Shown piece after piece: positions 1 to 64,000 of a stretch of 64,000 bases of DNA (positions within the stretch are counted from its first letter, which is position 1; every line of letters begins with the position of its first letter). A program made the translations under genes and the position numbers. Under the pieces are notes generated by a model. The model was not told the DNA's origin. It saw nothing but the letters and a program-made list of their open reading frames with translations, and searched no databases. This stretch comes from Alteriqipengyuania halimionae (GTDB lineage Bacteria; Pseudomonadota; Alphaproteobacteria; Sphingomonadales; Sphingomonadaceae), in assembly GCF_009827575.1 (NCBI RefSeq), contig NZ_WTYR01000001.1, forward strand, positions 1 through 64,000, read 5' to 3'.

Positions 1-641
1 GCGATCGACGACGCGCCTTCAGCATTCGCTGCATAACCTGCTGCGAACGACCGATCTCCGGTGGCTGCAGCGCTCTGACCGAATGCGGAAGAGATGTAGC
101 CGCTCGCCTCGCTGGAGGTCCCCACAGCGACAGAAAATTGTGACGCCTCCGCATTATAGCCTACGGCCACACTCGAAGTGCCTGTGCCTCTGGCAAAGGT
201 CCCAACGACAGTCGCGTAGCTTCCAGCAGCATTCGCTTCGCTGCCGATGGCGACGGCGCTGTCATTGGAGCTTTGCGCCTGATTTCCGATGGCAGTCGAA
301 TAATCGCCGCTTGCCAACGCGTCCCTCCCAATCGCAATTGCACCGGTGGCAGTGGCATTCGCGTTGTTACCAAAAGCAGAAGCGTCAAAGCCCGATGCTG
401 TCGCTCTGCCCCCGACTGCCGTGCTGTTCCCGCCGCTGGCCTCCGCACTGTCTCCGCACGCAAGCCGCGAAATGATGCCGCTCGAATCCGCTCCGCCGTC
501 GGTATCGACATTGGTGTCGGCATTGCCGTCGTCGTTGGTGTCGAGCAGGCAGTCGTCGGCAAGCGCGGGGCTGCTCGACAGTGTGGCGAAGGCGATCGCG
601 GTGATGGTTGCGGACAGAAAGAGAGTGGTTTTCAAGATCAT
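1..641 (-). CDS. Trimeric autotransporter adhesin (YadA/Hep_Hag head), 5' part only
   Basis: Surface-exposed adhesin of the YadA type, partial at the left edge. The reverse strand reads a signal peptide (KTTLFLSATITAIAF then SSPALA-DD), an acidic Asp/Asn-rich stretch, then many ~14-residue head repeats such as STAVGGRATASGF, GAIAIGRDALASGDYS and SVAVGYNAEAS. These are the left-handed beta-roll repeats of Hep_Hag/YadA heads. The stalk and the membrane anchor would lie beyond the edge. ATG at 641 sits only one base after AGGAG, whereas TTG at 635 in the same frame has about seven bases of spacing, so TTG may be the true start. Family membership is clear from the repeat pattern; the ligand cannot be told. 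Confidence 0.82.
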   Translation of the reverse strand, partial: MILKTTLFLSATITAIAFATLSSSPALADDCLLDTNDDGNADTNVDTDGGADSSGIISRLACGDSAEASGGNSTAVGGRATASGFDASAFGNNANATATGAIAIGRDALASGDYSTAIGNQAQSSNDSAVAIGSEANAAGSYATVVGTFARGTGTSSVAVGYNAEASQFSVAVGTSSEASGYISSAFGQSAAATGDRSFAAGYAANAEGASSI

Positions 642-1075
642 GCTCCTGGTTGGCGGATAGAGCGAAGGTGACGAACCGGTCCGGTCCGCCTCCTGTCGCG
701 GGTGTCGGCAGTTTTTTGGCATTCGTTCAGTTGGCGGCACGCACCTTTGTCGGCCGCGGGCCCACGCCCCGTCGAAGGTGAGTTGGCTTCATCTGCACGG
801 GTTCGTTTCCTCGCTGGTGGGCATGCATGGCGATCCGGCGAATGCGCCTGCACCATTGGCCGCCCGGAGAGGGGGACGCGCATATTTCCTATGTTCGAAA
901 GCGCGCGCAGTTTGACGGGTACCGGCGCGTATGAGTATCCCCGGATCCGGGTATTTTCATGCGAGGGGGGCGCGCGTGGATTTCAGTGAAACGCGTCGAA
1001 TATCGGAGCTGGACAAGATTGCCGCCGCGATTGGCGCAATGCTGGACGCGGCCGATGCGAACCTCTACACACGGG
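642..1075. other. Intergenic region, nothing recognised
   Basis: About 430 bases between the divergent adhesin and the thiC leader. It must contain both promoters, but I see no convincing coding frame, hairpin terminator or operator. Short open frames here have neither ribosome sites nor recognisable products, and the rightmost of them runs through the riboswitch. Confidence 0.5.
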
Positions 1076-3179
<2,104 letters not shown>

Positions 3180-3180
<1 letters not shown>

Positions 3181-4154
3181 TGGCATGGACAAACGCTAAT
3201 TGCCCAGTCTGTCTTTCTGAAGATGGATTCGATTGCATGTCCGCACCGTTTCAAGGTTACGACGCGACGCTATTTAACTGTTCGGTGTGTGGACAGTTCG
3301 CAATATCGCGCACAGCTTTGGTTGATAATCTAGATCAATTGCTTCCGTCTTTGACCAAAGTCAGAAGAGCAGCACTTTCACACAAAATACGACTTGATAA
3401 TGATCGTGAAGGCAAGCCGAGAATGTGGCTTTCCAACGAACTCCGCGATTTTATTGAAGACGGCCCTGCACTTCCTACGCCGGGAAACCAAGCCACAAAC
3501 ATCCTTCGATGGATAGGGACTAAAGTTCAGAAGACGGGTGAGCCCGTTGAAATTCTCACTCCCGACTTCCACTCATCGATTGGCGCTCCCTCTCGCCAAT
3601 TCGCTTGCGACTTGTTGGCTGAGTTGCGAGATCAAAGACTGGTTGTAGGTATGTTCATTCCTGACGTTAATGGTCCATCTAATGCACAAGAATTGAACCT
3701 AACGCTCAATGGTTGGGAACTTTATGACCAAGAGCAAAAGGGTCTTGTGTCGGGTAGCTACGGATTCATCGCACTTAAGTTTGGCGACACAGAGCTCGAT
3801 GGTCTTATTAATGATCACGTAAAGCCTGCGCTGGCAAAAATTGGCTATGAGACAATTGACCTTAGGGATGTCTCACAGGCGGGTGTGATAGACAACATAA
3901 TGAGAATGCATATCCGAGATTGTGCATTTCTAATTGCTGATCTTACTCACGAAAATGCCGGTGCGTACTGGGAAGCTGGTTTTGCAGAAGGATTGGGAAA
4001 GCCTGTTCTGTACATTTGTGAAGCCGAGAAATTCGAAAAAGAGAAAACACACTTCGACACTAACCACTGCACCACCGTCCCGTGGCGCGCAGGCAATGAA
4101 ACCGAATTCGTTCAAGAACTGATTGCTACAATACGGAGAAGCCTTTTATTGTAG
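3180..4154 (+). CDS. Zinc-ribbon protein with nucleoside 2-deoxyribosyltransferase-like C-terminal domain
   Basis: 324 residues. N-terminal putative zinc ribbon C8-x2-C11 with C34-x2-C37, a middle region with a possible winged-helix segment (about 140-185), and a C-terminal domain from about residue 193. That domain has ADLTHENAGAYWEAGFAEG and GKPVLYICE. The pattern D254...GAYWE265-AG-A...GKPV matches the nucleotide-binding site and catalytic Glu of nucleoside 2-deoxyribosyltransferases and related TIR-like nucleotide hydrolases. The base composition is visibly more AT-rich than thiC. The start overlaps the thiC stop (TAATG) with no clear ribosome site of its own. Such domains often serve as NAD- or nucleotide-directed effectors in phage defence, but that role here is inference. 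Confidence 0.75.
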
Positions 4155-4173
4155 CAGAAACTAGGGGGATTGT

Positions 4174-5142
4174 ATGGGTTGGAGAGGTACACTTCGCGCC
4201 ATCGAGGCTGCCAATCGGCGAGCTGCTCGCGATGCAGAGCGTCGCTGGAAAGCTGATCAAAAAGCAATGATCGCTGCAGATGCTCAAGATGCGGTTAGTG
4301 AATGGCGGGAGCACCTCAGCGACCTTGTATCGCTTCACGTTAATCCGAATGACGACGTGAATTGGCAGATGCTCAGGGACGCTCCCGAACCCGTCTCGCC
4401 AATGAGGAGGACGCGACATGAGGACTCTGCGCTAGCTGCCCTCGATCAATTTCAACCGCGTTTCTTCGACTTTCTTTCAGGTGGATCCGAGAAGCGCAGA
4501 CTGTCGCTCGTAGATGCAGTATCGGAGGGACGCGCACGCGATGATGCGGAGCATCAAAATAATTTGAATGTCTTCGATCAGGAACATGCCGACTGGCAAT
4601 CAGATAAGGAATTGGCGACCAGATTGCTCGCTGGGGACATCTCGGCCGAAAGAGACGTGATTAATACGATGACATCTTGGGCAGATGACGGTCTTATCGG
4701 TTCCCGCCTAGAGTTTAGTATTACCGACGAATTTCTGCATGCCATTGCGCATGTTCATACAGATGAGATCGTACCAAATTATCGGCGGAAACAATTGCAG
4801 AGCGGAAAGCTCTCCGAGACGAAAATGCCAATCGGCGAGCGCAACGAGCTATATCAGGATTATGTCTGTAGCGTCTCACTGAAAGTTGCTGGAGATATTT
4901 TCAGTGTTCTGCCTCGCAATGAGGTGTTTGTAACATGTATGGCTAATATGCTGGACAGTACAACTGGGCATAAGGTTGATATGCCTATCGTATCTGTCCA
5001 ATTTGTGCGGCCAACGTTCAATGATCTGCGCCTGTCAGCCATTGATCCATCGGACTCGATGTCCAATTTCAATCACAGAATGAAATTCGCGAAGACCAAA
5101 GGCTTTTCTCCAATTGATCCGCTCAACCCGCTAGGGGATTAA
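4174..5142 (+). CDS. Unknown protein, partner of the deoxyribosyltransferase-like gene
   Basis: 322 residues, not recognised. The first ~60 residues are a highly charged helix rich in Ala, Arg and Glu (AIEAANRRAARDAERRWKAD) that could be a coiled coil. The middle is acidic and helical. The C-terminal ~100 residues look like a compact alpha/beta domain (VCSVSLKVAGDIFSVLPRNE, then IDPSDSMSNFNHRMKFAKT). No transmembrane segment and no Cys/His metal motif. It starts 19 bases after the upstream gene behind AGGGGG, so the two are probably co-transcribed, and it shares the same lower GC content. Transfer as a two-gene unit is likely; the biochemical role is unknown. Confidence 0.7.
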   Translation: MGWRGTLRAIEAANRRAARDAERRWKADQKAMIAADAQDAVSEWREHLSDLVSLHVNPNDDVNWQMLRDAPEPVSPMRRTRHEDSALAALDQFQPRFFDFLSGGSEKRRLSLVDAVSEGRARDDAEHQNNLNVFDQEHADWQSDKELATRLLAGDISAERDVINTMTSWADDGLIGSRLEFSITDEFLHAIAHVHTDEIVPNYRRKQLQSGKLSETKMPIGERNELYQDYVCSVSLKVAGDIFSVLPRNEVFVTCMANMLDSTTGHKVDMPIVSVQFVRPTFNDLRLSAIDPSDSMSNFNHRMKFAKTKGFSPIDPLNPLGD

Positions 5143-5270
5143 TACCCCACCGCCAAATGCGTCACCGGTGCTGGCTCCCAGTTCGGAGCAGGCTGTTCGG
5201 CGAGGAATGAAAATCGCCGGAGCTTGCTTTACGCGGCGACCTTGCGATGAAATTCCGGAACGAAATTCCG

Positions 5271-5330
5271 AAAAATTCCGGGGACACAATACTTAATTCC
5301 AAAAATTCCGGGGACACAATACTTAATCCC
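5271..5330 (+). repeat. Two 30-bp direct repeats with GGGGACACAATACTTAAT core
   Basis: Copies at 5271-5300 and 5301-5330 differ at one base; each reads AAAAATTCCGGGGACACAAT and then ACTTAATtCC or ACTTAATcCC. A shorter relative (AATTCCGGAACGAAATTCCG) precedes them. This core is commonly seen around REP-associated tyrosine transposase genes, but no transposase is present here. The repeats mark the boundary between the AT-rich cassette and native sequence and overlap the last codons of the convergent DUF2726 gene. Confidence 0.8.
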
Positions 5331-6030
5331 TGTCACCCACCACCAACCGCTCCACCAGCGCCCAGAGTTCGCTCGGCGTGGTGTGGCCGGCGACGATCTC
5401 GTGATAGCCGATGCCGGCCTTGCGCAGCGCTTCCTTCTTCACCGCATCGCGCGCGGCCGCGCTCGTGCCGGTGTGGTGGCCGCTGCCCTGATATTCGAGT
5501 GCGTGGACCACGCGGCAACGCTCGTCCATCAGGGCGAAATCGACGCGTTTCGCATTGACCGCGAAGTAGGCGTCCTTTTCGGGGCTGGCGAGGAATTCGC
5601 CCAGGCTCACCTGCGCCATTACCTGCCATCGCGGATTGCGCGCGATCACCGCCTTGTCGAGCGCGTCGAACACCTTGGCCTCCGCTTTGTTGAGCAGCGA
5701 GCGCGAGGTGAACTTGGCGCTGCTGACCAGCTTCAACTGGTCCGCCGCCAGCTCGACGCCGCTAGCTTGTTTGCGCTCTTCCGCCTCGATCGTTTTGAGG
5801 GTTGCGCCCTTCTTGCCGAATTTGCTGGCATTGCGGCCGCGCCAATAGGCCTTGCGCCGCTCGCGGTCGGCGGCGGTCGTCACGCGTTCGAACACGATCC
5901 CGATCGCGGCGCCGATGGCGAGCACTACGAACAACGCGAGGGGACGGTCGAGCAAGAAGTTTACCGTTTCCACGCGTGGCACCGTAGCAAATGGCGGTTT
6001 GCGAAATGCTAAAGGCGAGGGGCTGGTCAT
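5323..6030 (-). CDS. DUF2726 domain protein, membrane-anchored
   Basis: 235 residues. A single N-terminal transmembrane helix (about 29-47, LALFVVLAIGAAIGIVFERV) is followed by a basic linker and a DUF2726 domain from about 105 to 225, with the typical AEAKVFDAL, KRVDFALMD and LEYQGSGHH segments. DUF2726 is related to PD-(D/E)XK-type nuclease folds, and the conserved D and E of VDFA...LEYQG fit that, but no substrate is known. The 3' end overlaps the second 30-bp repeat, so the final residues (VVGDRD) may differ from relatives. Confidence 0.8.
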   Translation of the reverse strand: MTSPSPLAFRKPPFATVPRVETVNFLLDRPLALFVVLAIGAAIGIVFERVTTAADRERRKAYWRGRNASKFGKKGATLKTIEAEERKQASGVELAADQLKLVSSAKFTSRSLLNKAEAKVFDALDKAVIARNPRWQVMAQVSLGEFLASPEKDAYFAVNAKRVDFALMDERCRVVHALEYQGSGHHTGTSAAARDAVKKEALRKAGIGYHEIVAGHTTPSELWALVERLVVGDRD

Positions 6031-6084
6031 GGGTTTAGCACGATAAACTTTCCTACATCGCCGAAATCTGCCTTATCCTTGCCG

Positions 6085-6741
6085 ATGAGCAAGCACGATC
6101 ACCCCGCCGCCGCCTCCGCGAGCGCCTCCGCCCGCCAGACCACCCACCGCGCCACTCGCCACGACGGCTGGTCGCTCGACAAGCAGGGCGCGTTCCTGCG
6201 GCAGCTTTCCGCCACGCATTCGGTGACCGAGGCGGCGCAGTCGGTCGGCATGTCGCGGCAATCGGCCTATCGGCTGCGCTCGCGGCTGAAGGGGCGGGCG
6301 TTCGACCTCGCATGGGAGGTGGCGTTTCATCATTCCTACGATGTGCTCGCGCAGGCCGCGCTCGAGCGGGCGCTGAACGGGGTGGAGATACCGGTGTTCT
6401 TCCAGGGCGAGCAGGTCGGCAGCTATCGCAAGTTCGACGAGCGGCTGACGGTGGCGCTGCTGCGCAAGGTTTCGCTCGGCGGCATTCCGCTGATGGGCAA
6501 GCTCGCCCCGATGGCGGAGCGGCATGCGCGTGATTTCGAAACGCTGCTGGGGGCGGTCGAGCGCGGGGAGGGGGTGTCGACCGGCGCGCGCACGCCTGCG
6601 GACCGCTCCGAGATCGCGATGCTGCGCGCCCAAACCACCGCCGATCCCGATTACGAGCCCCTGGACCTGTGTCCGTCCGCCATGTCCAACGACGAACTTC
6701 TCCAGCATTTGCAGGAGCTTGACGCGGACCTGCAAAAGTGA
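6085..6741 (+). CDS. Conserved hypothetical protein with N-terminal helix-turn-helix
   Basis: 218 residues. Residues ~25-70 read as a helix-turn-helix (FLRQLSATHSVTEAAQSVGM, SRQSAYRLRSRL) of the kind seen in LysR or terminase small-subunit N-termini. The rest is helical with no ligand domain I can name. ATG 6085 is preferred to the in-frame TTG two codons upstream; no strong ribosome site is visible for either. Possible roles are a small DNA-binding regulator or a phage-derived terminase-like protein; neither can be decided here. Confidence 0.7.
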   Translation: MSKHDHPAAASASASARQTTHRATRHDGWSLDKQGAFLRQLSATHSVTEAAQSVGMSRQSAYRLRSRLKGRAFDLAWEVAFHHSYDVLAQAALERALNGVEIPVFFQGEQVGSYRKFDERLTVALLRKVSLGGIPLMGKLAPMAERHARDFETLLGAVERGEGVSTGARTPADRSEIAMLRAQTTADPDYEPLDLCPSAMSNDELLQHLQELDADLQK

Positions 6742-6753
6742 CGCCCTGTCACC

Positions 6754-6805
6754 TTTGTCACCCACCTTTGTCACCCACCTTTGTCACCCACCTTTGTCAC
6801 CCGCC
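6754..6805 (+). repeat. Four tandem 13-bp units TTTGTCACCCACC
   Basis: Units at 6754-6766, 6767-6779 and 6780-6792 are identical, and 6793-6805 has one change (CCG for CCA). A degenerate unit (CCTGTCACC) precedes them. The array lies between the convergent stop codons of the HTH protein and the UPF0178 gene. A period of 13 does not preserve a reading frame, in keeping with its non-coding position. Confidence 0.9.
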
Positions 6806-6813
6806 CCGTCCTC

Positions 6814-7281
6814 TCAGCCCAGCTGCACCAGCACCCGGTCGAGCGCCTGCAGGAAGCGCGAGCGATCTGCCTTGCTGAAGGGGGGCGGGCCACCACCGAT
6901 GCCATCCATTCCGGCGCGCAGATCTTCCATGATCGCGCGGGTGGCGAGGGCGCTGCCGATGCTGGCGGCGTCGAATTCGCGCCCGTCGTGTTTCAGCACC
7001 CGCGCGCCCGCCTTCAGGCAGCGTTCGGCGAGGAGGATGTCGGCGGTGATCACCACGCTTTCCGGCGTTGCATGCTCGGCGATCCAGTCATCCGCCGCGT
7101 CGAAGCTGTCGGAGACGACCACGCGCTTCACCCGCTCGCTCACCGGCACGCGGAAGGGGCTGTTGCTGACCACGCGGACATGCGCCTTGTAGCGGGCCGC
7201 CACGCGGTAGATCTCCTCCTTCACGGGGCAGGCATCGGCATCGACGAGAATGGTTTTGGGCGGGAGGGTGTCGGGTTCCAT
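6814..7281 (-). CDS. UPF0178 (YaiI/YqxD, DUF188) family protein
   Basis: 155 residues, the usual length. It begins with the hallmark VDADACPVKEEI motif and contains VVVSDSFDAADDWI and ITADILLAERCL, all conserved in the YaiI/YqxD family, whose fold is related to PIN/NYN nucleases. The conserved acidic residues of VDAD and ITADI would form the metal site. Cellular role unknown. It stands alone, convergent with the HTH gene. Confidence 0.9.
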   Translation of the reverse strand: MEPDTLPPKTILVDADACPVKEEIYRVAARYKAHVRVVSNSPFRVPVSERVKRVVVSDSFDAADDWIAEHATPESVVITADILLAERCLKAGARVLKHDGREFDAASIGSALATRAIMEDLRAGMDGIGGGPPPFSKADRSRFLQALDRVLVQLG

Positions 7282-7517
7282 CGCGCGGGCCTAGCACCGA
7301 TCGCCCAGCAGCGATCAGGAGAAAGCGGTTTTTTCTTGCGGATGAACAATTTGGCGCGATCCGGGCGCTGCCACATTTTCGCCAATTTCGGAACGTTGCC
7401 GCGTTCGGATCATTGGTTGGGTGAAGGCGCGCGGCTGACGAACAGCCGCTAGTTGTGGGCGATCGCCCCGCGCCATTGCCTATACTGGCCTATCCCTTTT
7501 CAAGGACCCTATCCGCC

Positions 7518-8102
7518 ATGAACAAGATGACACTCGCACTCGCTTCCGTTGCCTCGCTCGCGCTCGTCGCCTGCAACGATCCCGCCGACGATACGGTGGT
7601 CGTGGATGAAGATGCCACGATGACCGACGGCACGACCGCCGATGCCGCCACCGAAGGCACGATCGTCGAAGTCGCGCAGGGCAATGCCGATTTCTCGACG
7701 CTCGTCTCCGCCGTGACCTCGGCCGACCTGGCGGAAACGCTGTCGGGCACCGGCCCGTACACCGTGTTTGCGCCGACCAATGCGGCCTTCGACAAGGTCC
7801 CGCAGGCCACGCGTGACGAGCTGATGAGCGAAGCCGGCAAGGCCGATCTCACCAACATCCTTACCTACCACGTGGTGGAAGGCGATGTTGATGCCGCGAC
7901 GCTGATGAAGGCGATCGCCGACGCCGGCGACAGCGGTTACGAAATCACCACCGTCAATGGCGGCACGCTGACCGCGATGATGGATGGCGACAATGTCGTC
8001 CTGACCGATGCTGCGGGCAACACCTCGACCGTCACGATGACCGATGTGGACGCCTCGAACGGTACGATCCACGCCATCGACACCGTGCTGATGCCCTCGT
8101 AA
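7518..8102 (+). CDS. Fasciclin-domain lipoprotein
   Basis: 194 residues. Signal peptide with lipobox LVAC (Cys19), an acidic low-complexity linker, then one fasciclin (FAS1) domain from about residue 55 to the end with H1 (YTVFAPTNAAFDKVP) and H2 (GTIHAIDTVLMPS) boxes. Predicted outer-membrane or periplasmic adhesion-type protein. ATG 7518 follows AAGGACC. A GGAAC-N16-CATT element at 7390-7414 may be a stress promoter about 100 bases upstream. A close paralogue is encoded at 15174-15761. A good intrinsic terminator follows. Confidence 0.93.
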   Translation: MNKMTLALASVASLALVACNDPADDTVVVDEDATMTDGTTADAATEGTIVEVAQGNADFSTLVSAVTSADLAETLSGTGPYTVFAPTNAAFDKVPQATRDELMSEAGKADLTNILTYHVVEGDVDAATLMKAIADAGDSGYEITTVNGGTLTAMMDGDNVVLTDAAGNTSTVTMTDVDASNGTIHAIDTVLMPS

Positions 8103-8125
8103 CCGAGCGCTCGACCGAACCGAAG

Positions 8126-8154
8126 AAGGCGGCCTTGCAAGGGCCGCCTTTTTT
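8126..8154 (+). terminator. Rho-independent terminator after the fasciclin gene
   Basis: Perfect 9-bp stem AAGGCGGCC (8126-8134) / GGCCGCCTT (8142-8150) with a 7-base loop, running into six T residues. Confidence 0.93.
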
Positions 8155-8242
8155 GTTGCGTGTTTCGAGAGGGAGCTGGGATCGCAAAGGCCGTGCCGCC
8201 ATTGCGCGGCCCCCCGGCGCGCGCGCCGCCGACGCTCGTGTC

Positions 8243-8268
8243 GGAACGTTGTCGGTTCGCCGTCCATT
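8243..8268 (+). promoter_or_regulatory. EcfG-like promoter upstream of dodecin
   Basis: GGAAC at 8243-8247, 17 bases, then CATT at 8265-8268. This resembles the alphaproteobacterial general-stress sigma factor consensus GGAAC-N16/17-CGTT with one mismatch. It leaves a leader of about 30 bases before the dodecin start. Confidence 0.4.
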
Positions 8269-8304
8269 GGTTCGGTATACACCAACCCAATGGGAGACTA
8301 TCCA

Positions 8305-8508
8305 ATGTCCATCGCCAAGATTACCGAAGTCATTTCCTCGTCCAAGGTCGGGATCGAGGACGCCGTGAAGCAGGGCGTCGCCCGCGCCAGCAAGACGCTC
8401 AATGATATCCAGGGCGTGTGGGTCGAAGACATCAAGTGCACCGTCGATGGCGAGAACATCGTCGAATGGCGCTGCACGCTGAAGATCACCTTCGTGCTCA
8501 ACGACTGA
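8305..8508 (+). CDS. Dodecin
   Basis: 67-residue flavin/CoA-binding dodecamer-forming protein. MSIAKITEVISSS and the C-terminal EWRCTLKITFVL strand are diagnostic. The conserved Trp of the flavin site lies in GVWVEDI. The start is ATG 8305, 8 bases after GGGAG, rather than the in-frame ATG 8290, which would put that GGGAG inside the gene. Dodecins buffer free flavins and are often stress-induced, which agrees with the GGAAC-type promoter in front. Confidence 0.95.
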   Translation: MSIAKITEVISSSKVGIEDAVKQGVARASKTLNDIQGVWVEDIKCTVDGENIVEWRCTLKITFVLND

Positions 8509-8533
8509 TCGCCGACACGCGATACGCACCGAC

Positions 8534-8566
8534 CGGGGGCGGCCTGCCATGCGCGGGCTGCCCCCG
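8534..8566 (+). terminator. Possible hairpin terminator after dodecin
   Basis: CGGGGGC (8534-8540) can pair with GCCCCCG (8560-8566), enclosing an inner GC-rich stem. Only scattered T residues follow, so termination efficiency is doubtful. Confidence 0.4.
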
Positions 8567-8697
8567 TCGTCGTTTCGGGGCAAGGGCGGCAGGGCCGTAG
8601 TGGGCACGGCCATCGCGCACTTCCGTTCGCGCGCCGAGCAGGGTACGCTCGTGCATGGCCGCGGCGAGGCTGCGGCGCCGATGGAGCACCGCTTGTG

Positions 8698-9678
8698 ATG
8701 ACACATGCCGCCAACCCGTTTGCCCCGCCAAGCATCGGTATCATCGGTCGCGCGCTCCGAACCGCAGCGCTTGCGCTCTCGATCGGCTGCACAGCCCTTC
8801 CGGTCGCGGCCTTCGCGCAGGAGAATGGCGCAGACGAGAGCGAGGCGAAGGCGGATAACCGCGTCGTCATTCGCGGCAGGGCCCCTCTTACCGAGAAAGA
8901 GACCAAGAAGATCGCCAATCGCTACGTCCGCGAACTCACGATCATCAGCGGAAACAACGCCGTCGCGCGATACGAGCGCGAAATGTACTGTCCGGCGGTG
9001 ATCGGACTGTCGGACGACATCAACCGCCGCATCGCAGAACGTATGCGGCTGGTCGCCGAGGTCGGTGGCGTCCAGCCCGCAGAGCCGGGTTGCCCCACCA
9101 GCGCGCTGGTGTTTTTCGTGGACGACAAGACGAGCTTCCTGAGTGAATTCCGGAAAGCCTATCCCGAATATTTCCAGTCTTACGTAAAGCATTGGAAAAT
9201 GCCCGATGAGGAAGGTCCCGCCATTGCCTGGACCCTCTGGCTGCCGATGGTGCGCGACGGGATGCCGCCATCGCATCACATCCTGTCGAACCCGTACGTG
9301 TCGGTGAGCGAGGGTGGGACGCCGATGCTCGCACCGGTGAACATCGCGGTGATGATGGCGGTGGTGGTGATCGAGCGCGACGGCGCGAAAGGATTTTCCA
9401 CGGACCAACTGGCGGACTATGCGGTGATGCGCACACTTACCGACCGTCTTGCGGAAAAACTCGCGGATTCGGGCGCGCCGACGATCCTGACCGTCTTGTC
9501 GACCCCGATGGGCGAAGATGCCGTCGCTTCCGTTACCGCGTGGGATCTCGCTTACATCAAGGCACGCTACAGCGGCGATCCGAGGCTGCGCGGAAACCGC
9601 GTCGGGTCTTCACTCAAAAGCGTGGTGTTCGATGCCGCGGAGGAAGAGCCGGCGGAAGCGCCCGAGCGTGAGGACTAA
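8698..9678 (+). CDS. Exported protein of unknown function, first of two tandem paralogues
   Basis: 326 residues with an N-terminal signal sequence (ALALSIGCTALPVAAFAQ, cleavage near residue 41). The mature part starts with NRVVIRGRAPLTEKETKKIA and has two conserved cysteines (MYCPAVIGL and PGCPTSALV) that could form a disulfide. The C-terminal half contains an MAVVVIERD helix and PTILTVLSTPMGED. No catalytic motif recognised. The next gene encodes a clear paralogue over its whole mature length, so a local duplication is evident. ATG 8698 chosen; GTG 8695 overlaps it. Confidence 0.75.
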   Translation: MTHAANPFAPPSIGIIGRALRTAALALSIGCTALPVAAFAQENGADESEAKADNRVVIRGRAPLTEKETKKIANRYVRELTIISGNNAVARYEREMYCPAVIGLSDDINRRIAERMRLVAEVGGVQPAEPGCPTSALVFFVDDKTSFLSEFRKAYPEYFQSYVKHWKMPDEEGPAIAWTLWLPMVRDGMPPSHHILSNPYVSVSEGGTPMLAPVNIAVMMAVVVIERDGAKGFSTDQLADYAVMRTLTDRLAEKLADSGAPTILTVLSTPMGEDAVASVTAWDLAYIKARYSGDPRLRGNRVGSSLKSVVFDAAEEEPAEAPERED

Positions 9679-9826
9679 GCGAGAGGCAAATCCGGTTGCG
9701 GGGCACGTCGTGCTTTCGCGCACGGCTTCTCGGGCCGTAAAAAGTCTGATAGCTTCATCCATCGCGCAGAGGCATGTCCGCAGGAGAGGCATGTTCGCAG
9801 GAACGCGCATCGGGAAGGGCTCAATT

Positions 9827-10819
9827 ATGATCGAGAATGCACCGGAAAACCGTTTCGAAGCACAAGCGCGAGGTGCAAGCATCAGCCGTTTGCGCATCGC
9901 CGCGCTGGCACTTGCCTTTGGAGCGACGGCGCTTTCCGCGCCTGCCATGGCGCAGCAGGAATCGGCCCAGGCTTCGGGCGAGGCCGGAGACGACAACAGG
10001 GTCGTCATTCGCGGCCAGGTCCCGCTAAGCGAGAAAGAAACCAAGAAGATCGCCGATCGCTTCGTCAAGGAGTTGACCGTCATTTCCAACTTCGATCCGC
10101 TGACGCGTTACGAACCGGAAGTCTATTGTCCGGGCGTCGTCGGGCTGACCGAGAACGGCAATGACGCGATCGAGGCACGTATGCGCACTGTCGCGGAGGT
10201 TGCGGGCGTGCGACCGGCCAAGCCTGGCTGCGCGACCAGTGCGCTAGTGGTGCTGGTCGACGACAAACCGGCCTTTCTCAAGCAGTTCCGGAAAGTACAC
10301 CCGATCTATTTCCAGAATCTCGACGGCGACCTGGGGGGCATTGGCGAGGAGGACGGTCCTTCGATCGCCTGGCACCTGTCGGCTTTGATCGACGAGAACG
10401 GCACCCCTTCCAGCTCGTCGGCCGACGGAATGCAGGTCTATACCTCAACCTCCGGGGGGTCACGGCTCCATTCCATGCTCACTGCCGCGATCGCGATGTC
10501 GGTGGTGGTGATCGAGCGCGAGGCGCTGATCGGTCTGTCGGTCGAGCAGGTCGCCGATTATGCCCTGATGCGCAGCCTTACCAATGGCGATCCAGCCAAG
10601 CTCGAGGGAAGCGGCGCGGCCACTATCCTGACGGTGCTGTCGACGCCGATGGGCGAAGAGTCCTACGCTTCGCTGACGGATTGGGATCTCGCCTACCTGC
10701 AGGAACGCTATAAAGGCGACCCACGAATGTATGGCGAGCGCAAGGGATCGGCCCTGCGAGCCTCCGTTCGCAAGGCCAGCGACGAACAGCCCGCAACCAA
10801 GGCGGCCGAGGGAGACTAG
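9827..10819 (+). CDS. Exported protein of unknown function, second tandem paralogue
   Basis: 330 residues from ATG 9827. The in-frame ATG 9791 behind AGGAGAGG is an alternative that adds 12 residues. Signal peptide ending ALSAPAMAQQ. The mature region parallels the upstream paralogue: NRVVIRGQVPLSEKETKKIA, VYCPGVVGL, PGCATSALVVLVDDKPAF, AMSVVVIERE, and ILTVLSTPMGEESYA followed by WDLAYLQERYKGDPR. The two conserved cysteines and the C-terminal block are retained, which points to a maintained fold. The two copies have diverged a good deal, so the duplication is not recent. Function unknown; probably periplasmic. Confidence 0.75.
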   Translation: MIENAPENRFEAQARGASISRLRIAALALAFGATALSAPAMAQQESAQASGEAGDDNRVVIRGQVPLSEKETKKIADRFVKELTVISNFDPLTRYEPEVYCPGVVGLTENGNDAIEARMRTVAEVAGVRPAKPGCATSALVVLVDDKPAFLKQFRKVHPIYFQNLDGDLGGIGEEDGPSIAWHLSALIDENGTPSSSSADGMQVYTSTSGGSRLHSMLTAAIAMSVVVIEREALIGLSVEQVADYALMRSLTNGDPAKLEGSGAATILTVLSTPMGEESYASLTDWDLAYLQERYKGDPRMYGERKGSALRASVRKASDEQPATKAAEGD

Positions 10820-11341
10820 GCCGGACCGGGCCCACCCGGCGCTCCAGGACGCTGTCGTAACCCGGCCCCGCCGCGCCTGCTTTTGGCGCTCACCGCGAAC
10901 TGGGTAGTGGCGCTGGTGCTATCCGGGTGGGACCCGTTCGATCACGTGACGGACGGAATGGAGGTCAGTCCGGTGATCTTGGCGATCCATGTGCTTCGGC
11001 AACGCACCGGCGCTTCCCGCTGACCGGCCCTGCGCTGGTACTCATTTGCCTGATCGGCGCCATCCTGGCCGTCGCGACGCTGGGGCGGGCACATGACCGG
11101 GCTTCGGGCCAGGCTCGCTAAACGATGGGCAGCGCACAACTCTCAGCGCTCGATTACTAAGTCCGCGCCGGAGCGAGGGATGCCACCAAATTGCCGAGAG
11201 TCGGGAAGACGATTTGCCGATTGGCGACGCTTCGAATAGGTTGGTGCAGTAAACGAGGGCGTCGGTGTCTGCAGCGCAACCATCTATCCTGCCGTCCGTC
11301 GTTGCATTGCAGCATTCCGCCGCACCTCAAGGGAATTGCCT
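10820..11341 (+). other. Gap with a possible frameshifted small membrane protein
   Basis: About 520 bases without a sure gene. From 10877 one frame reads LLLALTANWVVALVLSGW and ends in a stop near 11023. An adjacent frame then reads ALVLICLIGAILAVATLGRA to a stop at 11121. Together they resemble two transmembrane helices of one small protein interrupted by a frameshift. No ribosome site is evident. This may be a decayed gene or chance; the rest of the gap holds nothing recognisable. Confidence 0.25.
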
Positions 11342-11635
11342 ATGACACACTCTCCTGCCGCTTCGTGGACGCGGCTTGCGTTCGATAGTTGGGCGCTTTC
11401 GATGGAGGCGTCTTGCGTCGTCTGGTTGCGCGGGATGCGGATGATGGGCGGCGGTGCGATCGCGACGCGCGAAGCGGAGAGAATGGTGGCCGAAAAGGTT
11501 GAGGCGGGACTGGGCCTGTGGCCGGTGCTCACGCGCGGCGGTTTCAATCAGTCCCCGCAGGAGCTCGGGGCACTGACACTGCGGCATTACGCAGGGCCGG
11601 TTCGTGCCAATCGGCGACGGCTGTCGCGCGTCTAA
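11342..11635 (+). CDS. Small conserved hypothetical protein
   Basis: 97 residues. ATG 11342 lies about 7 bases after AAGGGA. The sequence is mainly helical and amphipathic: WTRLAFDSWALSMEASCVVW, then GMRMMGGGAIATREAERMVAEKVEAG. It ends in a basic tail (RANRRRLSRV). The pattern of an aromatic and Ala-rich helix followed by EAERMVxEKxEA is familiar from small alphaproteobacterial proteins, but I cannot give a function. No signal peptide. Confidence 0.6.
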   Translation: MTHSPAASWTRLAFDSWALSMEASCVVWLRGMRMMGGGAIATREAERMVAEKVEAGLGLWPVLTRGGFNQSPQELGALTLRHYAGPVRANRRRLSRV

Positions 11636-11759
11636 GCTAGCACAGAGGTTCCACTGATCGGGCGGTACTATGTATCGCGGCGAATGGCTTTCCCGCGTTG
11701 CGAAACTATCGCTCTCAGGTGCAGGTCGACACATGCGTGACCCCGACAGCGTGTTTTTC

Positions 11760-11785
11760 GGAACAAGCGGGACTCGTCGCGGATT
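11760..11785 (+). promoter_or_regulatory. EcfG-like promoter upstream of the 67-residue protein gene
   Basis: GGAAC at 11760-11764, 17 bases, then GATT at 11782-11785, 25 bases before the start codon. The -35 block is exact; the -10 block differs from CGTT at two positions. Confidence 0.3.
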
Positions 11786-11809
11786 CCTTCTCACACAAGG
11801 AGAGAAATC

Positions 11810-12013
11810 ATGGCGCGCAATACAGGTGAGGGCCACCGCGAGGGTTCGGTCGACGATCGGACGCAGGTAAAGAACCCGGTGACGGGCAAATGGACCAAGC
11901 GTGATCGCTCCGATGGCGAGAACGCGGGCGAGTTCATGGACGTCAAGAGCGACGGCGAACCGTTCAAGGGCGTGGCGAAGGAACCCGATGACCGGCGACG
12001 CCCGGACGACTAG
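11810..12013 (+). CDS. Small hydrophilic protein, probably stress-related
   Basis: 67 residues, strongly charged and probably disordered: ARNTGEGHREGSV, then NPVTGKWTKRDRSDG and SDGEPFKGVAKEPDDRRR. ATG 11810 follows AAGGAG by eight bases, an excellent ribosome site. No known domain. The preceding GGAAC element and the hydrophilin-like composition suggest a desiccation or osmotic stress role, which is inference. Confidence 0.7.
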   Translation: MARNTGEGHREGSVDDRTQVKNPVTGKWTKRDRSDGENAGEFMDVKSDGEPFKGVAKEPDDRRRPDD

Positions 12014-12031
12014 GCGCGCGGAGTCGGGACA

Positions 12032-12805
12032 CTACGGCTTGTACATCGGATCCTGAAGCCCGCGCGGCTCGACTTGGTCGAGACCCTGTTGAATGCTGAG
12101 CGTCTGCTGGGTCATCGCCGACATCAGGGCCTGGCTTTGGAGGATGAAGCTCATGAGTTCGCCGAAGTGTTCGGCGATCTTTTGCGCGGCCTCTTCGGGA
12201 GGCAAGGTGCCATGCCGCGTCAGGTCGACCTCCGCCGGATCGACGAACGAGATGTCGAAATAGCGGGCCGTGGGTACGAACCAGCCGCCCATAGCCTCGA
12301 ATGTGTCGCGCGGTGCAATGAACATTTCGAAGGTAGAGCCGGGCTCGTCATCGACCGGGCTCTGCAACCACAATCCCGCAATGCGCACCGGGCCGTCAGG
12401 GCCGACGGCATCGGCGACGAAGGTGGAATACCGCCCCCGCGGGTTGTCGATCGCCGTGCTGAACGTTTCGGGGATCGTCCCGGTGAGATCGCGGCGCGCC
12501 ACCACTGTCGGTTCGCTCACGCCTTCATGTGCGAGCGCTTCGACCAAGCCACGATCGAAATCCACCGCGACATCCCCTACCGTCAGCATTACGGCACCGG
12601 CAAACGACGGATCGTCGGGCAGAATGCGGTTTTGCGAATAGGGGGTGGATGCGTCGTGCCATCCCACCAGCGTGGTCGGCTGGCCATCGCGCTGGACCGG
12701 CTCGGGAACCAGCCGTGGAAAATCGTGAGCCTCCACCGATCCGGCTTCGGGTGCGCAGGCCGCGATCAGCAAGGGGAGCAGAGCGTAGCGGATCAGTTTG
12801 GGCAT
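12032..12805 (-). CDS. Lipoprotein of unknown function
   Basis: 257 residues from ATG 12805. Signal peptide with lipobox LIAAC (Cys17). The mature protein shows no named domain; it has a WFVPTARYFDISFVDPAEVD region and a C-terminal helix (AAQKIAEHFGELMSFILQSQ). Predicted to be anchored in the outer or inner membrane. Upstream in-frame starts are rejected because they would bury the signal peptide. Convergent with the 67-residue gene. Confidence 0.75.
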   Translation of the reverse strand: MPKLIRYALLPLLIAACAPEAGSVEAHDFPRLVPEPVQRDGQPTTLVGWHDASTPYSQNRILPDDPSFAGAVMLTVGDVAVDFDRGLVEALAHEGVSEPTVVARRDLTGTIPETFSTAIDNPRGRYSTFVADAVGPDGPVRIAGLWLQSPVDDEPGSTFEMFIAPRDTFEAMGGWFVPTARYFDISFVDPAEVDLTRHGTLPPEEAAQKIAEHFGELMSFILQSQALMSAMTQQTLSIQQGLDQVEPRGLQDPMYKP

Positions 12806-12877
12806 CGTCGAATCCCTGCAAGACGGACTGGAGCGCGGCGTGCGTACGCCAATCCGTCTGCGAGGCAAGGCCGCATC

Positions 12878-13327
12878 TTAGCCGATGTCGAAGTCGCCCT
12901 CCTCCTCGCCGTCCCAATAGGCAGCGCGGGTGGCGTGCACGTGGAGCATGACGAGGCCTTCGGTATCGACTCCGTCCTCGAACCAGCGGTCGAGATCCTT
13001 GGTCCAGTGCTCGGCGAACTGCGCCTTGTCCTTGACGATCTCGGCCTTGCCCTCGATCGCGATGAAGATGCCGGGAGCGCCGCCTTCGCGCGGAGCGCCC
13101 TGAAGCGACAGGCCGACCTTGGGATCGCGCTCGATGTCCTTGGTCATGAGACAATCGTGCCAAGTGAAGTAGTAGCTATCGCCATCGTAATCGACCTGGC
13201 GGTTGTTGCTCATCGGCCGCGCGCCGATCTGCCCGTCCTTCGTGTGGGTGTTGAGCATCACGAAGTCGATGTCCTTCATCGCCTCGGCGATATGCGAAAG
13301 GTGCTGCTGCGGTGTCTTGTCGGCCAT
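12878..13327 (-). CDS. Pyridoxamine 5'-phosphate oxidase-family general stress protein
   Basis: 149 residues. The split beta-barrel flavin-binding fold of general-stress FMN-binding proteins is seen in FVMLNTHTKDGQIGARPMS (strand plus substrate loop), YYFTWHDCLMTKDIERDPKV and GIFIAIEGKAEIV. ATG 13327 chosen; the long upstream extension lacks a ribosome site and reads as noise. A GGAAC-N17-CGCT element on this strand (13383-13358) could be an EcfG-type promoter. Probable cofactor FMN or F420-like; substrate unknown. Confidence 0.9.
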   Translation of the reverse strand: MADKTPQQHLSHIAEAMKDIDFVMLNTHTKDGQIGARPMSNNRQVDYDGDSYYFTWHDCLMTKDIERDPKVGLSLQGAPREGGAPGIFIAIEGKAEIVKDKAQFAEHWTKDLDRWFEDGVDTEGLVMLHVHATRAAYWDGEEEGDFDIG

Positions 13328-13481
13328 GCCAGTCTCCTGCGACCCGTCCGGGGCAACAGCGCGCCAGCGAGGCAGAAGGTTCCGCATAAGCCAACCGTAA
13401 TCGCCCGGCGATCGAACGGGCCATGGACAAGCGGGCGGCGGTTTGCCACGTTCCGCTACAACAGGAGAAGTGCGCGCCATG

Positions 13482-13805
13482 ACCGATACCGACAGCTCCG
13501 CAATCCTCGACGACCGGCGCGAACGGCGACGACTGCCGCAGATCGGGCTGGCGCTCACGGCGCTCTATCTCGTCGGGCTGGTGATTTATCTCGCGGTCCA
13601 GGGACAGAACCCGGCAGAGCTTCAGCTCAACGAACTCGGCGATTTCCTTGGCGGAATTTCGAGCCCGCTGGCGTTCCTGTGGCTGGTGCTGGGGTTCTTC
13701 CAGCAGAGCCGCGAGATCCGGCTGTCGTCCAAAGCGCTCAATCTGCAGGCGGTGGAGATGAGGCGTTCGGTCGACGAGCATCGCAAGCTGGCGGGGGAGC
13801 GCTGA
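13482..13805 (+). CDS. Small two-helix membrane protein
   Basis: 107 residues. Two transmembrane helices at about 21-41 (IGLALTALYLVGLVIYLAV) and 56-74 (FLGGISSPLAFLWLVLGFF), then a charged amphipathic tail with coiled-coil character (SREIRLSSKALNLQAVEMRR). The topology resembles small sphingomonad and Caulobacter inner-membrane proteins of unknown function. ATG 13482 follows AGGAGAAG. Transcribed away from the FMN-binding gene. Confidence 0.75.
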   Translation, partial: TDTDSSAILDDRRERRRLPQIGLALTALYLVGLVIYLAVQGQNPAELQLNELGDFLGGISSPLAFLWLVLGFFQQSREIRLSSKALNLQAVEMRRSVDEHRKLAGER

Positions 13806-14035
13806 GCAGGTGCGATGCAGTCAGGATTAGGTGATCCGGGCAAGTCGTGCTAATAGGCTGTTGCTGACGTCGAAATTTGCGACGGACTTCGGATTTTGAC
13901 GACGCCGCTTGCCGCGCCCTTTGGGCCGGCCCCGGCGAAAACCAGACGACGACTTCCTTTCTTCGGACGACCTTACGCACGACCCTCCGGCATGTTGCTG
14001 CGGGGGCACTCTACGTTCTTTGAAAGGAACATCTT

Positions 14036-14248
14036 ATGGCCAAGACTGGCACCGTAAAATTCTTCAACGCAGACAAGGGCTATGGTTTCATCCAGCCCGA
14101 CGATGGTTCGGCCGACAGCTTCGTTCACATCACCGCCGTGCAGGCGGCGGGCATGACGACGCTCGATAAGGAACAGCGTCTCAACTACGACGTCGAGCAG
14201 GGACGCAACGGCAAGGAAAGCGCCGTGAACCTCTCGACTGCGGACTGA
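14036..14248 (+). CDS. Cold-shock-domain protein (CspA family)
   Basis: 70-residue single cold-shock domain. RNP1 (KGYGFIQ) and RNP2 (SFVHITAV) motifs are intact. It binds single-stranded RNA or DNA and acts as an RNA chaperone. ATG 14036 has AAGGAAC just upstream. About 230 bases separate it from the preceding gene, room for the long structured leader typical of csp mRNAs, although I cannot identify specific leader motifs. Ends at a strong terminator. Confidence 0.96.
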   Translation: MAKTGTVKFFNADKGYGFIQPDDGSADSFVHITAVQAAGMTTLDKEQRLNYDVEQGRNGKESAVNLSTAD

Positions 14249-14257
14249 ATCGCATCG

Positions 14258-14291
14258 ATCCCCTTCCGCCAGTGGCGGGAGGGGATTTTTC
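14258..14291 (+). terminator. Rho-independent terminator after the cold-shock gene
   Basis: ATCCCCTTCCGCC (14258-14270) pairs with GGCGGGAGGGGAT (14274-14286) with one non-Watson-Crick position; loop AGT; followed by TTTT-C-TT. Confidence 0.93.
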
Positions 14292-14328
14292 TTGGCGGGC
14301 GGGTCTTCCGCCCAGCAACGGAGAGACC

Positions 14329-14544
14329 ATGGCCCAGACGTACGAATTCTATGCAGAGCGCGCCGCAGCTGCGACCGCCGCGGCCGACAAGGCCCAGCTC
14401 GCCAATGTCCGCGAGCGCGAAATGCGGGCGGCCAAAACCTGGACCGATCTCGCCAACCAGGCCCGCCGCGTAACACTGCAACGTGAAAAGACCGAGCGCG
14501 AAAAAGCCGCTGCCCGGGTCGCTGCCGAGGCTGGCGAAGACTAA
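14329..14544 (+). CDS. Small Ala/Arg-rich helical protein
   Basis: 71 residues, a single long predicted helix: YEFYAERAAAATAAADKAQL, then MRAAKTWTDLANQARRVTLQ and a KTEREKAAARVAAEA tail. Similar short proteins are common in sphingomonads; function unknown. ATG 14329 follows CGGAGAG. It lies between the csp terminator and the hibernation-factor gene. Confidence 0.75.
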   Translation: MAQTYEFYAERAAAATAAADKAQLANVREREMRAAKTWTDLANQARRVTLQREKTEREKAAARVAAEAGED

Positions 14545-14633
14545 CCGATCGGCGCGCCTTCGTGCGCCCGAAGGTATCCTCTCTATAGTATCATATGTCC
14601 CCGTCGCGCGCGCCGAAATCCGGGGTGGGAGCG

Positions 14634-14658
14634 GGAACGCGGGCTTGCCGCGACCGTT
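14634..14658 (+). promoter_or_regulatory. EcfG-type general stress promoter upstream of HPF/RaiA
   Basis: GGAAC (14634-14638), 16 bases, CGTT (14655-14658): an exact match to the alphaproteobacterial EcfG consensus. The hibernation-factor start codon follows 41 bases later, leaving a leader of ordinary length. Confidence 0.65.
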
Positions 14659-14699
14659 CTGGGAATGGGGGCAAGGAAAGCTATTAAGAGGACCTGCCA

Positions 14700-15044
14700 A
14701 TGCGATTCCAGTTCAACTCCGACAGTTCGCTGATGGGCACCGCCGATGTCGCCACCCGGATCGAAAACCAGGTGCGCGAGAAGCTCGCGCGGTTCGAGGA
14801 TCGGCTGACCCGGCTTGAAGTCCACATCCGCGACGAGAACGGGCCAAAGGGCGGGTCGAACGACAAGGCCTGCACGATCGAGGCTCGCCCGCGCGGCGGC
14901 CGTCCCATCGGCGTGACCGAACATTCGGACGATGTCGACGCGGCAGCACGCAAGGCTGCCTCGACGCTCGCCCAGCGGCTGCAGCGCGTGCTCGGCAAGG
15001 CCTCGCGCCACGATCACGACGCGCGGCCAGACAAAGTGATGTGA
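14700..15044 (+). CDS. Ribosome hibernation/HPF-RaiA family protein
   Basis: 114 residues. Short-form sigma-54 modulation/HPF fold: MRFQFNSDSSLMG, VREKLARFEDRLTRLEVHIR, ACTIEARPRGGRPI and an AARKAASTLAQRLQRVLGK helix. It is expected to bind the 30S decoding region and inactivate ribosomes in stress or stationary phase. It lacks the C-terminal dimerisation domain of long HPF. The exact EcfG-type promoter in front agrees with stress induction. Possibly co-transcribed with the fasciclin gene 129 bases downstream. Confidence 0.88.
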   Translation: MRFQFNSDSSLMGTADVATRIENQVREKLARFEDRLTRLEVHIRDENGPKGGSNDKACTIEARPRGGRPIGVTEHSDDVDAAARKAASTLAQRLQRVLGKASRHDHDARPDKVM

Positions 15045-15173
15045 CCCGATGCGCGGGCCCGGCGTTAGACCCGCCCAGCCCGCGCCGTCACTCTCCCGGC
15101 GATGCATCGCGTATGCGTGACGCTTGCCGCCAGCCGGGTCTTCCCGCCCGCTAGACGACAAGGAATTCAAGCC

Positions 15174-15761
15174 ATGACGACCATCAAACGCACTCTATCC
15201 ATCGCGCTCGCTTCATCCGCCGCACTGGCGCTCACCGCTTGTGCCGATCCTGTCGACAAGAACAAGTATGACGAGCCGGTCGAGGCGCCCGTTGCCACGC
15301 CCGTCGATACCGGCCCTGGAACGGTTGTCGAAGTCGCGCAGGGCGATGAAACCTTCTCGACGCTGGTCAAGGCCGTCACCGCAGCAGGACTTGGCGATAC
15401 GCTTTCGGGCGAGGGGCCGTTCACCGTCTTCGCGCCGACCGACGACGCGTTCGGCAAGATCCCCGATGCGACACTGACCGAGCTCACCACCAACGACACC
15501 GACACGCTCGCCACGATCCTCCGGTATCATGTCGTCCCGGGGAATGTGGACGCTGCCACGCTGACCAAGGCGATCGAGGCTGCGGGCGACGATGGCTATT
15601 CGATCGAGACTGTCGGCGGGGGCACGCTGACGGCCACGCTGGTCGATGGCAGGGTCGTGCTGACCGATGCGACGGGCGGCACTGCCACCGTTACCGCAAG
15701 CGACATTCCGGCTTCAAACGGCACGATCCATGTGATCGACACCGTCCTGATGCCGCAATAA
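15174..15761 (+). CDS. Fasciclin-domain lipoprotein (paralogue of 7518-8102)
   Basis: 195 residues. Lipobox ALTAC (Cys23), a Pro/Val linker, then one FAS1 domain with FTVFAPTDDAFGKIP (H1) and GTIHVIDTVLMPQ (H2). The domain aligns along its full length with the other fasciclin lipoprotein of this window. ATG 15174 follows AAGGAATT. Predicted extracytoplasmic adhesion or matrix protein. Confidence 0.93.
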   Translation: MTTIKRTLSIALASSAALALTACADPVDKNKYDEPVEAPVATPVDTGPGTVVEVAQGDETFSTLVKAVTAAGLGDTLSGEGPFTVFAPTDDAFGKIPDATLTELTTNDTDTLATILRYHVVPGNVDAATLTKAIEAAGDDGYSIETVGGGTLTATLVDGRVVLTDATGGTATVTASDIPASNGTIHVIDTVLMPQ

Positions 15762-15834
15762 CGTGACGACGAGGGCGCGAGAGATCTTGTCCGCGTCTCT
15801 TCGCCGCCGTTCTGCGATCAAGGAAGCGTACATC

Positions 15835-16263
15835 ATGAAAGCCGCCATCAACCTTTTATCTGCCGCGCTGGCGCTGGCCGCCTGCTCGGGTAATGGACCC
15901 GCCGATGGTGATCGCAGTGCCCCGACCTTCGATGCGATCGAAGAGGGCGAGGCGGTGTATTTCACCGGCACCGAACCCTTCTGGTCGGGCGAAGTCGTCG
16001 AGGACACCGTCCGTTATGCGACACCGGAAGACCAGGACGGCAGCGACGTCGCCGTGTCGCGCTTTGCCGGGTTGGGCGGGGTTTCCTGGAGCGGCGAGTT
16101 CGACGGCCAAGCCTTCGATCTCTCGATCACCGAGGGCAAATGCTCGGACGGGATGAGCGATCGCAACTATCCCTTCGTCGCTACCCTTTCGGTGCGCGGC
16201 GAGACCCGTCGCGGCTGTGCGTGGACCGACGCGCGTGCATTTACCGGCGCGGAGATGCCTTGA
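15835..16263 (+). CDS. Small lipoprotein, COG3650-like
   Basis: 142 residues. Lipobox ALAAC (Cys17). The mature part has [35 protein letters not shown] and [12 protein letters not shown] with a conserved Cys pair (in EGKCSDG and RGCAW), the pattern of the COG3650 family of predicted membrane or heat-shock-related lipoproteins in which the paired Cys form a disulfide. Its 3' end overlaps the convergent DUF962 gene by 23 bases. Confidence 0.82.
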
Positions 16264-16588
16264 CCCCCGCGCGGTCGAGCTCGGGGCCGAGGCGGCCCGT
16301 GAGCCATAGCCACCACATCCTGAAATCGGCAGCCAGGCTCCAGAGCGGATAAGTGAAAGTCGCCGGGCGGTTTCGCTCGACCCGGAAATGCGCGATCCAA
16401 GCGAAGAAATACCCCGCGAGCGGCATGGCGAGCAGCCACCACCAGCGGCCGGTCGCGATGGCAAAGATCGCGATCGCGACGACCAGCGTGGTGCCGATAT
16501 AATGCAGCGCGCGCGTCGCCGGTCTGCTGTGCTCCCTCAGATAGAACGGCCAGAAGGAGGCAAAATCGGTGTATTCGCGCGCTGCCAT
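16241..16588 (-). CDS. DUF962 / Mpo1-like membrane protein
   Basis: 115 residues. Two hydrophobic hairpin segments ([14 protein letters not shown] and [18 protein letters not shown]) and the family histidines: [17 protein letters not shown] and [18 protein letters not shown]. Fungal Mpo1 is an iron-dependent dioxygenase acting on 2-hydroxy fatty acids; conservation of the His positions suggests a similar fold here, but the bacterial substrate is not established. Confidence 0.9.
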
Positions 16589-16604
16589 CGGTGGGGTCTC
16601 CGAA

Positions 16605-18041
16605 TTAATAGATGCCGGGGATTTCCCATTGCGCGCCGCTGCGCTTGGACGCTTCGGGCTGGAGGAAGACCCTGTCTCCCGCGCTCATCACGCTCTTGTC
16701 GCTTCCGGACGACGCAATCGGTGTGCAGGACCGCCCGGCGAGAAAATCGAGCGCGGCGCTGATCGAGGCTTCGGTCGGATCGCCAAACGGTGTGAAGATA
16801 TCGTCGCCCGCGCGGCAGGTGTTCGGAAACACACTGGCAAGGCCGGTGAAATACTCGCCCTGTCCGTTGCGGTTTTCGAGTTGCAGCGCAACCACGCGCA
16901 ACCGATCGTCGCATGCCGTGATATCATAGGCTTCCTGGCCGACCGGCTTCCCAAAGCTGTTGGTGCCTACCAGAGCGAGGTTGTCGCCGAGCACCGGGAT
17001 CAGATTGTTGGGCACGAATTCGGAGGCCGAAGCAGTCCCGCCAGTGCTGATGAAGGCGATCTTCGTCGCATCGATCGCTGCGGGCTCGGCGGAGAAATTG
17101 ATCGCTTGGTTCTCGTCTGCCCGCGACGGCCGGAAAGTAATCCGGCTCATCAGACTGCCGGCTTCGCTGCGGGCCAGAAGGTCGGTCAGGAGCACGCCCA
17201 TCGAAACCAGGCCGCCTCCATTGTAGCGGAGATCGACGATGATTTCGGTCACGCCTTGATCACGGAATTTCTGCACCGCGCTACGGATGTTGGGCGCAAC
17301 GGTTTCCGAACCGAAGGTGCGCAAATTGAGGTATCCGACCTTCTTGCCGCCATCGTCGAGGACCAAGGCGCCATAGCGATCGGAGACCGGGTCGAGATTG
17401 TAGTCGGCCTTGGCCACCGAAGCGGTGATCTCAGCGCCCCCCAGGGGACGGAACCTCAAGGTGCGGGTGGTACCGGCATCGCTCGGGCCCAGCGCATTGC
17501 TGACGGCTTGCGCGCCACCGGAGGCGAACAGGCTGGAGACCGTCTGTCCGTTGATCGCGAGAAGCTCTGTCCCGCGGTCGATCCCCGCGGCAAAAGCCGG
17601 GCCATTTTCAAAAGCCTCTGCAATGAACACGCGAGCGTTGGTGGTGTCGTAAACAAGGCGGATGCCGAAGCCCGCCGTTGCGCCCGACTGGATGCGGGCG
17701 TTCTCTTCGGCGATCGACGTCACATAGCTGAATCCGCGGTCCTTGTTCTGCGCGCGAGCAGGCGCGACCAGCGCATCGATGAAAGGCTGGATGGCGCTAT
17801 AGTTTTGCCGGTTCACGCTGGTATCGAGCAGGTTCGGGAATAGATACTTCGTGTTGAAAACGTCGAAGGTCGTCGCCAGACGGTTCTGGATGTCACACGT
17901 TGCCACCGTCGCCGTAGGCGTCGGAGCCTGGCCGCTGGGCGGCGGGTTGTCGCCACCACATGCGGCAACCATAGCGGAACATGCGGCGATGAAGGCGAAG
18001 CGGCTGGTGTGCGTGCCGGCTCGAAGTTTGGCTAAAGACAT
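16605..18041 (-). CDS. S41 family (tail-specific/CtpA-like) peptidase lipoprotein
   Basis: 478 residues. Lipobox VAAC (Cys28) followed by a Pro/Thr linker. The PDZ-like region is about 118-205 ([20 protein letters not shown]). The S41 catalytic domain has the nucleophile Ser338 in GGTASASEF and the general base Lys365 in NSFGKPVGQ, about 27 residues apart as in CtpA and the D1 processing protease. LRYNGGGLV is the conserved pre-catalytic loop. Predicted to be a periplasmic, membrane-anchored protease. Divergent from the PEBP gene. Confidence 0.93.
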
Positions 18042-18249
18042 GGTTGTGCGATCCCCTGGAGATGAACTTCCCTAGCATTACTCTATCAAAAATCAGCGAT
18101 ATGGGAAATGAACGACGGCCGTATCGTTTGATACTACGCTATGGCCTGATAGAGCCGCGCGAGGAGTACCGGTGCGCGGCGGATGCTCGCTTCTGGACCG
18201 CGCTGAAAGGCCCGCATTAAGTAGGCCGCAGACAGATAAAGAGGATGTT

Positions 18250-18876
18250 ATGACTGATTGCCCCGCCTGGCTGGCGGATAAACTTCCCGAAGCATCTCCG
18301 TTGCATGGCCGGCTGGCCGTCGCGCGGCTTGCCGATGCCGATACGCTGGGTGCAGAGGACTTCTCGCTGCGCTCTGCGGCGTTTCGCGACGGTGATGCAC
18401 TCGACCCGAGTTTCACCGCGGATGAAGAGGACGCGGTCGCGCCCCCGCTCGAGTGGAGCACGCCGCCTTCCGGAGCCGAGGAACTGGTCCTGGTCGTCGA
18501 AGATCCGGCCGGGCGCGGCGACAGGGCGCACCTGCACTGGCTAGCCTGGGGCTTCGCGCCCCAGCAGGGCAAACTGCTCGAAGGCGAGAGCCCGCCTTTC
18601 GCCGGCAAGAACGCGGCCGGCAATTCGGAATGGCTGCTGCCGAAGCTCGATATCGGCGATCCGGCGCACGACTACGTGTTCCAGCTGTTCGCGATCGATC
18701 GGCCGCTGGGCCTGATGCCGGGTGCGGGGGCGGACGAAGTCTTCGCAGCGATGGAGGGCCATGTTCTGGCCGCCGCCGTGCTCAATGCGACCTACGAGCC
18801 CGAAGACCTCGATGCGTGGTCGGAAGAGGACGACGAGGAAATCGCGGGCGATATCGCCGACGATCTCGATGTGTAG
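18250..18876 (+). CDS. YbhB/YbcL family (PEBP, Raf-kinase-inhibitor-like) protein
   Basis: 208 residues. The phosphatidylethanolamine-binding fold is seen in APPLEWSTPPSGAEELVLVV, VEDPAGRGDRAHLHWLAWGF (the D-P...H ligand site) and YVFQLFAIDRPLGL. The C-terminus is extended by an acidic tail (EDLDAWSEEDDEEI). Cytoplasmic, no signal peptide. Bacterial PEBPs have no settled function. ATG 18250; ribosome site AGAGGA. Confidence 0.9.
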   Translation: MTDCPAWLADKLPEASPLHGRLAVARLADADTLGAEDFSLRSAAFRDGDALDPSFTADEEDAVAPPLEWSTPPSGAEELVLVVEDPAGRGDRAHLHWLAWGFAPQQGKLLEGESPPFAGKNAAGNSEWLLPKLDIGDPAHDYVFQLFAIDRPLGLMPGAGADEVFAAMEGHVLAAAVLNATYEPEDLDAWSEEDDEEIAGDIADDLDV

Positions 18877-18982
18877 CGGCGCAGCCCATGCCGAGGAAAC
18901 TGGGGGGAAAACGCGCCCCTCCCTCGACCGGGCCTTGACGCAAGCGTATTTCAGAATGGCCAATTTGTAGGGAGAAAACACA

Positions 18983-19234
18983 ATGGCCGCAAAGAACAAT
19001 GCGCTCGCCAAGCCGGTTAACCTTTCGCCGCAGCTCGAAGAAGTTGTCGGCAAGGGTCCGATGCCGCGTAGCCAGGTGACCTCGAAGGTCTGGGAATACA
19101 TCAAGAAGCACGATCTGCAGGCGTCGGACGACAAGCGTATGATCGAGCCCGATGCCAAGCTCGGCGGCGTCATCGGCACCGAGAAGATCTCGATGTTCAA
19201 GATGACCGCTGCGGTGTCCAAGCACCTCAGCTAA
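18983..19234 (+). CDS. SWIB/MDM2-domain protein
   Basis: 83 residues. Almost the whole protein is a SWIB domain: VNLSPQLEEVVGKGPMPRSQ, then SKVWEYIKKHDLQ and ISMFKMTAAVSKHL. Bacterial SWIB proteins of Chlamydia and alphaproteobacteria may act on nucleoid or topoisomerase function. ATG 18983 follows GGGAGAAAA. A strong terminator follows. Confidence 0.94.
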   Translation: MAAKNNALAKPVNLSPQLEEVVGKGPMPRSQVTSKVWEYIKKHDLQASDDKRMIEPDAKLGGVIGTEKISMFKMTAAVSKHLS

Positions 19235-19252
19235 GCATTTACGCTTACCTTT

Positions 19253-19687
19253 TCAGGGCGAGTGCGGCAGATGCTGTGCTCGCCCTTTTTCTTTGCCGCT
19301 CAACGGCCAATTCACAGCGCCCGATACCCATAAGGAAAGCCAGACGAGGATCGGTTGGAGGACCATCCGTGGGATATGATAAGCCAAACCTAAACCACCG
19401 TCATCACGCGCCATATCTGCGGCGAAATGATTGATATTGGCTGGGAATACGCAAACTGCGTAGAGAGCAAGGCCCCATCCGCCGACCAGGCGAAGCGTAC
19501 GCGACCACGGCTGCAACAGTGCGATTGCGCCAAGCAATTCGGCAATCCCGGTGGCAGCGATAACGAGTTCGGGTGCGGGCACCCACCCGGGCGTGATCGA
19601 GAGGAACGGCGCGGGTTTGGCGAGGTGCAGGTAGCCGGCGATCGCGTAGAGGATCGCAAGAACCCAACGCAGGGTCGTGCGGATCAT
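19253..19687 (-). CDS. DoxX-like membrane protein
   Basis: 144 residues, four transmembrane helices. The first has VLAILYAIAGYLHLAKPAPF, typical of DoxX/DoxD-like proteins; ATGIAELLGAIALL and GLALYAVCVFPANINHF follow. ATG 19687 overlaps the stop of the upstream cupin gene (ATGA), showing translational coupling. DoxX members associate with quinone or oxidative stress functions; the exact role here is unknown. Confidence 0.88.
   Translation of the reverse strand: MIRTTLRWVLAILYAIAGYLHLAKPAPFLSITPGWVPAPELVIAATGIAELLGAIALLQPWSRTLRLVGGWGLALYAVCVFPANINHFAADMARDDGGLGLAYHIPRMVLQPILVWLSLWVSGAVNWPLSGKEKGRAQHLPHSP
19255..19290 (+). terminator. Rho-independent terminator after SWIB
   Basis: AGGGCGAG (19255-19262) / CTCGCCCT (19279-19286) with a 16-base loop, followed by TTTTT. 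It lies inside the 3' end of the convergent DoxX gene. Confidence 0.9.
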
Positions 19688-20130
19688 GTCCGCTCTCCCG
19701 GCGACCACCCCGCAGGGGCCAGTTCGAACCCTGCGAAATCGAAACCCGGCGCGACCACGCACGAGACTAGTACATAGCCACGTACGCCATCGACAACGGG
19801 ACGCGCGGCCTGCCATTCACCCGGTGCAACCACATGCTGAACCTTCTCGCCACCAGCCAGATCTGGGCCCAAGCGGGCCGACTCGATTGGACCCGAATCG
19901 GACGGGGCGGTCGCCAAGTCGAGCGAATCGCCCGTGTGCCAGAGCCAGAGTTCGGCCGCATCGACCCGGTGCCAATGTGATCTCTGCCCTGCTTCGAGCA
20001 GAAAATGGATCGCGGTCGAAGAGGCGCGATCACCCCCCGATGCGGGCGCGCGCCACGTTTCGGCGTACCAACCACCTTCGGGATGCGGCTCTAGGCTGAG
20101 CCGGTCGATCAGGTCGCGCGCCGTGCCCAT
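19684..20130 (-). CDS. Cupin (DUF985) family protein
   Basis: 148 residues. LSLEPHPEGGWYAETWR, STAIHFLLEAGQRSHWHRVD and AAELWLWHTGDSLDL are diagnostic for the DUF985 cupin_5 family. The His/Glu residues of SHWHRVDAAE line the cupin metal or ligand pocket. Substrate unknown. Coupled to the DoxX gene through ATGA, and 9 bases downstream of the ion-channel gene. Confidence 0.92.
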   Translation of the reverse strand: MGTARDLIDRLSLEPHPEGGWYAETWRAPASGGDRASSTAIHFLLEAGQRSHWHRVDAAELWLWHTGDSLDLATAPSDSGPIESARLGPDLAGGEKVQHVVAPGEWQAARPVVDGVRGYVLVSCVVAPGFDFAGFELAPAGWSPGERT

Positions 20131-20139
20131 GCGAAGGCG

Positions 20140-20652
20140 TTAGCCGCGCCCTTCGAGCTGTGAAAGAACGCGCACGAAGAAGGCGGTCGACCACCCCAGG
20201 AGCAGGACGCCAATAATTCCTTCTGAGGCAGCGATCATTCGCCAGCTTGGATCGATATAATTGTCGGTGAAACCGAGGGTCGCATAGGCGATCGAAGAGA
20301 AATAGATCGCGGTATCGAGATCGGGGACGGCATCGATTGCTGAGTAGAGGAAGGCGAAGGCCCAGATTTCCGCGAAATGCAAAGCGAAGATCGCCAGCAC
20401 CACACCGACAACCACCAGTCCGCCGCGCCACGACAATGGTTGGTATCCTTCGAACCTATAGCGGCGCTCTGTGGTGTTCTCGCCATCCTGGACTTCCACC
20501 TCGCGTTCGCGGGTGAGCATATTGCCGAGCGAGAACAGCCCGGCGCCATGGATCACCACCGCGACGACAACCATCACGGCGCTGAGCGCCAGTTGCGACG
20601 TCATCGACGGCGTCAGGCTGAAAAGTTCGCCCCCTTCGACCCCGACATCCAT
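20140..20652 (-). CDS. Two-pore-helix ion channel protein with degenerate filter
   Basis: 170 residues. Helices at about 20-43, 77-103 and 141-162, with a re-entrant pore segment between the last two. The filter position reads ATLGFTD (124-130) instead of the TVGYGD of potassium channels, so selectivity may be altered. Overall layout agrees with the Ion_trans_2 family. Cytoplasmic loop RERxxEVQDGENTTERRY is acidic. Member of the 21306-19253 gene string. Confidence 0.75.
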   Translation of the reverse strand: MDVGVEGGELFSLTPSMTSQLALSAVMVVVAVVIHGAGLFSLGNMLTREREVEVQDGENTTERRYRFEGYQPLSWRGGLVVVGVVLAIFALHFAEIWAFAFLYSAIDAVPDLDTAIYFSSIAYATLGFTDNYIDPSWRMIAASEGIIGVLLLGWSTAFFVRVLSQLEGRG

Positions 20653-20682
20653 GTCAGTCTTGCGTCCTGAAACGGCGGAGCA

Positions 20683-20871
20683 TCAGTCGTCTTCGACGTG
20701 TTCGGGTAGACCGTCGAGATCGGTCGACGCGTAATCCTCGAGTTCGTCTTCGGACATACTCTCGTACATCTGCTTGGACGCGCCTTGGAGGTCGCCGACC
20801 TTCGTTTCGCCGCGCTTGGCGGAAAGGGCGGCACCGGCCGCGCGTTGCTGCGCTTTCGATTTCGCGGGCAT
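20683..20871 (-). CDS. DUF3008 family protein
   Basis: 62 residues. The MPAKSKAQQRAAGAALSAKR N-terminus is the family signature; the C-terminus is acidic (MSEDELEDYASTD). Small, abundant-type protein of unknown function, frequently next to stress genes. Start overlaps the stop of the upstream DUF2945 gene as TGATG. Confidence 0.93.
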   Translation of the reverse strand: MPAKSKAQQRAAGAALSAKRGETKVGDLQGASKQMYESMSEDELEDYASTDLDGLPEHVEDD

Positions 20872-21098
20872 CAGTTTTGCGCCGACAGTTCCGAGCCGCG
20901 CTTGAGCACCTCGTCGCCGTCATCCTGCTTGATGAGATAGGCGGGATTGTCGGAATCACCGTCCTTGGTGACTTCGGTCCCCTGGAGCGTACGCGTCGCT
21001 TCACGCTCGAAACGCTCCTTGATCTGGCCTTTGCCCTTGCCGTCGCCCCATTCCCATTCGACGTATTGATCGGTCTGAAAGCTGTTGGGATTGTTCAT
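20871..21098 (-). CDS. DUF2945 (hypervirulence-associated/TUDOR-like) protein
   Basis: 75 residues. The DQYVEWEWGDGKGKGQI start and NPAYLIKQDDGDEVLKRGSE fit the small DUF2945/HVA1 family, a beta-barrel resembling TUDOR domains. Function in bacteria unknown. ATG 21098, four bases after the upstream membrane-protein gene, so part of one operon. Confidence 0.88.
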   Translation of the reverse strand: MNNPNSFQTDQYVEWEWGDGKGKGQIKERFEREATRTLQGTEVTKDGDSDNPAYLIKQDDGDEVLKRGSELSAQN

Positions 21099-21102
21099 CG
21101 GC

Positions 21103-21306
21103 TTATTCCGTAGGGTCGACCTGGCCCGAAACATCGCCGACCGCTTCGTCGTCGACGCTCGTGGCCGCGCCGGTCATCCAAACGATCGACAGCAGAACGA
21201 TCGCGACCAGTGTACCGATCAGAAGCACCCAGCGTACAACGCCACTGCTCTGGCCGCCGCGCACTTCGTCGGTCTCGATGTGAATTTCTTTATCTTCGTC
21301 GCGCAT
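21103..21306 (-). CDS. Small single-helix membrane protein
   Basis: 67 residues. Acidic N-terminus (MRDEDKEIHIETDEVRGG), one transmembrane helix at about 24-46 (VVRWVLLIGTLVAIVLLSIV) and an acidic tail. No known family. First gene of the string DUF2945-DUF3008-channel-cupin-DoxX, with a GGAAC-type promoter 37 bases upstream. Confidence 0.7.
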   Translation of the reverse strand: MRDEDKEIHIETDEVRGGQSSGVVRWVLLIGTLVAIVLLSIVWMTGAATSVDDEAVGDVSGQVDPTE

Positions 21307-21342
21307 GGCTCATCATCCCGCCTGTTGTGGTTATGCGATCGA

Positions 21343-21368
21343 AATGCGCGAATGGCCTTCGCGGTTCC
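21343..21368 (-). promoter_or_regulatory. EcfG-like promoter of the DUF2945/DUF3008 operon
   Basis: On the minus strand GGAAC (21368-21364), 17 bases, CATT (21346-21343), with the first start codon at 21306. One mismatch to the EcfG -10 consensus CGTT. Confidence 0.45.
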
Positions 21369-21373
21369 GCGTC

Positions 21374-22198
21374 TCAGGCGCGCAGCAGCTCGTTTATGCC
21401 GGTCTTCTCGCGGGTTTGCGCATCGACCGTCTTGACGATGACCGCGCAAGCAAGGCCAGGCGCGCCGTCCTTACCCGGCAGGAAACCGGGGACCACCACC
21501 GAATAGGGCGGGATGTGGCCACGGATCACTTCGCCCGTTTCGCGATAGACGATCTTGGTCGACTGGGTGATGAAAACCCCCATCGCCACAACGCATCCTT
21601 CGCCCACGATCACGCCCTCTACGATTTCCGAGCGCGCCCCGATAAAGCAATTGTTGCCGATGATCGTCGGATTGGCCTGCATCGGTTCGAGCACGCCGCC
21701 GATCCCGGCTCCGGCCGAGATATGGCAATTCTCGCCAATCTGCGCGCAGCTACCGATCGAGGCCCAGGTATCGACCATGGTGCCCTTGGCAACATAGGCG
21801 CCTATATTGACGAAGCTCGGCATCAGCACGCAATCGGGCGCGATGTAGCTGCCCTCGCGCGCAATCGCGCCGGGCACCACGCGAAAGCCTGCCTCGCGGA
21901 AACGCGCATCATCCCACCCGGCGAACTTGCTCGGCACCTTGTCGAACGCGGGATGGCCGGCGCTGCCGCCTTCCATGACCTGATTGTCGTTGAGCCGGAA
22001 CGAGAGAAGCACCGCCTTCTTGAGCCATTGATTGACGGTCCAGCCACCATTGCCATCGGGCTCCGCAACGCGACCTTCGCCGCTATCAAGCATGGCGAGC
22101 GCTTTTTCGACGGCACCGCGCACGTCGTCGCTTTGCTGCGAGAGCTGCGCCCGGTTGTCCCAGGCAGCTTCGATGGTTCGGGCGAGGGTATCGGTCAT
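21374..22198 (-). CDS. dapD: 2,3,4,5-tetrahydropyridine-2,6-dicarboxylate N-succinyltransferase
   Basis: 274 residues, normal length. Succinyl-CoA-dependent step of the lysine/diaminopimelate pathway. The left-handed beta-helix of hexapeptide repeats runs from about 110 to 220 ([20 protein letters not shown], then [20 protein letters not shown]). The C-terminus closes with VVPGFLPGK. The downstream dapE is not adjacent. ATG 22198. Confidence 0.97.
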
Positions 22199-22363
22199 GC
22201 TTTGGCCTCGTCATGTAGGTGGCGATCTGGACTGGGCGCGGCGCTAACCGCTGCCCGGAGATGGGGCAAGCGCCGCGGCATGGTAAATTGCTTTGCAAGC
22301 GTTAAACCTTTGGCCAGTAACGCCGCTATAAGACCGTAAGTCCACTGTATCGGGAGCTCGGGA

Positions 22364-24697
22364 ATGACGGTCGCCACTTATCGGAACGTCGGGTGGAAAT
22401 TGCGGGCAGGGGCGAGCGTGGCGGCGATCGCGCTGCTCGCCGCCTGCGGCGGTGGCGGCACGCCGCGGACCACGCCGCCGCCCCTATCGGGGCCAGCCCC
22501 CAGCCCTACGCCGCCGCCCGCGCCTACCCCGACGCCTACGCCGCCGTCAGTCTTCGAGACGCAGGAGTATGCTCGATCTGACGGCCCGGAGCAGCACGAA
22601 GCGATCTATGCCTGGCAGCGCGGTGCCACCGGCGATGGCGTGGCGATCGCAATCCTTGACACCGGCATCGATGTCGACAGTCCCGAATTCGCAGGCCGCA
22701 TCCTGCCCACCTCGCGCGACGTTGCTGGCTCGCGCTCAATCCAGCAGGAAGACGACCACGGCACCAATGTCGCGCTGGTCGCGGCTGCGGCGCGTAATAA
22801 TATCGGCGTCGTCGGGATCGCTTATGAAGCGGACTTGCTCGTCCTGCGCGGCGATGCGCCGGGCACGTGCGCTGATCTCTCCGATGATGGTAGCACCAAT
22901 TGTCGCCTGCGTGATACTGATATCGCGACCGGAATCAATTACGCCGTCGACCAAGGCGCCAGGATCATCAATCTCTCACTGGGTGGTGGCAATGCCAGCC
23001 TAGCCCTGCGCGATGCGGTGAGCCGCGCCGTCGCTGCGGGTGTAGTCGTAGTGGTTTCTTCCGGCAATGATGGGTCGGGATCGCCCGATACGTTTGCGCA
23101 GGATCTCGCGAATGCCGGCACTGGCGGTGTCGTGATCGTCGGCTCGGTCGATGCAGGGGACAACATTTCCTCGTTTTCGAATCGCGCAGGAAGCTTCGCG
23201 TCGCAGTTCATCAGCGCGCGAGGCGAACAGATATGCTGTGTCTATGAAGACGGCGCGATCAAGACCGAAACCGATCAGACCGGCACCTACGCATTCCTCT
23301 TTTCCGGTACGAGCTTTGCCGCCCCGCAGGTGGCTGGTGCAATCGCGCTGTTGCTCCAAGCCTTCCCGAACCTCACCGCTCAAGAAGTGGTCGAACTTCT
23401 GCTCGAAAGCGCGAGCGATGCTGGCGCGACCGGCGATGACGACATCTATGGCAAGGGCATACTCGATATCGCCGCCGCTTTCGCCCCGGCAGGCACGACT
23501 TCGATCGCGTCCACCGGGTCGGTGATGGCGCTTTCCGACAGCAGCGTCGTCGGATCGCCAGCCATGGGCGACGCGCTGGCCAGCGCCAGCATGCCGGTGA
23601 CCGTGCTCGACAAATATCGCCGTGCCTATGTTACCGATATCGGCGCCCGCACCGTGGGCGCACAGGTCGCGCCGCGGCTCACCGGTGCGTTGACCGACGC
23701 ATCGCGCAGTGTAGCGATCGGCGCGGGCGAGGCAGCCTTGTCGTTCACGATCGACGATCGGGTGCCAGAGATGCCCTGGAGCGGACAATTGCGCCTTACG
23801 GGCGAGGACGCCGAGCGCGCGCGCGTTCTTGCTGCACGGGTGGTATCGAAGGTCGCCGCCGACATGAAGATGGGCTTCGCGTTCCGTCAAGGCAGCCAGG
23901 GGCTGGTGGCGCAGGTGCAGGGCCAATCGCGCCCAGCCTTCCTCGTCGCGCCCGCTCCCGATGACGACACAGGCTTCGCGCTCGGCGACACCCTATCCAT
24001 AGCCATGCGCCGCCAAGCGGGGCAGTCCGGCCTGACGTTCAGCGCCGAAAGCGGAAACGTGCGGGCTGGCGCACACGGTCGTTTTGCCTATGATTTCGCT
24101 CGCACGCGCGAGGAGGGGCGCGCCATGCGCTTCGGCGCGGCGCTCGATCGCCGTTACGGGCCGCTCGCGGCAACCTTGGGAGCAAGCTGGCTACGCGAGG
24201 AGAACACTCTGCTTGGCGCGCGCTTCCATGATGCGCTGGGTGTGGGCGGGGCGGACAGCCTGTTTCTCGACACCGACCTGCGTTTCGATGCGGGTGCGGG
24301 ATGGCGGCTCGGCGGCAGCTATCGGCGCGGCTGGACGTTCGCGCAGGGTGTGGCGCTCGCCAGCGATGGCTGGGCTTTCGATATCGAGCGTCGCGGGGTG
24401 CTTGCGGAAGATGACGGAATCGCTCTGCGTCTGTCCCAGCCCTTGCGTGTCGCATCGGGCGGCATCGATCTGACGCTCCCGGTCCACTGGGATTATGGCA
24501 CGCGCAGCGCCACCTTCGCCACGCGCAGGCTTTCGCTCGCGCCGACGGGCCGTGAGGTTATCGGTGAGATCGCCTGGCGCGGAAGGCTTTGGGGCGGAAT
24601 GGCCTCGGCCAGCCTGTTCTACCGCACCGATCCCGGGCATTACGCCACATTGCCCGACGATCCGGGTGCGGCAGTGCGCTGGTCGACAGAGTTCTAG
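22364..24697 (+). CDS. Subtilisin-like S8 peptidase with lipobox and C-terminal beta-barrel-like region
   Basis: 777 residues. Signal peptide with lipobox LLAAC (Cys28), then a Pro/Thr-rich spacer (about 33-62). Catalytic domain with the triad Asp99 (AILDTGID), His132 (DDHGTNVA) and Ser317 (SGTSFAAPQVAG). From about 430 to the end the protein is rich in alternating hydrophobic strands and ends in Phe (AVRWSTEF), as in autotransporter barrels. A catalytic passenger plus barrel suggests surface display, while the lipobox suggests lipid anchoring. ATG 22364; ribosome site GGGAG. Confidence 0.9.
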   Translation: MTVATYRNVGWKLRAGASVAAIALLAACGGGGTPRTTPPPLSGPAPSPTPPPAPTPTPTPPSVFETQEYARSDGPEQHEAIYAWQRGATGDGVAIAILDTGIDVDSPEFAGRILPTSRDVAGSRSIQQEDDHGTNVALVAAAARNNIGVVGIAYEADLLVLRGDAPGTCADLSDDGSTNCRLRDTDIATGINYAVDQGARIINLSLGGGNASLALRDAVSRAVAAGVVVVVSSGNDGSGSPDTFAQDLANAGTGGVVIVGSVDAGDNISSFSNRAGSFASQFISARGEQICCVYEDGAIKTETDQTGTYAFLFSGTSFAAPQVAGAIALLLQAFPNLTAQEVVELLLESASDAGATGDDDIYGKGILDIAAAFAPAGTTSIASTGSVMALSDSSVVGSPAMGDALASASMPVTVLDKYRRAYVTDIGARTVGAQVAPRLTGALTDASRSVAIGAGEAALSFTIDDRVPEMPWSGQLRLTGEDAERARVLAARVVSKVAADMKMGFAFRQGSQGLVAQVQGQSRPAFLVAPAPDDDTGFALGDTLSIAMRRQAGQSGLTFSAESGNVRAGAHGRFAYDFARTREEGRAMRFGAALDRRYGPLAATLGASWLREENTLLGARFHDALGVGGADSLFLDTDLRFDAGAGWRLGGSYRRGWTFAQGVALASDGWAFDIERRGVLAEDDGIALRLSQPLRVASGGIDLTLPVHWDYGTRSATFATRRLSLAPTGREVIGEIAWRGRLWGGMASASLFYRTDPGHYATLPDDPGAAVRWSTEF

Positions 24698-24732
24698 GCA
24701 GAGGCGAAACCGCGCGCAGGCGGGTCTCCGGC

Positions 24733-25815
24733 TTAGCCTTGTGCCTTCTCGGCGAATCCCCATGCCAGTTCGGCGAGGGGACCCACGCGTTCGCTCATCG
24801 CCTTGGCATGGGCGGATGAGGCGGTGCCGTCGATCACGCGTTTCTTGATGCCTTGCATGATTCCGGCGAGGCGGAAGAAATTGTAGGCGAAGTACCAGTT
24901 CATGTCGGGCACGCTGTCGCGTCCGGTCGCCTCGCAATAGCGTTCCACGATCGCGTCCAGCTCGGGGATACCAAGGGCGGCGCGATCGAGATCTAGCACG
25001 CCCGAGCGCCCGCCATTGTCGGTCACCCAGGCAAGGCAGAAATAGGTGAAATCGGCCAGCGGATCGCCCAGCGTCGACAGCTCCCAGTCGAGCACGGCGA
25101 GGACCTCGGGCTTGCCTTTGGCCCAGATCATGTTGTCGATCCGATAGTCGCCATGCACCACCGAGGTGCGCGTCTGTTCGGGCACCGAGCGTGCGAGATA
25201 CTCGATCAGGTTTTCCATCGGCGCGAGCGTTTCGGTCTCGCTCATCCGGTACTGCTTGGTCCAGCGGCCGATCTGCCGCTCGAAATAATTGCCCGGCTTG
25301 CCGTAATCTTCGAGACCCGCTTCGCCGAGATCGACCGCGTGCAGACGTGCCAACACATCGGTCATCTGGAAATAATGCGCGCGGCGTTCCTCCGGCGAAT
25401 GATCGGGCATCGCTCCGTTCCAGATCGAATGCCCCTCGACCATGCCCATGACGTAGAACATCGATCCGATGACGTCGTCATCCTCGCACAGCCCGTATTG
25501 CGGGGCGACGGGGAAGCCGACCTTTTCGAGGCCCGACTGGACGCGGAATTCACGGTCCACCGCATGCGCACTCGGCAGCAATTTGCCGAACGGCTTGCGC
25601 CGCAGCACGTAATCGCCCGAGGGCGAGGAAAGCTTGTAGGTCGGGTTGGACTGGCCACCCTTGAACTTGGCTTGGCTCAGCGGTCCTTCGAAACCCGGGA
25701 CGTTTGCACGCATCCATTCGGCGAGGCGATCGAGATCGAGGACGTCCTGACCTTCCGGTTCGACCGTTCCGGTGAAGGCGTTCTGCGCATCGATGGGGGG
25801 CGTGATCTGAGTCAT
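24733..25815 (-). CDS. Phosphotransferase (APH/ACAD10-11-like) family protein
   Basis: 360 residues. Aminoglycoside-phosphotransferase kinase fold: FKGGQSNPTYKLSS (ATP lid), catalytic loop HGDYRIDN (221-228) and metal-binding Asp243 in VLDWELSTLGDP. This subgroup corresponds to the kinase domain of ACAD10/11, which phosphorylates 4-hydroxyacyl-CoAs during their degradation, so a role with the adjacent acyl-CoA dehydrogenase fits. ATG overlaps the stop of the alcohol dehydrogenase gene (ATGA). Confidence 0.92.
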   Translation of the reverse strand: MTQITPPIDAQNAFTGTVEPEGQDVLDLDRLAEWMRANVPGFEGPLSQAKFKGGQSNPTYKLSSPSGDYVLRRKPFGKLLPSAHAVDREFRVQSGLEKVGFPVAPQYGLCEDDDVIGSMFYVMGMVEGHSIWNGAMPDHSPEERRAHYFQMTDVLARLHAVDLGEAGLEDYGKPGNYFERQIGRWTKQYRMSETETLAPMENLIEYLARSVPEQTRTSVVHGDYRIDNMIWAKGKPEVLAVLDWELSTLGDPLADFTYFCLAWVTDNGGRSGVLDLDRAALGIPELDAIVERYCEATGRDSVPDMNWYFAYNFFRLAGIMQGIKKRVIDGTASSAHAKAMSERVGPLAELAWGFAEKAQG

Positions 25816-26900
25816 TGATCGAATACCACCACGCTGCGTGCGCTCGTGCCCTGGCGCATCAGGTCGAAGCCTTCGTTGATCTTCTCCAGCGGAATCCGCT
25901 CGGCGATGATCGTGTCGAGATCGAGCAGACCGCGCAGGTAGAAATCGACGAGCCGCGGCAGATCGACCGGGAAGCGATTCATGCCCATGATCGCGCCTTG
26001 CAGTTTCTTGCCACCGAGCAGGTCCATCGCCCCGAGGCCTACCTTGCAGTCGAGCGGCAGCATCCCGAGGATCGTTGCAGTGCCGCCGCGGCGCAGCAGC
26101 TTGACTGCCATATCGGCGCTCGCTTGACGTCCGACGGCTTCGATCGCGTGGTCGACGCCGCCTTTGGTCAGTTCGATGATTTCCTTGGCCGTGCCGTCTG
26201 CAGTCGGATCGTAGGCATCGGTCGCGCCGAGGACCTTGGCCAGTTCGCGCTTCTCCTCGAGCGGGTCGAGCGCAATCACCCGGCCCGCGCCGGCGATCTT
26301 CGCCGCGTTGATCGCCGCGAGACCAACGCCGCCGCAGCCGACGACCGCAACGGTTTCGCCCGGGACCAGATCGCAGGCGTTGAAAACCGCACCGGCACCC
26401 GTGGTCACCGCGCAGCCGAGCACCGACGCGCGATCCAAAGGCATGTCCTTGTCAACCGCGACGCAGGCATGTTCGTGGATGAGCATCTGTTCGGCAAAGG
26501 CCGACAGGTTCAGCAGTTGGTTGACGGTTTCGCCATCGCCGCGGGTAAGACGCGGAGCATCGCCTTTCGCCCGACGCGTATCACCGCCGAGGCACAACGC
26601 CATGCGCCCGGTGACGCAGAACTCGCAATGGCCGCAAAAGGCGGAGAGACAGGTGACGACGTGATCGCCAGGCTTCACCGTGCGTACTTCGCTGCCGACC
26701 GCCTTGACCACGCCGGCGGCTTCGTGACCCGGTACCAGCGGCAGCGGGTGCGGATAGGCCCCGTCGATGAAATGCAGGTCCGAATGGCACAACCCGCAGG
26801 CATGGGTGCGGATCAGCACCTCATGCGCTTTCGGCTTGGCGATATGCACATCGCCGATTTCGAGCGGGGTGCCGGGCTGTTCGAGAATGGCGGCTTTCAT
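25812..26900 (-). CDS. Zinc-dependent alcohol dehydrogenase
   Basis: 362 residues, medium-chain family. Catalytic zinc ligands Cys38 (GLCHSD) and His59-Glu60 (GHEAAG); structural zinc cysteines 89, 92, 95 and 103. Rossmann motif VVGCGGVGLAAI. Resembles the class III/NDMA-type group, but without a glutathione-specific signature I can verify. Lies between the acyl-CoA dehydrogenase and the phosphotransferase, so it probably oxidises an alcohol intermediate of the same catabolic route. Confidence 0.93.
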   Translation of the reverse strand: MKAAILEQPGTPLEIGDVHIAKPKAHEVLIRTHACGLCHSDLHFIDGAYPHPLPLVPGHEAAGVVKAVGSEVRTVKPGDHVVTCLSAFCGHCEFCVTGRMALCLGGDTRRAKGDAPRLTRGDGETVNQLLNLSAFAEQMLIHEHACVAVDKDMPLDRASVLGCAVTTGAGAVFNACDLVPGETVAVVGCGGVGLAAINAAKIAGAGRVIALDPLEEKRELAKVLGATDAYDPTADGTAKEIIELTKGGVDHAIEAVGRQASADMAVKLLRRGGTATILGMLPLDCKVGLGAMDLLGGKKLQGAIMGMNRFPVDLPRLVDFYLRGLLDLDTIIAERIPLEKINEGFDLMRQGTSARSVVVFDQ

Positions 26901-26943
26901 GTCTTCTCCAATTCTCCCCTCCCGCTTGCGAGAGGGATCGGGG

Positions 26944-28233
26944 TTACCGCGTCACGCCCAGGTCACCCGAGCTGAAGCCATCTTCCTCGGTGTCCGGCGT
27001 GTGCTTGGCGAATTCCATGCGGGCGATCGAACGGGCGTGGACTTCGTCCGGACCGTCGGCGAGGCGCAGCGTGCGCTGTCCGGCATAGGAGCGGGCGAGA
27101 CCGTAATCTTCCGACACACCGCCGCCGCCATGGGCCTGGATCGCATCGTCGATGATCTTCAGCGCCATGTTCGGCGCTTGCACCTTGATCATCGCGATTT
27201 CCTGCTTGGCCGCCTTGTTGCCGACCTTGTCCATCATGTCGGCCGCTTTCAGGCAGAGGAGGCGGGTCATCTCGATATCGATGCGCGCGCGGGCGACGCG
27301 TTCTTCCCACACCGAATGCTTGTAGATCGACTTGCCGAACGCTTCGCGGCTTTGCAGGCGGCGGCACATCTTCTCGAGTGCTTCCTCGGCCGCGCCGATC
27401 GTGCGCATGCAGTGGTGGATACGGCCCGGCCCCAGGCGACCCTGCGCGATCTCGAAGCCGCGACCTTCGCCCAGCAGCATGTTCGATGCCGGGATGCGGA
27501 CATCCTTCAGCTCGATTTCCATATGGCCGTGCGGCGCATCGTCATAGCCGAACACCGGCAGGTGCCGCAGGATCGTGACGCCTTCGGCATCCATCGGCAT
27601 CAGCACCATCGATTGCTGCTGGTGACGCTGCGCACCGAAATCGGTTTTGCCCATCACGATCGCGACCTTGCAGCGCGGATCGCCTGCGCCCGACGACCAC
27701 CATTTGCGGCCGTTGATCACATATTCGTCGCCATCCTTCTCGATGCGGCATTCGATATTGGTTGCGTCCGAACTGGCGACTTGGGGCTCGGTCATCAGGA
27801 AGGCGGAACGGATTTCGCCGTTCATCAGCGGCTCGAGCCATTGGTCCTTCTGCTCGCGCGTGCCGTAGCGGTGGAGCACTTCCATATTCCCGGTATCGGG
27901 TGCCGAGCAGTTGAACACCTCGCTGGCAAAACCGATGCGCCCCATCTCCTCGGCGCACATGGCATATTCGAGATTCGTGAGGCCGGGACCTTCGAATTCG
28001 AAGGTCTCGTCGACATGGTGGTGGCTGTCATTGCGCGGGGGCATGAACAGGTTCCAGATGCCTGCTTCCTTGGCTTCTGCCTTCAGGTCCTGCACCACCT
28101 GGATCACCTTCCAGCGATCGCCCTCGGCGTCCTGCTCGTCATAGGTGGGGACGGCGGGGCGGACCTTCTTCGCGATGAAGTCCCGCACGCGATCGCGCCA
28201 GTAGAGCTGCCGTTCGGTGGGCTGGAAATCCAT
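26944..28233 (-). CDS. Acyl-CoA dehydrogenase (ACAD10/11-like)
   Basis: 429 residues. FAD-dependent alpha,beta-dehydrogenation of acyl-CoAs. [15 protein letters not shown] and [17 protein letters not shown] mark the flavin/substrate domain; the C-terminal helical domain holds [20 protein letters not shown] and the terminal ARMEFAKH. The length and the NRKWW-type segment fit the ACAD10/11 group, which agrees with the phosphotransferase in the same operon. An 18-bp palindrome lies about 70 bases upstream. Confidence 0.95.
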
Positions 28234-28301
28234 GATGTATCCTCTCGTTCGATTCCGTTGGCGCGTGTTTGGAAGCCATGAGCGTTCGGCGCAAGTGTCG
28301 A

Positions 28302-28319
28302 TTTAAACGGGCGGTTAAA
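28302..28319. promoter_or_regulatory. Palindromic operator candidate, copy A
   Basis: TTTAAACGGGCGGTTAAA, an interrupted inverted repeat (TTTAA...TTAAA). It lies about 70 bases upstream of the acyl-CoA dehydrogenase at 28233 and matches 16 of 18 bases of copy B at 29954-29971. Form and placement fit a TetR-family repressor site. Confidence 0.6.
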
Positions 28320-28337
28320 AGAGCGGCGGATTGATCT

Positions 28338-29867
28338 TCAGGGGCCGACGCTCCGATGGTCGGGATCGGCCCGTACAAATGAATCGAGCGCAGACAGGCG
28401 AGCTTCGTGCGCCGATCGGTCGATTGGGAAGCGATGCAGCCAGAAGGCCGCGATAAGCGCCATCGCCAACGCCCCGCCTCCATAGAGCAGGATCATCGAA
28501 TCGAGTGTGGCCTGCGGAATCGTGCCGGGCTCGGCGTCGGTCGAAAGCCCCGAAAGCGAGATGATTTGCCCGGTGATCAGGATGCCGCCGCCGGTGGCGC
28601 ATTTTTGGATGAACCAGTTACCTGCATAGAACGATCCTTCCGCGCGGCGGCCCGTGCGTTCCTGGAACGCCTCGACGATTTCCGCGACCATCGAATTGGC
28701 GCTGATCATCGCGATGATGCCCATCGTGTTGGCGCATAGCAGGAACCCAAAGAACAACAGCGTCGAGGCGAGGCCGCCCGGTTCGGGCCACAGCCGCACG
28801 AGGTACAGGGCAAAGGGAATAAGCATGATCCCCGCCGAGCATATGACCGCGATTGCTGCGCTTCTGGGCTTGCCGAAGCGGCGATGCATCGGGCTCACGA
28901 GGAAGAACATCAGCACGACGCTGAAGAACAGGATCGCGGGGTAGGCGGTCAGGGCTGGTCTGCCGAATTCCCACACGAACAGGTTGAGGTAGTTCGCGAT
29001 CGAGAAGGTCATGCCTTGTGCGACGTAGGCCGCCATCGCGCCGACGCTCCAGATCAGGAAAGCGCGTTCGGAAAACGCTTCGACGATCTCGCCGAACATG
29101 TTGCGCGCCGTGAATGGCGGCGGTTTGACCGCGGGCAGTCGCGCCACTTCGCGGTGCTGGCCTGCCGCGCTGCCCATCACCGCTAGCGCCATCAGCAATG
29201 CGCCTGCGATTCCGTAGGCTGCATAGCCATCTGGCCGCAGCAGGCCGTCGGCGCCGGGCATGAACACCGTGTAGGCGAGCACCATCATCAGAAGGCCGCC
29301 GAGCCATCCGAACAGAAAGCGCCAGCGAAACAGCGTGGTGCGTTCGTCGTAATCGCCGGTCAGTTCGGGCACCAGCGCGAGTTGCGGGACTTCGCAGCAC
29401 GACAGTAGCAGGCGGACCGATACCGCCATGCCGACGAGGCCCCAGAAGCTTGGCGCTCCTCCGCCCGGCGGGGTCCACAGCAGCGTCCAGGCGATCGCCA
29501 ATGGGATCGGCGCGACATAGAGCCACGGGAGGCGCCGGCCCCAACGCGTATAGGTGCGGTCCGAAAGGTTGCCGATGATCGGATCGCAAAACGCATCGAC
29601 GAGCAACGCAATCAGCAGCGCGTAGCTGACCGTCGATGCCTCCATCCCCAGCACCTGATTGTAGAAGATCAGCAGGAAGAAGCTGAATCCGCCATCCTTG
29701 ATCCCGAACGCGATCGCGCCCGAACCGTGCGCGAGCTTCAGCCACAAGGCCAGCTTGCGCGGCGTGGGCGCGCCGCTTTCATGCGTGAAAGGTGCAGGGT
29801 CTGCGATGTGGCGCCATCCTCTCCAACGGTGCGGGCTGGACCGTAGGCGATCCCCGTCGCGCGTCAA
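28338..29867 (-). CDS. MFS transporter, GPH (glycoside-pentoside-hexuronide) type
   Basis: About 500 residues, twelve transmembrane segments. The entry LKLAHGSGAIAFGIKDGGFS and the loop GNLSDRTYTRWGRRLPWLYV are typical of GPH cation symporters. The start is uncertain: the longest frame opens with TTG at 29867, has no ribosome site, and carries an N-terminus richer in Arg than expected, so translation may begin later. It faces away from the second acyl-CoA dehydrogenase operon and lies next to operator copy B, suggesting uptake of the substrate of this catabolic island. Confidence 0.88.
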   Translation of the reverse strand: MTRDGDRLRSSPHRWRGWRHIADPAPFTHESGAPTPRKLALWLKLAHGSGAIAFGIKDGGFSFFLLIFYNQVLGMEASTVSYALLIALLVDAFCDPIIGNLSDRTYTRWGRRLPWLYVAPIPLAIAWTLLWTPPGGGAPSFWGLVGMAVSVRLLLSCCEVPQLALVPELTGDYDERTTLFRWRFLFGWLGGLLMMVLAYTVFMPGADGLLRPDGYAAYGIAGALLMALAVMGSAAGQHREVARLPAVKPPPFTARNMFGEIVEAFSERAFLIWSVGAMAAYVAQGMTFSIANYLNLFVWEFGRPALTAYPAILFFSVVLMFFLVSPMHRRFGKPRSAAIAVICSAGIMLIPFALYLVRLWPEPGGLASTLLFFGFLLCANTMGIIAMISANSMVAEIVEAFQERTGRRAEGSFYAGNWFIQKCATGGGILITGQIISLSGLSTDAEPGTIPQATLDSMILLYGGGALAMALIAAFWLHRFPIDRSAHEARLSALDSFVRADPDHRSVGP

Positions 29868-29953
29868 TCGTCGCCGCGCCGCGGACGCGGCACGGGAAGC
29901 CGCATTCCCGAAGAAAGCGGAAATTCACGGCTTGCGAGACTCGCCGCGATGCT

Positions 29954-29971
29954 CTTAAACGCGCGGTTAAA
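29954..29971. promoter_or_regulatory. Palindromic operator candidate, copy B
   Basis: CTTAAACGCGCGGTTAAA in the divergent spacer between the MFS gene and the acyl-CoA dehydrogenase at 30006, ending 34 bases before that start codon. Near-identical to copy A, so both operons probably answer to one regulator. Confidence 0.6.
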
Positions 29972-30005
29972 TGCCGCGCCCCCGCGGCGAGTGAGAGGAG
30001 TGAAC

Positions 30006-31187
30006 ATGGCCCAGGACCTGGACGCCTTCCGCGCCGAAACGCGTGAATGGCTCGAAGCGAGTTGCCCCGAAGAAATGCGTCAGCCGGTGGACGGCGAGGG
30101 CGACGTATATTGGGGCGGCCGCAACGCCGAATTCAAGAACGAGGCGCAGAAAGCCTGGTTCGAAGCCTGTCGCGAAAAGGGCTACACAGTGCCGGACTGG
30201 CCGAAGGAATATGGCGGCGCGGGCCTGTCTCCCGCCGAAGCAAAGGTGCTTCGCCAGGAAATGGCGCGGATCAATGCCCGCCCGCCGCTCTCGAGCTTCG
30301 GCATCTGGATGCTCGGCCCGGCGCTGCTGCATTTCGGCACCGAAGGCCAGAAGCAGCATTTCCTCAACGAGATCGCGCGCGGCGAAATCCGCTGGTGCCA
30401 GGGCTATTCGGAGCCGGGTAGCGGGTCCGATCTCGTCTCGATGCAGACCTTTGGCGAGGACAAGGGCGATCACTGGATCGTCAACGGCCAGAAGATCTGG
30501 ACCTCCTACGCCGACGAGGCCGACTGGATCTTCTGCCTCGTCCGCACCGACAAGAACGACAAGTATCGCGGCATCACCTTCATGCTTTTCGACATGACCA
30601 ATGACGGTGTGTCGACCAAGCCGATCAAGTTGATCAGCGGCAACAGCCCGTTCTGCGAAACCTTCATGGACGACGTGAAGGTGCCGAAAAGCTACGGCGA
30701 GGGCATTCCCGCCTATGTCGGCGAGATCAATCGCGGCTGGGATGTGGCCAAGTATCTGCTCGGCCATGAGCGCGAAATGATTTCCGGCGCCGGCAACAAG
30801 GAACGTTCCGGCTCGCTCGGACCCAAGCTGGCCCGCAACGGAATCGACAATCCGGTGCTGCGCGCGGCGCTTGCCGAATACGATATCGATGCGCTCGCCT
30901 TCGGCTGCATGGGCGAGAAATTTCTCGACGAGCTCAAGGTCGGCAAGGGACATCCCGCGCAACCGAACATGATGAAATACGCCGGGACCGAGCTGAACAA
31001 GCAGCGTCACGAATTGATGATGTCGGCCGGCGGCAGCCGCGCGCTCGAATGGGAGAGCGAGGAAACCAGTGGCGGAACTCCCGCACGTTCCTGGCTGCGG
31101 ACCAAGGCCAACTCGATCGAAGGCGGCACCAGCGAAGTGATGCTGAACGTGATCGCCAAACGCATTCTCGAACTCCCCGGCGCCTGA
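30006..31187 (+). CDS. Acyl-CoA dehydrogenase
   Basis: 393 residues. N-terminal helical domain (MAQDLDAFRAETREWLEASC), flavin domain with WCQGYSEPGSGSDLVSMQTF and VNGQKIWTSYADEADW, and a C-terminal helical bundle with SIEGGTSEVMLNVIAKRILE. ATG 30006 follows GAGAGGAG by six bases. First gene of the plus-strand operon, followed after 15 bases by a second, different acyl-CoA dehydrogenase, an arrangement seen for heteromeric FadE pairs acting on polycyclic or branched substrates. Heteromer formation here is inference. Confidence 0.95.
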   Translation: MAQDLDAFRAETREWLEASCPEEMRQPVDGEGDVYWGGRNAEFKNEAQKAWFEACREKGYTVPDWPKEYGGAGLSPAEAKVLRQEMARINARPPLSSFGIWMLGPALLHFGTEGQKQHFLNEIARGEIRWCQGYSEPGSGSDLVSMQTFGEDKGDHWIVNGQKIWTSYADEADWIFCLVRTDKNDKYRGITFMLFDMTNDGVSTKPIKLISGNSPFCETFMDDVKVPKSYGEGIPAYVGEINRGWDVAKYLLGHEREMISGAGNKERSGSLGPKLARNGIDNPVLRAALAEYDIDALAFGCMGEKFLDELKVGKGHPAQPNMMKYAGTELNKQRHELMMSAGGSRALEWESEETSGGTPARSWLRTKANSIEGGTSEVMLNVIAKRILELPGA

Positions 31188-31202
31188 GGAAGAACCAGAA
31201 CA

Positions 31203-32342
31203 ATGCCTCTTTATCTAGACGAAGATCAGCAGATGCTTGCCGATACGGCGAGCGAATTCATGGCCGAACAGGGCGGAATCGAAAAGCAGCTTCGCCATTG
31301 GCGGGACAAGGGTTGCAAGGACGGTTTCGGCCACGGCCTGTGGGAACAGTTCGCCGAAATGGGCTTCACCGGCATGATGGTCGATGAAGATCATGGTGGG
31401 CTCGGCATGGGTCATGCCGAAGCCGGCATCGTGCTCGAACAAATCGGCCGCAACCTCACCCCGTCGCCCTTCCTCACCAGTTCGGTGATGGCGGCTTCGG
31501 CACTGGACGCCGCGTCGGACGACCTCAAGGGGCGCTGGCTGCCTGGCCTCGTGGAAGGCAAGAGCGTGTTCGCGGTCGCCGTGGACGAGGGGCCCAAGCA
31601 CAATCCGCAGTCGATCAAGACCCGCGCAGAGAAATCGGGCAACGGGTTCAAGCTGACCGGCGCGAAAACGTTCGTCGTGCAGGGCGCGAGTGCCGACATG
31701 CTGGTGGTGGCCGCACGCACCTCGGGCGGCGATGCCGATGACGATGGCATCACTTTGTTCGCCGTACCCAGGGATGCGGCGAACATGACGCAGGACCCGG
31801 TTCGCCTGGTCGACAGCTCGATGGCGAGCCACATCACTTTCGACGGTGTCGAACTTGATGGCGATGCCGTGATCGGTGACGTCGATGGCGGACGTGCGGT
31901 CCTCAACAAAATGCTCTCCGCGGGCCGCGCGGGCGCGGCATCCGAAGGCGTCGGCGTGGCCGGCGGGGCGTTCGACATGACCACCGAATACCTCAAGCAG
32001 CGCAAGCAGTTCGGCAAGCTCATCGGCGAATTCCAGGCGCTCCAGCATCGCGCCGCCCATGTCTACTCGGAACTCGAGATTGCACGAGCCACCGCGATCA
32101 AGGCGGCCCAGATGCTCGACGAGGATGCCGAGAAGGCAGACCTCATCGTGTCGGTCGCCAAGGCCAAGGTCGGCAAGGTTGCGCGCCTCGCCGTGCAGGA
32201 GGGCGTGCAGATGCACGGTGGCATCGGAATGACCGACGAATACGATATCGGCCTGTTCATGAAACGCGACCGTGCGCTGCACGAATTTCTCGGCGATCAT
32301 TATTTCCACGCCGATCGCGTGGCGCGCTTGAGCGGATATTGA
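31203..32342 (+). CDS. Acyl-CoA dehydrogenase, second of a tandem pair
   Basis: 379 residues. MPLYLDEDQQMLADTASEFM at the N-terminus, a shorter middle domain, and the C-terminal motifs GKLIGEFQALQHRAAHVYSE and GVQMHGGIGMTDEYDIGLFM. The flavin domain is less conserved than in the preceding gene (no SEPGSGSD-like motif), as in the non-canonical subunit of heteromeric acyl-CoA dehydrogenases. Starts 15 bases after its partner behind GAGGAAG. Confidence 0.93.
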   Translation: MPLYLDEDQQMLADTASEFMAEQGGIEKQLRHWRDKGCKDGFGHGLWEQFAEMGFTGMMVDEDHGGLGMGHAEAGIVLEQIGRNLTPSPFLTSSVMAASALDAASDDLKGRWLPGLVEGKSVFAVAVDEGPKHNPQSIKTRAEKSGNGFKLTGAKTFVVQGASADMLVVAARTSGGDADDDGITLFAVPRDAANMTQDPVRLVDSSMASHITFDGVELDGDAVIGDVDGGRAVLNKMLSAGRAGAASEGVGVAGGAFDMTTEYLKQRKQFGKLIGEFQALQHRAAHVYSELEIARATAIKAAQMLDEDAEKADLIVSVAKAKVGKVARLAVQEGVQMHGGIGMTDEYDIGLFMKRDRALHEFLGDHYFHADRVARLSGY

Positions 32343-32350
32343 TTAAGTCT

Positions 32351-32480
32351 CCCCTCCCGCATGCGGGAGGGGGCGGGGGTGGGCATGGACAAGTGCGTCC
32401 GTGCCATGGGCCCACCCCGCTGCGACTAGGACTTGCGGGGCAAGCCCAAGTCTCGCTGCCCCTCCCGCAAGCGGGAGGGG
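32351..32480. repeat. Pair of REP-like palindromes
   Basis: CCCCTCCCGCATGCGGGAGGGG at 32351-32372 and the same palindrome with an AA centre at 32459-32480, flanking an inverted segment (GGGTGGGCATGG ... CCATGGGCCCACCC). A degenerate third copy lies at 26913-26936. Extragenic palindromes of this kind are common in sphingomonad genomes and could form transcript-stabilising hairpins between the acyl-CoA dehydrogenase and SDR cistrons. Confidence 0.85.
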
Positions 32481-32493
32481 AGCAGGAGCAATT

Positions 32494-33303
32494 ATGATGG
32501 ATTTCAGCAAACTCTTCAGCCTCGAAGGACGCATCGCGCTCGTCACCGGCGGTAGCCGCGGGATCGGCAAGATGATCGTCGAAGGCCTGCTCGCCGCGGG
32601 TGCGGAGAAGGTCTACATCGTGGCTCGCAAAAAGGAGCAGGTCGACGCGACCAGCGCCGAACTGGGCGACAAGGTGATCGGCCTGGTCGGCGACCTCAGC
32701 CAGATGGACGGCATCCAGGCGCTGGCCGACGAGCTTTCTTCGCGCGAGGATCGGCTCGACCTGCTGGTCAACAATGCCGGTGCCGCATGGGGTGAACCGT
32801 TCGAGGATTTCAGCGAGGCGGGCTGGGCCAAGACCATGGACCTCAACCTGAAGACGCCGTTCTTCCTCACCCAGAAACTGCTCCCGCTGCTCAAGGCGGC
32901 GGCGAGCGCCGAACGTCCGGCAAAGGTGCTGATGATCGCGAGCATCGACGGGATGAAATCCAACCCCTGGCCAACCTATCCCTACCAGGCGTCGAAGGCG
33001 GGCCTCATCCATCTTACGCGGCGGATGGCGGCCGAGCTGATCCAGCACGGCATCGTCGTCAACGGCATCGGGCCGGGCGCTTTCCCCAGCGACATGAACC
33101 GGGCCGCGCGCGACAATGCCGATAAGGTGGAGCGCGGGATCCCGTCGCACCGCGTCGGCGTGACCGAGGATATGGCTGGCGGCGCGATTTATCTGCTCAG
33201 CCGCGCAGGCGATTACGTGGTCGGCACCACGATCCCGATTGATGGCGGCGTGGTCAATGCCAATATCGGGGCGGGCAATTTCGTCGATCCGTCGGGAGAG
33301 TAA
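32494..33303 (+). CDS. Short-chain dehydrogenase/reductase
   Basis: 269 residues. Nucleotide-binding TGGSRGIG near the N-terminus, NNAG (in LLVNNAGAAWG), and the catalytic YxxxK in YPYQASKAG. The C-terminal IPIDGGVVNANIG is typical. NADP preference is suggested by the basic residues after strand 2 (VARKKEQ). It probably acts on a hydroxyacyl or keto intermediate in the same catabolic operon. ATG 32494 (or 32497) follows CAGGAG. Confidence 0.93.
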   Translation: MMDFSKLFSLEGRIALVTGGSRGIGKMIVEGLLAAGAEKVYIVARKKEQVDATSAELGDKVIGLVGDLSQMDGIQALADELSSREDRLDLLVNNAGAAWGEPFEDFSEAGWAKTMDLNLKTPFFLTQKLLPLLKAAASAERPAKVLMIASIDGMKSNPWPTYPYQASKAGLIHLTRRMAAELIQHGIVVNGIGPGAFPSDMNRAARDNADKVERGIPSHRVGVTEDMAGGAIYLLSRAGDYVVGTTIPIDGGVVNANIGAGNFVDPSGE

Positions 33304-33307
33304 ACCG

Positions 33308-34198
33308 ATGGCCAGCGAGCTTCGCACCGTCGCCGAAGGGCTCTATTTCGGGGAAGGCCCGCGCTGGCATGACGGGCGGCTGTGGTTCTCCGATTTCTAC
33401 GCCCATCGCGTGTGTTCGGTGAGTGAAGCGGGCGGAGATATCCGTGTCGAACTCGAATTCGACGACCAGCCCTCCGGCCTCGGCTGGATGCCCGACGGGT
33501 CGCTGCTGGTGGTCTCTATGGTGCGGCAGCAGGTCTGGCGGCGCTGGCCCGACGGCAGGCTCGAACGACATGCCGATCTGTCCGATATCGCCGGGTTCTG
33601 GTGCAACGACATGGTCGTGGACGGCGAGGGCCGGGCCTATGTTGGCAATTTCGGCTTCGACCTCGATGCGGTGCTGCTCGACAAAGGCCCCGACTGGGTG
33701 CGCGAGAATGGCGAGACCACGTCGCTCGCACTGATCCAGCCCGACGGTACCGTTTCGCTGGCGGCAGGCGAAGAGAAGCTCTTCTTCCCCAACGGCCCGG
33801 TGATTACGCCCGACGGCAAGACCTTTATCGTCGGAGAGACACTGGCGGGCAAACTGACCGCGTTCGATATCGAAGCTGACGGCCATCTTTCCAACCGCCG
33901 CGAATGGGCCAGCACCGATCCGCGCCTTCCCGACGGCATCTGCCTAGACGCTGAAGGCGCAATCTGGATCGCGAACCCTCTTGCGCCAGAATGCGTGCGC
34001 TATGCGCAAGGCGGCGAGGTGCTCGAGGTTGTCGAGACCGGCGAGCTCAATTGCTATGCCTGCATGCTTGGCGGCGCGGACGGGAAAACCCTGTTCATGG
34101 TCGTCGCGCCGACATCGCATCGCGATTTCGCCAGCGCCGAAAGAAAAGGTAAGATCATCGCCTGCAAAGTGGATGTCGCAAGGGCCGGGAGGCCGTAA
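33308..34198 (+). CDS. SMP-30/gluconolactonase-family protein
   Basis: 296 residues. Six-bladed propeller of the SMP-30/LRE family: EGLYFGEGPRWHDGRLWFSD holds the metal-binding Glu, VVDGEGRAYVGNFGFD the middle Asn, and DPRLPDGICLDAEGAIW the Asp. Hydrolyses lactones in relatives. Starts four bases after the SDR stop. As the last gene of the operon it may open a lactone produced in the pathway. Confidence 0.92.
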   Translation: MASELRTVAEGLYFGEGPRWHDGRLWFSDFYAHRVCSVSEAGGDIRVELEFDDQPSGLGWMPDGSLLVVSMVRQQVWRRWPDGRLERHADLSDIAGFWCNDMVVDGEGRAYVGNFGFDLDAVLLDKGPDWVRENGETTSLALIQPDGTVSLAAGEEKLFFPNGPVITPDGKTFIVGETLAGKLTAFDIEADGHLSNRREWASTDPRLPDGICLDAEGAIWIANPLAPECVRYAQGGEVLEVVETGELNCYACMLGGADGKTLFMVVAPTSHRDFASAERKGKIIACKVDVARAGRP

Positions 34199-34220
34199 AG
34201 CCCAACCGTCGCGCCCGGTT

Positions 34221-34883
34221 TCAGGAGCTCTGCGGCTCTCCGTCGGGCGACATCAATCCACGCACGAAGCCAATGAGCCCGGTCTGGCGCTGGCGCTTCA
34301 TGCGTTCGGCATCGAGAATCTCGCGGACCTTGGTGTAGCATTCCTCGACATCGTCGTTGATCACGACGTAATCATAGCCGTCCCAGTGGCTGATCTCGGC
34401 CCGGGCGCGATCCATCCGTCCGGATATCACTTCCTCGCTGTCGGTTCCGCGACCGCGCAGGCGATTGTGCAACTCGCCCAGGCTCGGGGGCAGGATGAAC
34501 ACACGGACCACGTCCTGCTGGTCCTTCTGATAGAGCTGCTGGGTGCCCTGCCAATCGATATCGAAGAGGAAATCTTTCCCTTCCTTCAGCGCGTTCCGGA
34601 TCTTGCCCTTCGGCGTACCGTAACGATGGTCGAAAACGTGCGCCCACTCGTAGAAGTCGTCTTCTTCGATCATCTGGTCGAATTCGGCATCGGTGACGAA
34701 GTGGTAGTCCTTCCCGTTGACTTCGCCGGGACGCATCGGACGGGTGGTGACCGAGACGGACATGCCGATATGCCCGTCGCGATCGAGCAGCATACGCGCG
34801 ATCGTCGTCTTGCCCGCGCCCGAGGGCGAGGAAAGGATGAACATCAGTCCGCGGCGCTGCAATGTGGTATCGTGGGAAGCCAT
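34221..34883 (-). CDS. gmk: Guanylate kinase
   Basis: 220 residues. ATP-dependent phosphorylation of GMP. P-loop SSPSGAGKTT near the N-terminus, GMP-binding TTRPMRPGEVNGKDYHFV and the DIDWQGTQQL segment. ATG 34883 chosen; the upstream in-frame ATG at 34925 lacks a ribosome site. The C-terminus carries a short basic extension (ERMKRQRQTGLIGFVRG). Confidence 0.97.
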   Translation of the reverse strand: MASHDTTLQRRGLMFILSSPSGAGKTTIARMLLDRDGHIGMSVSVTTRPMRPGEVNGKDYHFVTDAEFDQMIEEDDFYEWAHVFDHRYGTPKGKIRNALKEGKDFLFDIDWQGTQQLYQKDQQDVVRVFILPPSLGELHNRLRGRGTDSEEVISGRMDRARAEISHWDGYDYVVINDDVEECYTKVREILDAERMKRQRQTGLIGFVRGLMSPDGEPQSS

Positions 34884-34934
34884 GGCCGCACTTGCACCGG
34901 AGCGCGGGCGCAAATCAACCCCCATGGCCGATGG

Positions 34935-35363
34935 TCAGTCCTTGGATTGTTCGGTCAATTGCCGGTCGCCTTCGCGGCGCGATTGTCGCTTGCTGCGCGA
35001 ACGATCGAAAATCGTCTTTCCGATGACCGCGCTACCCACGAGGATCGCACCGGGGATCGAGCGGGTTGCAAACTTGGTCGCGCCGAAGGCGAGTAGGGTC
35101 TGCACCATGCTGCGGTTTTCGATGATCTGCTTGGCGTGTTGTCCGCCATAGCGGCGCCGTAGGAGTCCCTTTTCGAGCGAGGTGCGGGTCAGTCGCCCGG
35201 CTGCGCGCAGGATCAGGTCCTGAACGATCAGATTGGTCGCCGGATTGGTGCTGGGTCCCCAGACGTCATTGTCGTCCTCGCCGTTGAGCTTGCGGCCGGC
35301 CTTGGCGACCTTCTTGCCAGCGATATCGCTCGCGACTTTCTTCTGCTTATTGACTTTCGCCAT
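34935..35363 (-). CDS. Conserved hypothetical protein
   Basis: 142 residues, basic. Lys-rich N-terminus (AKVNKQKKVASDIAGKKVAK), a central amphipathic region, and one hydrophobic helix (SIPGAILVGSAVIGKTIFD) followed by a basic tail. Similar proteins occur next to sspB or gmk in related bacteria, but I know no function. It may be a small inner-membrane protein with a cytoplasmic nucleic-acid-like tail. Confidence 0.7.
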   Translation of the reverse strand: MAKVNKQKKVASDIAGKKVAKAGRKLNGEDDNDVWGPSTNPATNLIVQDLILRAAGRLTRTSLEKGLLRRRYGGQHAKQIIENRSMVQTLLAFGATKFATRSIPGAILVGSAVIGKTIFDRSRSKRQSRREGDRQLTEQSKD

Positions 35364-35391
35364 GTCGTGCCCCGTTTACATGGGCTCGAAA

Positions 35392-35904
35392 CTAATTGCG
35401 GCGACCGAAATCCACCGTGACGACGTTCGAGCCTTCGTCCTTCTCAACGGTGGGGCCGTCGCCCTGTTCCGCAGCGGCACCGGCTTCGTCGTTTTCGGCG
35501 TCATCATGCTCGGGAGCGAAATCTTCTTCGCCCACGGCCTGGAACTGAAGCCCGAAATCGACCGCCGGATCGACGAAGGCTGTGATCGCGGCGAAGGGGA
35601 TCGACAGGGTCGAACCGATGCCGTTGAAGCTCAGCCCGACGGAGAAGCCGCTATCGGTGACGCGCAGATCCCAGAACTTGTGCTGGAGCACGATCGTCAT
35701 CTCGTCGGGGAAGCGGGCCTTGAGGTCGGCCGGAATGTCGACCCCCGGAGCGGCTGTCTTGAACGTGATGTAGAAATGGTGCTCGCCAGGCAGCGTGCCG
35801 CCGGTCTGTTCGATTTCGCCAAGCACGCGGCCGACGACGGCGCGCAGCGCTTCCTGCACGATCTCGTCATAGGGGATCAGGCTATCGGGCGGGGTCTCGG
35901 TCAT
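35392..35904 (-). CDS. sspB: SspB-family ClpXP adaptor
   Basis: 170 residues. Delivers ssrA-tagged or other substrates to ClpXP. The N-terminal fold is seen in LIPYDEIVQEALRAVVGRVL, HHFYITFKTAAPGVDIPADL and MTIVLQHKFWDLRVTDSGFS; the C-terminal acidic linker ends in the ClpX-binding tail NVVTVDFGRRN. This is the alphaproteobacterial SspB type. ATG 35904; divergent from the HIT gene. Confidence 0.95.
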   Translation of the reverse strand: MTETPPDSLIPYDEIVQEALRAVVGRVLGEIEQTGGTLPGEHHFYITFKTAAPGVDIPADLKARFPDEMTIVLQHKFWDLRVTDSGFSVGLSFNGIGSTLSIPFAAITAFVDPAVDFGLQFQAVGEEDFAPEHDDAENDEAGAAAEQGDGPTVEKDEGSNVVTVDFGRRN

Positions 35905-36020
35905 GCGGTGACGATTGGCGGGGCCGAGTGGTGCGGTCAAGCCGAAAGCGCGATCTTCCCCGGTTGCCTCGCCGGGCGCATGGCGTAAGACCATCGTCGA
36001 GTGCCAGCAGGAGACAGCCG

Positions 36021-36398
36021 ATGCCGATCGACGCCACCCAAGATTACGACGACGACAATGTCTTCGCCAAGATCCTGCGCGGCGAGATCCCGTCGGACAA
36101 GGTCTATGAAGACGAATGGGCATTCGCATTCAACGATATCGCACCGCAGGCACCGACCCATGTGCTGGTGATCCCAAAGGGCCGCTATGTCAGCTGGGAC
36201 GACTTCTCGGCCAAGGCGAGTGCCGAAGAGATCGCCGGGTTCGTCCGCGCCATCGGCAAGGTTGCGCGCGAGGCAGGTCTGGTCGAGCCGGGCTATCGCC
36301 TGCTGGCCAATATCGGCACCGATGGCGGGCAGGAAGTGCCGCATCTGCACGTGCATGTGTTCGCAGGGCGTCCGCTCGGCCGGATGGTGGCCTCCTGA
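36021..36398 (+). CDS. HIT-family hydrolase
   Basis: 125 residues. Histidine triad HLHVHVFAG near the C-terminus and the preceding DGGQEVP. Probably a purine-nucleoside phosphoramidase or dinucleotide hydrolase like HinT. ATG 36021 behind CAGGAGACAG. Normal length for HinT. Confidence 0.96.
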   Translation: MPIDATQDYDDDNVFAKILRGEIPSDKVYEDEWAFAFNDIAPQAPTHVLVIPKGRYVSWDDFSAKASAEEIAGFVRAIGKVAREAGLVEPGYRLLANIGTDGGQEVPHLHVHVFAGRPLGRMVAS

Positions 36399-36507
36399 AG
36401 GAGCGTCTCCGCAACGGCGCCATCGCTCCTTTCGTCGAGCGCTGGATTCTGTTCGTCGCAAGCCGTGGTTCCCCGTTCAGGAAAGCCCGTCTAAGGCGCG
36501 CAGAACG

Positions 36508-36963
36508 ATGACCAACGCTCCTACACCTCCGTCCGGCGTCTTCGAGGGTACGCTGCACCTGTTCCCGGTGCGCGCCTATTTCGAGGATACCGATCTTTCC
36601 GGGGTGGTCTATCACGCCAATTACCTGCGCTGGTTCGAGCGCGCTCGGTCCGATATCCTGCGCCTGCTCGGGATCGATCAGCGCGCCGCCAACGAAGCGG
36701 GCGAGGGCGCCTATGCCGTCGCCGACATGCAGCTGCGCTATCTGCGCCCGGCCAAGCTCGACGATGCGGTGACGATCAAGACCCGCTGCACCGAGTTGAA
36801 AGCGGCGAGTTGCCGGATGCACCAGGAGGCCTGGCGCGACGATACGATGCTGGCCGATGCCGATCTGCGGGTGGGCTTCGTGGCTCCCGACGGAAGACCT
36901 CGCCGCCAACCCGAAGCCTGGCGTGAGGCGTTCAAGACCATTCTCGACGAAAGCGATCAATGA
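36508..36963 (+). CDS. ybgC: Tol-Pal-associated acyl-CoA thioesterase YbgC
   Basis: 151 residues. Hotdog-fold thioesterase. The catalytic segment YFEDTDLSGVVYHANYLRWF contains the conserved Asp. First gene of the tol-pal operon as in most proteobacteria. ATG 36508 lacks a strong ribosome site; translation may be coupled to upstream readthrough. The stop overlaps the tolQ start (ATGA). Confidence 0.95.
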   Translation: MTNAPTPPSGVFEGTLHLFPVRAYFEDTDLSGVVYHANYLRWFERARSDILRLLGIDQRAANEAGEGAYAVADMQLRYLRPAKLDDAVTIKTRCTELKAASCRMHQEAWRDDTMLADADLRVGFVAPDGRPRRQPEAWREAFKTILDESDQ

Positions 36964-37666
36964 CCAACCTTCCGATCCTTGCTGCCGCCGCCGCCGCACC
37001 CAACCGGCTCGATCCAATCGAGCTGTTCCTGCATGCCGATATCGTCGTGCAGATCGTGATGATCGGCCTGCTGCTGGCCAGCGTGTGGACATGGATGATC
37101 GTGATTTCCTTCGCGATGAAGTTCGGGCGGCTCAAAAAGCAGGGCGCCATCTACGAGACGCAGTTCTGGGACGCGGAGAACCTTGACCAGCTGCAAAAGA
37201 GCGTCGCCGATCGCGACATTCCGGCCGCGCGCGTGGCGGGGGCGGGGCTCAAGGAATGGCGCCGCTCGATCAAGGCGCCGAAAATCGATCGCGAAGGGAC
37301 GCGCGAACGGTTGCGCATGGCGATGGACATGCAGGTTGCCGAGGAAGCGGACACTCTGGCCAAGCGGTTGGGCTTCCTCGCCACGGTCGGCTCGGTGGCG
37401 CCGTTCGTCGGACTGTTCGGCACCGTTTGGGGGATCATGAACTCGTTCTTCCAGATCGGGGCGCAGCAGAATTCCTCGCTCGCGGTTGTGGCACCCGGCA
37501 TTTCCGAAGCGCTGTTCGCGACCGCCATCGGCCTGTTCGCCGCAATCCCCGCCGTGGTTGCCTACAATCGCCTGACGCAGAGCGTGAACGGCTATGAAGC
37601 GCGGCTCCAGCGGTTTGCCGAACGCTTCAACATGAGCCTTTCCCGCCAACTGGAAACGCGCGGCTG

Positions 37667-37667
<1 letters not shown>
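36960..37667 (+). CDS. tolQ: Tol-Pal system protein TolQ
   Basis: 235 residues, three transmembrane helices: about 24-46 (VVQIVMIGLLLASVW), then TVGSVAPFVGLFGTVWGIMN and GLFAAIPAVVAYNRLTQSVN. ExbB/MotA family proton channel that forms the stator with TolR. Overlaps ybgC upstream (ATGA) and tolR downstream (TGATG). Confidence 0.97.
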
Positions 37668-38107
<440 letters not shown>

Positions 38108-38111
38108 CGCC

Positions 38112-38918
38112 ATGGTAATGGCCACCAGAAGCCTTGCCACGGAGGAGAAATACGCGCTGCCGCTCGCGGTGGTGCTCCATCTTGCGTTGGTCGCAGTGCT
38201 GCTGTGGAAGCCCGTCGGCGACGCGATCGTGCAGCCGCCCGAACGGATCACGGTGTCGCTAACCGACGATGTCGGCCTTACTTCCACCGCACCGATGCCT
38301 GTGCCCGACGCAGCGCCGCCCGCTGGCGGAAAACTGGTCGAGGATACACCGGACGAAGTCGCGCCTGAGACGCCGTCCGAACCGATCGCCCAGCCTCGAT
38401 CGCAACCCCGTGCGGATCCGGTGGTGCGCCCCAAGACCCGCAGCGAACCGCGCGCCACTCCCAAGCGGACCGAAACCCCGCGCAAGGAGCGCAGCTCGCC
38501 TCCCAAACGCGCCGAATCGCGCGGCGAGATCGGCAAGGACTTCTTGGGAGGCGGTGGTGCCACGAAGGACAGCTCCAATTCCGGGACGCCTGCTGCGGAA
38601 ATCGGGCCAAGAGTGCGCAATTCCCTCGCAGGCTCGATCTCGCGCCAGCTCAAACCGCATTGGAGTGCGCCGCAGGGCGCCGATGCCGACCAACTCGTGA
38701 CGATCCTTGCCTGGGACCTCAACCGGGACGGGTCGCTTAGCGGCACGCCGCGTGTGGTCCGCCAGCTCGGGATCACCGATTCCAATCGCGCGCAGGCAGG
38801 ACGACATGCGGAGCAGGCCATCCGCGCCGTCCGACTTGCCGCGCCGTTCAACCTTCCCGAAGAATATTACGACGCGTGGAAGCGCGTGTCGGATTTCCGT
38901 TTCGACCGGAGACTGTGA
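38112..38918 (+). CDS. tolA: TolA-like envelope protein
   Basis: 268 residues. One N-terminal transmembrane helix (about 16-32, LPLAVVLHLALVAVLLW), a long Pro/Arg/Glu-rich spacer with short Pro-Arg repeats (about 75-140), then a C-terminal TonB/TolA-like domain from about 178. Spans the periplasm to link TolQR to Pal/TolB. Assigned by position and architecture rather than strong sequence identity, as is usual for alphaproteobacterial TolA. Confidence 0.88.
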   Translation: MVMATRSLATEEKYALPLAVVLHLALVAVLLWKPVGDAIVQPPERITVSLTDDVGLTSTAPMPVPDAAPPAGGKLVEDTPDEVAPETPSEPIAQPRSQPRADPVVRPKTRSEPRATPKRTETPRKERSSPPKRAESRGEIGKDFLGGGGATKDSSNSGTPAAEIGPRVRNSLAGSISRQLKPHWSAPQGADADQLVTILAWDLNRDGSLSGTPRVVRQLGITDSNRAQAGRHAEQAIRAVRLAAPFNLPEEYYDAWKRVSDFRFDRRL

Positions 38919-40303
38919 TGAAATTTTCTGCCGTCCTGCTGTCCGCCACCTTTGCGCTATTTGCGGTTCCTGCGGTCGCGCAGCAGTCGCCTGCGATCGA
39001 CGAAGAGCCGATCGCGACCGCTCAGGAAGCGCCGCAAGGCCTTTCGGGTGCTGTGACCGACGAAAGCGAGTGGCAGGACCTGTCGATCGCCATTCCCGGC
39101 TTCGCGACTAATGCCGATGTTTCGACCGCCGCCAATGATCGCGGCACCTCTGCATTGGGGCGGGAACTGGCGCGGGTAATCACTGCCGACCTGCAGAACA
39201 ATGGTCTGTTCAAACCGACCGGTCCTGATGCGCTGCCGCAGCCGGACTTCGGCGACGTGACCGATCCGGTCTATGCGACCTGGAGCGGACGCAGCGCCGA
39301 GATGCTGGTGCAGGGTTATGTCCGCAAGAATAGCGACGATAGCCTCACCGTCGGCTGCTATCTCTACGATGTGCTGCTCAAGCAGCCGGTCGACAAGGCG
39401 GGCTGGCGTCTGCCGCCGTCGGATTGGCGCCGTGCGGCGCATAAATGTGCGGACATGGTGTTTTCGCGCCTGACCGGGGAAAGCCCGTTCTTCGACAGCC
39501 GGATCGCCTACATCGCCGAAACCGGTCCCAAGGATAACCGCCGCAAGCAGCTCGCGATCATGGATTCGGATGGGGCCAACCACCGTTTCCTGACCAGCGG
39601 CAACGCGACCGCGTTGAGCCCGCGATATTCGCCCGACTACAAGAAGATCCTTTACCTCTCCTATCTCGACGGTAATCCGCGGATATACGTCTATGATCTC
39701 GCCAGCGGCACGCAGAAGCTGATCGCCCGGAGCGAGAACCCGACGTTCGCCCCGCGCTGGTCGCCTGATGGCAGGTGGGTCCTCTATTCGATGGCTGTCG
39801 CGGGCAATACCGACATCTATCGCGTTTCCGCGAATGGCGGCCAGAGCGAGCGTCTGACCACCACGCCGGGCATCGACGTCGGCGGCTCGTTCTCGCCCGA
39901 TGGCAGCCAGATCGTGTTCGAAAGCGACCGGTCCGGTTCGCAGCAGATCTATGTGATGGATGCCGACGGATCGAACCAGCGCCGGATCACCTTCTTTGGC
40001 GGACGCGCGGCGACACCCGAGTGGAGCCCGCGTGGCGACCAGATTGCTTTCACGCACATTTCGGGCAATTTCCGCGTCGCGATCATGAGCCCGTCGGGCA
40101 AGAACATGAAGCATCTGACGAACAATTGGCAGGACGAAGCGCCGACCTGGGCCCCGAACGGTCGGATCATCCAGTTCTTCCGGACCCAGCGCAATTCGGG
40201 CGATACCTCGATTTGGCAGGTGGACCTTACAGGGCGCAACGAACGCCGCCTGACCACGCCTGTCGACGGGTCCGACCCCGCATGGGGACCGATCCGCGAC
40301 TGA
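38918..40303 (+). CDS. tolB: Tol-Pal system beta-propeller protein TolB
   Basis: 461 residues. Signal peptide ending AVPAVAQQ. N-terminal alpha/beta domain to about 185, then a six-bladed propeller with the repeated (Y/F)SPDG and W(S)PDGRWVLY units, for example FSPDGSQIVFESDRSGSQQI. Interacts with Pal. ATG 38918 overlaps the tolA stop (TGATG). Confidence 0.97.
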   Translation: MKFSAVLLSATFALFAVPAVAQQSPAIDEEPIATAQEAPQGLSGAVTDESEWQDLSIAIPGFATNADVSTAANDRGTSALGRELARVITADLQNNGLFKPTGPDALPQPDFGDVTDPVYATWSGRSAEMLVQGYVRKNSDDSLTVGCYLYDVLLKQPVDKAGWRLPPSDWRRAAHKCADMVFSRLTGESPFFDSRIAYIAETGPKDNRRKQLAIMDSDGANHRFLTSGNATALSPRYSPDYKKILYLSYLDGNPRIYVYDLASGTQKLIARSENPTFAPRWSPDGRWVLYSMAVAGNTDIYRVSANGGQSERLTTTPGIDVGGSFSPDGSQIVFESDRSGSQQIYVMDADGSNQRRITFFGGRAATPEWSPRGDQIAFTHISGNFRVAIMSPSGKNMKHLTNNWQDEAPTWAPNGRIIQFFRTQRNSGDTSIWQVDLTGRNERRLTTPVDGSDPAWGPIRD

Positions 40304-40365
40304 CACGTTGATGAAATGAGTTCGAGGGGTCGCCTCCCTTTCACGTCCGTTACAGGAGAAGCACG

Positions 40366-40890
40366 ATGGCCAATTGGAAATACGTCGCCCCGCTCGCCAT
40401 GGCAGTTGCCGTTGCGGGCTGCTCGAAGAAAGCGCCCGAAGACCTTCCGCCGCAGCCGGTCGATACGAGCACCGGCTCGGGCCAGCAGGACAATGCCGGA
40501 TCGGGCATTTCGGACGAGATCGTCCCCGGCAGCCAGCGCGATTTCGTGAATTTCACGCGCGGCCAGGACACGGTCTATTTCGATACCGATCGCTACAATA
40601 TCGATAGCGAGGCTGCCGCTCGCTTGCAGACACAGGTCCAATGGCTGATGCGCTATCCGAACAAGCGGATCACCATCGAAGGCCACACCGACGAACGCGG
40701 CACGCGCGATTACAACCTCGCTCTGGGCGAACGCCGTGCCAATGCCGCGAAGAATTACCTCGTTGGGCTCGGGGTGCAGCCGGGTCGGATCACCACCGTG
40801 AGCTACGGCAAGGAACGCCCCAAGGCGCTTGGCTCGAACGAAGCGGCCTGGGCACAGAATCGCCGCGCGGTGACGGTAACGATTGACTGA
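40366..40890 (+). CDS. pal: Peptidoglycan-associated lipoprotein Pal
   Basis: 174 residues. Lipobox VAGC (Cys19). OmpA-like peptidoglycan-binding domain with TVYFDTDRYNIDSEAAARLQ and IEGHTDERGTRDYNLALGER, including the conserved Asp and Arg that hold diaminopimelate. ATG 40366 after ACAGGAG. Closes the tol-pal operon, with a terminator just downstream. Confidence 0.98.
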   Translation: MANWKYVAPLAMAVAVAGCSKKAPEDLPPQPVDTSTGSGQQDNAGSGISDEIVPGSQRDFVNFTRGQDTVYFDTDRYNIDSEAAARLQTQVQWLMRYPNKRITIEGHTDERGTRDYNLALGERRANAAKNYLVGLGVQPGRITTVSYGKERPKALGSNEAAWAQNRRAVTVTID

Positions 40891-40935
40891 TCGGAAGCAT
40901 TCCATTCGCAGTTGATCCGGAACAACCGGACGGGA

Positions 40936-40966
40936 GGCGCGCTCGCCCTGGCGGGCGCGCCTTTTC
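40936..40966 (+). terminator. Rho-independent terminator after pal
   Basis: GGCGCGC (40936-40942) pairs with GCGCGCC (40955-40961), with an inner GC pairing around TCGCCC/GG, and is followed by TTTTCCTT. Confidence 0.85.
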
Positions 40967-41018
40967 CTTGCGCGTTCGATCGCCTACATGACCTCGCATG
41001 GTTGGCGAAAAGAGATCG

Positions 41019-41531
41019 ATGGACTGGGGCTTTCCCCGCTGGCGCGATTACGGTGCCTCGCGCGAAGCCACGAATGTGCGCATCTGCGATCGCCACAATT
41101 GCAACGAGCCCGGCAATTGCCCGGCACCCAAGGCGGTCGGAACGAACGAGCGCTGGTATTTCTGCGAGAAGCACGCAGCCGAATACAATAAGGGCTGGGA
41201 TTATTTCGAAGGCCTGGACAAGGCCGAAGCGGCGGCGCGCGCCAAGCAGGAGCAATCCGAGAACGCCGGCTATGCCGAAGCCAGCCATTACGGCTGGTCG
41301 GGCAGTGGCGATGGCTCCCGGTCTGCAGACGAGATGCGTGCGCTCGAACTGCTGGAGCTCGAACCCGATGTCGATTTCGAGACGATCAAGAAAGCTTGGC
41401 GCGCCAAGGCCAAGCTGGTCCATCCGGACGTAAAGCCGGGCGACGAAGACGCAGCCAAGCAGTTTCAGGCCTATCAGGTGGCCTACGACGTTCTGAAGCA
41501 GGCCGAAGAGCGGCGGTCGTGGCGCGGCTGA
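41019..41531 (+). CDS. J-domain (DnaJ-like) protein
   Basis: 170 residues from ATG 41019 behind AAAGAGA; ATG 40998 is an in-frame alternative. The C-terminal J domain has the essential HPD in AKLVHPDVKPGDED and begins ALELLELEPDVDFETIKKAW. The N-terminal part has a CDRHNCNEPGNCPAP cysteine group plus a later Cys-Xaa-Lys-His (FCEKH), a possible zinc site. This N-terminal-zinc, C-terminal-J layout is typical of alphaproteobacteria; probable DnaK co-chaperone. Confidence 0.92.
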   Translation: MDWGFPRWRDYGASREATNVRICDRHNCNEPGNCPAPKAVGTNERWYFCEKHAAEYNKGWDYFEGLDKAEAAARAKQEQSENAGYAEASHYGWSGSGDGSRSADEMRALELLELEPDVDFETIKKAWRAKAKLVHPDVKPGDEDAAKQFQAYQVAYDVLKQAEERRSWRG

Positions 41532-41546
41532 CGCCGCGCCACTCGA

Positions 41547-42476
41547 TCAGTTTGCGATAAACGAGCCCAGCAACCTGCGCCCGTCGGTGTGGATGAGCTC
41601 GAAAATTACGAACGCTTCCTCACGGTTCGGGCCAGCGAGTGAGCCGATATATTTGCCCGTGAAGCCTCTGGCGGTGTCTTTGATATCGCCGCTCAAGACG
41701 TTTTTATCCGTTAGCGTTGCCGAGATCGGAATTTCTGCGACGACCGTCGTCGTCCCTCCTGAAACCGTCACGATCTGGATCGTGCCGCTCACCTTTTTAT
41801 CGCTTGCAGCAACCGTCAGAGTGGCAGTGGGCGAGCTATAGGTTTCAGGCGCGGTCTCCCCCGGCTTGCCACCGACAACTTGCGCGGATCCTGTGTAGGA
41901 AAGGTTGGTCGTGATTGCGTCGCTCGTGGTGACCGAATTGAAGAACAGCGTAACGCGGTTGCTCCGCAAATCACCTGCCACCGTTTCCCGCACATAGGCA
42001 TCGACGCGTTCATACGATACGCGCAAAATATGCTCGAACGGCAATTCCATCACCAGACCTTCAGCGCCTTTGCGATAGGTTCTGATGTCTGCCGCAGCAC
42101 TCTCCAGATCGGCAGCTGCGAAATTGCGGATCTCGGTGCTGTCCGGAGCGGAATAGGCCACGGTATTGGGCGATGCGGCATAATTGACCGAGCCCAATCC
42201 GGTGAACCTCGAACTCCCGTTGAACACCTCCGCTTCACCGGCAGGGGTGAAATAGGCATAGATATACGAGGTGTTCGACACCGACGCTTCGAAGTCTTTC
42301 GCAAAATCGAAATCGGTGGCCGTAGGCGTCGGCGTCTCGGTCGGAGTAGGCGACGGGGTCGGCGAATCGGTCGGTGTTGGCGTCGGTGCGTTGTCGTCGT
42401 CGCCGCACGAGGCAAGAAGCAGAGCGCCGCACATGGCAACGCTTGCGAGAAGGCTGGATTTCCGGAGCACGACCAT
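41547..42476 (-). CDS. Lipoprotein with barrel-like C-terminal domain
   Basis: 309 residues from ATG 42476. Lipobox LLASC (Cys24), then a (PT)n/(TPTP)n spacer to about 55. The C-terminus (ARGFTGKYIGSLAGPNREEA, then FVIFEL) is reminiscent of the small beta-barrels of transferrin-binding-protein-like lipoproteins, where a GxFYGP-like turn recurs. Function unknown. Strong beta content. Upstream in-frame start rejected since it would precede the signal peptide. Confidence 0.75.
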   Translation of the reverse strand: MVVLRKSSLLASVAMCGALLLASCGDDDNAPTPTPTDSPTPSPTPTETPTPTATDFDFAKDFEASVSNTSYIYAYFTPAGEAEVFNGSSRFTGLGSVNYAASPNTVAYSAPDSTEIRNFAAADLESAAADIRTYRKGAEGLVMELPFEHILRVSYERVDAYVRETVAGDLRSNRVTLFFNSVTTSDAITTNLSYTGSAQVVGGKPGETAPETYSSPTATLTVAASDKKVSGTIQIVTVSGGTTTVVAEIPISATLTDKNVLSGDIKDTARGFTGKYIGSLAGPNREEAFVIFELIHTDGRRLLGSFIAN

Positions 42477-42560
42477 CTTTTTCTGTCCTGGTTTTTCGTC
42501 GTTGGTGTGCGGTGGGGCGTAGCTACCCGCCCCACCATTCGGCAAGTCGAATCCGATGAA

Positions 42561-43868
42561 CTACACGCTCTCGAGCGCTTGTTCGAAATCGGCGATCAGA
42601 TCGTCCGCATCTTCGATGCCGATCGAAATGCGCACGAGATTGTCCGAAATGCCGAGTTCGGCCCGGCGACCTTCGGCGACCGAGAGGTGCGTCATGCTGG
42701 CCGGGTGGCTGGCCAGCGTCTCGGTTCCGCCGAGGCTGACCGCCAGTTTGGCGATCTTCAGCGCATCGAGGAAACGGAAGCACTCGGCCTCGCCGCCCTT
42801 GAGCAGGAGCGAGAAGGTCGACCCGGCACCGAGGCAGTGGCGATCATAGATGTCCTGCTGGCGCTCGTCCTTGATCATGCCGAGATAGCCCAGCCCTTCG
42901 ACCTTGGGGTGCTCGGCGAAGAAATCGCAAACCTTGGCCGCATTCTCGCCTGCACGCTGCATCCGGAGCTCGACCGTTTCGAGCGAACGCAGCAGCATCC
43001 ACGCAGTGTGGGGATCGGTGATCCCGCCCATCGTGTTGCGCAGCGAGCGAACCGGATCGAGCCATTTCTTCGCACCGGCGATCGAGCCCGCAACGAGATC
43101 GGAATGGCCGCCGACATACTTGGTCAGCGAATAGCAGACCACGTCGGCACCGTGGTCGAGCGGACGCTGCCACAGCGGCCCTAGGAACGTGTTGTCGATC
43201 GCAATCGGGCAATCGAGCCCGGCAGCATCGTGTGCTGCACGCACGGCTTCGATATCGACCAGGGCGTTGGTCGGATTACCCGGGCTTTCGAGATAGACCA
43301 TGCAGACCTTGCCGCCATTCTCGTCGGCTTGGGCCTTGGCTTTTTCGAGCACTTCGTCGATCTTCTCGCGCGTGGCGCCGGCGGGGAAATCGACATAGGT
43401 GATGCCCCAGCGCGAGAGCACCTTGGCAACGAAGCCCTCGCTCGCAGCGTAGAGCGGCCCGGAATGGACGATCACGTCGCCCTTGTCGGCATAGGCCATC
43501 ATCAGCACGCAGATCGCGGTCATCCCGCTGGAGAAGGACAGTGCGTCTTCCGCACCATCCCACACGGCGAGACGATCCTCGAGGATTTCCTGATTGGGCG
43601 CGTTGAAGCGCGAATAGACGAGCCCGTCGGCGCCGCCCGGGCGCTTGCCGGTGATGCCTTCGAAATGGCGCTTGCCGGCGGCCGCGCTTTCGAACGCGAA
43701 GGTGCTGGTGAGGAAGATCGGCGCTTTGAGCGAGCCTTCCGACAGCGTCGGATCGTAGCCATGACCCATCATCAGCGTGCTGGGTTTCAGTTCGCGTCCG
43801 CCGATCGTCTTGACTTCGGCATGCGGGTTCTTGCGCGGCGTGGTGGGGTCGATGTCGTTGTCGCTCAT
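42561..43868 (-). CDS. PLP-dependent Cys/Met metabolism enzyme (cystathionine gamma-synthase/methionine gamma-lyase family)
   Basis: 435 residues. Fold-type I: PLP lysine K250 in YSLTKYVGGHSD, SFSSGMTAICVLMMAY, YSRFNAPNQEILEDRLA, and the terminal ISIGIEDADDLIADFEQALE. This longer subgroup is annotated both as cystathionine gamma-synthase and as methionine gamma-lyase-like, so the exact reaction is unsettled. ATG 43868. Two hairpins in the 5' leader (43894-43915 and 43936-43958) may be regulatory. Confidence 0.93.
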   Translation of the reverse strand: MSDNDIDPTTPRKNPHAEVKTIGGRELKPSTLMMGHGYDPTLSEGSLKAPIFLTSTFAFESAAAGKRHFEGITGKRPGGADGLVYSRFNAPNQEILEDRLAVWDGAEDALSFSSGMTAICVLMMAYADKGDVIVHSGPLYAASEGFVAKVLSRWGITYVDFPAGATREKIDEVLEKAKAQADENGGKVCMVYLESPGNPTNALVDIEAVRAAHDAAGLDCPIAIDNTFLGPLWQRPLDHGADVVCYSLTKYVGGHSDLVAGSIAGAKKWLDPVRSLRNTMGGITDPHTAWMLLRSLETVELRMQRAGENAAKVCDFFAEHPKVEGLGYLGMIKDERQQDIYDRHCLGAGSTFSLLLKGGEAECFRFLDALKIAKLAVSLGGTETLASHPASMTHLSVAEGRRAELGISDNLVRISIGIEDADDLIADFEQALESV

Positions 43869-43893
43869 GGGGCGAGCATCCTTCCTATGATCG

Positions 43894-43958
43894 CGCTCCC
43901 AGGAAGGCGGGAGCGGATGGGGCATTCGGGGCGCCCGTTCCTAACCTCCGCAGGAACG
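43894..43958 (-). promoter_or_regulatory. Leader hairpins of the PLP-enzyme gene
   Basis: Read on the minus strand: CGTTCCT-loop-AGGAACG (43958-43936) whose loop contains GGAGG, then CGCTCCC-loop-GGGAGCG (43915-43894). Both are perfect 7-bp stems within 100 bases of the start codon. The remaining ~200 bases up to infC show no other feature. No known riboswitch family could be matched. Confidence 0.4.
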
Positions 43959-44170
43959 CTTCTCCTCCGATCACCACTTGCGCGAACGCGTTTAGTCGCG
44001 GCTTGGCGTGCTTTCAACTGGTCCGCACACCCGGCCTGACTGTCAGGCCATCGTGCAGGCATGCGCTATCGTGCGCGGTCGGCGCATCGGATTGGTAGGG
44101 GTTGGGAGAGAAGTGGGTGGTGGCGTCCGATCCGGCACAAGGCACGAATCAGGACGCCGCCACCAATCGC

Positions 44171-44713
44171 TTACTTGGGGGCCAGAACCATCAGCATCTG
44201 GCGGCCTTCGAGGCGCGGGAACTGTTCGACCTTGGCGGTCTCTTCCACGTCGTCGCGGACGCGGTTGAGCAGGTCCATGCCAAGCTGCTGGTGCGCCATT
44301 TCACGACCACGGAAGCGCAGCGTGACCTTCACCTTGTCCCCATTGTCGATGAACTTGTTCACGTTACGCATCTTCACGTCGTAATCGTGCGTATCGATGT
44401 TGGGACGCATTTTGACCTCTTTAATGTCCTGGGTCTTCTGCGTCTTGCGTTGCGCGTTTGCCTTCTTCTGCGCTTCGTAGCGATAGCGGCCGATATCGAG
44501 GAACTTGCACACCGGCGGATCGGCGTTGGGCGATACCTCGACGAGGTTCAACCCCTGTTCCTGGGCCTGCTCGATCGCTTCCCGGGTGTACATGACCCCG
44601 AGATTTTCGCCCTGATCGTCGATAACGCGAACCTTGGGCGATTGAATGAAATTGTCGTAGCGCGGGCCGCTTTTGACGGGCGGCTGAAGGGAACGGCGCG
44701 GTGGGCGGGCTAT
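44171..44713 (-). CDS. infC: Translation initiation factor IF-3, ATA start codon
   Basis: 180 residues. The N-domain (SGPRYDNFIQSPKVRVIDDQ, GVMYTREAIEQAQEQGLNLV), the linker rich in Lys/Gln and the C-domain (IKEVKMRPNIDTHDYDVKMR) are complete. The only start giving a full-length protein with good spacing is ATA at 44713, seven bases after AGGAG. Rare ATT/ATC/ATA starts are the rule for infC and allow IF-3 to repress its own translation. The nearest ATG (44593) would remove 40 conserved residues. Confidence 0.95.
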   Translation of the reverse strand: MARPPRRSLQPPVKSGPRYDNFIQSPKVRVIDDQGENLGVMYTREAIEQAQEQGLNLVEVSPNADPPVCKFLDIGRYRYEAQKKANAQRKTQKTQDIKEVKMRPNIDTHDYDVKMRNVNKFIDNGDKVKVTLRFRGREMAHQQLGMDLLNRVRDDVEETAKVEQFPRLEGRQMLMVLAPK

Positions 44714-44845
44714 GTGTAGTCTCCTGTTGCGGTGGCCGCTTGGCGACCGGAATTATGGCGATTTATGGGCGCTAGATAGGGCCTAAAGGTTAAACGCGAA
44801 AGGGTCGCATTAGTTTCGAGGGCGAAAAAGTCGCAAACGTGGCGA

Positions 44846-45541
44846 TCAGGCCGCGGCTTGCCAAAGGGCGAAGCGCGCCAGCTTGCCCGCCGCGGGCACC
44901 AGCGCCTCGATCCGGTCGGCGGGCTGGAGTGCGTCTAGGATGGCAGGATCGCCTGCATCCATTCCGCCGGTGAGCGCGCCGAAAGCCGGCATGATCATGC
45001 GCGACCCGCCATGGTCATTTGCGGCAAGAACGGCGCAAGGCCGGGCGATATGCCGTCCCCTCGCCCATAGACGCAGCTTGGGATGGTAGTGGCCTGACAA
45101 TTCGGGCCGCGTTTCGCCTGCCATCGCCTGGTGGCGCAGCACCACGCCGCCGATCTCGAGTTCTTCGGCGACCGTTCCGCCGATCGCCGGATCGAGCTGC
45201 TCGTCGTGATTGCCGGTGATCCAGACCCAGTCGGTTGCGCGGGTGAGGGCGGCTAGCATGCCCTTGGCATGCGGCTCGAGCCGGGTCGGGCCGTCGTCGT
45301 CGTGAAAATTGTCGCCCAGCGTGATGATTCGCCGCGCGCCCGTCTGGCGGATGGCCGCAGCGAGTCGCTCGAGCGTTTCGCGGCTGTCGTAGGGCGGCAG
45401 CATCTGGCCCGATGCTTGCGCATACCAGCTCGCTTTTTCGAGATGCAGGTCTGCCACCAGCAGCGCATTCTCGCGCGGCCAGTACAGCGTACGGCTCTCG
45501 CACAGTAGCCATTCTTCATCTGCGAACGAAAGGGGAACCAT
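44846..45541 (-). CDS. pdeM: Ligase-associated DNA damage response endonuclease PdeM
   Basis: 231 residues. Calcineurin-like metallophosphoesterase: LLVADLHLEKASW (Asp-His), ITLGDNFHDDDGP, WITGNHDEQ and GHYHPKL supply the two-metal site. In many bacteria the gene lies with a ligase and Lhr-like helicase in a DNA damage response cluster; that cluster is not adjacent here. Divergent from hemF with 45 bases between starts. Confidence 0.93.
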   Translation of the reverse strand: MVPLSFADEEWLLCESRTLYWPRENALLVADLHLEKASWYAQASGQMLPPYDSRETLERLAAAIRQTGARRIITLGDNFHDDDGPTRLEPHAKGMLAALTRATDWVWITGNHDEQLDPAIGGTVAEELEIGGVVLRHQAMAGETRPELSGHYHPKLRLWARGRHIARPCAVLAANDHGGSRMIMPAFGALTGGMDAGDPAILDALQPADRIEALVPAAGKLARFALWQAAA

Positions 45542-45586
45542 GCGAGGCTATTGCCGCAGGCCCCGCGCAATGGCAAGGCCTCTCGC

Positions 45587-46444
45587 ATGACCGACTGGAC
45601 CCAGCAGACCGAGCAAGCCCGCACATGGTTCGAAACCCTGCGGGATCGCATCTGCGCCGAATTCGAAGCGATCGAACGCGAGGCGGATTCGGACGCCGCT
45701 TTCGAATACACGCCCTGGCAGCGCGAAGAGGACGGCAATCCCGATCCGGGCGGCGGCACGCGCGGTCTGATGAAAGGCAAGGTGTTCGAAAAGGTCGGCG
45801 TCAACGTGTCGACGGTGAAGGGTTCGTTCTCGCCCGAATTCGCCGGCCAAGTGAACGGCGCGAGTACGGACAATCCCGGCTTCACGGCGACCGGGATCAG
45901 CCTGGTTGCCCACATGGCCAATCCGCATGTCCCGGCGGTCCATATGAACACGCGGTTCCTGACCACGCAGGCGGCCTGGTTCGGTGGCGGCGCGGACCTC
46001 AATCCGCCGATCGCCTATGCCGAAGATACCGAGGATTTTCACGCCCGGCTGCGCGCGGCCTGCGCCGCGCACAACCCGACTTATTACGAACGTTTCAAGA
46101 AGTGGGCCGACGATTACTTCTACATTCCCCACCGTCAGGTCCACCGCGGGGTCGGGGGTATCTTCTACGATCACCTCGAATGCGAAAACGAGGCGGCGTT
46201 CGAACGCCATTTCGCTTTCACCCGCGATGTGGGCGAGACCTTCCTCGACATTTTTCCCAGGCTGGTCCGCCGCCGGATGGAGAGTGAGTTCACGCCTGCG
46301 GACAAACTGACCCAGCTCGAATGGCGCGGGCGGTACGCCGAATTCAACCTGGTCTACGACCGCGGCACACTGTTCGGCCTGAAGACCGGCGGCAATATCG
46401 ACGCCATCCTCATGAGCCTGCCGCCGGAAGCCGTCTGGAGCTGA
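45587..46444 (+). CDS. hemF: Oxygen-dependent coproporphyrinogen III oxidase
   Basis: 285 residues. Oxidative decarboxylation of coproporphyrinogen III in haem synthesis. Family signatures PHVPAVHMNTRFL, WFGGGADLNPPIAY, FKKWADDYFYIPHR and EWRGRYAEFNLVYDRGTLFG are intact. ATG 45587; no strong ribosome site. Ten bases separate its stop from the TrkH start. Confidence 0.97.
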   Translation: MTDWTQQTEQARTWFETLRDRICAEFEAIEREADSDAAFEYTPWQREEDGNPDPGGGTRGLMKGKVFEKVGVNVSTVKGSFSPEFAGQVNGASTDNPGFTATGISLVAHMANPHVPAVHMNTRFLTTQAAWFGGGADLNPPIAYAEDTEDFHARLRAACAAHNPTYYERFKKWADDYFYIPHRQVHRGVGGIFYDHLECENEAAFERHFAFTRDVGETFLDIFPRLVRRRMESEFTPADKLTQLEWRGRYAEFNLVYDRGTLFGLKTGGNIDAILMSLPPEAVWS

Positions 46445-46454
46445 TCGGCGCTGC

Positions 46455-47783
46455 ATGGGTGCGCTGCGCAATCCGGTCCGGCTGATTCCGCTGCTTTTCG
46501 CAGCCGCGATCGCTTTGGGCACGGCGCTGCTGATGCTGCCCTTCGCCACCGTCGACGGCAACGGGACGACGCTTACCACCGCTCTCTTCACCTCGACTTC
46601 GGCGGTTGCGGTGACCGGCCTCATCGTCGTCGATACCGCGACCTACTGGTCTCCCTTCGGCAAGCTGGTGATCCTGTTGCTGTTCCAGATCGGCGGCTTC
46701 GGCATCATGACCGCGGCGACGATCTTCGGGCTGATGGCGGGGCGCGGTTTCGGACTGCGCGACCGGATGGCGACCGAGGTCGAGCGCAACCGCCTTTCGG
46801 GCGGGGATGCACGCTCGGTGCTGATGCTGGTCCTCAAGATCACGCTGCTGGTGGAAGGCCTGGTTGCCGCCATCCTGGTGGCGCGATTGATGCTGGCCTA
46901 CGATTACGGCTTTCGCGATGCGCTGTGGCACGGCGTGTTCCATTCGGTCAGCGCGTTCAACAATGCCGGCTTTTCGAGCTATTCGGACAGCGTGATGGGT
47001 TTCCAGCACGACGGGGTATTCCTCGGCCCGATCATGCTCGCGGTGGTGATCACGGCCCTCGGCTTCCCGGTCATGCAGGATTTGCGCGCCAATGGGCTGC
47101 GCTGGCGCAAATGGACCTTGCACACGAAGATCACCGTAACGGGCACTCTGGTGCTGGTCGCGTTGGGCTTCGTCGTGATCCTCGCCAGCGAGTGGTCCAA
47201 TCCCGATACGCTCGGGCCAATGGGAGTTGGGGCCAAGCTGCTCAATGCGGCCTTCCACTCGGTCATGCCGCGCACGGCGGGGTTCAACAGCCTCGATGTC
47301 GGTGCTTTCAACAGCGAGACGCTGTTGTGGAACTACGTGCTGATGTTCATCGGCGGCGGGAGTGCCGGGACTGCGGGCGGAATCAAGATCACCACCTTCT
47401 TCGTGCTGGCCGCGGTGGTGCTGTCCGAAGTCGGCGGGCGCCGCGATGCCGGCCTGTTCCAGCGCCGTTTCGGTGCGGGCATCGAGCGTCAGGCGCTGAC
47501 GGTGTTCTTCGCTGCTTCCACGCTGATCATCGCGGCATCGATGTTCATTCTCGCCGTATCCGACTTGCCGATGGAGCGCGTGCTGTTCGAAGCGATCTCG
47601 GCCTTTTCCACGGTCGGTCTATCGACCGGCATCACCGCCGATTTGCCTGTCAGTGCGCAATTGGTTTTGTGCGTTCTGATGTTCGTCGGCCGCGTCGGGA
47701 CCATTACGGTCGCAACCGCGTTGGCGCTGGGGGCGGAGCCTCGCCCGTTCCGGCATCCAGAGGAGAATCCCATTGTCGGCTGA
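46455..47783 (+). CDS. TrkH/KtrB-type potassium transporter subunit
   Basis: 442 residues, eight or more transmembrane helices arranged in four membrane-pore-membrane units. Filter loops include STSAVAVTGLIVVDTATYWS (first), VSAFNNAGFSSYSDS (second), RTAGFNSLDVGAFNSETLLW (third) and FSTVGLSTGITADLP (fourth), each with the conserved Gly. The shorter length fits KtrB. Overlaps the regulatory subunit gene by 11 bases. Confidence 0.95.
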   Translation: MGALRNPVRLIPLLFAAAIALGTALLMLPFATVDGNGTTLTTALFTSTSAVAVTGLIVVDTATYWSPFGKLVILLLFQIGGFGIMTAATIFGLMAGRGFGLRDRMATEVERNRLSGGDARSVLMLVLKITLLVEGLVAAILVARLMLAYDYGFRDALWHGVFHSVSAFNNAGFSSYSDSVMGFQHDGVFLGPIMLAVVITALGFPVMQDLRANGLRWRKWTLHTKITVTGTLVLVALGFVVILASEWSNPDTLGPMGVGAKLLNAAFHSVMPRTAGFNSLDVGAFNSETLLWNYVLMFIGGGSAGTAGGIKITTFFVLAAVVLSEVGGRRDAGLFQRRFGAGIERQALTVFFAASTLIIAASMFILAVSDLPMERVLFEAISAFSTVGLSTGITADLPVSAQLVLCVLMFVGRVGTITVATALALGAEPRPFRHPEENPIVG

Positions 47784-48441
47784 TACGCGCAATCCCGTTC
47801 TCGTGATCGGTCTCGGACGCTTCGGCGGATCGGTCGCGCGCACGCTCGAGCGAATGGGGCACGAAGTGCTGGGGGCGGACAGGTCCGCCACGCTGGTCCA
47901 GGAATATGCCCAGGACCTGACGCAGGTGGTTGAGGCCGATTGCACCGATACCGTCTGCCTGGAAAAGATGGGCGCGCGCAGCTTCACCTCGGCTGTCGTC
48001 GGAATCGGCAGTGATATCGAAGCGAGCGTGCTGGCCGTGCTCGCCCTATCGGATCTCGGCGTCCCCAATATCTGGGCCAAGGCCGTCAACGAGAAACATG
48101 GCCGTATCCTTGAGCGGACCGGCGCACATCATGTCGTGTTCCCCGAAGAGCGGATGGGCGAACGCGTGGCCCGCCTGCTCAATGAGCGGCTGCTCGATTT
48201 CATCAGCTTCGGAGACGAGTTCGCGATCGCGAAACTCGCAGCGCCGGAAGCGATCGCCGGACTGCCGCTCGAGTTGAGCGCCTGCCGGGAAAAGTACGAC
48301 GTTACCGTGATCGGGGTGAAGCGCGAGGACGAGGATTTCATCCACGCCGTGCCCGACACGCTGATTCTGCCCGACGATGTGCTGGTGGTTTCAGGCCGTG
48401 TCGACCGGATCGAAGCTTTCGCCGCGCTCCACGCAGATTAG
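47773..48441 (+). CDS. TrkA/KtrA-type potassium transport regulatory subunit, TTG start
   Basis: 222 residues. N-terminal RCK_N Rossmann domain (VIGLGRFGGSVARTLERMGH) binding NAD(H)/ATP, then a C-terminal TrkA_C domain ending VLVVSGRVDRIEAF. Single RCK pair, so KtrA-like rather than double-length TrkA. Start TTG 47773 with AGAGGAG seven bases upstream, inside the 3' end of the transporter gene; an in-frame ATG comes only well inside the Rossmann motif. Confidence 0.93.
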   Translation: MSADTRNPVLVIGLGRFGGSVARTLERMGHEVLGADRSATLVQEYAQDLTQVVEADCTDTVCLEKMGARSFTSAVVGIGSDIEASVLAVLALSDLGVPNIWAKAVNEKHGRILERTGAHHVVFPEERMGERVARLLNERLLDFISFGDEFAIAKLAAPEAIAGLPLELSACREKYDVTVIGVKREDEDFIHAVPDTLILPDDVLVVSGRVDRIEAFAALHAD

Positions 48442-48590
48442 GCGATCCACAGCCGCAGCACCCACGCCACTGCGCCCAGCGCGATGACGCTGCCGGCCCA
48501 GATCAGCGCCATCCATCCAAGGCGCTTCCACAGAGGAGCGTCGTCGCCTGCGCTGTCGCTTTGCTGCTTGAGTGCCGGACGCGCTGCCAT
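48438..48590 (-). CDS. DUF2474 small subunit of CIO-type bd oxidase
   Basis: 50 residues. One transmembrane helix (WKRLGWMALIWAGSVIALGA) with conserved leading Trp-Lys-Arg-Leu-Gly-Trp, the DUF2474 signature found downstream of cioAB operons. Position right after cydB, overlapping it by one base at the start. It is expected to stabilise the oxidase like CydX. Convergent, with 4 bases overlap, with the potassium regulator gene. Confidence 0.9.
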   Translation of the reverse strand: MAARPALKQQSDSAGDDAPLWKRLGWMALIWAGSVIALGAVAWVLRLWIA

Positions 48591-49600
48591 CAATGGTACC
48601 CTTCGTGGCCGACCTTGCCGCGGAACACCCAATAGGCCCAGGCGGTGTAGGCGAGGATCAGCGGCATGGTGATCGCAACGCCAATCAACATGAAGATCTG
48701 GCTGCGTTCGGGCGCGGCGGCATCCCAGATCGTGATGCCGGGCGGGACGACATTGGGCCAGATCGTCACGCCGAGCCCTGCCATCCCGAAGAAGAACAGC
48801 GCGATCGAAAGCCAGAACGGCTTGCTGTGTCGCGCTACCGAAAGGGCGCGAAGCAGCGCCACTGCGATCAGCCCGGTCAGGATCGGAACAGGGGCGGCGA
48901 AGTAGATTTCCGGTGCCGTCAGCCAGCGGGCCGCATAGTCGGCATTGAGGAAGACGTTGTAGAGGCTCACCCCCGCCATCAGCACCAGCGTAGCCCAGGC
49001 CGCGCGCTTGGCGAGGGTGCGGGCATGGTCCTGGCTTTCGCCGTCGAGTTTCCACACCAGCCACGTCGCGCCGAGCAGCGCATAACCCGCCACGGTGCCG
49101 AGGCCGGTGAGCAGCGTGTAGGGTGTGAACCAGTCGAACCAGCTACCGGCATAGGCGCGATCGACCACCTCGATCCCCTGCAGCAATGCACCCAGCGTCA
49201 TGCCTTGCGCCATCGCGGCGACCAGTGAGCCGCCCGTGAACGCGGCGTCCCAGTAACGACGGTGGTTGGGATCGCGCCAGCGGTACTCGAATGCCACGCC
49301 GCGGAAGACGAGCCCGAGCAGCATGGCGGTGATCAGCGGATAGGTCGCGGGCAGGATCACGGCATAGGCGAGCGGGAAGGCGGCGAAGAGCCCGCCGCCG
49401 CCCAGCACCAGCCAGGTCTCGTTGCCATCCCAGACGGGCGCGATCGAGTTCATCGCCCGATCGCGCTCGGGCCCGACTTCGAAGGTCGGGAAAAGGATTC
49501 CGATACCTAGATCGAACCCGTCCATCACGACGTAGGCGAACACGGCGAAGGCAATGATGAACGCCCAGATCGTGGTCAGGTCTCCGAAGCTCCCGGTCAT
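48590..49600 (-). CDS. cydB: Cytochrome bd-type (cyanide-insensitive) oxidase subunit II
   Basis: 336 residues, about nine transmembrane helices. MDGFDLGIGILFPTFEV and PVWDGNETWLVLGGGGLFAA are the conserved CydB blocks. Forms the heterodimer with CydA. Start overlaps the cydA stop (ATGA at 49597-49600). Confidence 0.97.
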   Translation of the reverse strand: MTGSFGDLTTIWAFIIAFAVFAYVVMDGFDLGIGILFPTFEVGPERDRAMNSIAPVWDGNETWLVLGGGGLFAAFPLAYAVILPATYPLITAMLLGLVFRGVAFEYRWRDPNHRRYWDAAFTGGSLVAAMAQGMTLGALLQGIEVVDRAYAGSWFDWFTPYTLLTGLGTVAGYALLGATWLVWKLDGESQDHARTLAKRAAWATLVLMAGVSLYNVFLNADYAARWLTAPEIYFAAPVPILTGLIAVALLRALSVARHSKPFWLSIALFFFGMAGLGVTIWPNVVPPGITIWDAAAPERSQIFMLIGVAITMPLILAYTAWAYWVFRGKVGHEGYH

Positions 49601-51057
49601 GGCCTGTCCTCCGGCTCATGCTTGCTGCCGGACAGATCGCGACGGCTTTGGTCGGACGGGTCCTGGGTCGGGCCGGGCGTGATGCCGGCGGTGCGGATCG
49701 GCCCCTTGTCGCCGCGTTTGACGCCGTATTCGCCCGTATGCGGAGATTTGCGCATCAGGTGCAGGATGTACCACACGCCCGCGCCGAACACGGTGAAATA
49801 GACCAGCACGAACGCCAGCAGCGATGTCGCGACCGCAGGCGCGTCGAGCGGGCTGGCGGCATCGGCCGTTCGCAGGAGATTGTAGACCACATAGGGTTGG
49901 CGACCGACCTCGGTCGTAATCCATCCCGCGATCACCGCGACGAAGCCCGAAGGCCCCATCACGAGCGCGGCGCGATGCAGCCAGGGCCATTGGTAGAGCT
50001 TGCCGCGCCACCGCGCGAGTAGGCTCCAGACGCCAACGCCAAGCATCAGGAAACCGAGCCCGACCATGATGCGGAAGCTCCAGAACACGATCCCGACCGG
50101 CGGTTCCTCGTCATCGGGGATCGTGTCGAGCCCGGCGAGCGGCGCATTGAGATCGTGCTTGAGGATCAGCGAGGATGCCTTGGGAATCTCGATCGCGTAT
50201 TTGACGCGTTTCTCGGCACTGTCGGGGATGCCGAACAGGATCAGCGGCGCACCGTTGGGATGGCTTTCGAAATGACCCTCCATCGCCATGACCTTCTGCG
50301 GCTGGTGCTCGAGCGTGTTGAGCCCGTGCATGTCACCCGCGAAGATCTGGACCGGCACGACCAGCGCGGCCATCCACATCGCCATCGAGAACATCTTGCG
50401 CGCATGGGCGTTGGCGCTGTCCTTGAGCAGGTGCCATGCGCCTACACCGCCGACCACGAAAGCGGTGGTCAGATAGGCCGCGAGCACGGTGTGGACGAGG
50501 CGGTAGGGAAAACTTGGGTTGAAGACGATCGTCCACCAGCTGTCGCCTGGCAGGAACTGTCCGTTGGCGCCGATCTCGTATCCGGTTGGGGTTTGCATCC
50601 AGCTGTTGACGCTGAGGATCCAGAAGGCGGAGATGAAGGTGCCGACCGCGACCATCAGCGTCGCCGCGAAGTGCAGCTTCTTGCCGACCCGCTCCATCCC
50701 GAACAGCATCACGCCGAGGAAGCCTGCCTCGAGGAAGAACGCGGTCAGCACTTCATACGCCATCAGCGGGCCGATCACCGGTCCCGCGACGTCGGAGAAG
50801 ACCGACCAGTTGGTCCCGAACTGGTAGGACATCACGATCCCGCTCACCACGCCCATGGCAAACGCGATCGCGAAGATCTTCAGCCAGTATTTGAACAGGT
50901 CGAGATAGAGCTGCTTGCCGGTCTTGAGCCAGAGCCCTTCGAGCACTGCGAGAAAGCTCGCCAATCCGATCGAAAACGCCGGAAAGATGAAGTGGAAGCT
51001 CACCGTGAAGGCGAACTGGATGCGTGCGAGCACCAGTGCGTCGAGTCCATCGAACAT
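49597..51057 (-). CDS. cydA: Cytochrome bd-type (cyanide-insensitive) ubiquinol oxidase subunit I
   Basis: 486 residues. Haem-binding ARIQFAFTVSFHFIFPAFSI (His), MSYQFGTNWSVFS and the quinol-site GRQPYVVYNLLRTADAAS. The loop after helix 6 is the short Q-loop version, matching CioA of the cyanide-insensitive subgroup. A high-affinity terminal oxidase used at low oxygen. A FixK/Fnr-like box sits 51 bases upstream of the start. Confidence 0.97.
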   Translation of the reverse strand: MFDGLDALVLARIQFAFTVSFHFIFPAFSIGLASFLAVLEGLWLKTGKQLYLDLFKYWLKIFAIAFAMGVVSGIVMSYQFGTNWSVFSDVAGPVIGPLMAYEVLTAFFLEAGFLGVMLFGMERVGKKLHFAATLMVAVGTFISAFWILSVNSWMQTPTGYEIGANGQFLPGDSWWTIVFNPSFPYRLVHTVLAAYLTTAFVVGGVGAWHLLKDSANAHARKMFSMAMWMAALVVPVQIFAGDMHGLNTLEHQPQKVMAMEGHFESHPNGAPLILFGIPDSAEKRVKYAIEIPKASSLILKHDLNAPLAGLDTIPDDEEPPVGIVFWSFRIMVGLGFLMLGVGVWSLLARWRGKLYQWPWLHRAALVMGPSGFVAVIAGWITTEVGRQPYVVYNLLRTADAASPLDAPAVATSLLAFVLVYFTVFGAGVWYILHLMRKSPHTGEYGVKRGDKGPIRTAGITPGPTQDPSDQSRRDLSGSKHEPEDRP

Positions 51058-51107
51058 GGACCGGTCCTACGCTCCTTGAGCTTTAGGGGCTAGAGGAGCC
51101 TGCGCAT

Positions 51108-51121
51108 TTGATATTGCGCAA
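51108..51121. promoter_or_regulatory. FixK/FnrL-like box upstream of cydAB
   Basis: TTGATATTGCGCAA fits the TTG(A/C)-N6-(T/G)CAA consensus of alphaproteobacterial CRP/Fnr-family activators such as FixK. Its centre is about 57 bases upstream of the cydA start, a plausible activating position, and the target is a micro-oxic oxidase. Confidence 0.55.
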
Positions 51122-51131
51122 AACGCAAGCC

Positions 51132-52010
51132 TCACTCCAGAGCGTAGACTCTCACCCAATCGACTTCCATCTGCACCTCGCCGCGCTTGATCGCGTCGAC
51201 GGTGTCCTGCGGGAGTCCGAAATACGGCTCTTCGATATTGAACACCTTCTGCGGATAGACGCCGCCGACGGCGAAATTGAGGATCAGGAATTTCGGCGTA
51301 TCGAAGCGCCATTCGCCATATTGCTCGATGTCCTTGCGGCTGACGGTGTAGAACACGTCGCCATCGACATCGAAGGCGATGCTGTCGCCGGTCCACTCGA
51401 CGCCGTAGGTGTGCCAACCGGTCACGTCCTGTCCCGCAGGGAAGGTCCGGCGTTTCACGATCGGGGTGTCGCCCGAATAGCCGGGCCCGTGGATCGCAAC
51501 GGCGGTCCAGCTCTTGTCGCCGACATATTCCATGATGTCGATTTCGCCGGTGTAGGGCCAGGCTCCGTTGCCGAGCAGCCAGAAGGCCGGCCAGGCCCCG
51601 ACATTATCTGGCATGCGGATGCGCGCTTCGGCGCGGCCATGGGTGAAATCGAAATTGTCGCGGGTATTGAGGCGGCCGGAGATGAAATCGGCTTCGCGTT
51701 CGGCATTGGTGTCCATGCCCGGCTTCCACACCGGCTTGAGCACCAGTACGCCGCCATCCGCGCCGTCCATACCGTCTTCGAATAGGATCGTTTCGGGGCT
51801 GTCGAAATAGGCCTGCTGCTCGTTATTGACCCAGAAATCGGGGCCGATGGCGTTCCATTTGGATCGGTCGAGTGCGCCATTGTCGAAATTGTCCTCGAAG
51901 ATCACCGTCCGTCCGGTGGCCCCGTCGACACGCACCGGTGCGACATCTGCCGTTGCACAACCTGCTGCCAGCATTGTGGCGAGGCCGATCGCCATGTTTC
52001 TTCCCATCAT
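51132..52010 (-). CDS. GH16 family beta-glucanase, lipoprotein
   Basis: 292 residues. N-terminal lipobox LAAGC (Cys18). Concanavalin-like GH16 domain with the catalytic EIDIME at 156-161 (Glu156 nucleophile, Glu161 acid/base), in the beta-bulge ExDxxE form typical of laminarinases. WPAFWLLG and WHTYGVEWTGDSIAFDVDG are further family motifs. Likely degrades beta-1,3-glucans outside the cell. A LacI-type operator lies 24 bases before the start. Confidence 0.95.
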   Translation of the reverse strand: MMGRNMAIGLATMLAAGCATADVAPVRVDGATGRTVIFEDNFDNGALDRSKWNAIGPDFWVNNEQQAYFDSPETILFEDGMDGADGGVLVLKPVWKPGMDTNAEREADFISGRLNTRDNFDFTHGRAEARIRMPDNVGAWPAFWLLGNGAWPYTGEIDIMEYVGDKSWTAVAIHGPGYSGDTPIVKRRTFPAGQDVTGWHTYGVEWTGDSIAFDVDGDVFYTVSRKDIEQYGEWRFDTPKFLILNFAVGGVYPQKVFNIEEPYFGLPQDTVDAIKRGEVQMEVDWVRVYALE

Positions 52011-52033
52011 AACTCTCTCCCCGACGAATTTTG

Positions 52034-52049
52034 TTGTTAACGTTCACAA
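52034..52049. promoter_or_regulatory. LacI-family-type operator
   Basis: TTGTTAACGTTCACAA, an inverted repeat with the central CG typical of LacI-family sites (TTGTnAACGTTnACAA), 24 bases upstream of the GH16 start in the divergent spacer with the aminopeptidase gene. Suggests carbohydrate-responsive repression of the glucanase. Confidence 0.6.
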
Positions 52050-52154
52050 TAGCGTGTCGTTCAGGTTTGGCAAACGGGCCGTGCGAAACGATGCGCGATG
52101 CTGTAACCCGCCTTTCCATTTCGACCGAATCCTCCCCGCAATCGGAGACCTGTC

Positions 52155-54059
52155 TTGCGTATTCTCCCCTTCGCCCTTTCCCTTTCCGTCGCCACGATCG
52201 CGCTCGCCACCGGCGGATGCACCGTCAACAACCAGAAGGCCGTGAGCGACGAGGCCCCGCAGGTAGCGCCGATCCTGACCAGCGAAGATGCAATCGACGA
52301 CCAGACCTTCGCTCAGCCCCAGGTCGCGCGAGTGACGCATGTCGATCTCGACGTCGAACTGAACTTCGAAGACCAGTCGGTCGAAGGCGAGGCCGTGCTC
52401 GATGTCCAGGCCGCCGATGGCGCCAAGGAAATCATCCTCGACAATGATGGCTACACGGTCCGCTCGATCACCGATGGTAAGGGCAAACCGCTGAAATACG
52501 AGCTCGGCGAAGCCGTCGAGGGCAAGGGCCGCCCGCTCACGATCCAGATCGGCGACGCGCGGCAGATCAAGATCGCCTACAGCGCCAAGGATGCCGACGC
52601 GCTGCAATGGCTGAGCCCCGAACAGACGGCAGGTGGCGAATACCCGTATCTCTTTAGCCAGGGCCAGGCGATCCTCAACCGCACCTGGATCCCGACGCAG
52701 GACAGCCCCGGAATTCGCCAGACCTGGAAGGCGCGCATCGTCGCCCCCAAGCCGCTCGACGTGGTGATGAGCGGCTTGAAGGTCGGCGAAGTCGAGGATG
52801 TGGATGGCAACAAGCGCGCCTTTACATTCGAAATGGACAAGCCGGTCGCGCCCTATCTGATCGCGATCGCGGCGGGCGATATCGATTTCCGCGAGCTCGG
52901 GCCCCGCACCGGCGTATGGGCGGAACCCGCCGTGCTCGATCGTGCGGCAGAGGAACTCTCCGATACCGAGCAGCTCGTCGAAGCAGCCGAGGCCCTTTAC
53001 GGTCCCTATCGCTGGGGCCGCTACGACATGATCGTCCTTCCGCCGGCCTTCCCCTATGGCGGCATGGAAAACCCGGTGATGACGTTCCTCACGCCGACCT
53101 TCATCGCGGGCGACAAATCGAACAATGGTCTAATCGCGCACGAACTGGCGCATAGCTGGTCGGGCAACCTCGTCACCAATGCGGTGTGGGGCGATGGCTG
53201 GCTCAATGAAGGCGTGACCTCCTATTTCGAAAACCGCATCGTCGAAGCGGTGTACGGCAAGAAGCGTGCCGAGCAGGAAGCCGCGCTCGCCTATGCCAAT
53301 ATCGAGGAAACGCTGGCCGATGTCGGCGAGGATGCGCCCGGGACCGCGCTGCACACCGATGGCAAGGAAGACCTGGTCGGCAGTGCGATCGCATACGACA
53401 AGGGCTCCTACTTCCTCCGCACGGTGGAGAACATCGTCGGGCGTGAGCGGTTCGACGCGTGGCTGCGCCAATGGTTCGACAATCACGCCTTCCAGCCCGC
53501 CACCAGCGCGATGCTGCTGGCCGACATGGAAAAGAACCTCGTACGCGATGAAGACGAAGCCAAGCGCCTGATGCTGCGCGAATGGATCTACGAGCCCGGC
53601 CTGCCGTCGAACGTGGCCAAGCCCGATCCCAAGGCTTTCGCCGACGTAGACAACGCCGTGAACGCCTATGCGAAGAACGGTACGCTGCCCAAGAACTGGA
53701 CCGAGTGGACCAGCGCAGAACGCCAGCGTTTCCTCGACAATATCCCGAAGAAGCGCACTGCCGAACAGCTCGCAACGCTCAACGACACGCTCAAGCTCGA
53801 CCAGAGCGGCAACAATGAAGAGCTGTTCCTGTGGCTCGAACTGGCGCTGGCCAATCGTTACGAACCCGCCGTCCCGCAGGCGGAGGATTTCCTCGCCCGC
53901 ATCGGCCGCGCCAAGTTCGTGCGCCCGCTCTTCACCGTGCTTTGGGACCAGGGCGAATGGGGCCGGGCAATCGCACGCCACACCTACAAGAAGACGCGCC
54001 CGGGCTATCACGCCGTAACCCGCGGGGGTATCGATGCGCTCATCGGCAAGGAAGGCTGA
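52155..54059 (+). CDS. M1 family aminopeptidase lipoprotein
   Basis: 634 residues. TTG start at 52155 behind GGAGA. Lipobox ATGGC (Cys22). Zinc motif HELAH (329-333) with the third ligand Glu352 (LNEGVTSY), and the exopeptidase loop GGMEN (302-306). The C-terminal helical repeat domain ends like leukotriene-A4-hydrolase-type enzymes (FTVLWDQGEWGRAIARHTYK). Envelope-anchored aminopeptidase, probably periplasmic. Confidence 0.94.
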   Translation: MRILPFALSLSVATIALATGGCTVNNQKAVSDEAPQVAPILTSEDAIDDQTFAQPQVARVTHVDLDVELNFEDQSVEGEAVLDVQAADGAKEIILDNDGYTVRSITDGKGKPLKYELGEAVEGKGRPLTIQIGDARQIKIAYSAKDADALQWLSPEQTAGGEYPYLFSQGQAILNRTWIPTQDSPGIRQTWKARIVAPKPLDVVMSGLKVGEVEDVDGNKRAFTFEMDKPVAPYLIAIAAGDIDFRELGPRTGVWAEPAVLDRAAEELSDTEQLVEAAEALYGPYRWGRYDMIVLPPAFPYGGMENPVMTFLTPTFIAGDKSNNGLIAHELAHSWSGNLVTNAVWGDGWLNEGVTSYFENRIVEAVYGKKRAEQEAALAYANIEETLADVGEDAPGTALHTDGKEDLVGSAIAYDKGSYFLRTVENIVGRERFDAWLRQWFDNHAFQPATSAMLLADMEKNLVRDEDEAKRLMLREWIYEPGLPSNVAKPDPKAFADVDNAVNAYAKNGTLPKNWTEWTSAERQRFLDNIPKKRTAEQLATLNDTLKLDQSGNNEELFLWLELALANRYEPAVPQAEDFLARIGRAKFVRPLFTVLWDQGEWGRAIARHTYKKTRPGYHAVTRGGIDALIGKEG

Positions 54060-54141
54060 TCGAAGCAATATTGCGCCGCGCGCACCATCTGTGCGCGCGG
54101 CGACATTGGCGAGTTTCGCGCGGTTGGGCTAGAACGGCGCC

Positions 54142-55143
54142 ATGGCCATCGCTCTCGCCCCGGCTGCTCGCCGCTTCGCCACGATCCTTCTCCCGGTTTT
54201 CGCGATTGGAATTGCACGGGCGCTGACCTTCAGCGACTGGGCGGCCGCCAACGCTACGATCGGTGCGCTGCTGTTTGCCTGGATCGTTGCCGATAGCCTC
54301 GCCTTGAGCACGATTGCGAAGGCTCCTGAAAAGCGCCCGGGAGTGCGCGCCTTGCTGGGGGCATTCGCGGCGGCGAGCGTCGTCATCTTGCTGGGAGCCG
54401 CCGCCCCGGTGCGCGCTGCCATATTTGCGATGCCGCCGCTGCTTGCTGCCCTGGGGCTCACGGTCGTCGCCTATTTCGCCTGGAGCGGCATTAGGGCCAT
54501 TTCGTTCTATCGCCGCGAACGATCGGCCGAAGCGGCGCTGGGCCAAGTCGTGCCGCACCGGCTTGCGCATCTCATCGTGACCGAACTCGGCATGATGCAT
54601 CTTGCGCTGTTCCGCTGGAACGCACCGCCAGATGTGCCCCATGGCGCGCTCGCGTTTTCCTACCATCGCTACCTCAATCCGATGATCGCCACGCTGCTCG
54701 CCTTGCAGGTCTGCGAACTGGCGCTGGTCCATTTCTTCGTGATGATGTGGAATCCGCTGGTGGCCTGGATCCTGCTCGCCGTGAGCGTGGGCGGGGTGTT
54801 GTGGCTCATCGCATTGATGAAGAGCTTCCGGATCAAGCCGGTCCTGCTCGACGACGCGACGCTGCGGGTTCGCTCTGGCGCGATGGTCGATGCGGTAATC
54901 CCGCGTGACGCCATCGCGCGTGTGGCGCCCTCCTTCGACGCCGATCTGAGGAAGCGCAAGGACACGCTCGACACTGCGATCCTCTCGGCGCCGAATGTTT
55001 GCCTCGAGCTTTCGAGCCCCGTCTCGATCCCCACCTTGTTCGGCGGGAGCCGCGATGTGCTGCGCGTGGCGATGCGGCTCGAAGACAGCGCGGGCTTCCT
55101 CCGCGAGCTCGCCCAGAGCGAGGGTCAGGTTTCGTCCGTATAA
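54142..55143 (+). CDS. Membrane protein of unknown function
   Basis: 333 residues. Seven or so hydrophobic helices, e.g. about 38-58 (TIGALLFAWIVADSLAL) and VAWILLAVSVGGVLWLIAL, with a soluble C-terminal segment (residues ~235-333) that looks like a PH-like domain (DDATLRVRSGAMVDAVIPRD). No family recognised. Lies between the aminopeptidase and the RSH gene. Confidence 0.75.
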   Translation: MAIALAPAARRFATILLPVFAIGIARALTFSDWAAANATIGALLFAWIVADSLALSTIAKAPEKRPGVRALLGAFAAASVVILLGAAAPVRAAIFAMPPLLAALGLTVVAYFAWSGIRAISFYRRERSAEAALGQVVPHRLAHLIVTELGMMHLALFRWNAPPDVPHGALAFSYHRYLNPMIATLLALQVCELALVHFFVMMWNPLVAWILLAVSVGGVLWLIALMKSFRIKPVLLDDATLRVRSGAMVDAVIPRDAIARVAPSFDADLRKRKDTLDTAILSAPNVCLELSSPVSIPTLFGGSRDVLRVAMRLEDSAGFLRELAQSEGQVSSV

Positions 55144-55327
55144 TTCGGCAGACTCGTCGGGCACACCGTTCCCGCAACGGTCTGCGAGCGCGATGAGAAT
55201 ACCCGTCATCCTGATCGCCGATTGATCACTGCGCGCTCCTTTTGGCGCGGTGGATGCCGGTCGGCAGCGATGCCGATCGGCATTTCGCGCTTGCGCAATA
55301 GTCCGCCGCACCACACATTCAAAAACG

Positions 55328-57433
55328 ATGCTGCGCCAGTACGAACTAGTTGAACGGGTCAAGGAATATGACCCCGATGCCGATGAGGCAATGCTCAATC
55401 GCGCCTATGTCTACACCGTGCAGAAGCACGGTACGCAAAAGCGCGCGAGCGGCGATCCGTATTTCAGCCATCCGGTCGAAGTCGCGGGGTTGATGACCGA
55501 CCTCAAGCTCGACCAGGAAACCATCGTTACCGCGCTGCTGCACGATACGGTCGAGGATACACTCGTCACGATCGAGGATATCGAGAACACGTTCGGGCCG
55601 CAGGTCGCGCGGCTGGTCGACGGCGTGACCAAGCTTTCGAAGATCGAGCAGATGCCCGAGAACGAGCGCGCGGCGGAAAACCTGCGCAAGTTCCTGCTCG
55701 CGATGAGCGAGGATATTCGCGTGCTGCTCGTGAAGCTGGGCGACCGGCTGCACAACATGCGCACGCTCCACTACATCAAAAACCCGGAAAAGCGCCGCCG
55801 CATCGCGCGCGAGACGATGGATATCTACGCTCCGCTGGCCGAGCGGGTCGGCATGTACGAATATATGCGCGAGATGCAGGCGCTGGCATTCGAACAGCTA
55901 GAGCCCGAGGCCTATGCCACGATTACGGCGCGGCTTGCCGAAATCCGCAGCGAGGCAAGCGGCCAGGTCGATGCGATCGCGCTGGCGATCAAGCAGGCAC
56001 TGGCCGAAGCGGGGCTGAGGGTCGAGGTCAATGGGCGCGAGAAGCAGCCCTATTCGATCTGGAAAAAAATGGCCGAGCGCCACCTGCCGTTCGAGAAGGT
56101 GACCGACATCTTCGCGTTCCGCGTGGTGACCGACAGCGTCGAGGATTGCTACCGTGCCATGGGGGTGCTCCACACCGTGTGGCAGTTCATTCCGGGCAAG
56201 TTCAAGGACTACATCTCCACGCCCAAGAACAACGGCTATCGCAGCCTGCACACCTCGCTGATCTACGAGAATTCGATGCGGGTGGAGGTGCAGATCCGGA
56301 CTACCGAGATGCACCGTATGAACCAGTTCGGCCTCGCGTCGCACTGGGCCTACAAGCAGCATGATCACGCCGACGGGCAGGTCGGCTGGCTGCGCGACCT
56401 GATCGAGATCGTCGATGCGAGCCACGATCCTGAAGAACTGCTCGAACACACCAAGCTGGCGATATACCAGGACCGGATATTCGCCTTCACGCCCAAGGGC
56501 GCGCTGTTCCAGTTGCCCAAGGGCGCAACCCCGGTCGACTTTGCCTATGCCGTCCACACCGATCTGGGCGACCAGACCGTCGGCGCGAAGATCAACGGGC
56601 GGCACGTACCGCTGCGCACGGTGCTCAACAATGGTGACGTGGTCGAGATCATCCGCGCCCAATCCTCCGAGCCGCAATTGTCGTGGCTGGGGCATGTCGT
56701 CACCGGCAAGGCGCGTTCGGCCATCCGGCGCGGGCTGCGGGCCAAGGAGCGGGCCGAGCATGCCGAAGTGGGCCGCCAGCTGTTCGAGGATATCGTCGCA
56801 GGCATGCCCGCCAAGATCGGGCGCAAGGCGATCAAGGAAGCGGTCGAGCGGCTCCAGTTGCGCGACGAGGAGGAGCTGATGGCTGCGATCGGCACCGCGC
56901 GGCTCGACGATCGCGAGGTGATGGAAGCGTTGATCCCCGGATCGACCGCCGACCTGCCCAATCGTCCGGCGGGCCCGGTGCGCGACGGGGCGATCTCGAT
57001 CAAGGGGCTGACGCCAGGCCGCCCTTTCAAGCTCGGGCCTTGCTGCCATCCCGTACCGGGCGAGCGGATTGTCGGCCTGCTCGAGAAGGGCGGCGACAGC
57101 AGGAAAGGGCCGGTGATCGTCCACCGGATCGATTGCGATGAATTGGCCGAGGGAATCGATGAAGACTGGCTCGACCTGTCATGGGGCGAATATTCGTCCG
57201 GCGCGCCGGTGCGCCTGTGTATGGAAGTCTACAACCGCCCCGGCACGCTGGCCGATATCACCGGCGTCCTGGCCCGTAACACCGCCAATATCCGCCGCAT
57301 GGAGTTGATCGAGCGCGAGCATCCGTTCGGCAGCTACACGGTCGATATCGAAGTGCAGGATCTGGCGCATCTGACGCGGATCATGTCGGCACTGCGCGCC
57401 AGCGATGCCGTGGCGCAGGTGGAGCGACTCTAG
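55328..57433 (+). CDS. Bifunctional (p)ppGpp synthetase/hydrolase (RelA/SpoT homologue)
   Basis: 701 residues. HD hydrolase domain with His72-Asp73 (LHDTVED), synthetase domain with FKDYISTPKNNGYRSLHTSL (the RxKD-like loop reads KFKD, as in bifunctional Rsh), then TGS (FTPKGALFQLPKGATPVDFA) and a C-terminal ACT domain. Single long Rsh enzyme typical of alphaproteobacteria: makes and degrades the stringent alarmone. ATG 55328; upstream in-frame codons rejected. Confidence 0.97.
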   Translation: MLRQYELVERVKEYDPDADEAMLNRAYVYTVQKHGTQKRASGDPYFSHPVEVAGLMTDLKLDQETIVTALLHDTVEDTLVTIEDIENTFGPQVARLVDGVTKLSKIEQMPENERAAENLRKFLLAMSEDIRVLLVKLGDRLHNMRTLHYIKNPEKRRRIARETMDIYAPLAERVGMYEYMREMQALAFEQLEPEAYATITARLAEIRSEASGQVDAIALAIKQALAEAGLRVEVNGREKQPYSIWKKMAERHLPFEKVTDIFAFRVVTDSVEDCYRAMGVLHTVWQFIPGKFKDYISTPKNNGYRSLHTSLIYENSMRVEVQIRTTEMHRMNQFGLASHWAYKQHDHADGQVGWLRDLIEIVDASHDPEELLEHTKLAIYQDRIFAFTPKGALFQLPKGATPVDFAYAVHTDLGDQTVGAKINGRHVPLRTVLNNGDVVEIIRAQSSEPQLSWLGHVVTGKARSAIRRGLRAKERAEHAEVGRQLFEDIVAGMPAKIGRKAIKEAVERLQLRDEEELMAAIGTARLDDREVMEALIPGSTADLPNRPAGPVRDGAISIKGLTPGRPFKLGPCCHPVPGERIVGLLEKGGDSRKGPVIVHRIDCDELAEGIDEDWLDLSWGEYSSGAPVRLCMEVYNRPGTLADITGVLARNTANIRRMELIEREHPFGSYTVDIEVQDLAHLTRIMSALRASDAVAQVERL

Positions 57434-57446
57434 GCCCAGGCAGGCG

Positions 57447-57761
57447 TCACAGAAGGTTGAGTGTCACAGCGACTGGATCGTCGACGGCCAGGTCCTCTGA
57501 TCGCATTACCTTCTTGCCGACCAACAGCCACCAGTCTCCCGATTTGGATGGGAAGACCGAGGTTTTCCACTCGGTCTCGCCGATCCGCGCCATGCATTTG
57601 ACCGATCCGAAACCTCGGCGCGCGCCGAACTCCAGCCGGTGCAGCCGCTCGTGCATTGCGATCGCGTCGGCGCAGTCGCCGTCGATCGTGAGCATGTGAT
57701 AGGTTCCGCGATCGCCCTGCCAGCGCCGCAGGGGCGCGGTGTGGGCGATGGTGTCAGTCAC
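57447..57761 (-). CDS. DUF1905-like small protein, GTG start
   Basis: 104 residues from GTG 57761, which overlaps the stop of the upstream cyclophilin gene by 8 bases. FGARRGFGSVKCMARIGETEWKTSVF-type segment (split here as GARRGFGSVKCMARIG and ETEWKTSVFPSK) and WWLLVGKKVMRSEDLAVDDP are the DUF1905 pattern, a small beta-barrel. Function unknown. Translationally coupled to the cyclophilin. Confidence 0.85.
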   Translation of the reverse strand: MTDTIAHTAPLRRWQGDRGTYHMLTIDGDCADAIAMHERLHRLEFGARRGFGSVKCMARIGETEWKTSVFPSKSGDWWLLVGKKVMRSEDLAVDDPVAVTLNLL

Positions 57762-58839
57762 CGGCAACCGCGCGCACCGGCACCGGGATGTTGCAGACAT
57801 CGGCACCCCCGGCGGGGACGTTGAAGAACGGGTCACGGCGATTGGCGCGAGCGTCTGCGTAACGCGCGAAGTCTTCGGTCGCAGTGTCGAAATATTCGAA
57901 GGCCGGGCGCTCGCCCTCGGGCAGGTCGCTGGCGACGCGCACCCATTCGATCGGCACGCGCTTTTCCGCGTCTTCGTAAAAGCCGAGCGGACCCTTGCCG
58001 CGCGGCAGGCTGGAGAGATGCTCGATCCCGCTGATAATCCGACCGACCAGCGCGATATTGCGATCGAGATGGCGCGGGGCATGGCCGATCACGGTATAGA
58101 GCTGCGATCCGTCTCCGGTATCGGGCGACATGTTCCGCCCCACGCCGACCATGCCGTAGCAGTGGATGGGCCAGAACGAATTCTCTTCGCCACCTAATGC
58201 GCCCGCGATTGGCCAACCGTTCCAGATACTCGCAAATGAGGCGTATTGGTCACCGATCTGTGGACCGGGAAGCTTAGGCAATTCGTCCTCATCGGGATCG
58301 TAATCGGCGAACTCTTCCGGCAATTGGATGCCACCATCCGCCGCTGTCATCGCAAGGCGCATCATGATTGCTCCCAATGTGTAGTTAAACCGCGGTCGGC
58401 CTCGCGGATCAGGAATCGAAAGAAGGCCTGTCGCGACAAAATCGCTCTCCGGCACCACATTCAGCCCCGCTGGCACTGGCTTCGGCTCCACACCCATTTC
58501 CGGATCGGGCTGGCCCCACTGGACGACGTAATTGTCCTGCACCCGCAGCACCATGCTGCCGTCCCAGTATTTCGCGCGGGCGAGGGTGCGGATGTTCTCG
58601 ATCCAGCCCTGGCTGAAGGGCGCTGGCATCAGCTGCATCACCACCGTGCGGTCGTTGCCGTCGCGATCGGGCGCGAGGCGCATCACCACCAGATCTTCCG
58701 GATCGATCGCGATCCAGGCGCTGGAAGGCGCGGCGGCGATGATTTCGTTCGGAGAGGGCGCGGTCTGCTCCTCGTCCTGCGCGAACGAGGGGGAGGCAAG
58801 CGCGATCAGCGCGGCGGCGGCAAGGAGGTGCTTGGTCAT
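57754..58839 (-). CDS. Cyclophilin-type peptidyl-prolyl isomerase, exported
   Basis: 361 residues. Signal peptide ending ASPSFAQ. Cyclophilin-like beta-barrel spread over about 50-330: VVMQLMPAPFSQGWIENIRT, WDGSMVLRVQDNYVVQWGQP, and SQLYTVIGHAPRHLDRNIAL followed by VGRIISGIEHL. Larger than typical cyclophilins because of insertions. Periplasmic protein folding role expected. ATG 58839 chosen over GTG 58842. Confidence 0.92.
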   Translation of the reverse strand: MTKHLLAAAALIALASPSFAQDEEQTAPSPNEIIAAAPSSAWIAIDPEDLVVMRLAPDRDGNDRTVVMQLMPAPFSQGWIENIRTLARAKYWDGSMVLRVQDNYVVQWGQPDPEMGVEPKPVPAGLNVVPESDFVATGLLSIPDPRGRPRFNYTLGAIMMRLAMTAADGGIQLPEEFADYDPDEDELPKLPGPQIGDQYASFASIWNGWPIAGALGGEENSFWPIHCYGMVGVGRNMSPDTGDGSQLYTVIGHAPRHLDRNIALVGRIISGIEHLSSLPRGKGPLGFYEDAEKRVPIEWVRVASDLPEGERPAFEYFDTATEDFARYADARANRRDPFFNVPAGGADVCNIPVPVRAVAGD

Positions 58840-58876
58840 CACTGCACCCTGCCACCGGTCGCGCGAAAGGCAAGCG

Positions 58877-60583
58877 TCAGGCAGCGTCCTCCTCGGCGGT
58901 CATGTCCATCCTCACTTCGCGCTCGCGGGCGAGGAAGGCGGGGGCGGGTTCACGATCCGATGCCGCGTCGAGCCTCGCGGCTTCCTTCAGCATGTGCTCG
59001 CGCAGGCGGCAATGCATTGTCCATCCGCATTTGGGGTCCTCGGCGCGGGCCATGAAGCGGACGACCATCGCTTTCGCGCTTTGACCGACCACTTGCACGC
59101 TCGCATCATCTGGATCGATCACGTCCTCGTCGTTTTCGACGAAGCTGCGAAACGGCCCCCGCAACGCCTCGACATCGGCGCGATTGTCCAGTTCGAGTTC
59201 GACATGCATCATCAGGCTGGGATCGCGCTTGGTCCAGTTTTCGAAGCACGAACCGACGAAGTCGGCCACCGGTGCGATGACGCGCTTCTCGTCCCAGGTG
59301 CGCAGCCGCAAATGGGTGAAGCCGATCTTTTCGACATAGCACCACTGGTCATTGAAATAGACGGCGTCGCCGATCTTGGCGGTCTGGGCGAAGGCGATCT
59401 GGACGCTGGCCATCATGTCGCCGAGGACTTGTCGCGCTGCGAAAACCAGCACCAGACCGATCACCCCGGCCGAGGCGATGATCGAGAAACCAAGCGTGGA
59501 ATTGAGATCGCTCGCCACCAGCAGGAAACCCACCGCCGCGAGCATCAGCACGGCCGTCACGATCCGCCGGATGGCGCTCAGCTTGGTATAAAAGGCGCGG
59601 TCCTCGTTATTGCCGGGTGCTTCGAGTTCCCTGGTGCGCTTCTCGGTCGCGAAGTCGAAAATCCGACCCAGGATCGAGAGGAGGATACCCACCACCGCAG
59701 CAATCACGAGCAGCAATTGCAGCGGGTCGAGCAGGTCCTTCACGGGACCCGAGAGGCGGAAGAAGGTCGCCCGCACGATGGCGAACGTTCCCGCAAATGC
59801 CAATAAGGTGACGGGAAGGTGCAGCGCCTGGAGGACCGTCTCCCACAATCCGTCTTCGGCGAACTTTTTTCGCACCCGGCGCACGGCCAGATAGGTCAAG
59901 GCGGCGGCGAGGGCGGCGGCGATCAGGATCAGGGGCAGCGCGATCACTTCCCACCAGGCGAGCGTCCAGAACGCCTGCTGGCGCAGCGCAGGGGGGAGCG
60001 ACTTCTCGAACTTGGTCGGACCGAAGCGATCGTAGAGCGCCGGCACGTTGGCAGCGGTCTGGCGACTGAAGACCCAGAGCGGCTCTCCACCCGGCGCGCG
60101 CACGCGGGCAATGCGGATCGGCACACTGCGCCCGGGCAGTTCGAGCCGCCCGAGCGTGATCGAGCGTCGCGCGACCCCGGCCATCGGATCCTTGCTGCTG
60201 GTCTGCGTATCGACCGCGTCGGGGCGATCGGGCAGCGCGCTTGTGCTGAACGAGACAGAGCGGTTCAGCAGATCGTAGAGTTCGGCGGCGACGCGTTCCC
60301 GCGAGACGCCGTCGACTTGGGTTTCGACATCGGTGAAATCGATCCCCGCCGCGGCCCGCGCCCAGTCGTCGGCCCGCCCGGCGGCCATGAAACTCTCCAG
60401 CAGGCCCATCGGGGTTTCCAGATCGAGCGGTGCGCCGGGCGCGCCTGCGCCGTTCTGCAGGCTGTCGACCTCGTACACATAGGCTTCGGACCCTTGCGCA
60501 ACATCCCTTCCGGATTGGGCGGCAGCAGGCAGCGCCAGACAGGCGAGCAGAGCGGCAAAAAGCAGCTTCAGACAATGCGACAT
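58877..60583 (-). CDS. Large mechanosensitive channel (MscS family)
   Basis: 568 residues. Signal peptide ending LPAAAQ, a periplasmic N-terminal domain to about 205, then five or six transmembrane helices. The pore helix and MscS domain follow (ASAGVIGLVLVFAARQVLGD, MASVQIAFAQTAKIGDAVYF, YVEKIGFTHLRLRTWDEKRV). Cytoplasmic C-terminus MTAEEDAA. Osmotic safety valve. ATG 60583; the longer frame upstream lacks a signal peptide. Confidence 0.93.
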   Translation of the reverse strand: MSHCLKLLFAALLACLALPAAAQSGRDVAQGSEAYVYEVDSLQNGAGAPGAPLDLETPMGLLESFMAAGRADDWARAAAGIDFTDVETQVDGVSRERVAAELYDLLNRSVSFSTSALPDRPDAVDTQTSSKDPMAGVARRSITLGRLELPGRSVPIRIARVRAPGGEPLWVFSRQTAANVPALYDRFGPTKFEKSLPPALRQQAFWTLAWWEVIALPLILIAAALAAALTYLAVRRVRKKFAEDGLWETVLQALHLPVTLLAFAGTFAIVRATFFRLSGPVKDLLDPLQLLLVIAAVVGILLSILGRIFDFATEKRTRELEAPGNNEDRAFYTKLSAIRRIVTAVLMLAAVGFLLVASDLNSTLGFSIIASAGVIGLVLVFAARQVLGDMMASVQIAFAQTAKIGDAVYFNDQWCYVEKIGFTHLRLRTWDEKRVIAPVADFVGSCFENWTKRDPSLMMHVELELDNRADVEALRGPFRSFVENDEDVIDPDDASVQVVGQSAKAMVVRFMARAEDPKCGWTMHCRLREHMLKEAARLDAASDREPAPAFLAREREVRMDMTAEEDAA

Positions 60584-60639
60584 CGATTTCCCCTTCTTGC
60601 GTCCCAATGCATGAAGGGGCGGGGAAGTTTCGCGCCGGG

Positions 60640-61047
60640 TCAGCGGACCTGGTCTTCCAGCGCGTGCATATCGTCGTCGCTGAGCCCGAAATGATGGCCG
60701 ATCTCGTGAATGACGACATGCGCGACCAGATGTTCGAGCGTCTCGTTTCCGCGTTCGGCCCATTCGGCGAGGATGGGGAGGCGGAACAGGCGGATGCGGT
60801 CGGGCATGTGCTGCGGCGAATCGATCGATTTTTCGCCCAGCGGGATGCCTTCGTAGATGCCGGTCAGCTCGTAGGGATGCGTCAGTTCGACCTCGCGCAA
60901 CGTGGCGTCGTCGGCCAGATCTTCCACTCTTAACACGATATCGCCTAGGTGCTCGCGGAACTGTTCGGGAAGCTGCGCAATCACGCCGCGCCCCATCGCT
61001 TCCATCTCCTTGTTGGAGCAGGCCGTGCCGATCGTGCGTCTATCCAT
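60640..61047 (-). CDS. Metallopeptidase family (zincin-like) protein
   Basis: 135 residues. HVVIHEIGHHFGLSDDDMH contains HExxH with a further downstream Asp/His; typical of the small DUF1025/zincin family found in Sphingomonadales. DPYELTG-like HPYELTGIYEGIPLG and DRIRLFRLPILAEW are family blocks. The start may be ATG 61005 rather than 61047. Substrate unknown. Confidence 0.9.
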   Translation of the reverse strand: MDRRTIGTACSNKEMEAMGRGVIAQLPEQFREHLGDIVLRVEDLADDATLREVELTHPYELTGIYEGIPLGEKSIDSPQHMPDRIRLFRLPILAEWAERGNETLEHLVAHVVIHEIGHHFGLSDDDMHALEDQVR

Positions 61048-61125
61048 CGCGTCGATGTAGAGCGCATGCCTTGCGCCTTCAACGGAGCGCCGCTAATGGC
61101 ACGCCTCCCGCCGCATGGGCGACGC

Positions 61126-61213
61126 GGAGCAGTGGCCGAGTGGTCGAAGGCGCACGCCTGGAAAGTGTGTATACGGCAACCCCGTATCGAGGGTTCGAAT
61201 CCCTCCTGCTCCG
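61126..61213 (+). tRNA. tRNA-Ser (GGA anticodon)
   Basis: Class II tRNA with acceptor stem GGAGCAG (61126-61132) / CTGCTCC (61206-61212), discriminator G213, encoded CCA at 61214-61216, D-loop GTGGCCGAGTGGTCGAAGGC, anticodon loop CTGGAAA (anticodon GGA), a long variable arm and T-loop GTTCGAATC. It is the probable attachment site of the adjacent serine-recombinase element. Confidence 0.96.
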
Positions 61214-61216
61214 CCA

Positions 61217-61619
61217 CCCACCCCCAGCACTTGTCTCTGTTATCAGGGGCGAGGCGCAAAGCCGCAGAACAGGCTGGGTTGCGCGGCCAGTTCCGTCATA
61301 GCGAGATCATTCAGACGGTCTCTTCGCCGATATCAGGCACCATTTTGGCGCGGGGTCTCTGCACCGAAGAGGATCGGTGCGGTTTCCCTGCATTTCAGGG
61401 AAGAAACAGGGAAAAACATAAATTTCAGGGCCAGAACAGGCGGATTCACGCGTTGTAAGACGAATCGCGCTAGAGAAAATCACGCAATAGCAGGAGGTTA
61501 CGGCAACGAATATGACGTTTCCCTGTTATTCGCCATAACAGGGTATTAATTCGACATAACAGGGTGGCTTATCGACGATAACAGGCCTGTTAATCGCCAG
61601 AACAGGGAGCGGTGGTCGC
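61217..61619. repeat. Non-coding tract with AACAGGG repeats beside tRNA-Ser
   Basis: Four tandem units of 20-23 bases at 61526-61545, 61546-61568, 61569-61589 and 61590-61610. Each starts TTA, carries a TCGmC-like centre and ends AACAGG(G), e.g. TTATTCGCCATAACAGGGTA. Further AACAGGG or CAGGGAA blocks occur at 61266, 61397-61411 and 61433, with a perfect 7-bp palindrome TTCCCTG/CAGGGAA at 61384-61402. Nothing here codes. It lies between the tRNA gene and the recombinase stop, where the element's attachment and recombinase-binding region is expected. Confidence 0.7.
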
Positions 61620-63194
61620 TTAAAATCCCAACGCTTCATGCTGCTTGGACCAGGACAGCGGGATGGTCATTTTCTTGAGGCGCTCGAGAGTAAGCCCGCG
61701 CGGCTGCTTCCCTTCGAGGATAGCGCGCTGAATGTCCGACGCGAGAAAGGCAAGCCGCAGAACCTTACGATCATATTGCGATACCGGAGCTGCCGCGATC
61801 GTTGGACTGCCGCGCTCTAGCTCAAGCATGGAATGCGCCTTACGCAGAGCAGCGATCAGTACCGGGTCGGGGCGCGCGACGTGTTTGCCGGTGGGCTCGA
61901 TCCGCCTACGCCCGCCGCGGATCGGCAGGGCCAGCGGCAAAAGGATAGTGCATTCGCGCCGGGTGCTGTGAACCAATCGCTCCTCGTCCGATAGCCGCGC
62001 TGCGACCTGCGCTACGGTAACGTCGCGCAGTTCGATCAGCAGACCTTGTTCTGCAATCCGGACGGAGTTTGCGGCGGCGACCGGTTGCTTGTGCTCCGGC
62101 ACCCACCGCGCGCAAGCCTCGCCGACCACTTGCTCAAGCGCCGGAGCGGGAAGCCGGCGGACGGCGTCATCATCGGTTTTACTGCTGCCTTGCTGCAACG
62201 AGGCCGACACGTAATAGCGATAGCTGCGTCCCGCCTTGCCGCGCGAGAATGTCGGGCTCATCGGCTCCCCGGCGGCATCGAACAGCTTTCCGGTGAGCGG
62301 CGCCTTGACCATGCGTTTGTTCGACGTTGCCCGGTGCCGCCTGGCATTCCCGTTGAGGTGACGCTGTACCTGCTCGAATAGAACCTCGTCGACGATGGCA
62401 TCATGCTCGCCTTCGTAGACTTCGTCCTTGTGGACGATTTTGCCGAGATAGATATGGTTGCGCAGTAGATGGAACAGCGCTCCGCGGTTGTAAGGCAGGC
62501 CGCCCATCGCCTTGCCTTTTCGCGTGGTCCAGCTCTTCGAGACCTTACCCTGTCTGGTGAGTTCGCGCTGCAACGCATGCACCGAACCCAGCGCGAGATA
62601 GCGCTCGAAGATCTGCCTGACCAGACGCGCCTCTGCCGGATTTATCTGAAGCTTGCGGCTGCCTTCTGCCGGAATGTCATAACCGAGCGGCGGTATACCC
62701 CCCATCCACATCCCGCGCTTCTTGGATGCGGCAATCTTGTCGCGGATGCGTTCGCCGGTGACCTCGCGTTCGAACTGGGCGAATGACAGGAGCACGTTAA
62801 GTATGAGCTTGCCCATCGAGCCGGTGGTGTTGAACGACTGGGTCACCGAGACGAAGCTGCAATCGGCACCTTCGAAAATCTCGACGATCCGTGCGAAGTC
62901 CGCAAGCGACCGGGTCAGGCGGTCGATCTTGTAGACCACGACCACATCGACCTTGCCAAGCTCGATATCGGCCAGGAGAGTCTTCAGGCCGGGCCTTTCC
63001 ATGGTCCCGCCAGAAAAGCCGCCATCATCGTAATGGTCGGGCAGCAATAGCCAACCCTCGCTCGCTTGGCTCAGCACATAGGCCTCGCTTGCGGCGCGCT
63101 GGGCATCGAGACTGTTGAACGACTGGTCGAGGCCTTCCTCGGAGCTTTTGCGCGTGTAGATCGCGCAGCGCAGCTGCTTCGCTTTCTCTGCCAT
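61620..63194 (-). CDS. Large serine recombinase
   Basis: 524 residues. Resolvase-like N-terminal catalytic domain with the nucleophile Ser17 in IYTRKSSEEG, then YDDGGFSGGTMERPGLKTLL and VVVYKIDRLTRSLADF. A recombinase domain follows (ALQRELTRQGKVSKSWTTRK, GALFHLLRNHIYLGKIVHKD). In the region of the usual zinc ribbon the cysteines are absent (GKLFDAAGEPMSPTFSRGK). Catalyses site-specific integration or excision. One-base overlap with the DUF2924 gene. Confidence 0.95.
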   Translation of the reverse strand: MAEKAKQLRCAIYTRKSSEEGLDQSFNSLDAQRAASEAYVLSQASEGWLLLPDHYDDGGFSGGTMERPGLKTLLADIELGKVDVVVVYKIDRLTRSLADFARIVEIFEGADCSFVSVTQSFNTTGSMGKLILNVLLSFAQFEREVTGERIRDKIAASKKRGMWMGGIPPLGYDIPAEGSRKLQINPAEARLVRQIFERYLALGSVHALQRELTRQGKVSKSWTTRKGKAMGGLPYNRGALFHLLRNHIYLGKIVHKDEVYEGEHDAIVDEVLFEQVQRHLNGNARRHRATSNKRMVKAPLTGKLFDAAGEPMSPTFSRGKAGRSYRYYVSASLQQGSSKTDDDAVRRLPAPALEQVVGEACARWVPEHKQPVAAANSVRIAEQGLLIELRDVTVAQVAARLSDEERLVHSTRRECTILLPLALPIRGGRRRIEPTGKHVARPDPVLIAALRKAHSMLELERGSPTIAAAPVSQYDRKVLRLAFLASDIQRAILEGKQPRGLTLERLKKMTIPLSWSKQHEALGF

Positions 63195-63598
63195 CAGCTG
63201 CTTCGCAGGCCGAAGAAACGCGGACCGTTCCAGCGGCTTCCGGCAATCGCGGTGGCAGCGGCCGAGAGGCTGGGAAACAGCCGGTCGCCCCAGCGGAAGC
63301 CGTCCTCCTCGACCGCGACGACGACCTCGCGGCCCCTCCAGTTGCGCCTCAGCGTGGCGCCGATACCCAGATGCTTGCCCTCGGCCTCGACCGGTCCGCT
63401 GCGCGCCAATGCCTTGCGCGACTTGTCATCAAGACCGCCAAGGGCCTCGGCTTGGATACGCCAGCTTAGCAGCATGCGCATGATCGGCTCCGAGCGCAGG
63501 GTTGGAGGTGCGCCATAGCGCTCCTTCCAGATCAATCGCAGCCCATCGATATCCAACTGCTCCAGCTCGCCCATCAGCTGTTCCAGATCGGCGCTCAT
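63194..63598 (-). CDS. DUF2924 protein of recombinase module
   Basis: 134 residues. DGLRLIWKERYGAPPTLRSE, RMLLSWRIQAEALGG, then LGIGATLRRNWRGREVVVAV and DRLFPSLSAAATAIAGSRWN are the family pattern. Nearly always encoded directly upstream of this type of serine recombinase in alphaproteobacteria; a directionality or targeting role is plausible but unproven. Overlaps its neighbours by ATGA (upstream) and TGATG-type (downstream). Confidence 0.92.
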   Translation of the reverse strand: MSADLEQLMGELEQLDIDGLRLIWKERYGAPPTLRSEPIMRMLLSWRIQAEALGGLDDKSRKALARSGPVEAEGKHLGIGATLRRNWRGREVVVAVEEDGFRWGDRLFPSLSAAATAIAGSRWNGPRFFGLRSS

Positions 63599-63819
63599 GC
63601 GGGCGCACTCGCGTTGTAGCGACGCACGCCGTCGTGCTTCTCGGACGTGATCACAAGGCCGCGCTTCTTCTTGAGCGCGCCGGCCATGGCCCCGCGTACC
63701 GAATGCTGCTGCCAGCCGGTCGCCTTCATCATCTCTTCGACGCTCGCGCCATTATTGCGGATGAGCAGCTTCTCGAGTTTGTCGAGCTTGGTCGGCGGTT
63801 TTGCCGTCACGTTGGTCAT
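63595..63819 (-). CDS. DUF3489 protein of recombinase module
   Basis: 74 residues. KLDKLEKLLIRNNGASVEEM and TGWQQHSVRGAMAGALKKKR make a winged helix-turn-helix-like DUF3489 domain, probably DNA-binding. ATG 63819 has GGAGAACTTC upstream. First of the three-gene string DUF3489-DUF2924-recombinase. Confidence 0.92.
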   Translation of the reverse strand: MTNVTAKPPTKLDKLEKLLIRNNGASVEEMMKATGWQQHSVRGAMAGALKKKRGLVITSEKHDGVRRYNASAPA

Positions 63820-64000
63820 TGAAGTTCTCCAGGTCTGTGCGAGCGGCAAAAATTGCCGCTGCTACCGGAGCGAGCCCGGCTCGCCGGGCGCTGGGTCACC
63901 AATGCTCAGCTTCGCCAGCTAGTCCAGTGGTTTGAGATTCATCCCCGACTTCCACAGGGCCAAACTGGCCGCGGCCTTTTGGAGAAGGCTCGTGAGTGCT

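Follow-up and report, generated by a model that had tools for sequence, protein, structure and literature searches.

A palindromic motif before acyl-CoA genes in Alteriqipengyuania halimionae and its relatives, and a candidate TetR regulator of the Saro_1072 type

Two palindromes and the operons they precede

The window, as the whole stretch of 64,000 nucleotides from Alteriqipengyuania halimionae is called here, contains two near-identical palindromes, at 28302-28319 and 29954-29971, which are alike at 16 of 18 bases, as the initial annotation had claimed. Both are imperfect inverted repeats with the half-sites TTTAAACG and TTTAACCG and a spacer of 2 bp. The features of the region, in which acyl-CoA dehydrogenase (ACAD) genes predominate, are listed below.

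24733 to 25815, minus strand: APH-fold kinase, LvaA-like, matching the kinase half of ACAD11 (Pfam APH; phmmer 3dxp, E 3.8e-116; 8v3v_A residues 6-349, E 3.6e-68)
25812 to 26900, minus strand: Zn-dependent alcohol dehydrogenase (Zn-ADH), with a 4-bp overlap with the next gene (Pfam; NCBIfam)
26944 to 28233, minus strand: ACAD11-like acyl-CoA dehydrogenase, first gene after operator 1 (Pfam; phmmer 8v3u_A residues 382-768, E 5.5e-139)
28302 to 28319, no strand assigned: predicted operator 1, TTTAAACGGGCGGTTAAA, 68 bp upstream of the ACAD11-like gene
28338 to 29867, minus strand: MFS_2 (GPH-type) transporter, start codon uncertain (Pfam MFS_2, E 4.5e-107; below the NCBIfam gph cut-off)
29954 to 29971, no strand assigned: predicted operator 2, CTTAAACGCGCGGTTAAA, 34 bp upstream of an ACAD gene, in the region divergent to MFS_2
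30006 to 31187, plus strand: acyl-CoA dehydrogenase, pimC-like (below cut-off), first gene after operator 2 (Pfam, NCBIfam)
31203 to 32342, plus strand: acyl-CoA dehydrogenase, pimD-like (below cut-off) (Pfam, NCBIfam)
32491 to 33303, plus strand: short-chain dehydrogenase (Pfam)
33299 to 34198, plus strand: SMP-30/gluconolactonase-like protein (Pfam)

When both strands of the window are searched with up to three mismatches, palindrome matches occur at these two places only, the chance expectation being a mean of 0.03 matches in 100 shuffles of the window. Each palindrome precedes an ACAD start, at 68 bp from the ATG of 26944-28233 (minus strand) and at 34 bp from the ATG of 30006-31187 (plus strand), as had been noted earlier. 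Operator 1 is located between the former gene and the stop of the MFS gene. Operator 2, earlier placed in a divergent MFS promoter, is 86 bp upstream of the start of the longest MFS open reading frame (29867, minus strand); the true MFS start is uncertain. A search for sigma-70-like promoters found none at the two window sites. The description of the pair as serving both ACAD operons holds for this region only, which has three ACADs, two of them in a row in the second operon, while the genome has 14 PF02771 matches. That the window lacks a regulator gene is borne out for the TetR_N profile, with 12 matches in the genome and none at positions 1-64000.

The minus-strand operon combines an APH-fold kinase (24733-25815) with an ACAD of the ACAD10/11 branch (26944-28233), the two components of an ACAD11-type system. 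According to the accessible text of two reports, ACAD10/11 and, in bacteria, the LvaA/LvaC pair act on 4-hydroxyacyl-CoA, which they phosphorylate and convert to enoyl-CoA (PMC11342911; PMC12440821), LvaA/LvaC being a split kinase/ACAD pair (PMC11342911). Since the window kinase and ACAD match the respective halves of ACAD11, the operon is a split ACAD11, composed of ACAD, Zn-ADH and kinase, and a probable entry route for 4-hydroxy acids. It differs from ACAD11 and LvaA/LvaC in that a Zn-ADH gene is positioned between kinase and ACAD, and in that it sits under a fatty-acid motif.

On the plus strand, the ACAD at 31203-32342 is probably the partner of the preceding one, with the short-chain dehydrogenase (32491-33303) probably, and the SMP-30/gluconolactonase-like protein (33299-34198) possibly, belonging to the same operon. 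At E <= 1e-35 the ACAD at 30006-31187 has a single solved relative, 4x28 (E 8.3e-37), the mycobacterial ChsE4-ChsE5 enzyme. The MFS_2 transporter (28338-29867), divergent from operator 2, is a possible third target. This gene is the sole basis of the earlier claim that uptake is under the same control, and the arrangement is scored in just 2 of the 14 other genomes examined; the claim is retained here as a possibility. The two-site arrangement of the window, with one site before an ACAD11-like gene and another before the orthologous ACAD, recurs in four genomes (G059, G060, G131 and G026).

The motif family and a candidate regulator in the genome

The window sites belong to an 18-bp motif family with the consensus TTTAAYCG-NN-CGRTTAAA. 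The genome (2.81 Mb, two contigs) was scanned with the degenerate palindrome TTTAAHCGNNCGDTTAAA, the same pattern read backwards serving as control. Three exact sites are found, and nine at up to one mismatch, against none in the control; at up to two mismatches there are 11 sites against 2. The nine sites and the genes beside them are as follows.

28302-28319 and 29954-29971: the two window operons
266829: P450
1289780: enoyl-CoA hydratase, with an isocitrate-dehydrogenase-like gene on the opposite side
1712459: thiolase operon
2261393: acyl-CoA synthetase
2312457: SDR, then ACAD
2431889: ACAD
2529371: two ETF genes

One of the two extra sites, which have two mismatches each, stands before an NMO-like gene, the other before a gene for a MoxR-like AAA ATPase. 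Judged from their neighbours they are probably real, because the relatives of both genes in G060, 78% (NMO) and 88% (MoxR-like) identical to the proteins here, also stand under the motif. All 11 sites adjoin lipid or acyl-CoA genes, or genes that are under the motif in relatives too. The genome-wide tie between motif and acyl-CoA genes that had been predicted is therefore present, and the genome scan did not return the random scatter of sites that would have spoken against it. The regulon is wider than was held earlier, taking in thiolase, ETF, enoyl-CoA hydratase, acyl-CoA ligase, P450, NMO and MoxR-like ATPase genes. It is also selective, as 5 of the 14 PF02771 matches are under the motif (the three window ACADs and those at 2431999 and 2313451), the other nine not being beside a listed site. 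A first search pattern, TTAAACGSGCGGTTAA, was dropped at two mismatches for being too loose and asymmetric (7+4 matches against 4+5 in the control), and its match at 2584570, 4.5 kb from a TetR gene (2580080), was discarded for its misfit to the 18-bp family.

The operon that starts from site 1712459 encodes a thiolase, an SDR, an enoyl-CoA hydratase and, as fourth gene, a TetR protein of 220 amino acids (G000:C1:1708711-1709370; L031:6709-7371, minus strand), located outside the window. Phosphorylase-, GST- and MarR-family genes follow, the MarR gene (L031:4716-5147) being downstream of tetR in the same direction. The initial annotation had predicted one TetR-type regulator encoded elsewhere, to be sought as a TetR gene carrying the motif; such a gene is found in this motif-led beta-oxidation operon, and its co-occurrence with the motif across genomes lends the prediction strong support.

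The candidate regulator combines an N-terminal helix-turn-helix (PF00440) with a TetR-type C-terminal domain. Its TetR_C_9 match is strong (E 2.1e-57, 193 bits), while the TetR_N match (E 7.2e-4, 21.4 bits) falls below the Pfam cut-off of 24 bits. The AlphaFold model (mean pLDDT 87.6) is all-helical and near 2QTQ (TM 0.86). The closest solved relative is Saro_1072 of Novosphingobium aromaticivorans (PDB 2QTQ/2RHA; phmmer E 2.2e-93), with ca. 75% identity to 2QTQ (74-76% in the fold search; 76% over 197 columns), a structure released in 2007 under the title 'predicted DNA-binding transcriptional regulator (saro_1072)'. Full-length similarity and a shared neighbourhood identify the two as orthologs, the N. 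aromaticivorans neighbourhood being known from gene number only: saro_1073, the next gene by number, encodes MarR, as stated in the accessible text of PMC10725011. Among non-orthologous Foldseek neighbours of the model, the uracil-binding RutR comes first, above FadR, followed by TetR proteins including B. subtilis FadR with stearoyl-CoA (3whc) and KstR2. Since RutR ranks over FadR, the fold does not tell the ligand. The protein scores 26.2 bits with the NCBIfam PsrA (Vibrio) model and 28.6 bits with FadR(Bac), against cut-offs of 300 and 200 bits, respectively.

Motif, regulator and targets in related genomes

The motif family, the genes that adjoin it, and its co-occurrence and linkage with the TetR gene are direct results of computation. 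In a survey of 149 genomes of the family, TetR was counted at >=57% identity, a threshold set after the gap between 57% and 43% had been seen. The exact motif is present in 15 of the 149 genomes (44 sites; control 0) and the TetR in 16. Both occur in 14 genomes, the motif only in one (G024), the TetR only in two (G069, G137) and neither in 132 (Fisher p 1.1e-16, uncorrected for relatedness; the genomes are related, so independence is overstated). Six more genomes have TetR relatives of 34-43% identity and no exact motif. At up to one mismatch, 30 genomes were compared: the 13 with the TetR hold 5-16 sites each, 118 in total (control 7), no site is found in the 16 that lack a TetR of >=57% identity (control 1), and three are found in G024.

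In G024, without such a TetR, the exact site lies inside an open reading frame and looks like a chance occurrence, which concerns one of its three sites. G069 and G137 lack an exact site throughout the genome; each has tetR in an SDR-tetR operon, and the sites close to tetR have diverged by 2 and 3 mismatches. Among more distant relatives of the regulator, G027, whose protein (42% identity) has almost the same recognition helix, lacks sites at <=1 mismatch, and the loci of 38-43% identity in G111b, G027 and a genus of another family (L291, L292) have none at <=2 mismatches near the gene. The G111c locus has no site within 1.5 kb; L172, the same gene in a wider stretch, has an exact site ca. 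1.7 kb beyond it. A further relative, L293, shows one site with 2 mismatches. In 289 genomes drawn from the class, relatives at E <= 1e-25 are found in only one genus of another family, at 38% identity.

In each of the 14 genomes examined for linkage that have a TetR of >=57% identity, a site at <=2 mismatches stands at the thiolase start of the TetR operon. The full set of thiolase, SDR, hydratase and tetR was called in 8 of 13 loci from these genomes, spurious overlapping open reading frames having hidden some in the rest. From named public genomes, 80 TetR-relative loci were kept of 274, mostly from Novosphingobium, and a site at <=2 mismatches is found in 66 of the 80 (control 0), and all 66 are among the 69 loci that have at least 3.1 kb upstream; the three without a site despite sufficient upstream DNA are L205, L212 and L251. 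Scored against the proteins of the window genome, these 66 public sites fall into three groups: in 42 a thiolase is within 38 bp, in 19 the operon is a shorter SDR-tetR one with its SDR at most 95 bp away, and in 5 the first scored gene is an SDR 1.2-1.3 kb on, a thiolase-sized gap.

Targets were examined at 83 of 121 sites (118 + 3), in 14 other genomes. The set is complete for eight (G060, G131, G087, G059, G026, G108, G023 and G095) and partial for G001 (6 of 8), G111 (4 of 16), G136 (1 of 8), G068 (1 of 9), G024 (1 of 3) and G089 (one stretch, with two adjoining sites, of 8). G059 is a member of the window genome's genus. By a strict count, tallied by hand and including a few genes at only 27-36% identity, the gene immediately after the site codes for a thiolase, ACAD, enoyl-CoA hydratase or acyl-CoA ligase in 49 of the 83 cases. 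With a wide panel the figure rises to 77 of 83, which is partly circular, 12 panel representatives having come from the same sites. The 34 sites outside the strict count precede NMO (6), P450 (5), MoxR-like (4), GMC (3), SDR (3), APH-like (3) and flavin-monooxygenase-like (2) genes, with single sites before thiolase-like, PccB-like, PQQ-dehydrogenase, saccharopine-dehydrogenase-like, MBL-fold and tetR genes; the remaining two, L132 and L158, have no gene beside them that can be recognised as a lipid gene. Of the 14 genomes, 6 have an NMO gene under the motif, 4 a MoxR-like gene and 5 a P450 gene, and the Pfam families among the wider targets include nitronate monooxygenase, AAA ATPase, GMC oxidoreductase, flavin monooxygenase and carboxyltransferase. 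It is a guess that the oxidoreductase, MBL-fold and APH-like genes after several sites are tied to lipids. Across 77 sites, the median distance from site to estimated gene start is 41 bp, and 34 of them are at <=30 bp. A motif built from 93 sites has the palindromic consensus TTTAAYCGNNCGRTTAAA and ca. 26.6 bits (both strands counted), with a nearly invariant T-T-A-A core.

A proposed repressor mechanism and its relation to known regulators

Taken as a whole, the palindromes are very probably operators of a genome-wide beta-oxidation regulon run by a TetR protein of the Saro_1072 type, which would act as a repressor and be released by an acyl-CoA. By analogy with the TetR family, a TetR dimer would bind the 18-bp palindrome near the start of each target gene and, once bound, block transcription sterically near the start codon. 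The regulator would control its own operon (thiolase-SDR-enoyl-CoA hydratase-tetR) in the same manner. An acyl-CoA made from the growth substrate may then release the TetR; this inducer and the 4-hydroxy-acid substrate are the most tentative elements of the scheme. In the window, release would switch on the split-ACAD11 operon, letting 4-hydroxyacyl-CoAs into beta-oxidation, along with the two-ACAD operon and possibly the MFS_2 transporter.

That the two window sites are a coincidence or a structural repeat devoid of regulatory role, as two copies alone could be, has a negligible probability given eleven sites in the genome (control 0-2), 44 exact sites in 15 of 149 genomes (control 0) and sites at orthologous genes in relatives. 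It is improbable, too, that another regulator common in the clade, such as the operon's MarR or another TetR, binds the motif while the Saro_1072-type TetR is a passenger. The MarR gene downstream of tetR would suit such a role and kinship of the genomes inflates any co-occurrence; however, co-occurrence was compared for this TetR and MarR, and MarR is present in 14 of 15 motif-positive but also in 21 of 25 motif-negative genomes, on which ground it was rejected as the regulator. Furthermore, 24 thiolase loci (51-84% identity; eight, at 79-84%, clear orthologs), from 17 of the 26 searched genomes without a TetR of >=57% identity, show no site within 1.5 kb even at 3 mismatches, whereas in all 14 genomes examined for it the operon of the TetR itself carries the motif. 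Because orthologous thiolases and MarR both occur without the motif, neither the target operon nor MarR explains it, while the TetR does.

Within the preferred reading of a Saro_1072-type regulator, the direction of control and the nature of the inducer may be viewed differently. Some TetR proteins activate transcription, and no promoter elements were located by which overlap could be judged, so that an activator, or a protein acting in both ways, comes into consideration. We assign this a low probability, as the sites are so near the estimated starts that a dimer there likelier blocks polymerase than recruits it. A specialised acyl-CoA, with a steroid or isoprenoid side-chain, or a 4-hydroxyacyl-CoA, might instead be the inducer of a specialised rather than a general fatty-acid regulon, in keeping with targets such as P450, the pimC/pimD-like ACAD pair and the split ACAD11. 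The general functions in the regulon (ETF, acyl-CoA ligase, thiolase and enoyl-CoA hydratase) suit ordinary fatty acids, however, which makes the specialised inducer unlikely, though with some real weight.

TetR regulators of fatty-acid degradation are a known kind, and the regulon described here together with its Saro_1072-type regulator appears to be a new instance, no prior description having been found among the literature matches listed. Bacillus FadR (3whb/3whc, 5gpc/5gp9), which by its PDB entry titles controls fatty-acid degradation, shares the TetR fold and is a structural neighbour, one entry containing stearoyl-CoA, but has 17-23% identity to the candidate in the fold search, the comparison covering fold and sequence. 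For Proteobacteria, the accessible text of Leyn et al. 2016 names FadR, PsrA and FadP as fatty-acid degradation regulators, and histidine uptake is the sole mention of Sphingomonadales in its main text as accessible (PMC5343134). PsrA, also of the TetR type, controls a fatty-acid degradation regulon (PMC5343134, accessible text); the candidate is not its ortholog by the NCBIfam Vibrio PsrA model. FadP of Ralstonia, Burkholderia and Comamonadaceae, a predicted TetR fatty-acid degradation regulator where PsrA is absent or serves biosynthesis, represents a similar non-orthologous replacement, but is confined to betaproteobacteria in the same accessible text (PMC5343134), and is set apart here by this described distribution. 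EdcR of Caenibius tardaugens (formerly Novosphingobium) is a TetR repressor of a catabolic (estrogen) cluster with a different proposed operator, TnnCnnTACnAnTnGTAnnGnnA, and a TetR_C_11 domain (PMC8700777, accessible text). Both EdcR and a bile-salt TetR (PMC12882949, accessible text) were rejected as known regulators of the motif, their proposed operators differing.

Saro_1072 is not mentioned in the literature searched. No function or operator for 2QTQ/2RHA appears among the literature matches listed, where the one paper of relevance has both as test data sets (PMC2685735, accessible text). Similarly, those matches hold no prior description of TTTAATCG with a TetR, or of the regulon by topic, subscription papers and RegPrecise being outside this scope, and the accessible text of two Novosphingobium papers (PMC10725011, PMC5443232) does not describe the regulon.

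A bolder reading, quite possible though not the likelier outcome, is that in sphingomonads of the branch of Novosphingobium and the window genus fatty-acid breakdown is governed by a lineage-specific master repressor of the Saro_1072 type, which replaces the known proteobacterial ones and joins ETF, thiolase and ligase with P450, flavin-monooxygenase and GMC oxidoreductases, paired ACADs and 4-hydroxy-acid entry. If so, one acyl-CoA signal would set off the degradation of numerous unusual lipids and pollutants in these bacteria, and presence or loss of the regulator would mark a regulatory rewiring of a whole pathway inside one family. Novosphingobium and its relatives attract study as degraders of pollutants, steroids and lignin compounds, and a probable master regulator of fatty-acid breakdown is named here for them. 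A crystal structure released in 2007 also gains a probable function and operator sequence, and a possible use is as an acyl-CoA biosensor part. Sister genera contain orthologous thiolases without regulator and without motif, and for this reason offer a good case for the study of regulon gain or loss.

Shorter operons and variant operators

The candidate regulator of the predicted fatty-acid (beta-oxidation) regulon, encoded in A. halimionae behind thiolase, SDR and enoyl-CoA hydratase genes, is found in a shorter SDR-tetR operon in 19 tetR loci of named public genomes, for the most part Novosphingobium, with the operator located 5' of the SDR gene.

Named loci with the SDR-tetR operon (n = 19)
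L201, L209, L219, L224, L228, L230-L233, L235, L236, L240, L243-L245, L248-L250, L252

The inner half-site of the operator is altered in many of these loci (for example, CTTAACCGGTTGATTAAA), and the arrangement would represent a second operon type under the same candidate regulator. Genus g69 (genomes G069 and G137) retains the TetR ortholog in an SDR-tetR operon, with thiolase absent from the stretch read, and its sites, CTTAGCCGAGCGGTTAAA and ATTAAGCGTTCGGCTAAA at L279:4725 and L280:2197, are possibly drifted operators.

Two additional TetR relatives (38–43% identity) are present in genome G111. About 1.7 kb past one of them lies an exact motif site (L172:7414). Of the two genes that flank this site, one is enoyl-CoA hydratase-like and the other, encoding 525 aa, has weak acyl-CoA dehydrogenase (ACAD) similarity.

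The operator read as protein

Translated from an upstream start codon, the operator gives F-N-R-x-[VI]-K. ORFs in L033, L099, L100, L144 and L152 carry FNRTVK, FNRSVK or FNRTIK near the N-terminus, and are probably overlong start calls that betray the operator.

A TetR-rich region and a split ACAD11

In a whole-genome Pfam search, 7 of the 12 TetR_N matches of A. halimionae fell inside 45 kb (G000:C1:398049-443510), together with 3 of the 14 ACAD matches (PF02771, at 414–420 kb). The own-genome scan (≤2 mismatches) listed no motif site in this region, which looks like a separate catabolic island having its own regulators. It includes one open frame of 409 aa with two Pfam matches to the same domain:

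L026:2407-3636 (G000:C1:411406-412635), + strand, protein with tandem TetR DNA-binding domains (two PF00440 matches, one open frame)

By eye, its neighbour looks like an acyl-CoA ligase gene.

Within the window, 24733-28233 corresponds to a bacterial split ACAD11 (kinase and ACAD), with a Zn-dependent alcohol dehydrogenase gene between both parts.
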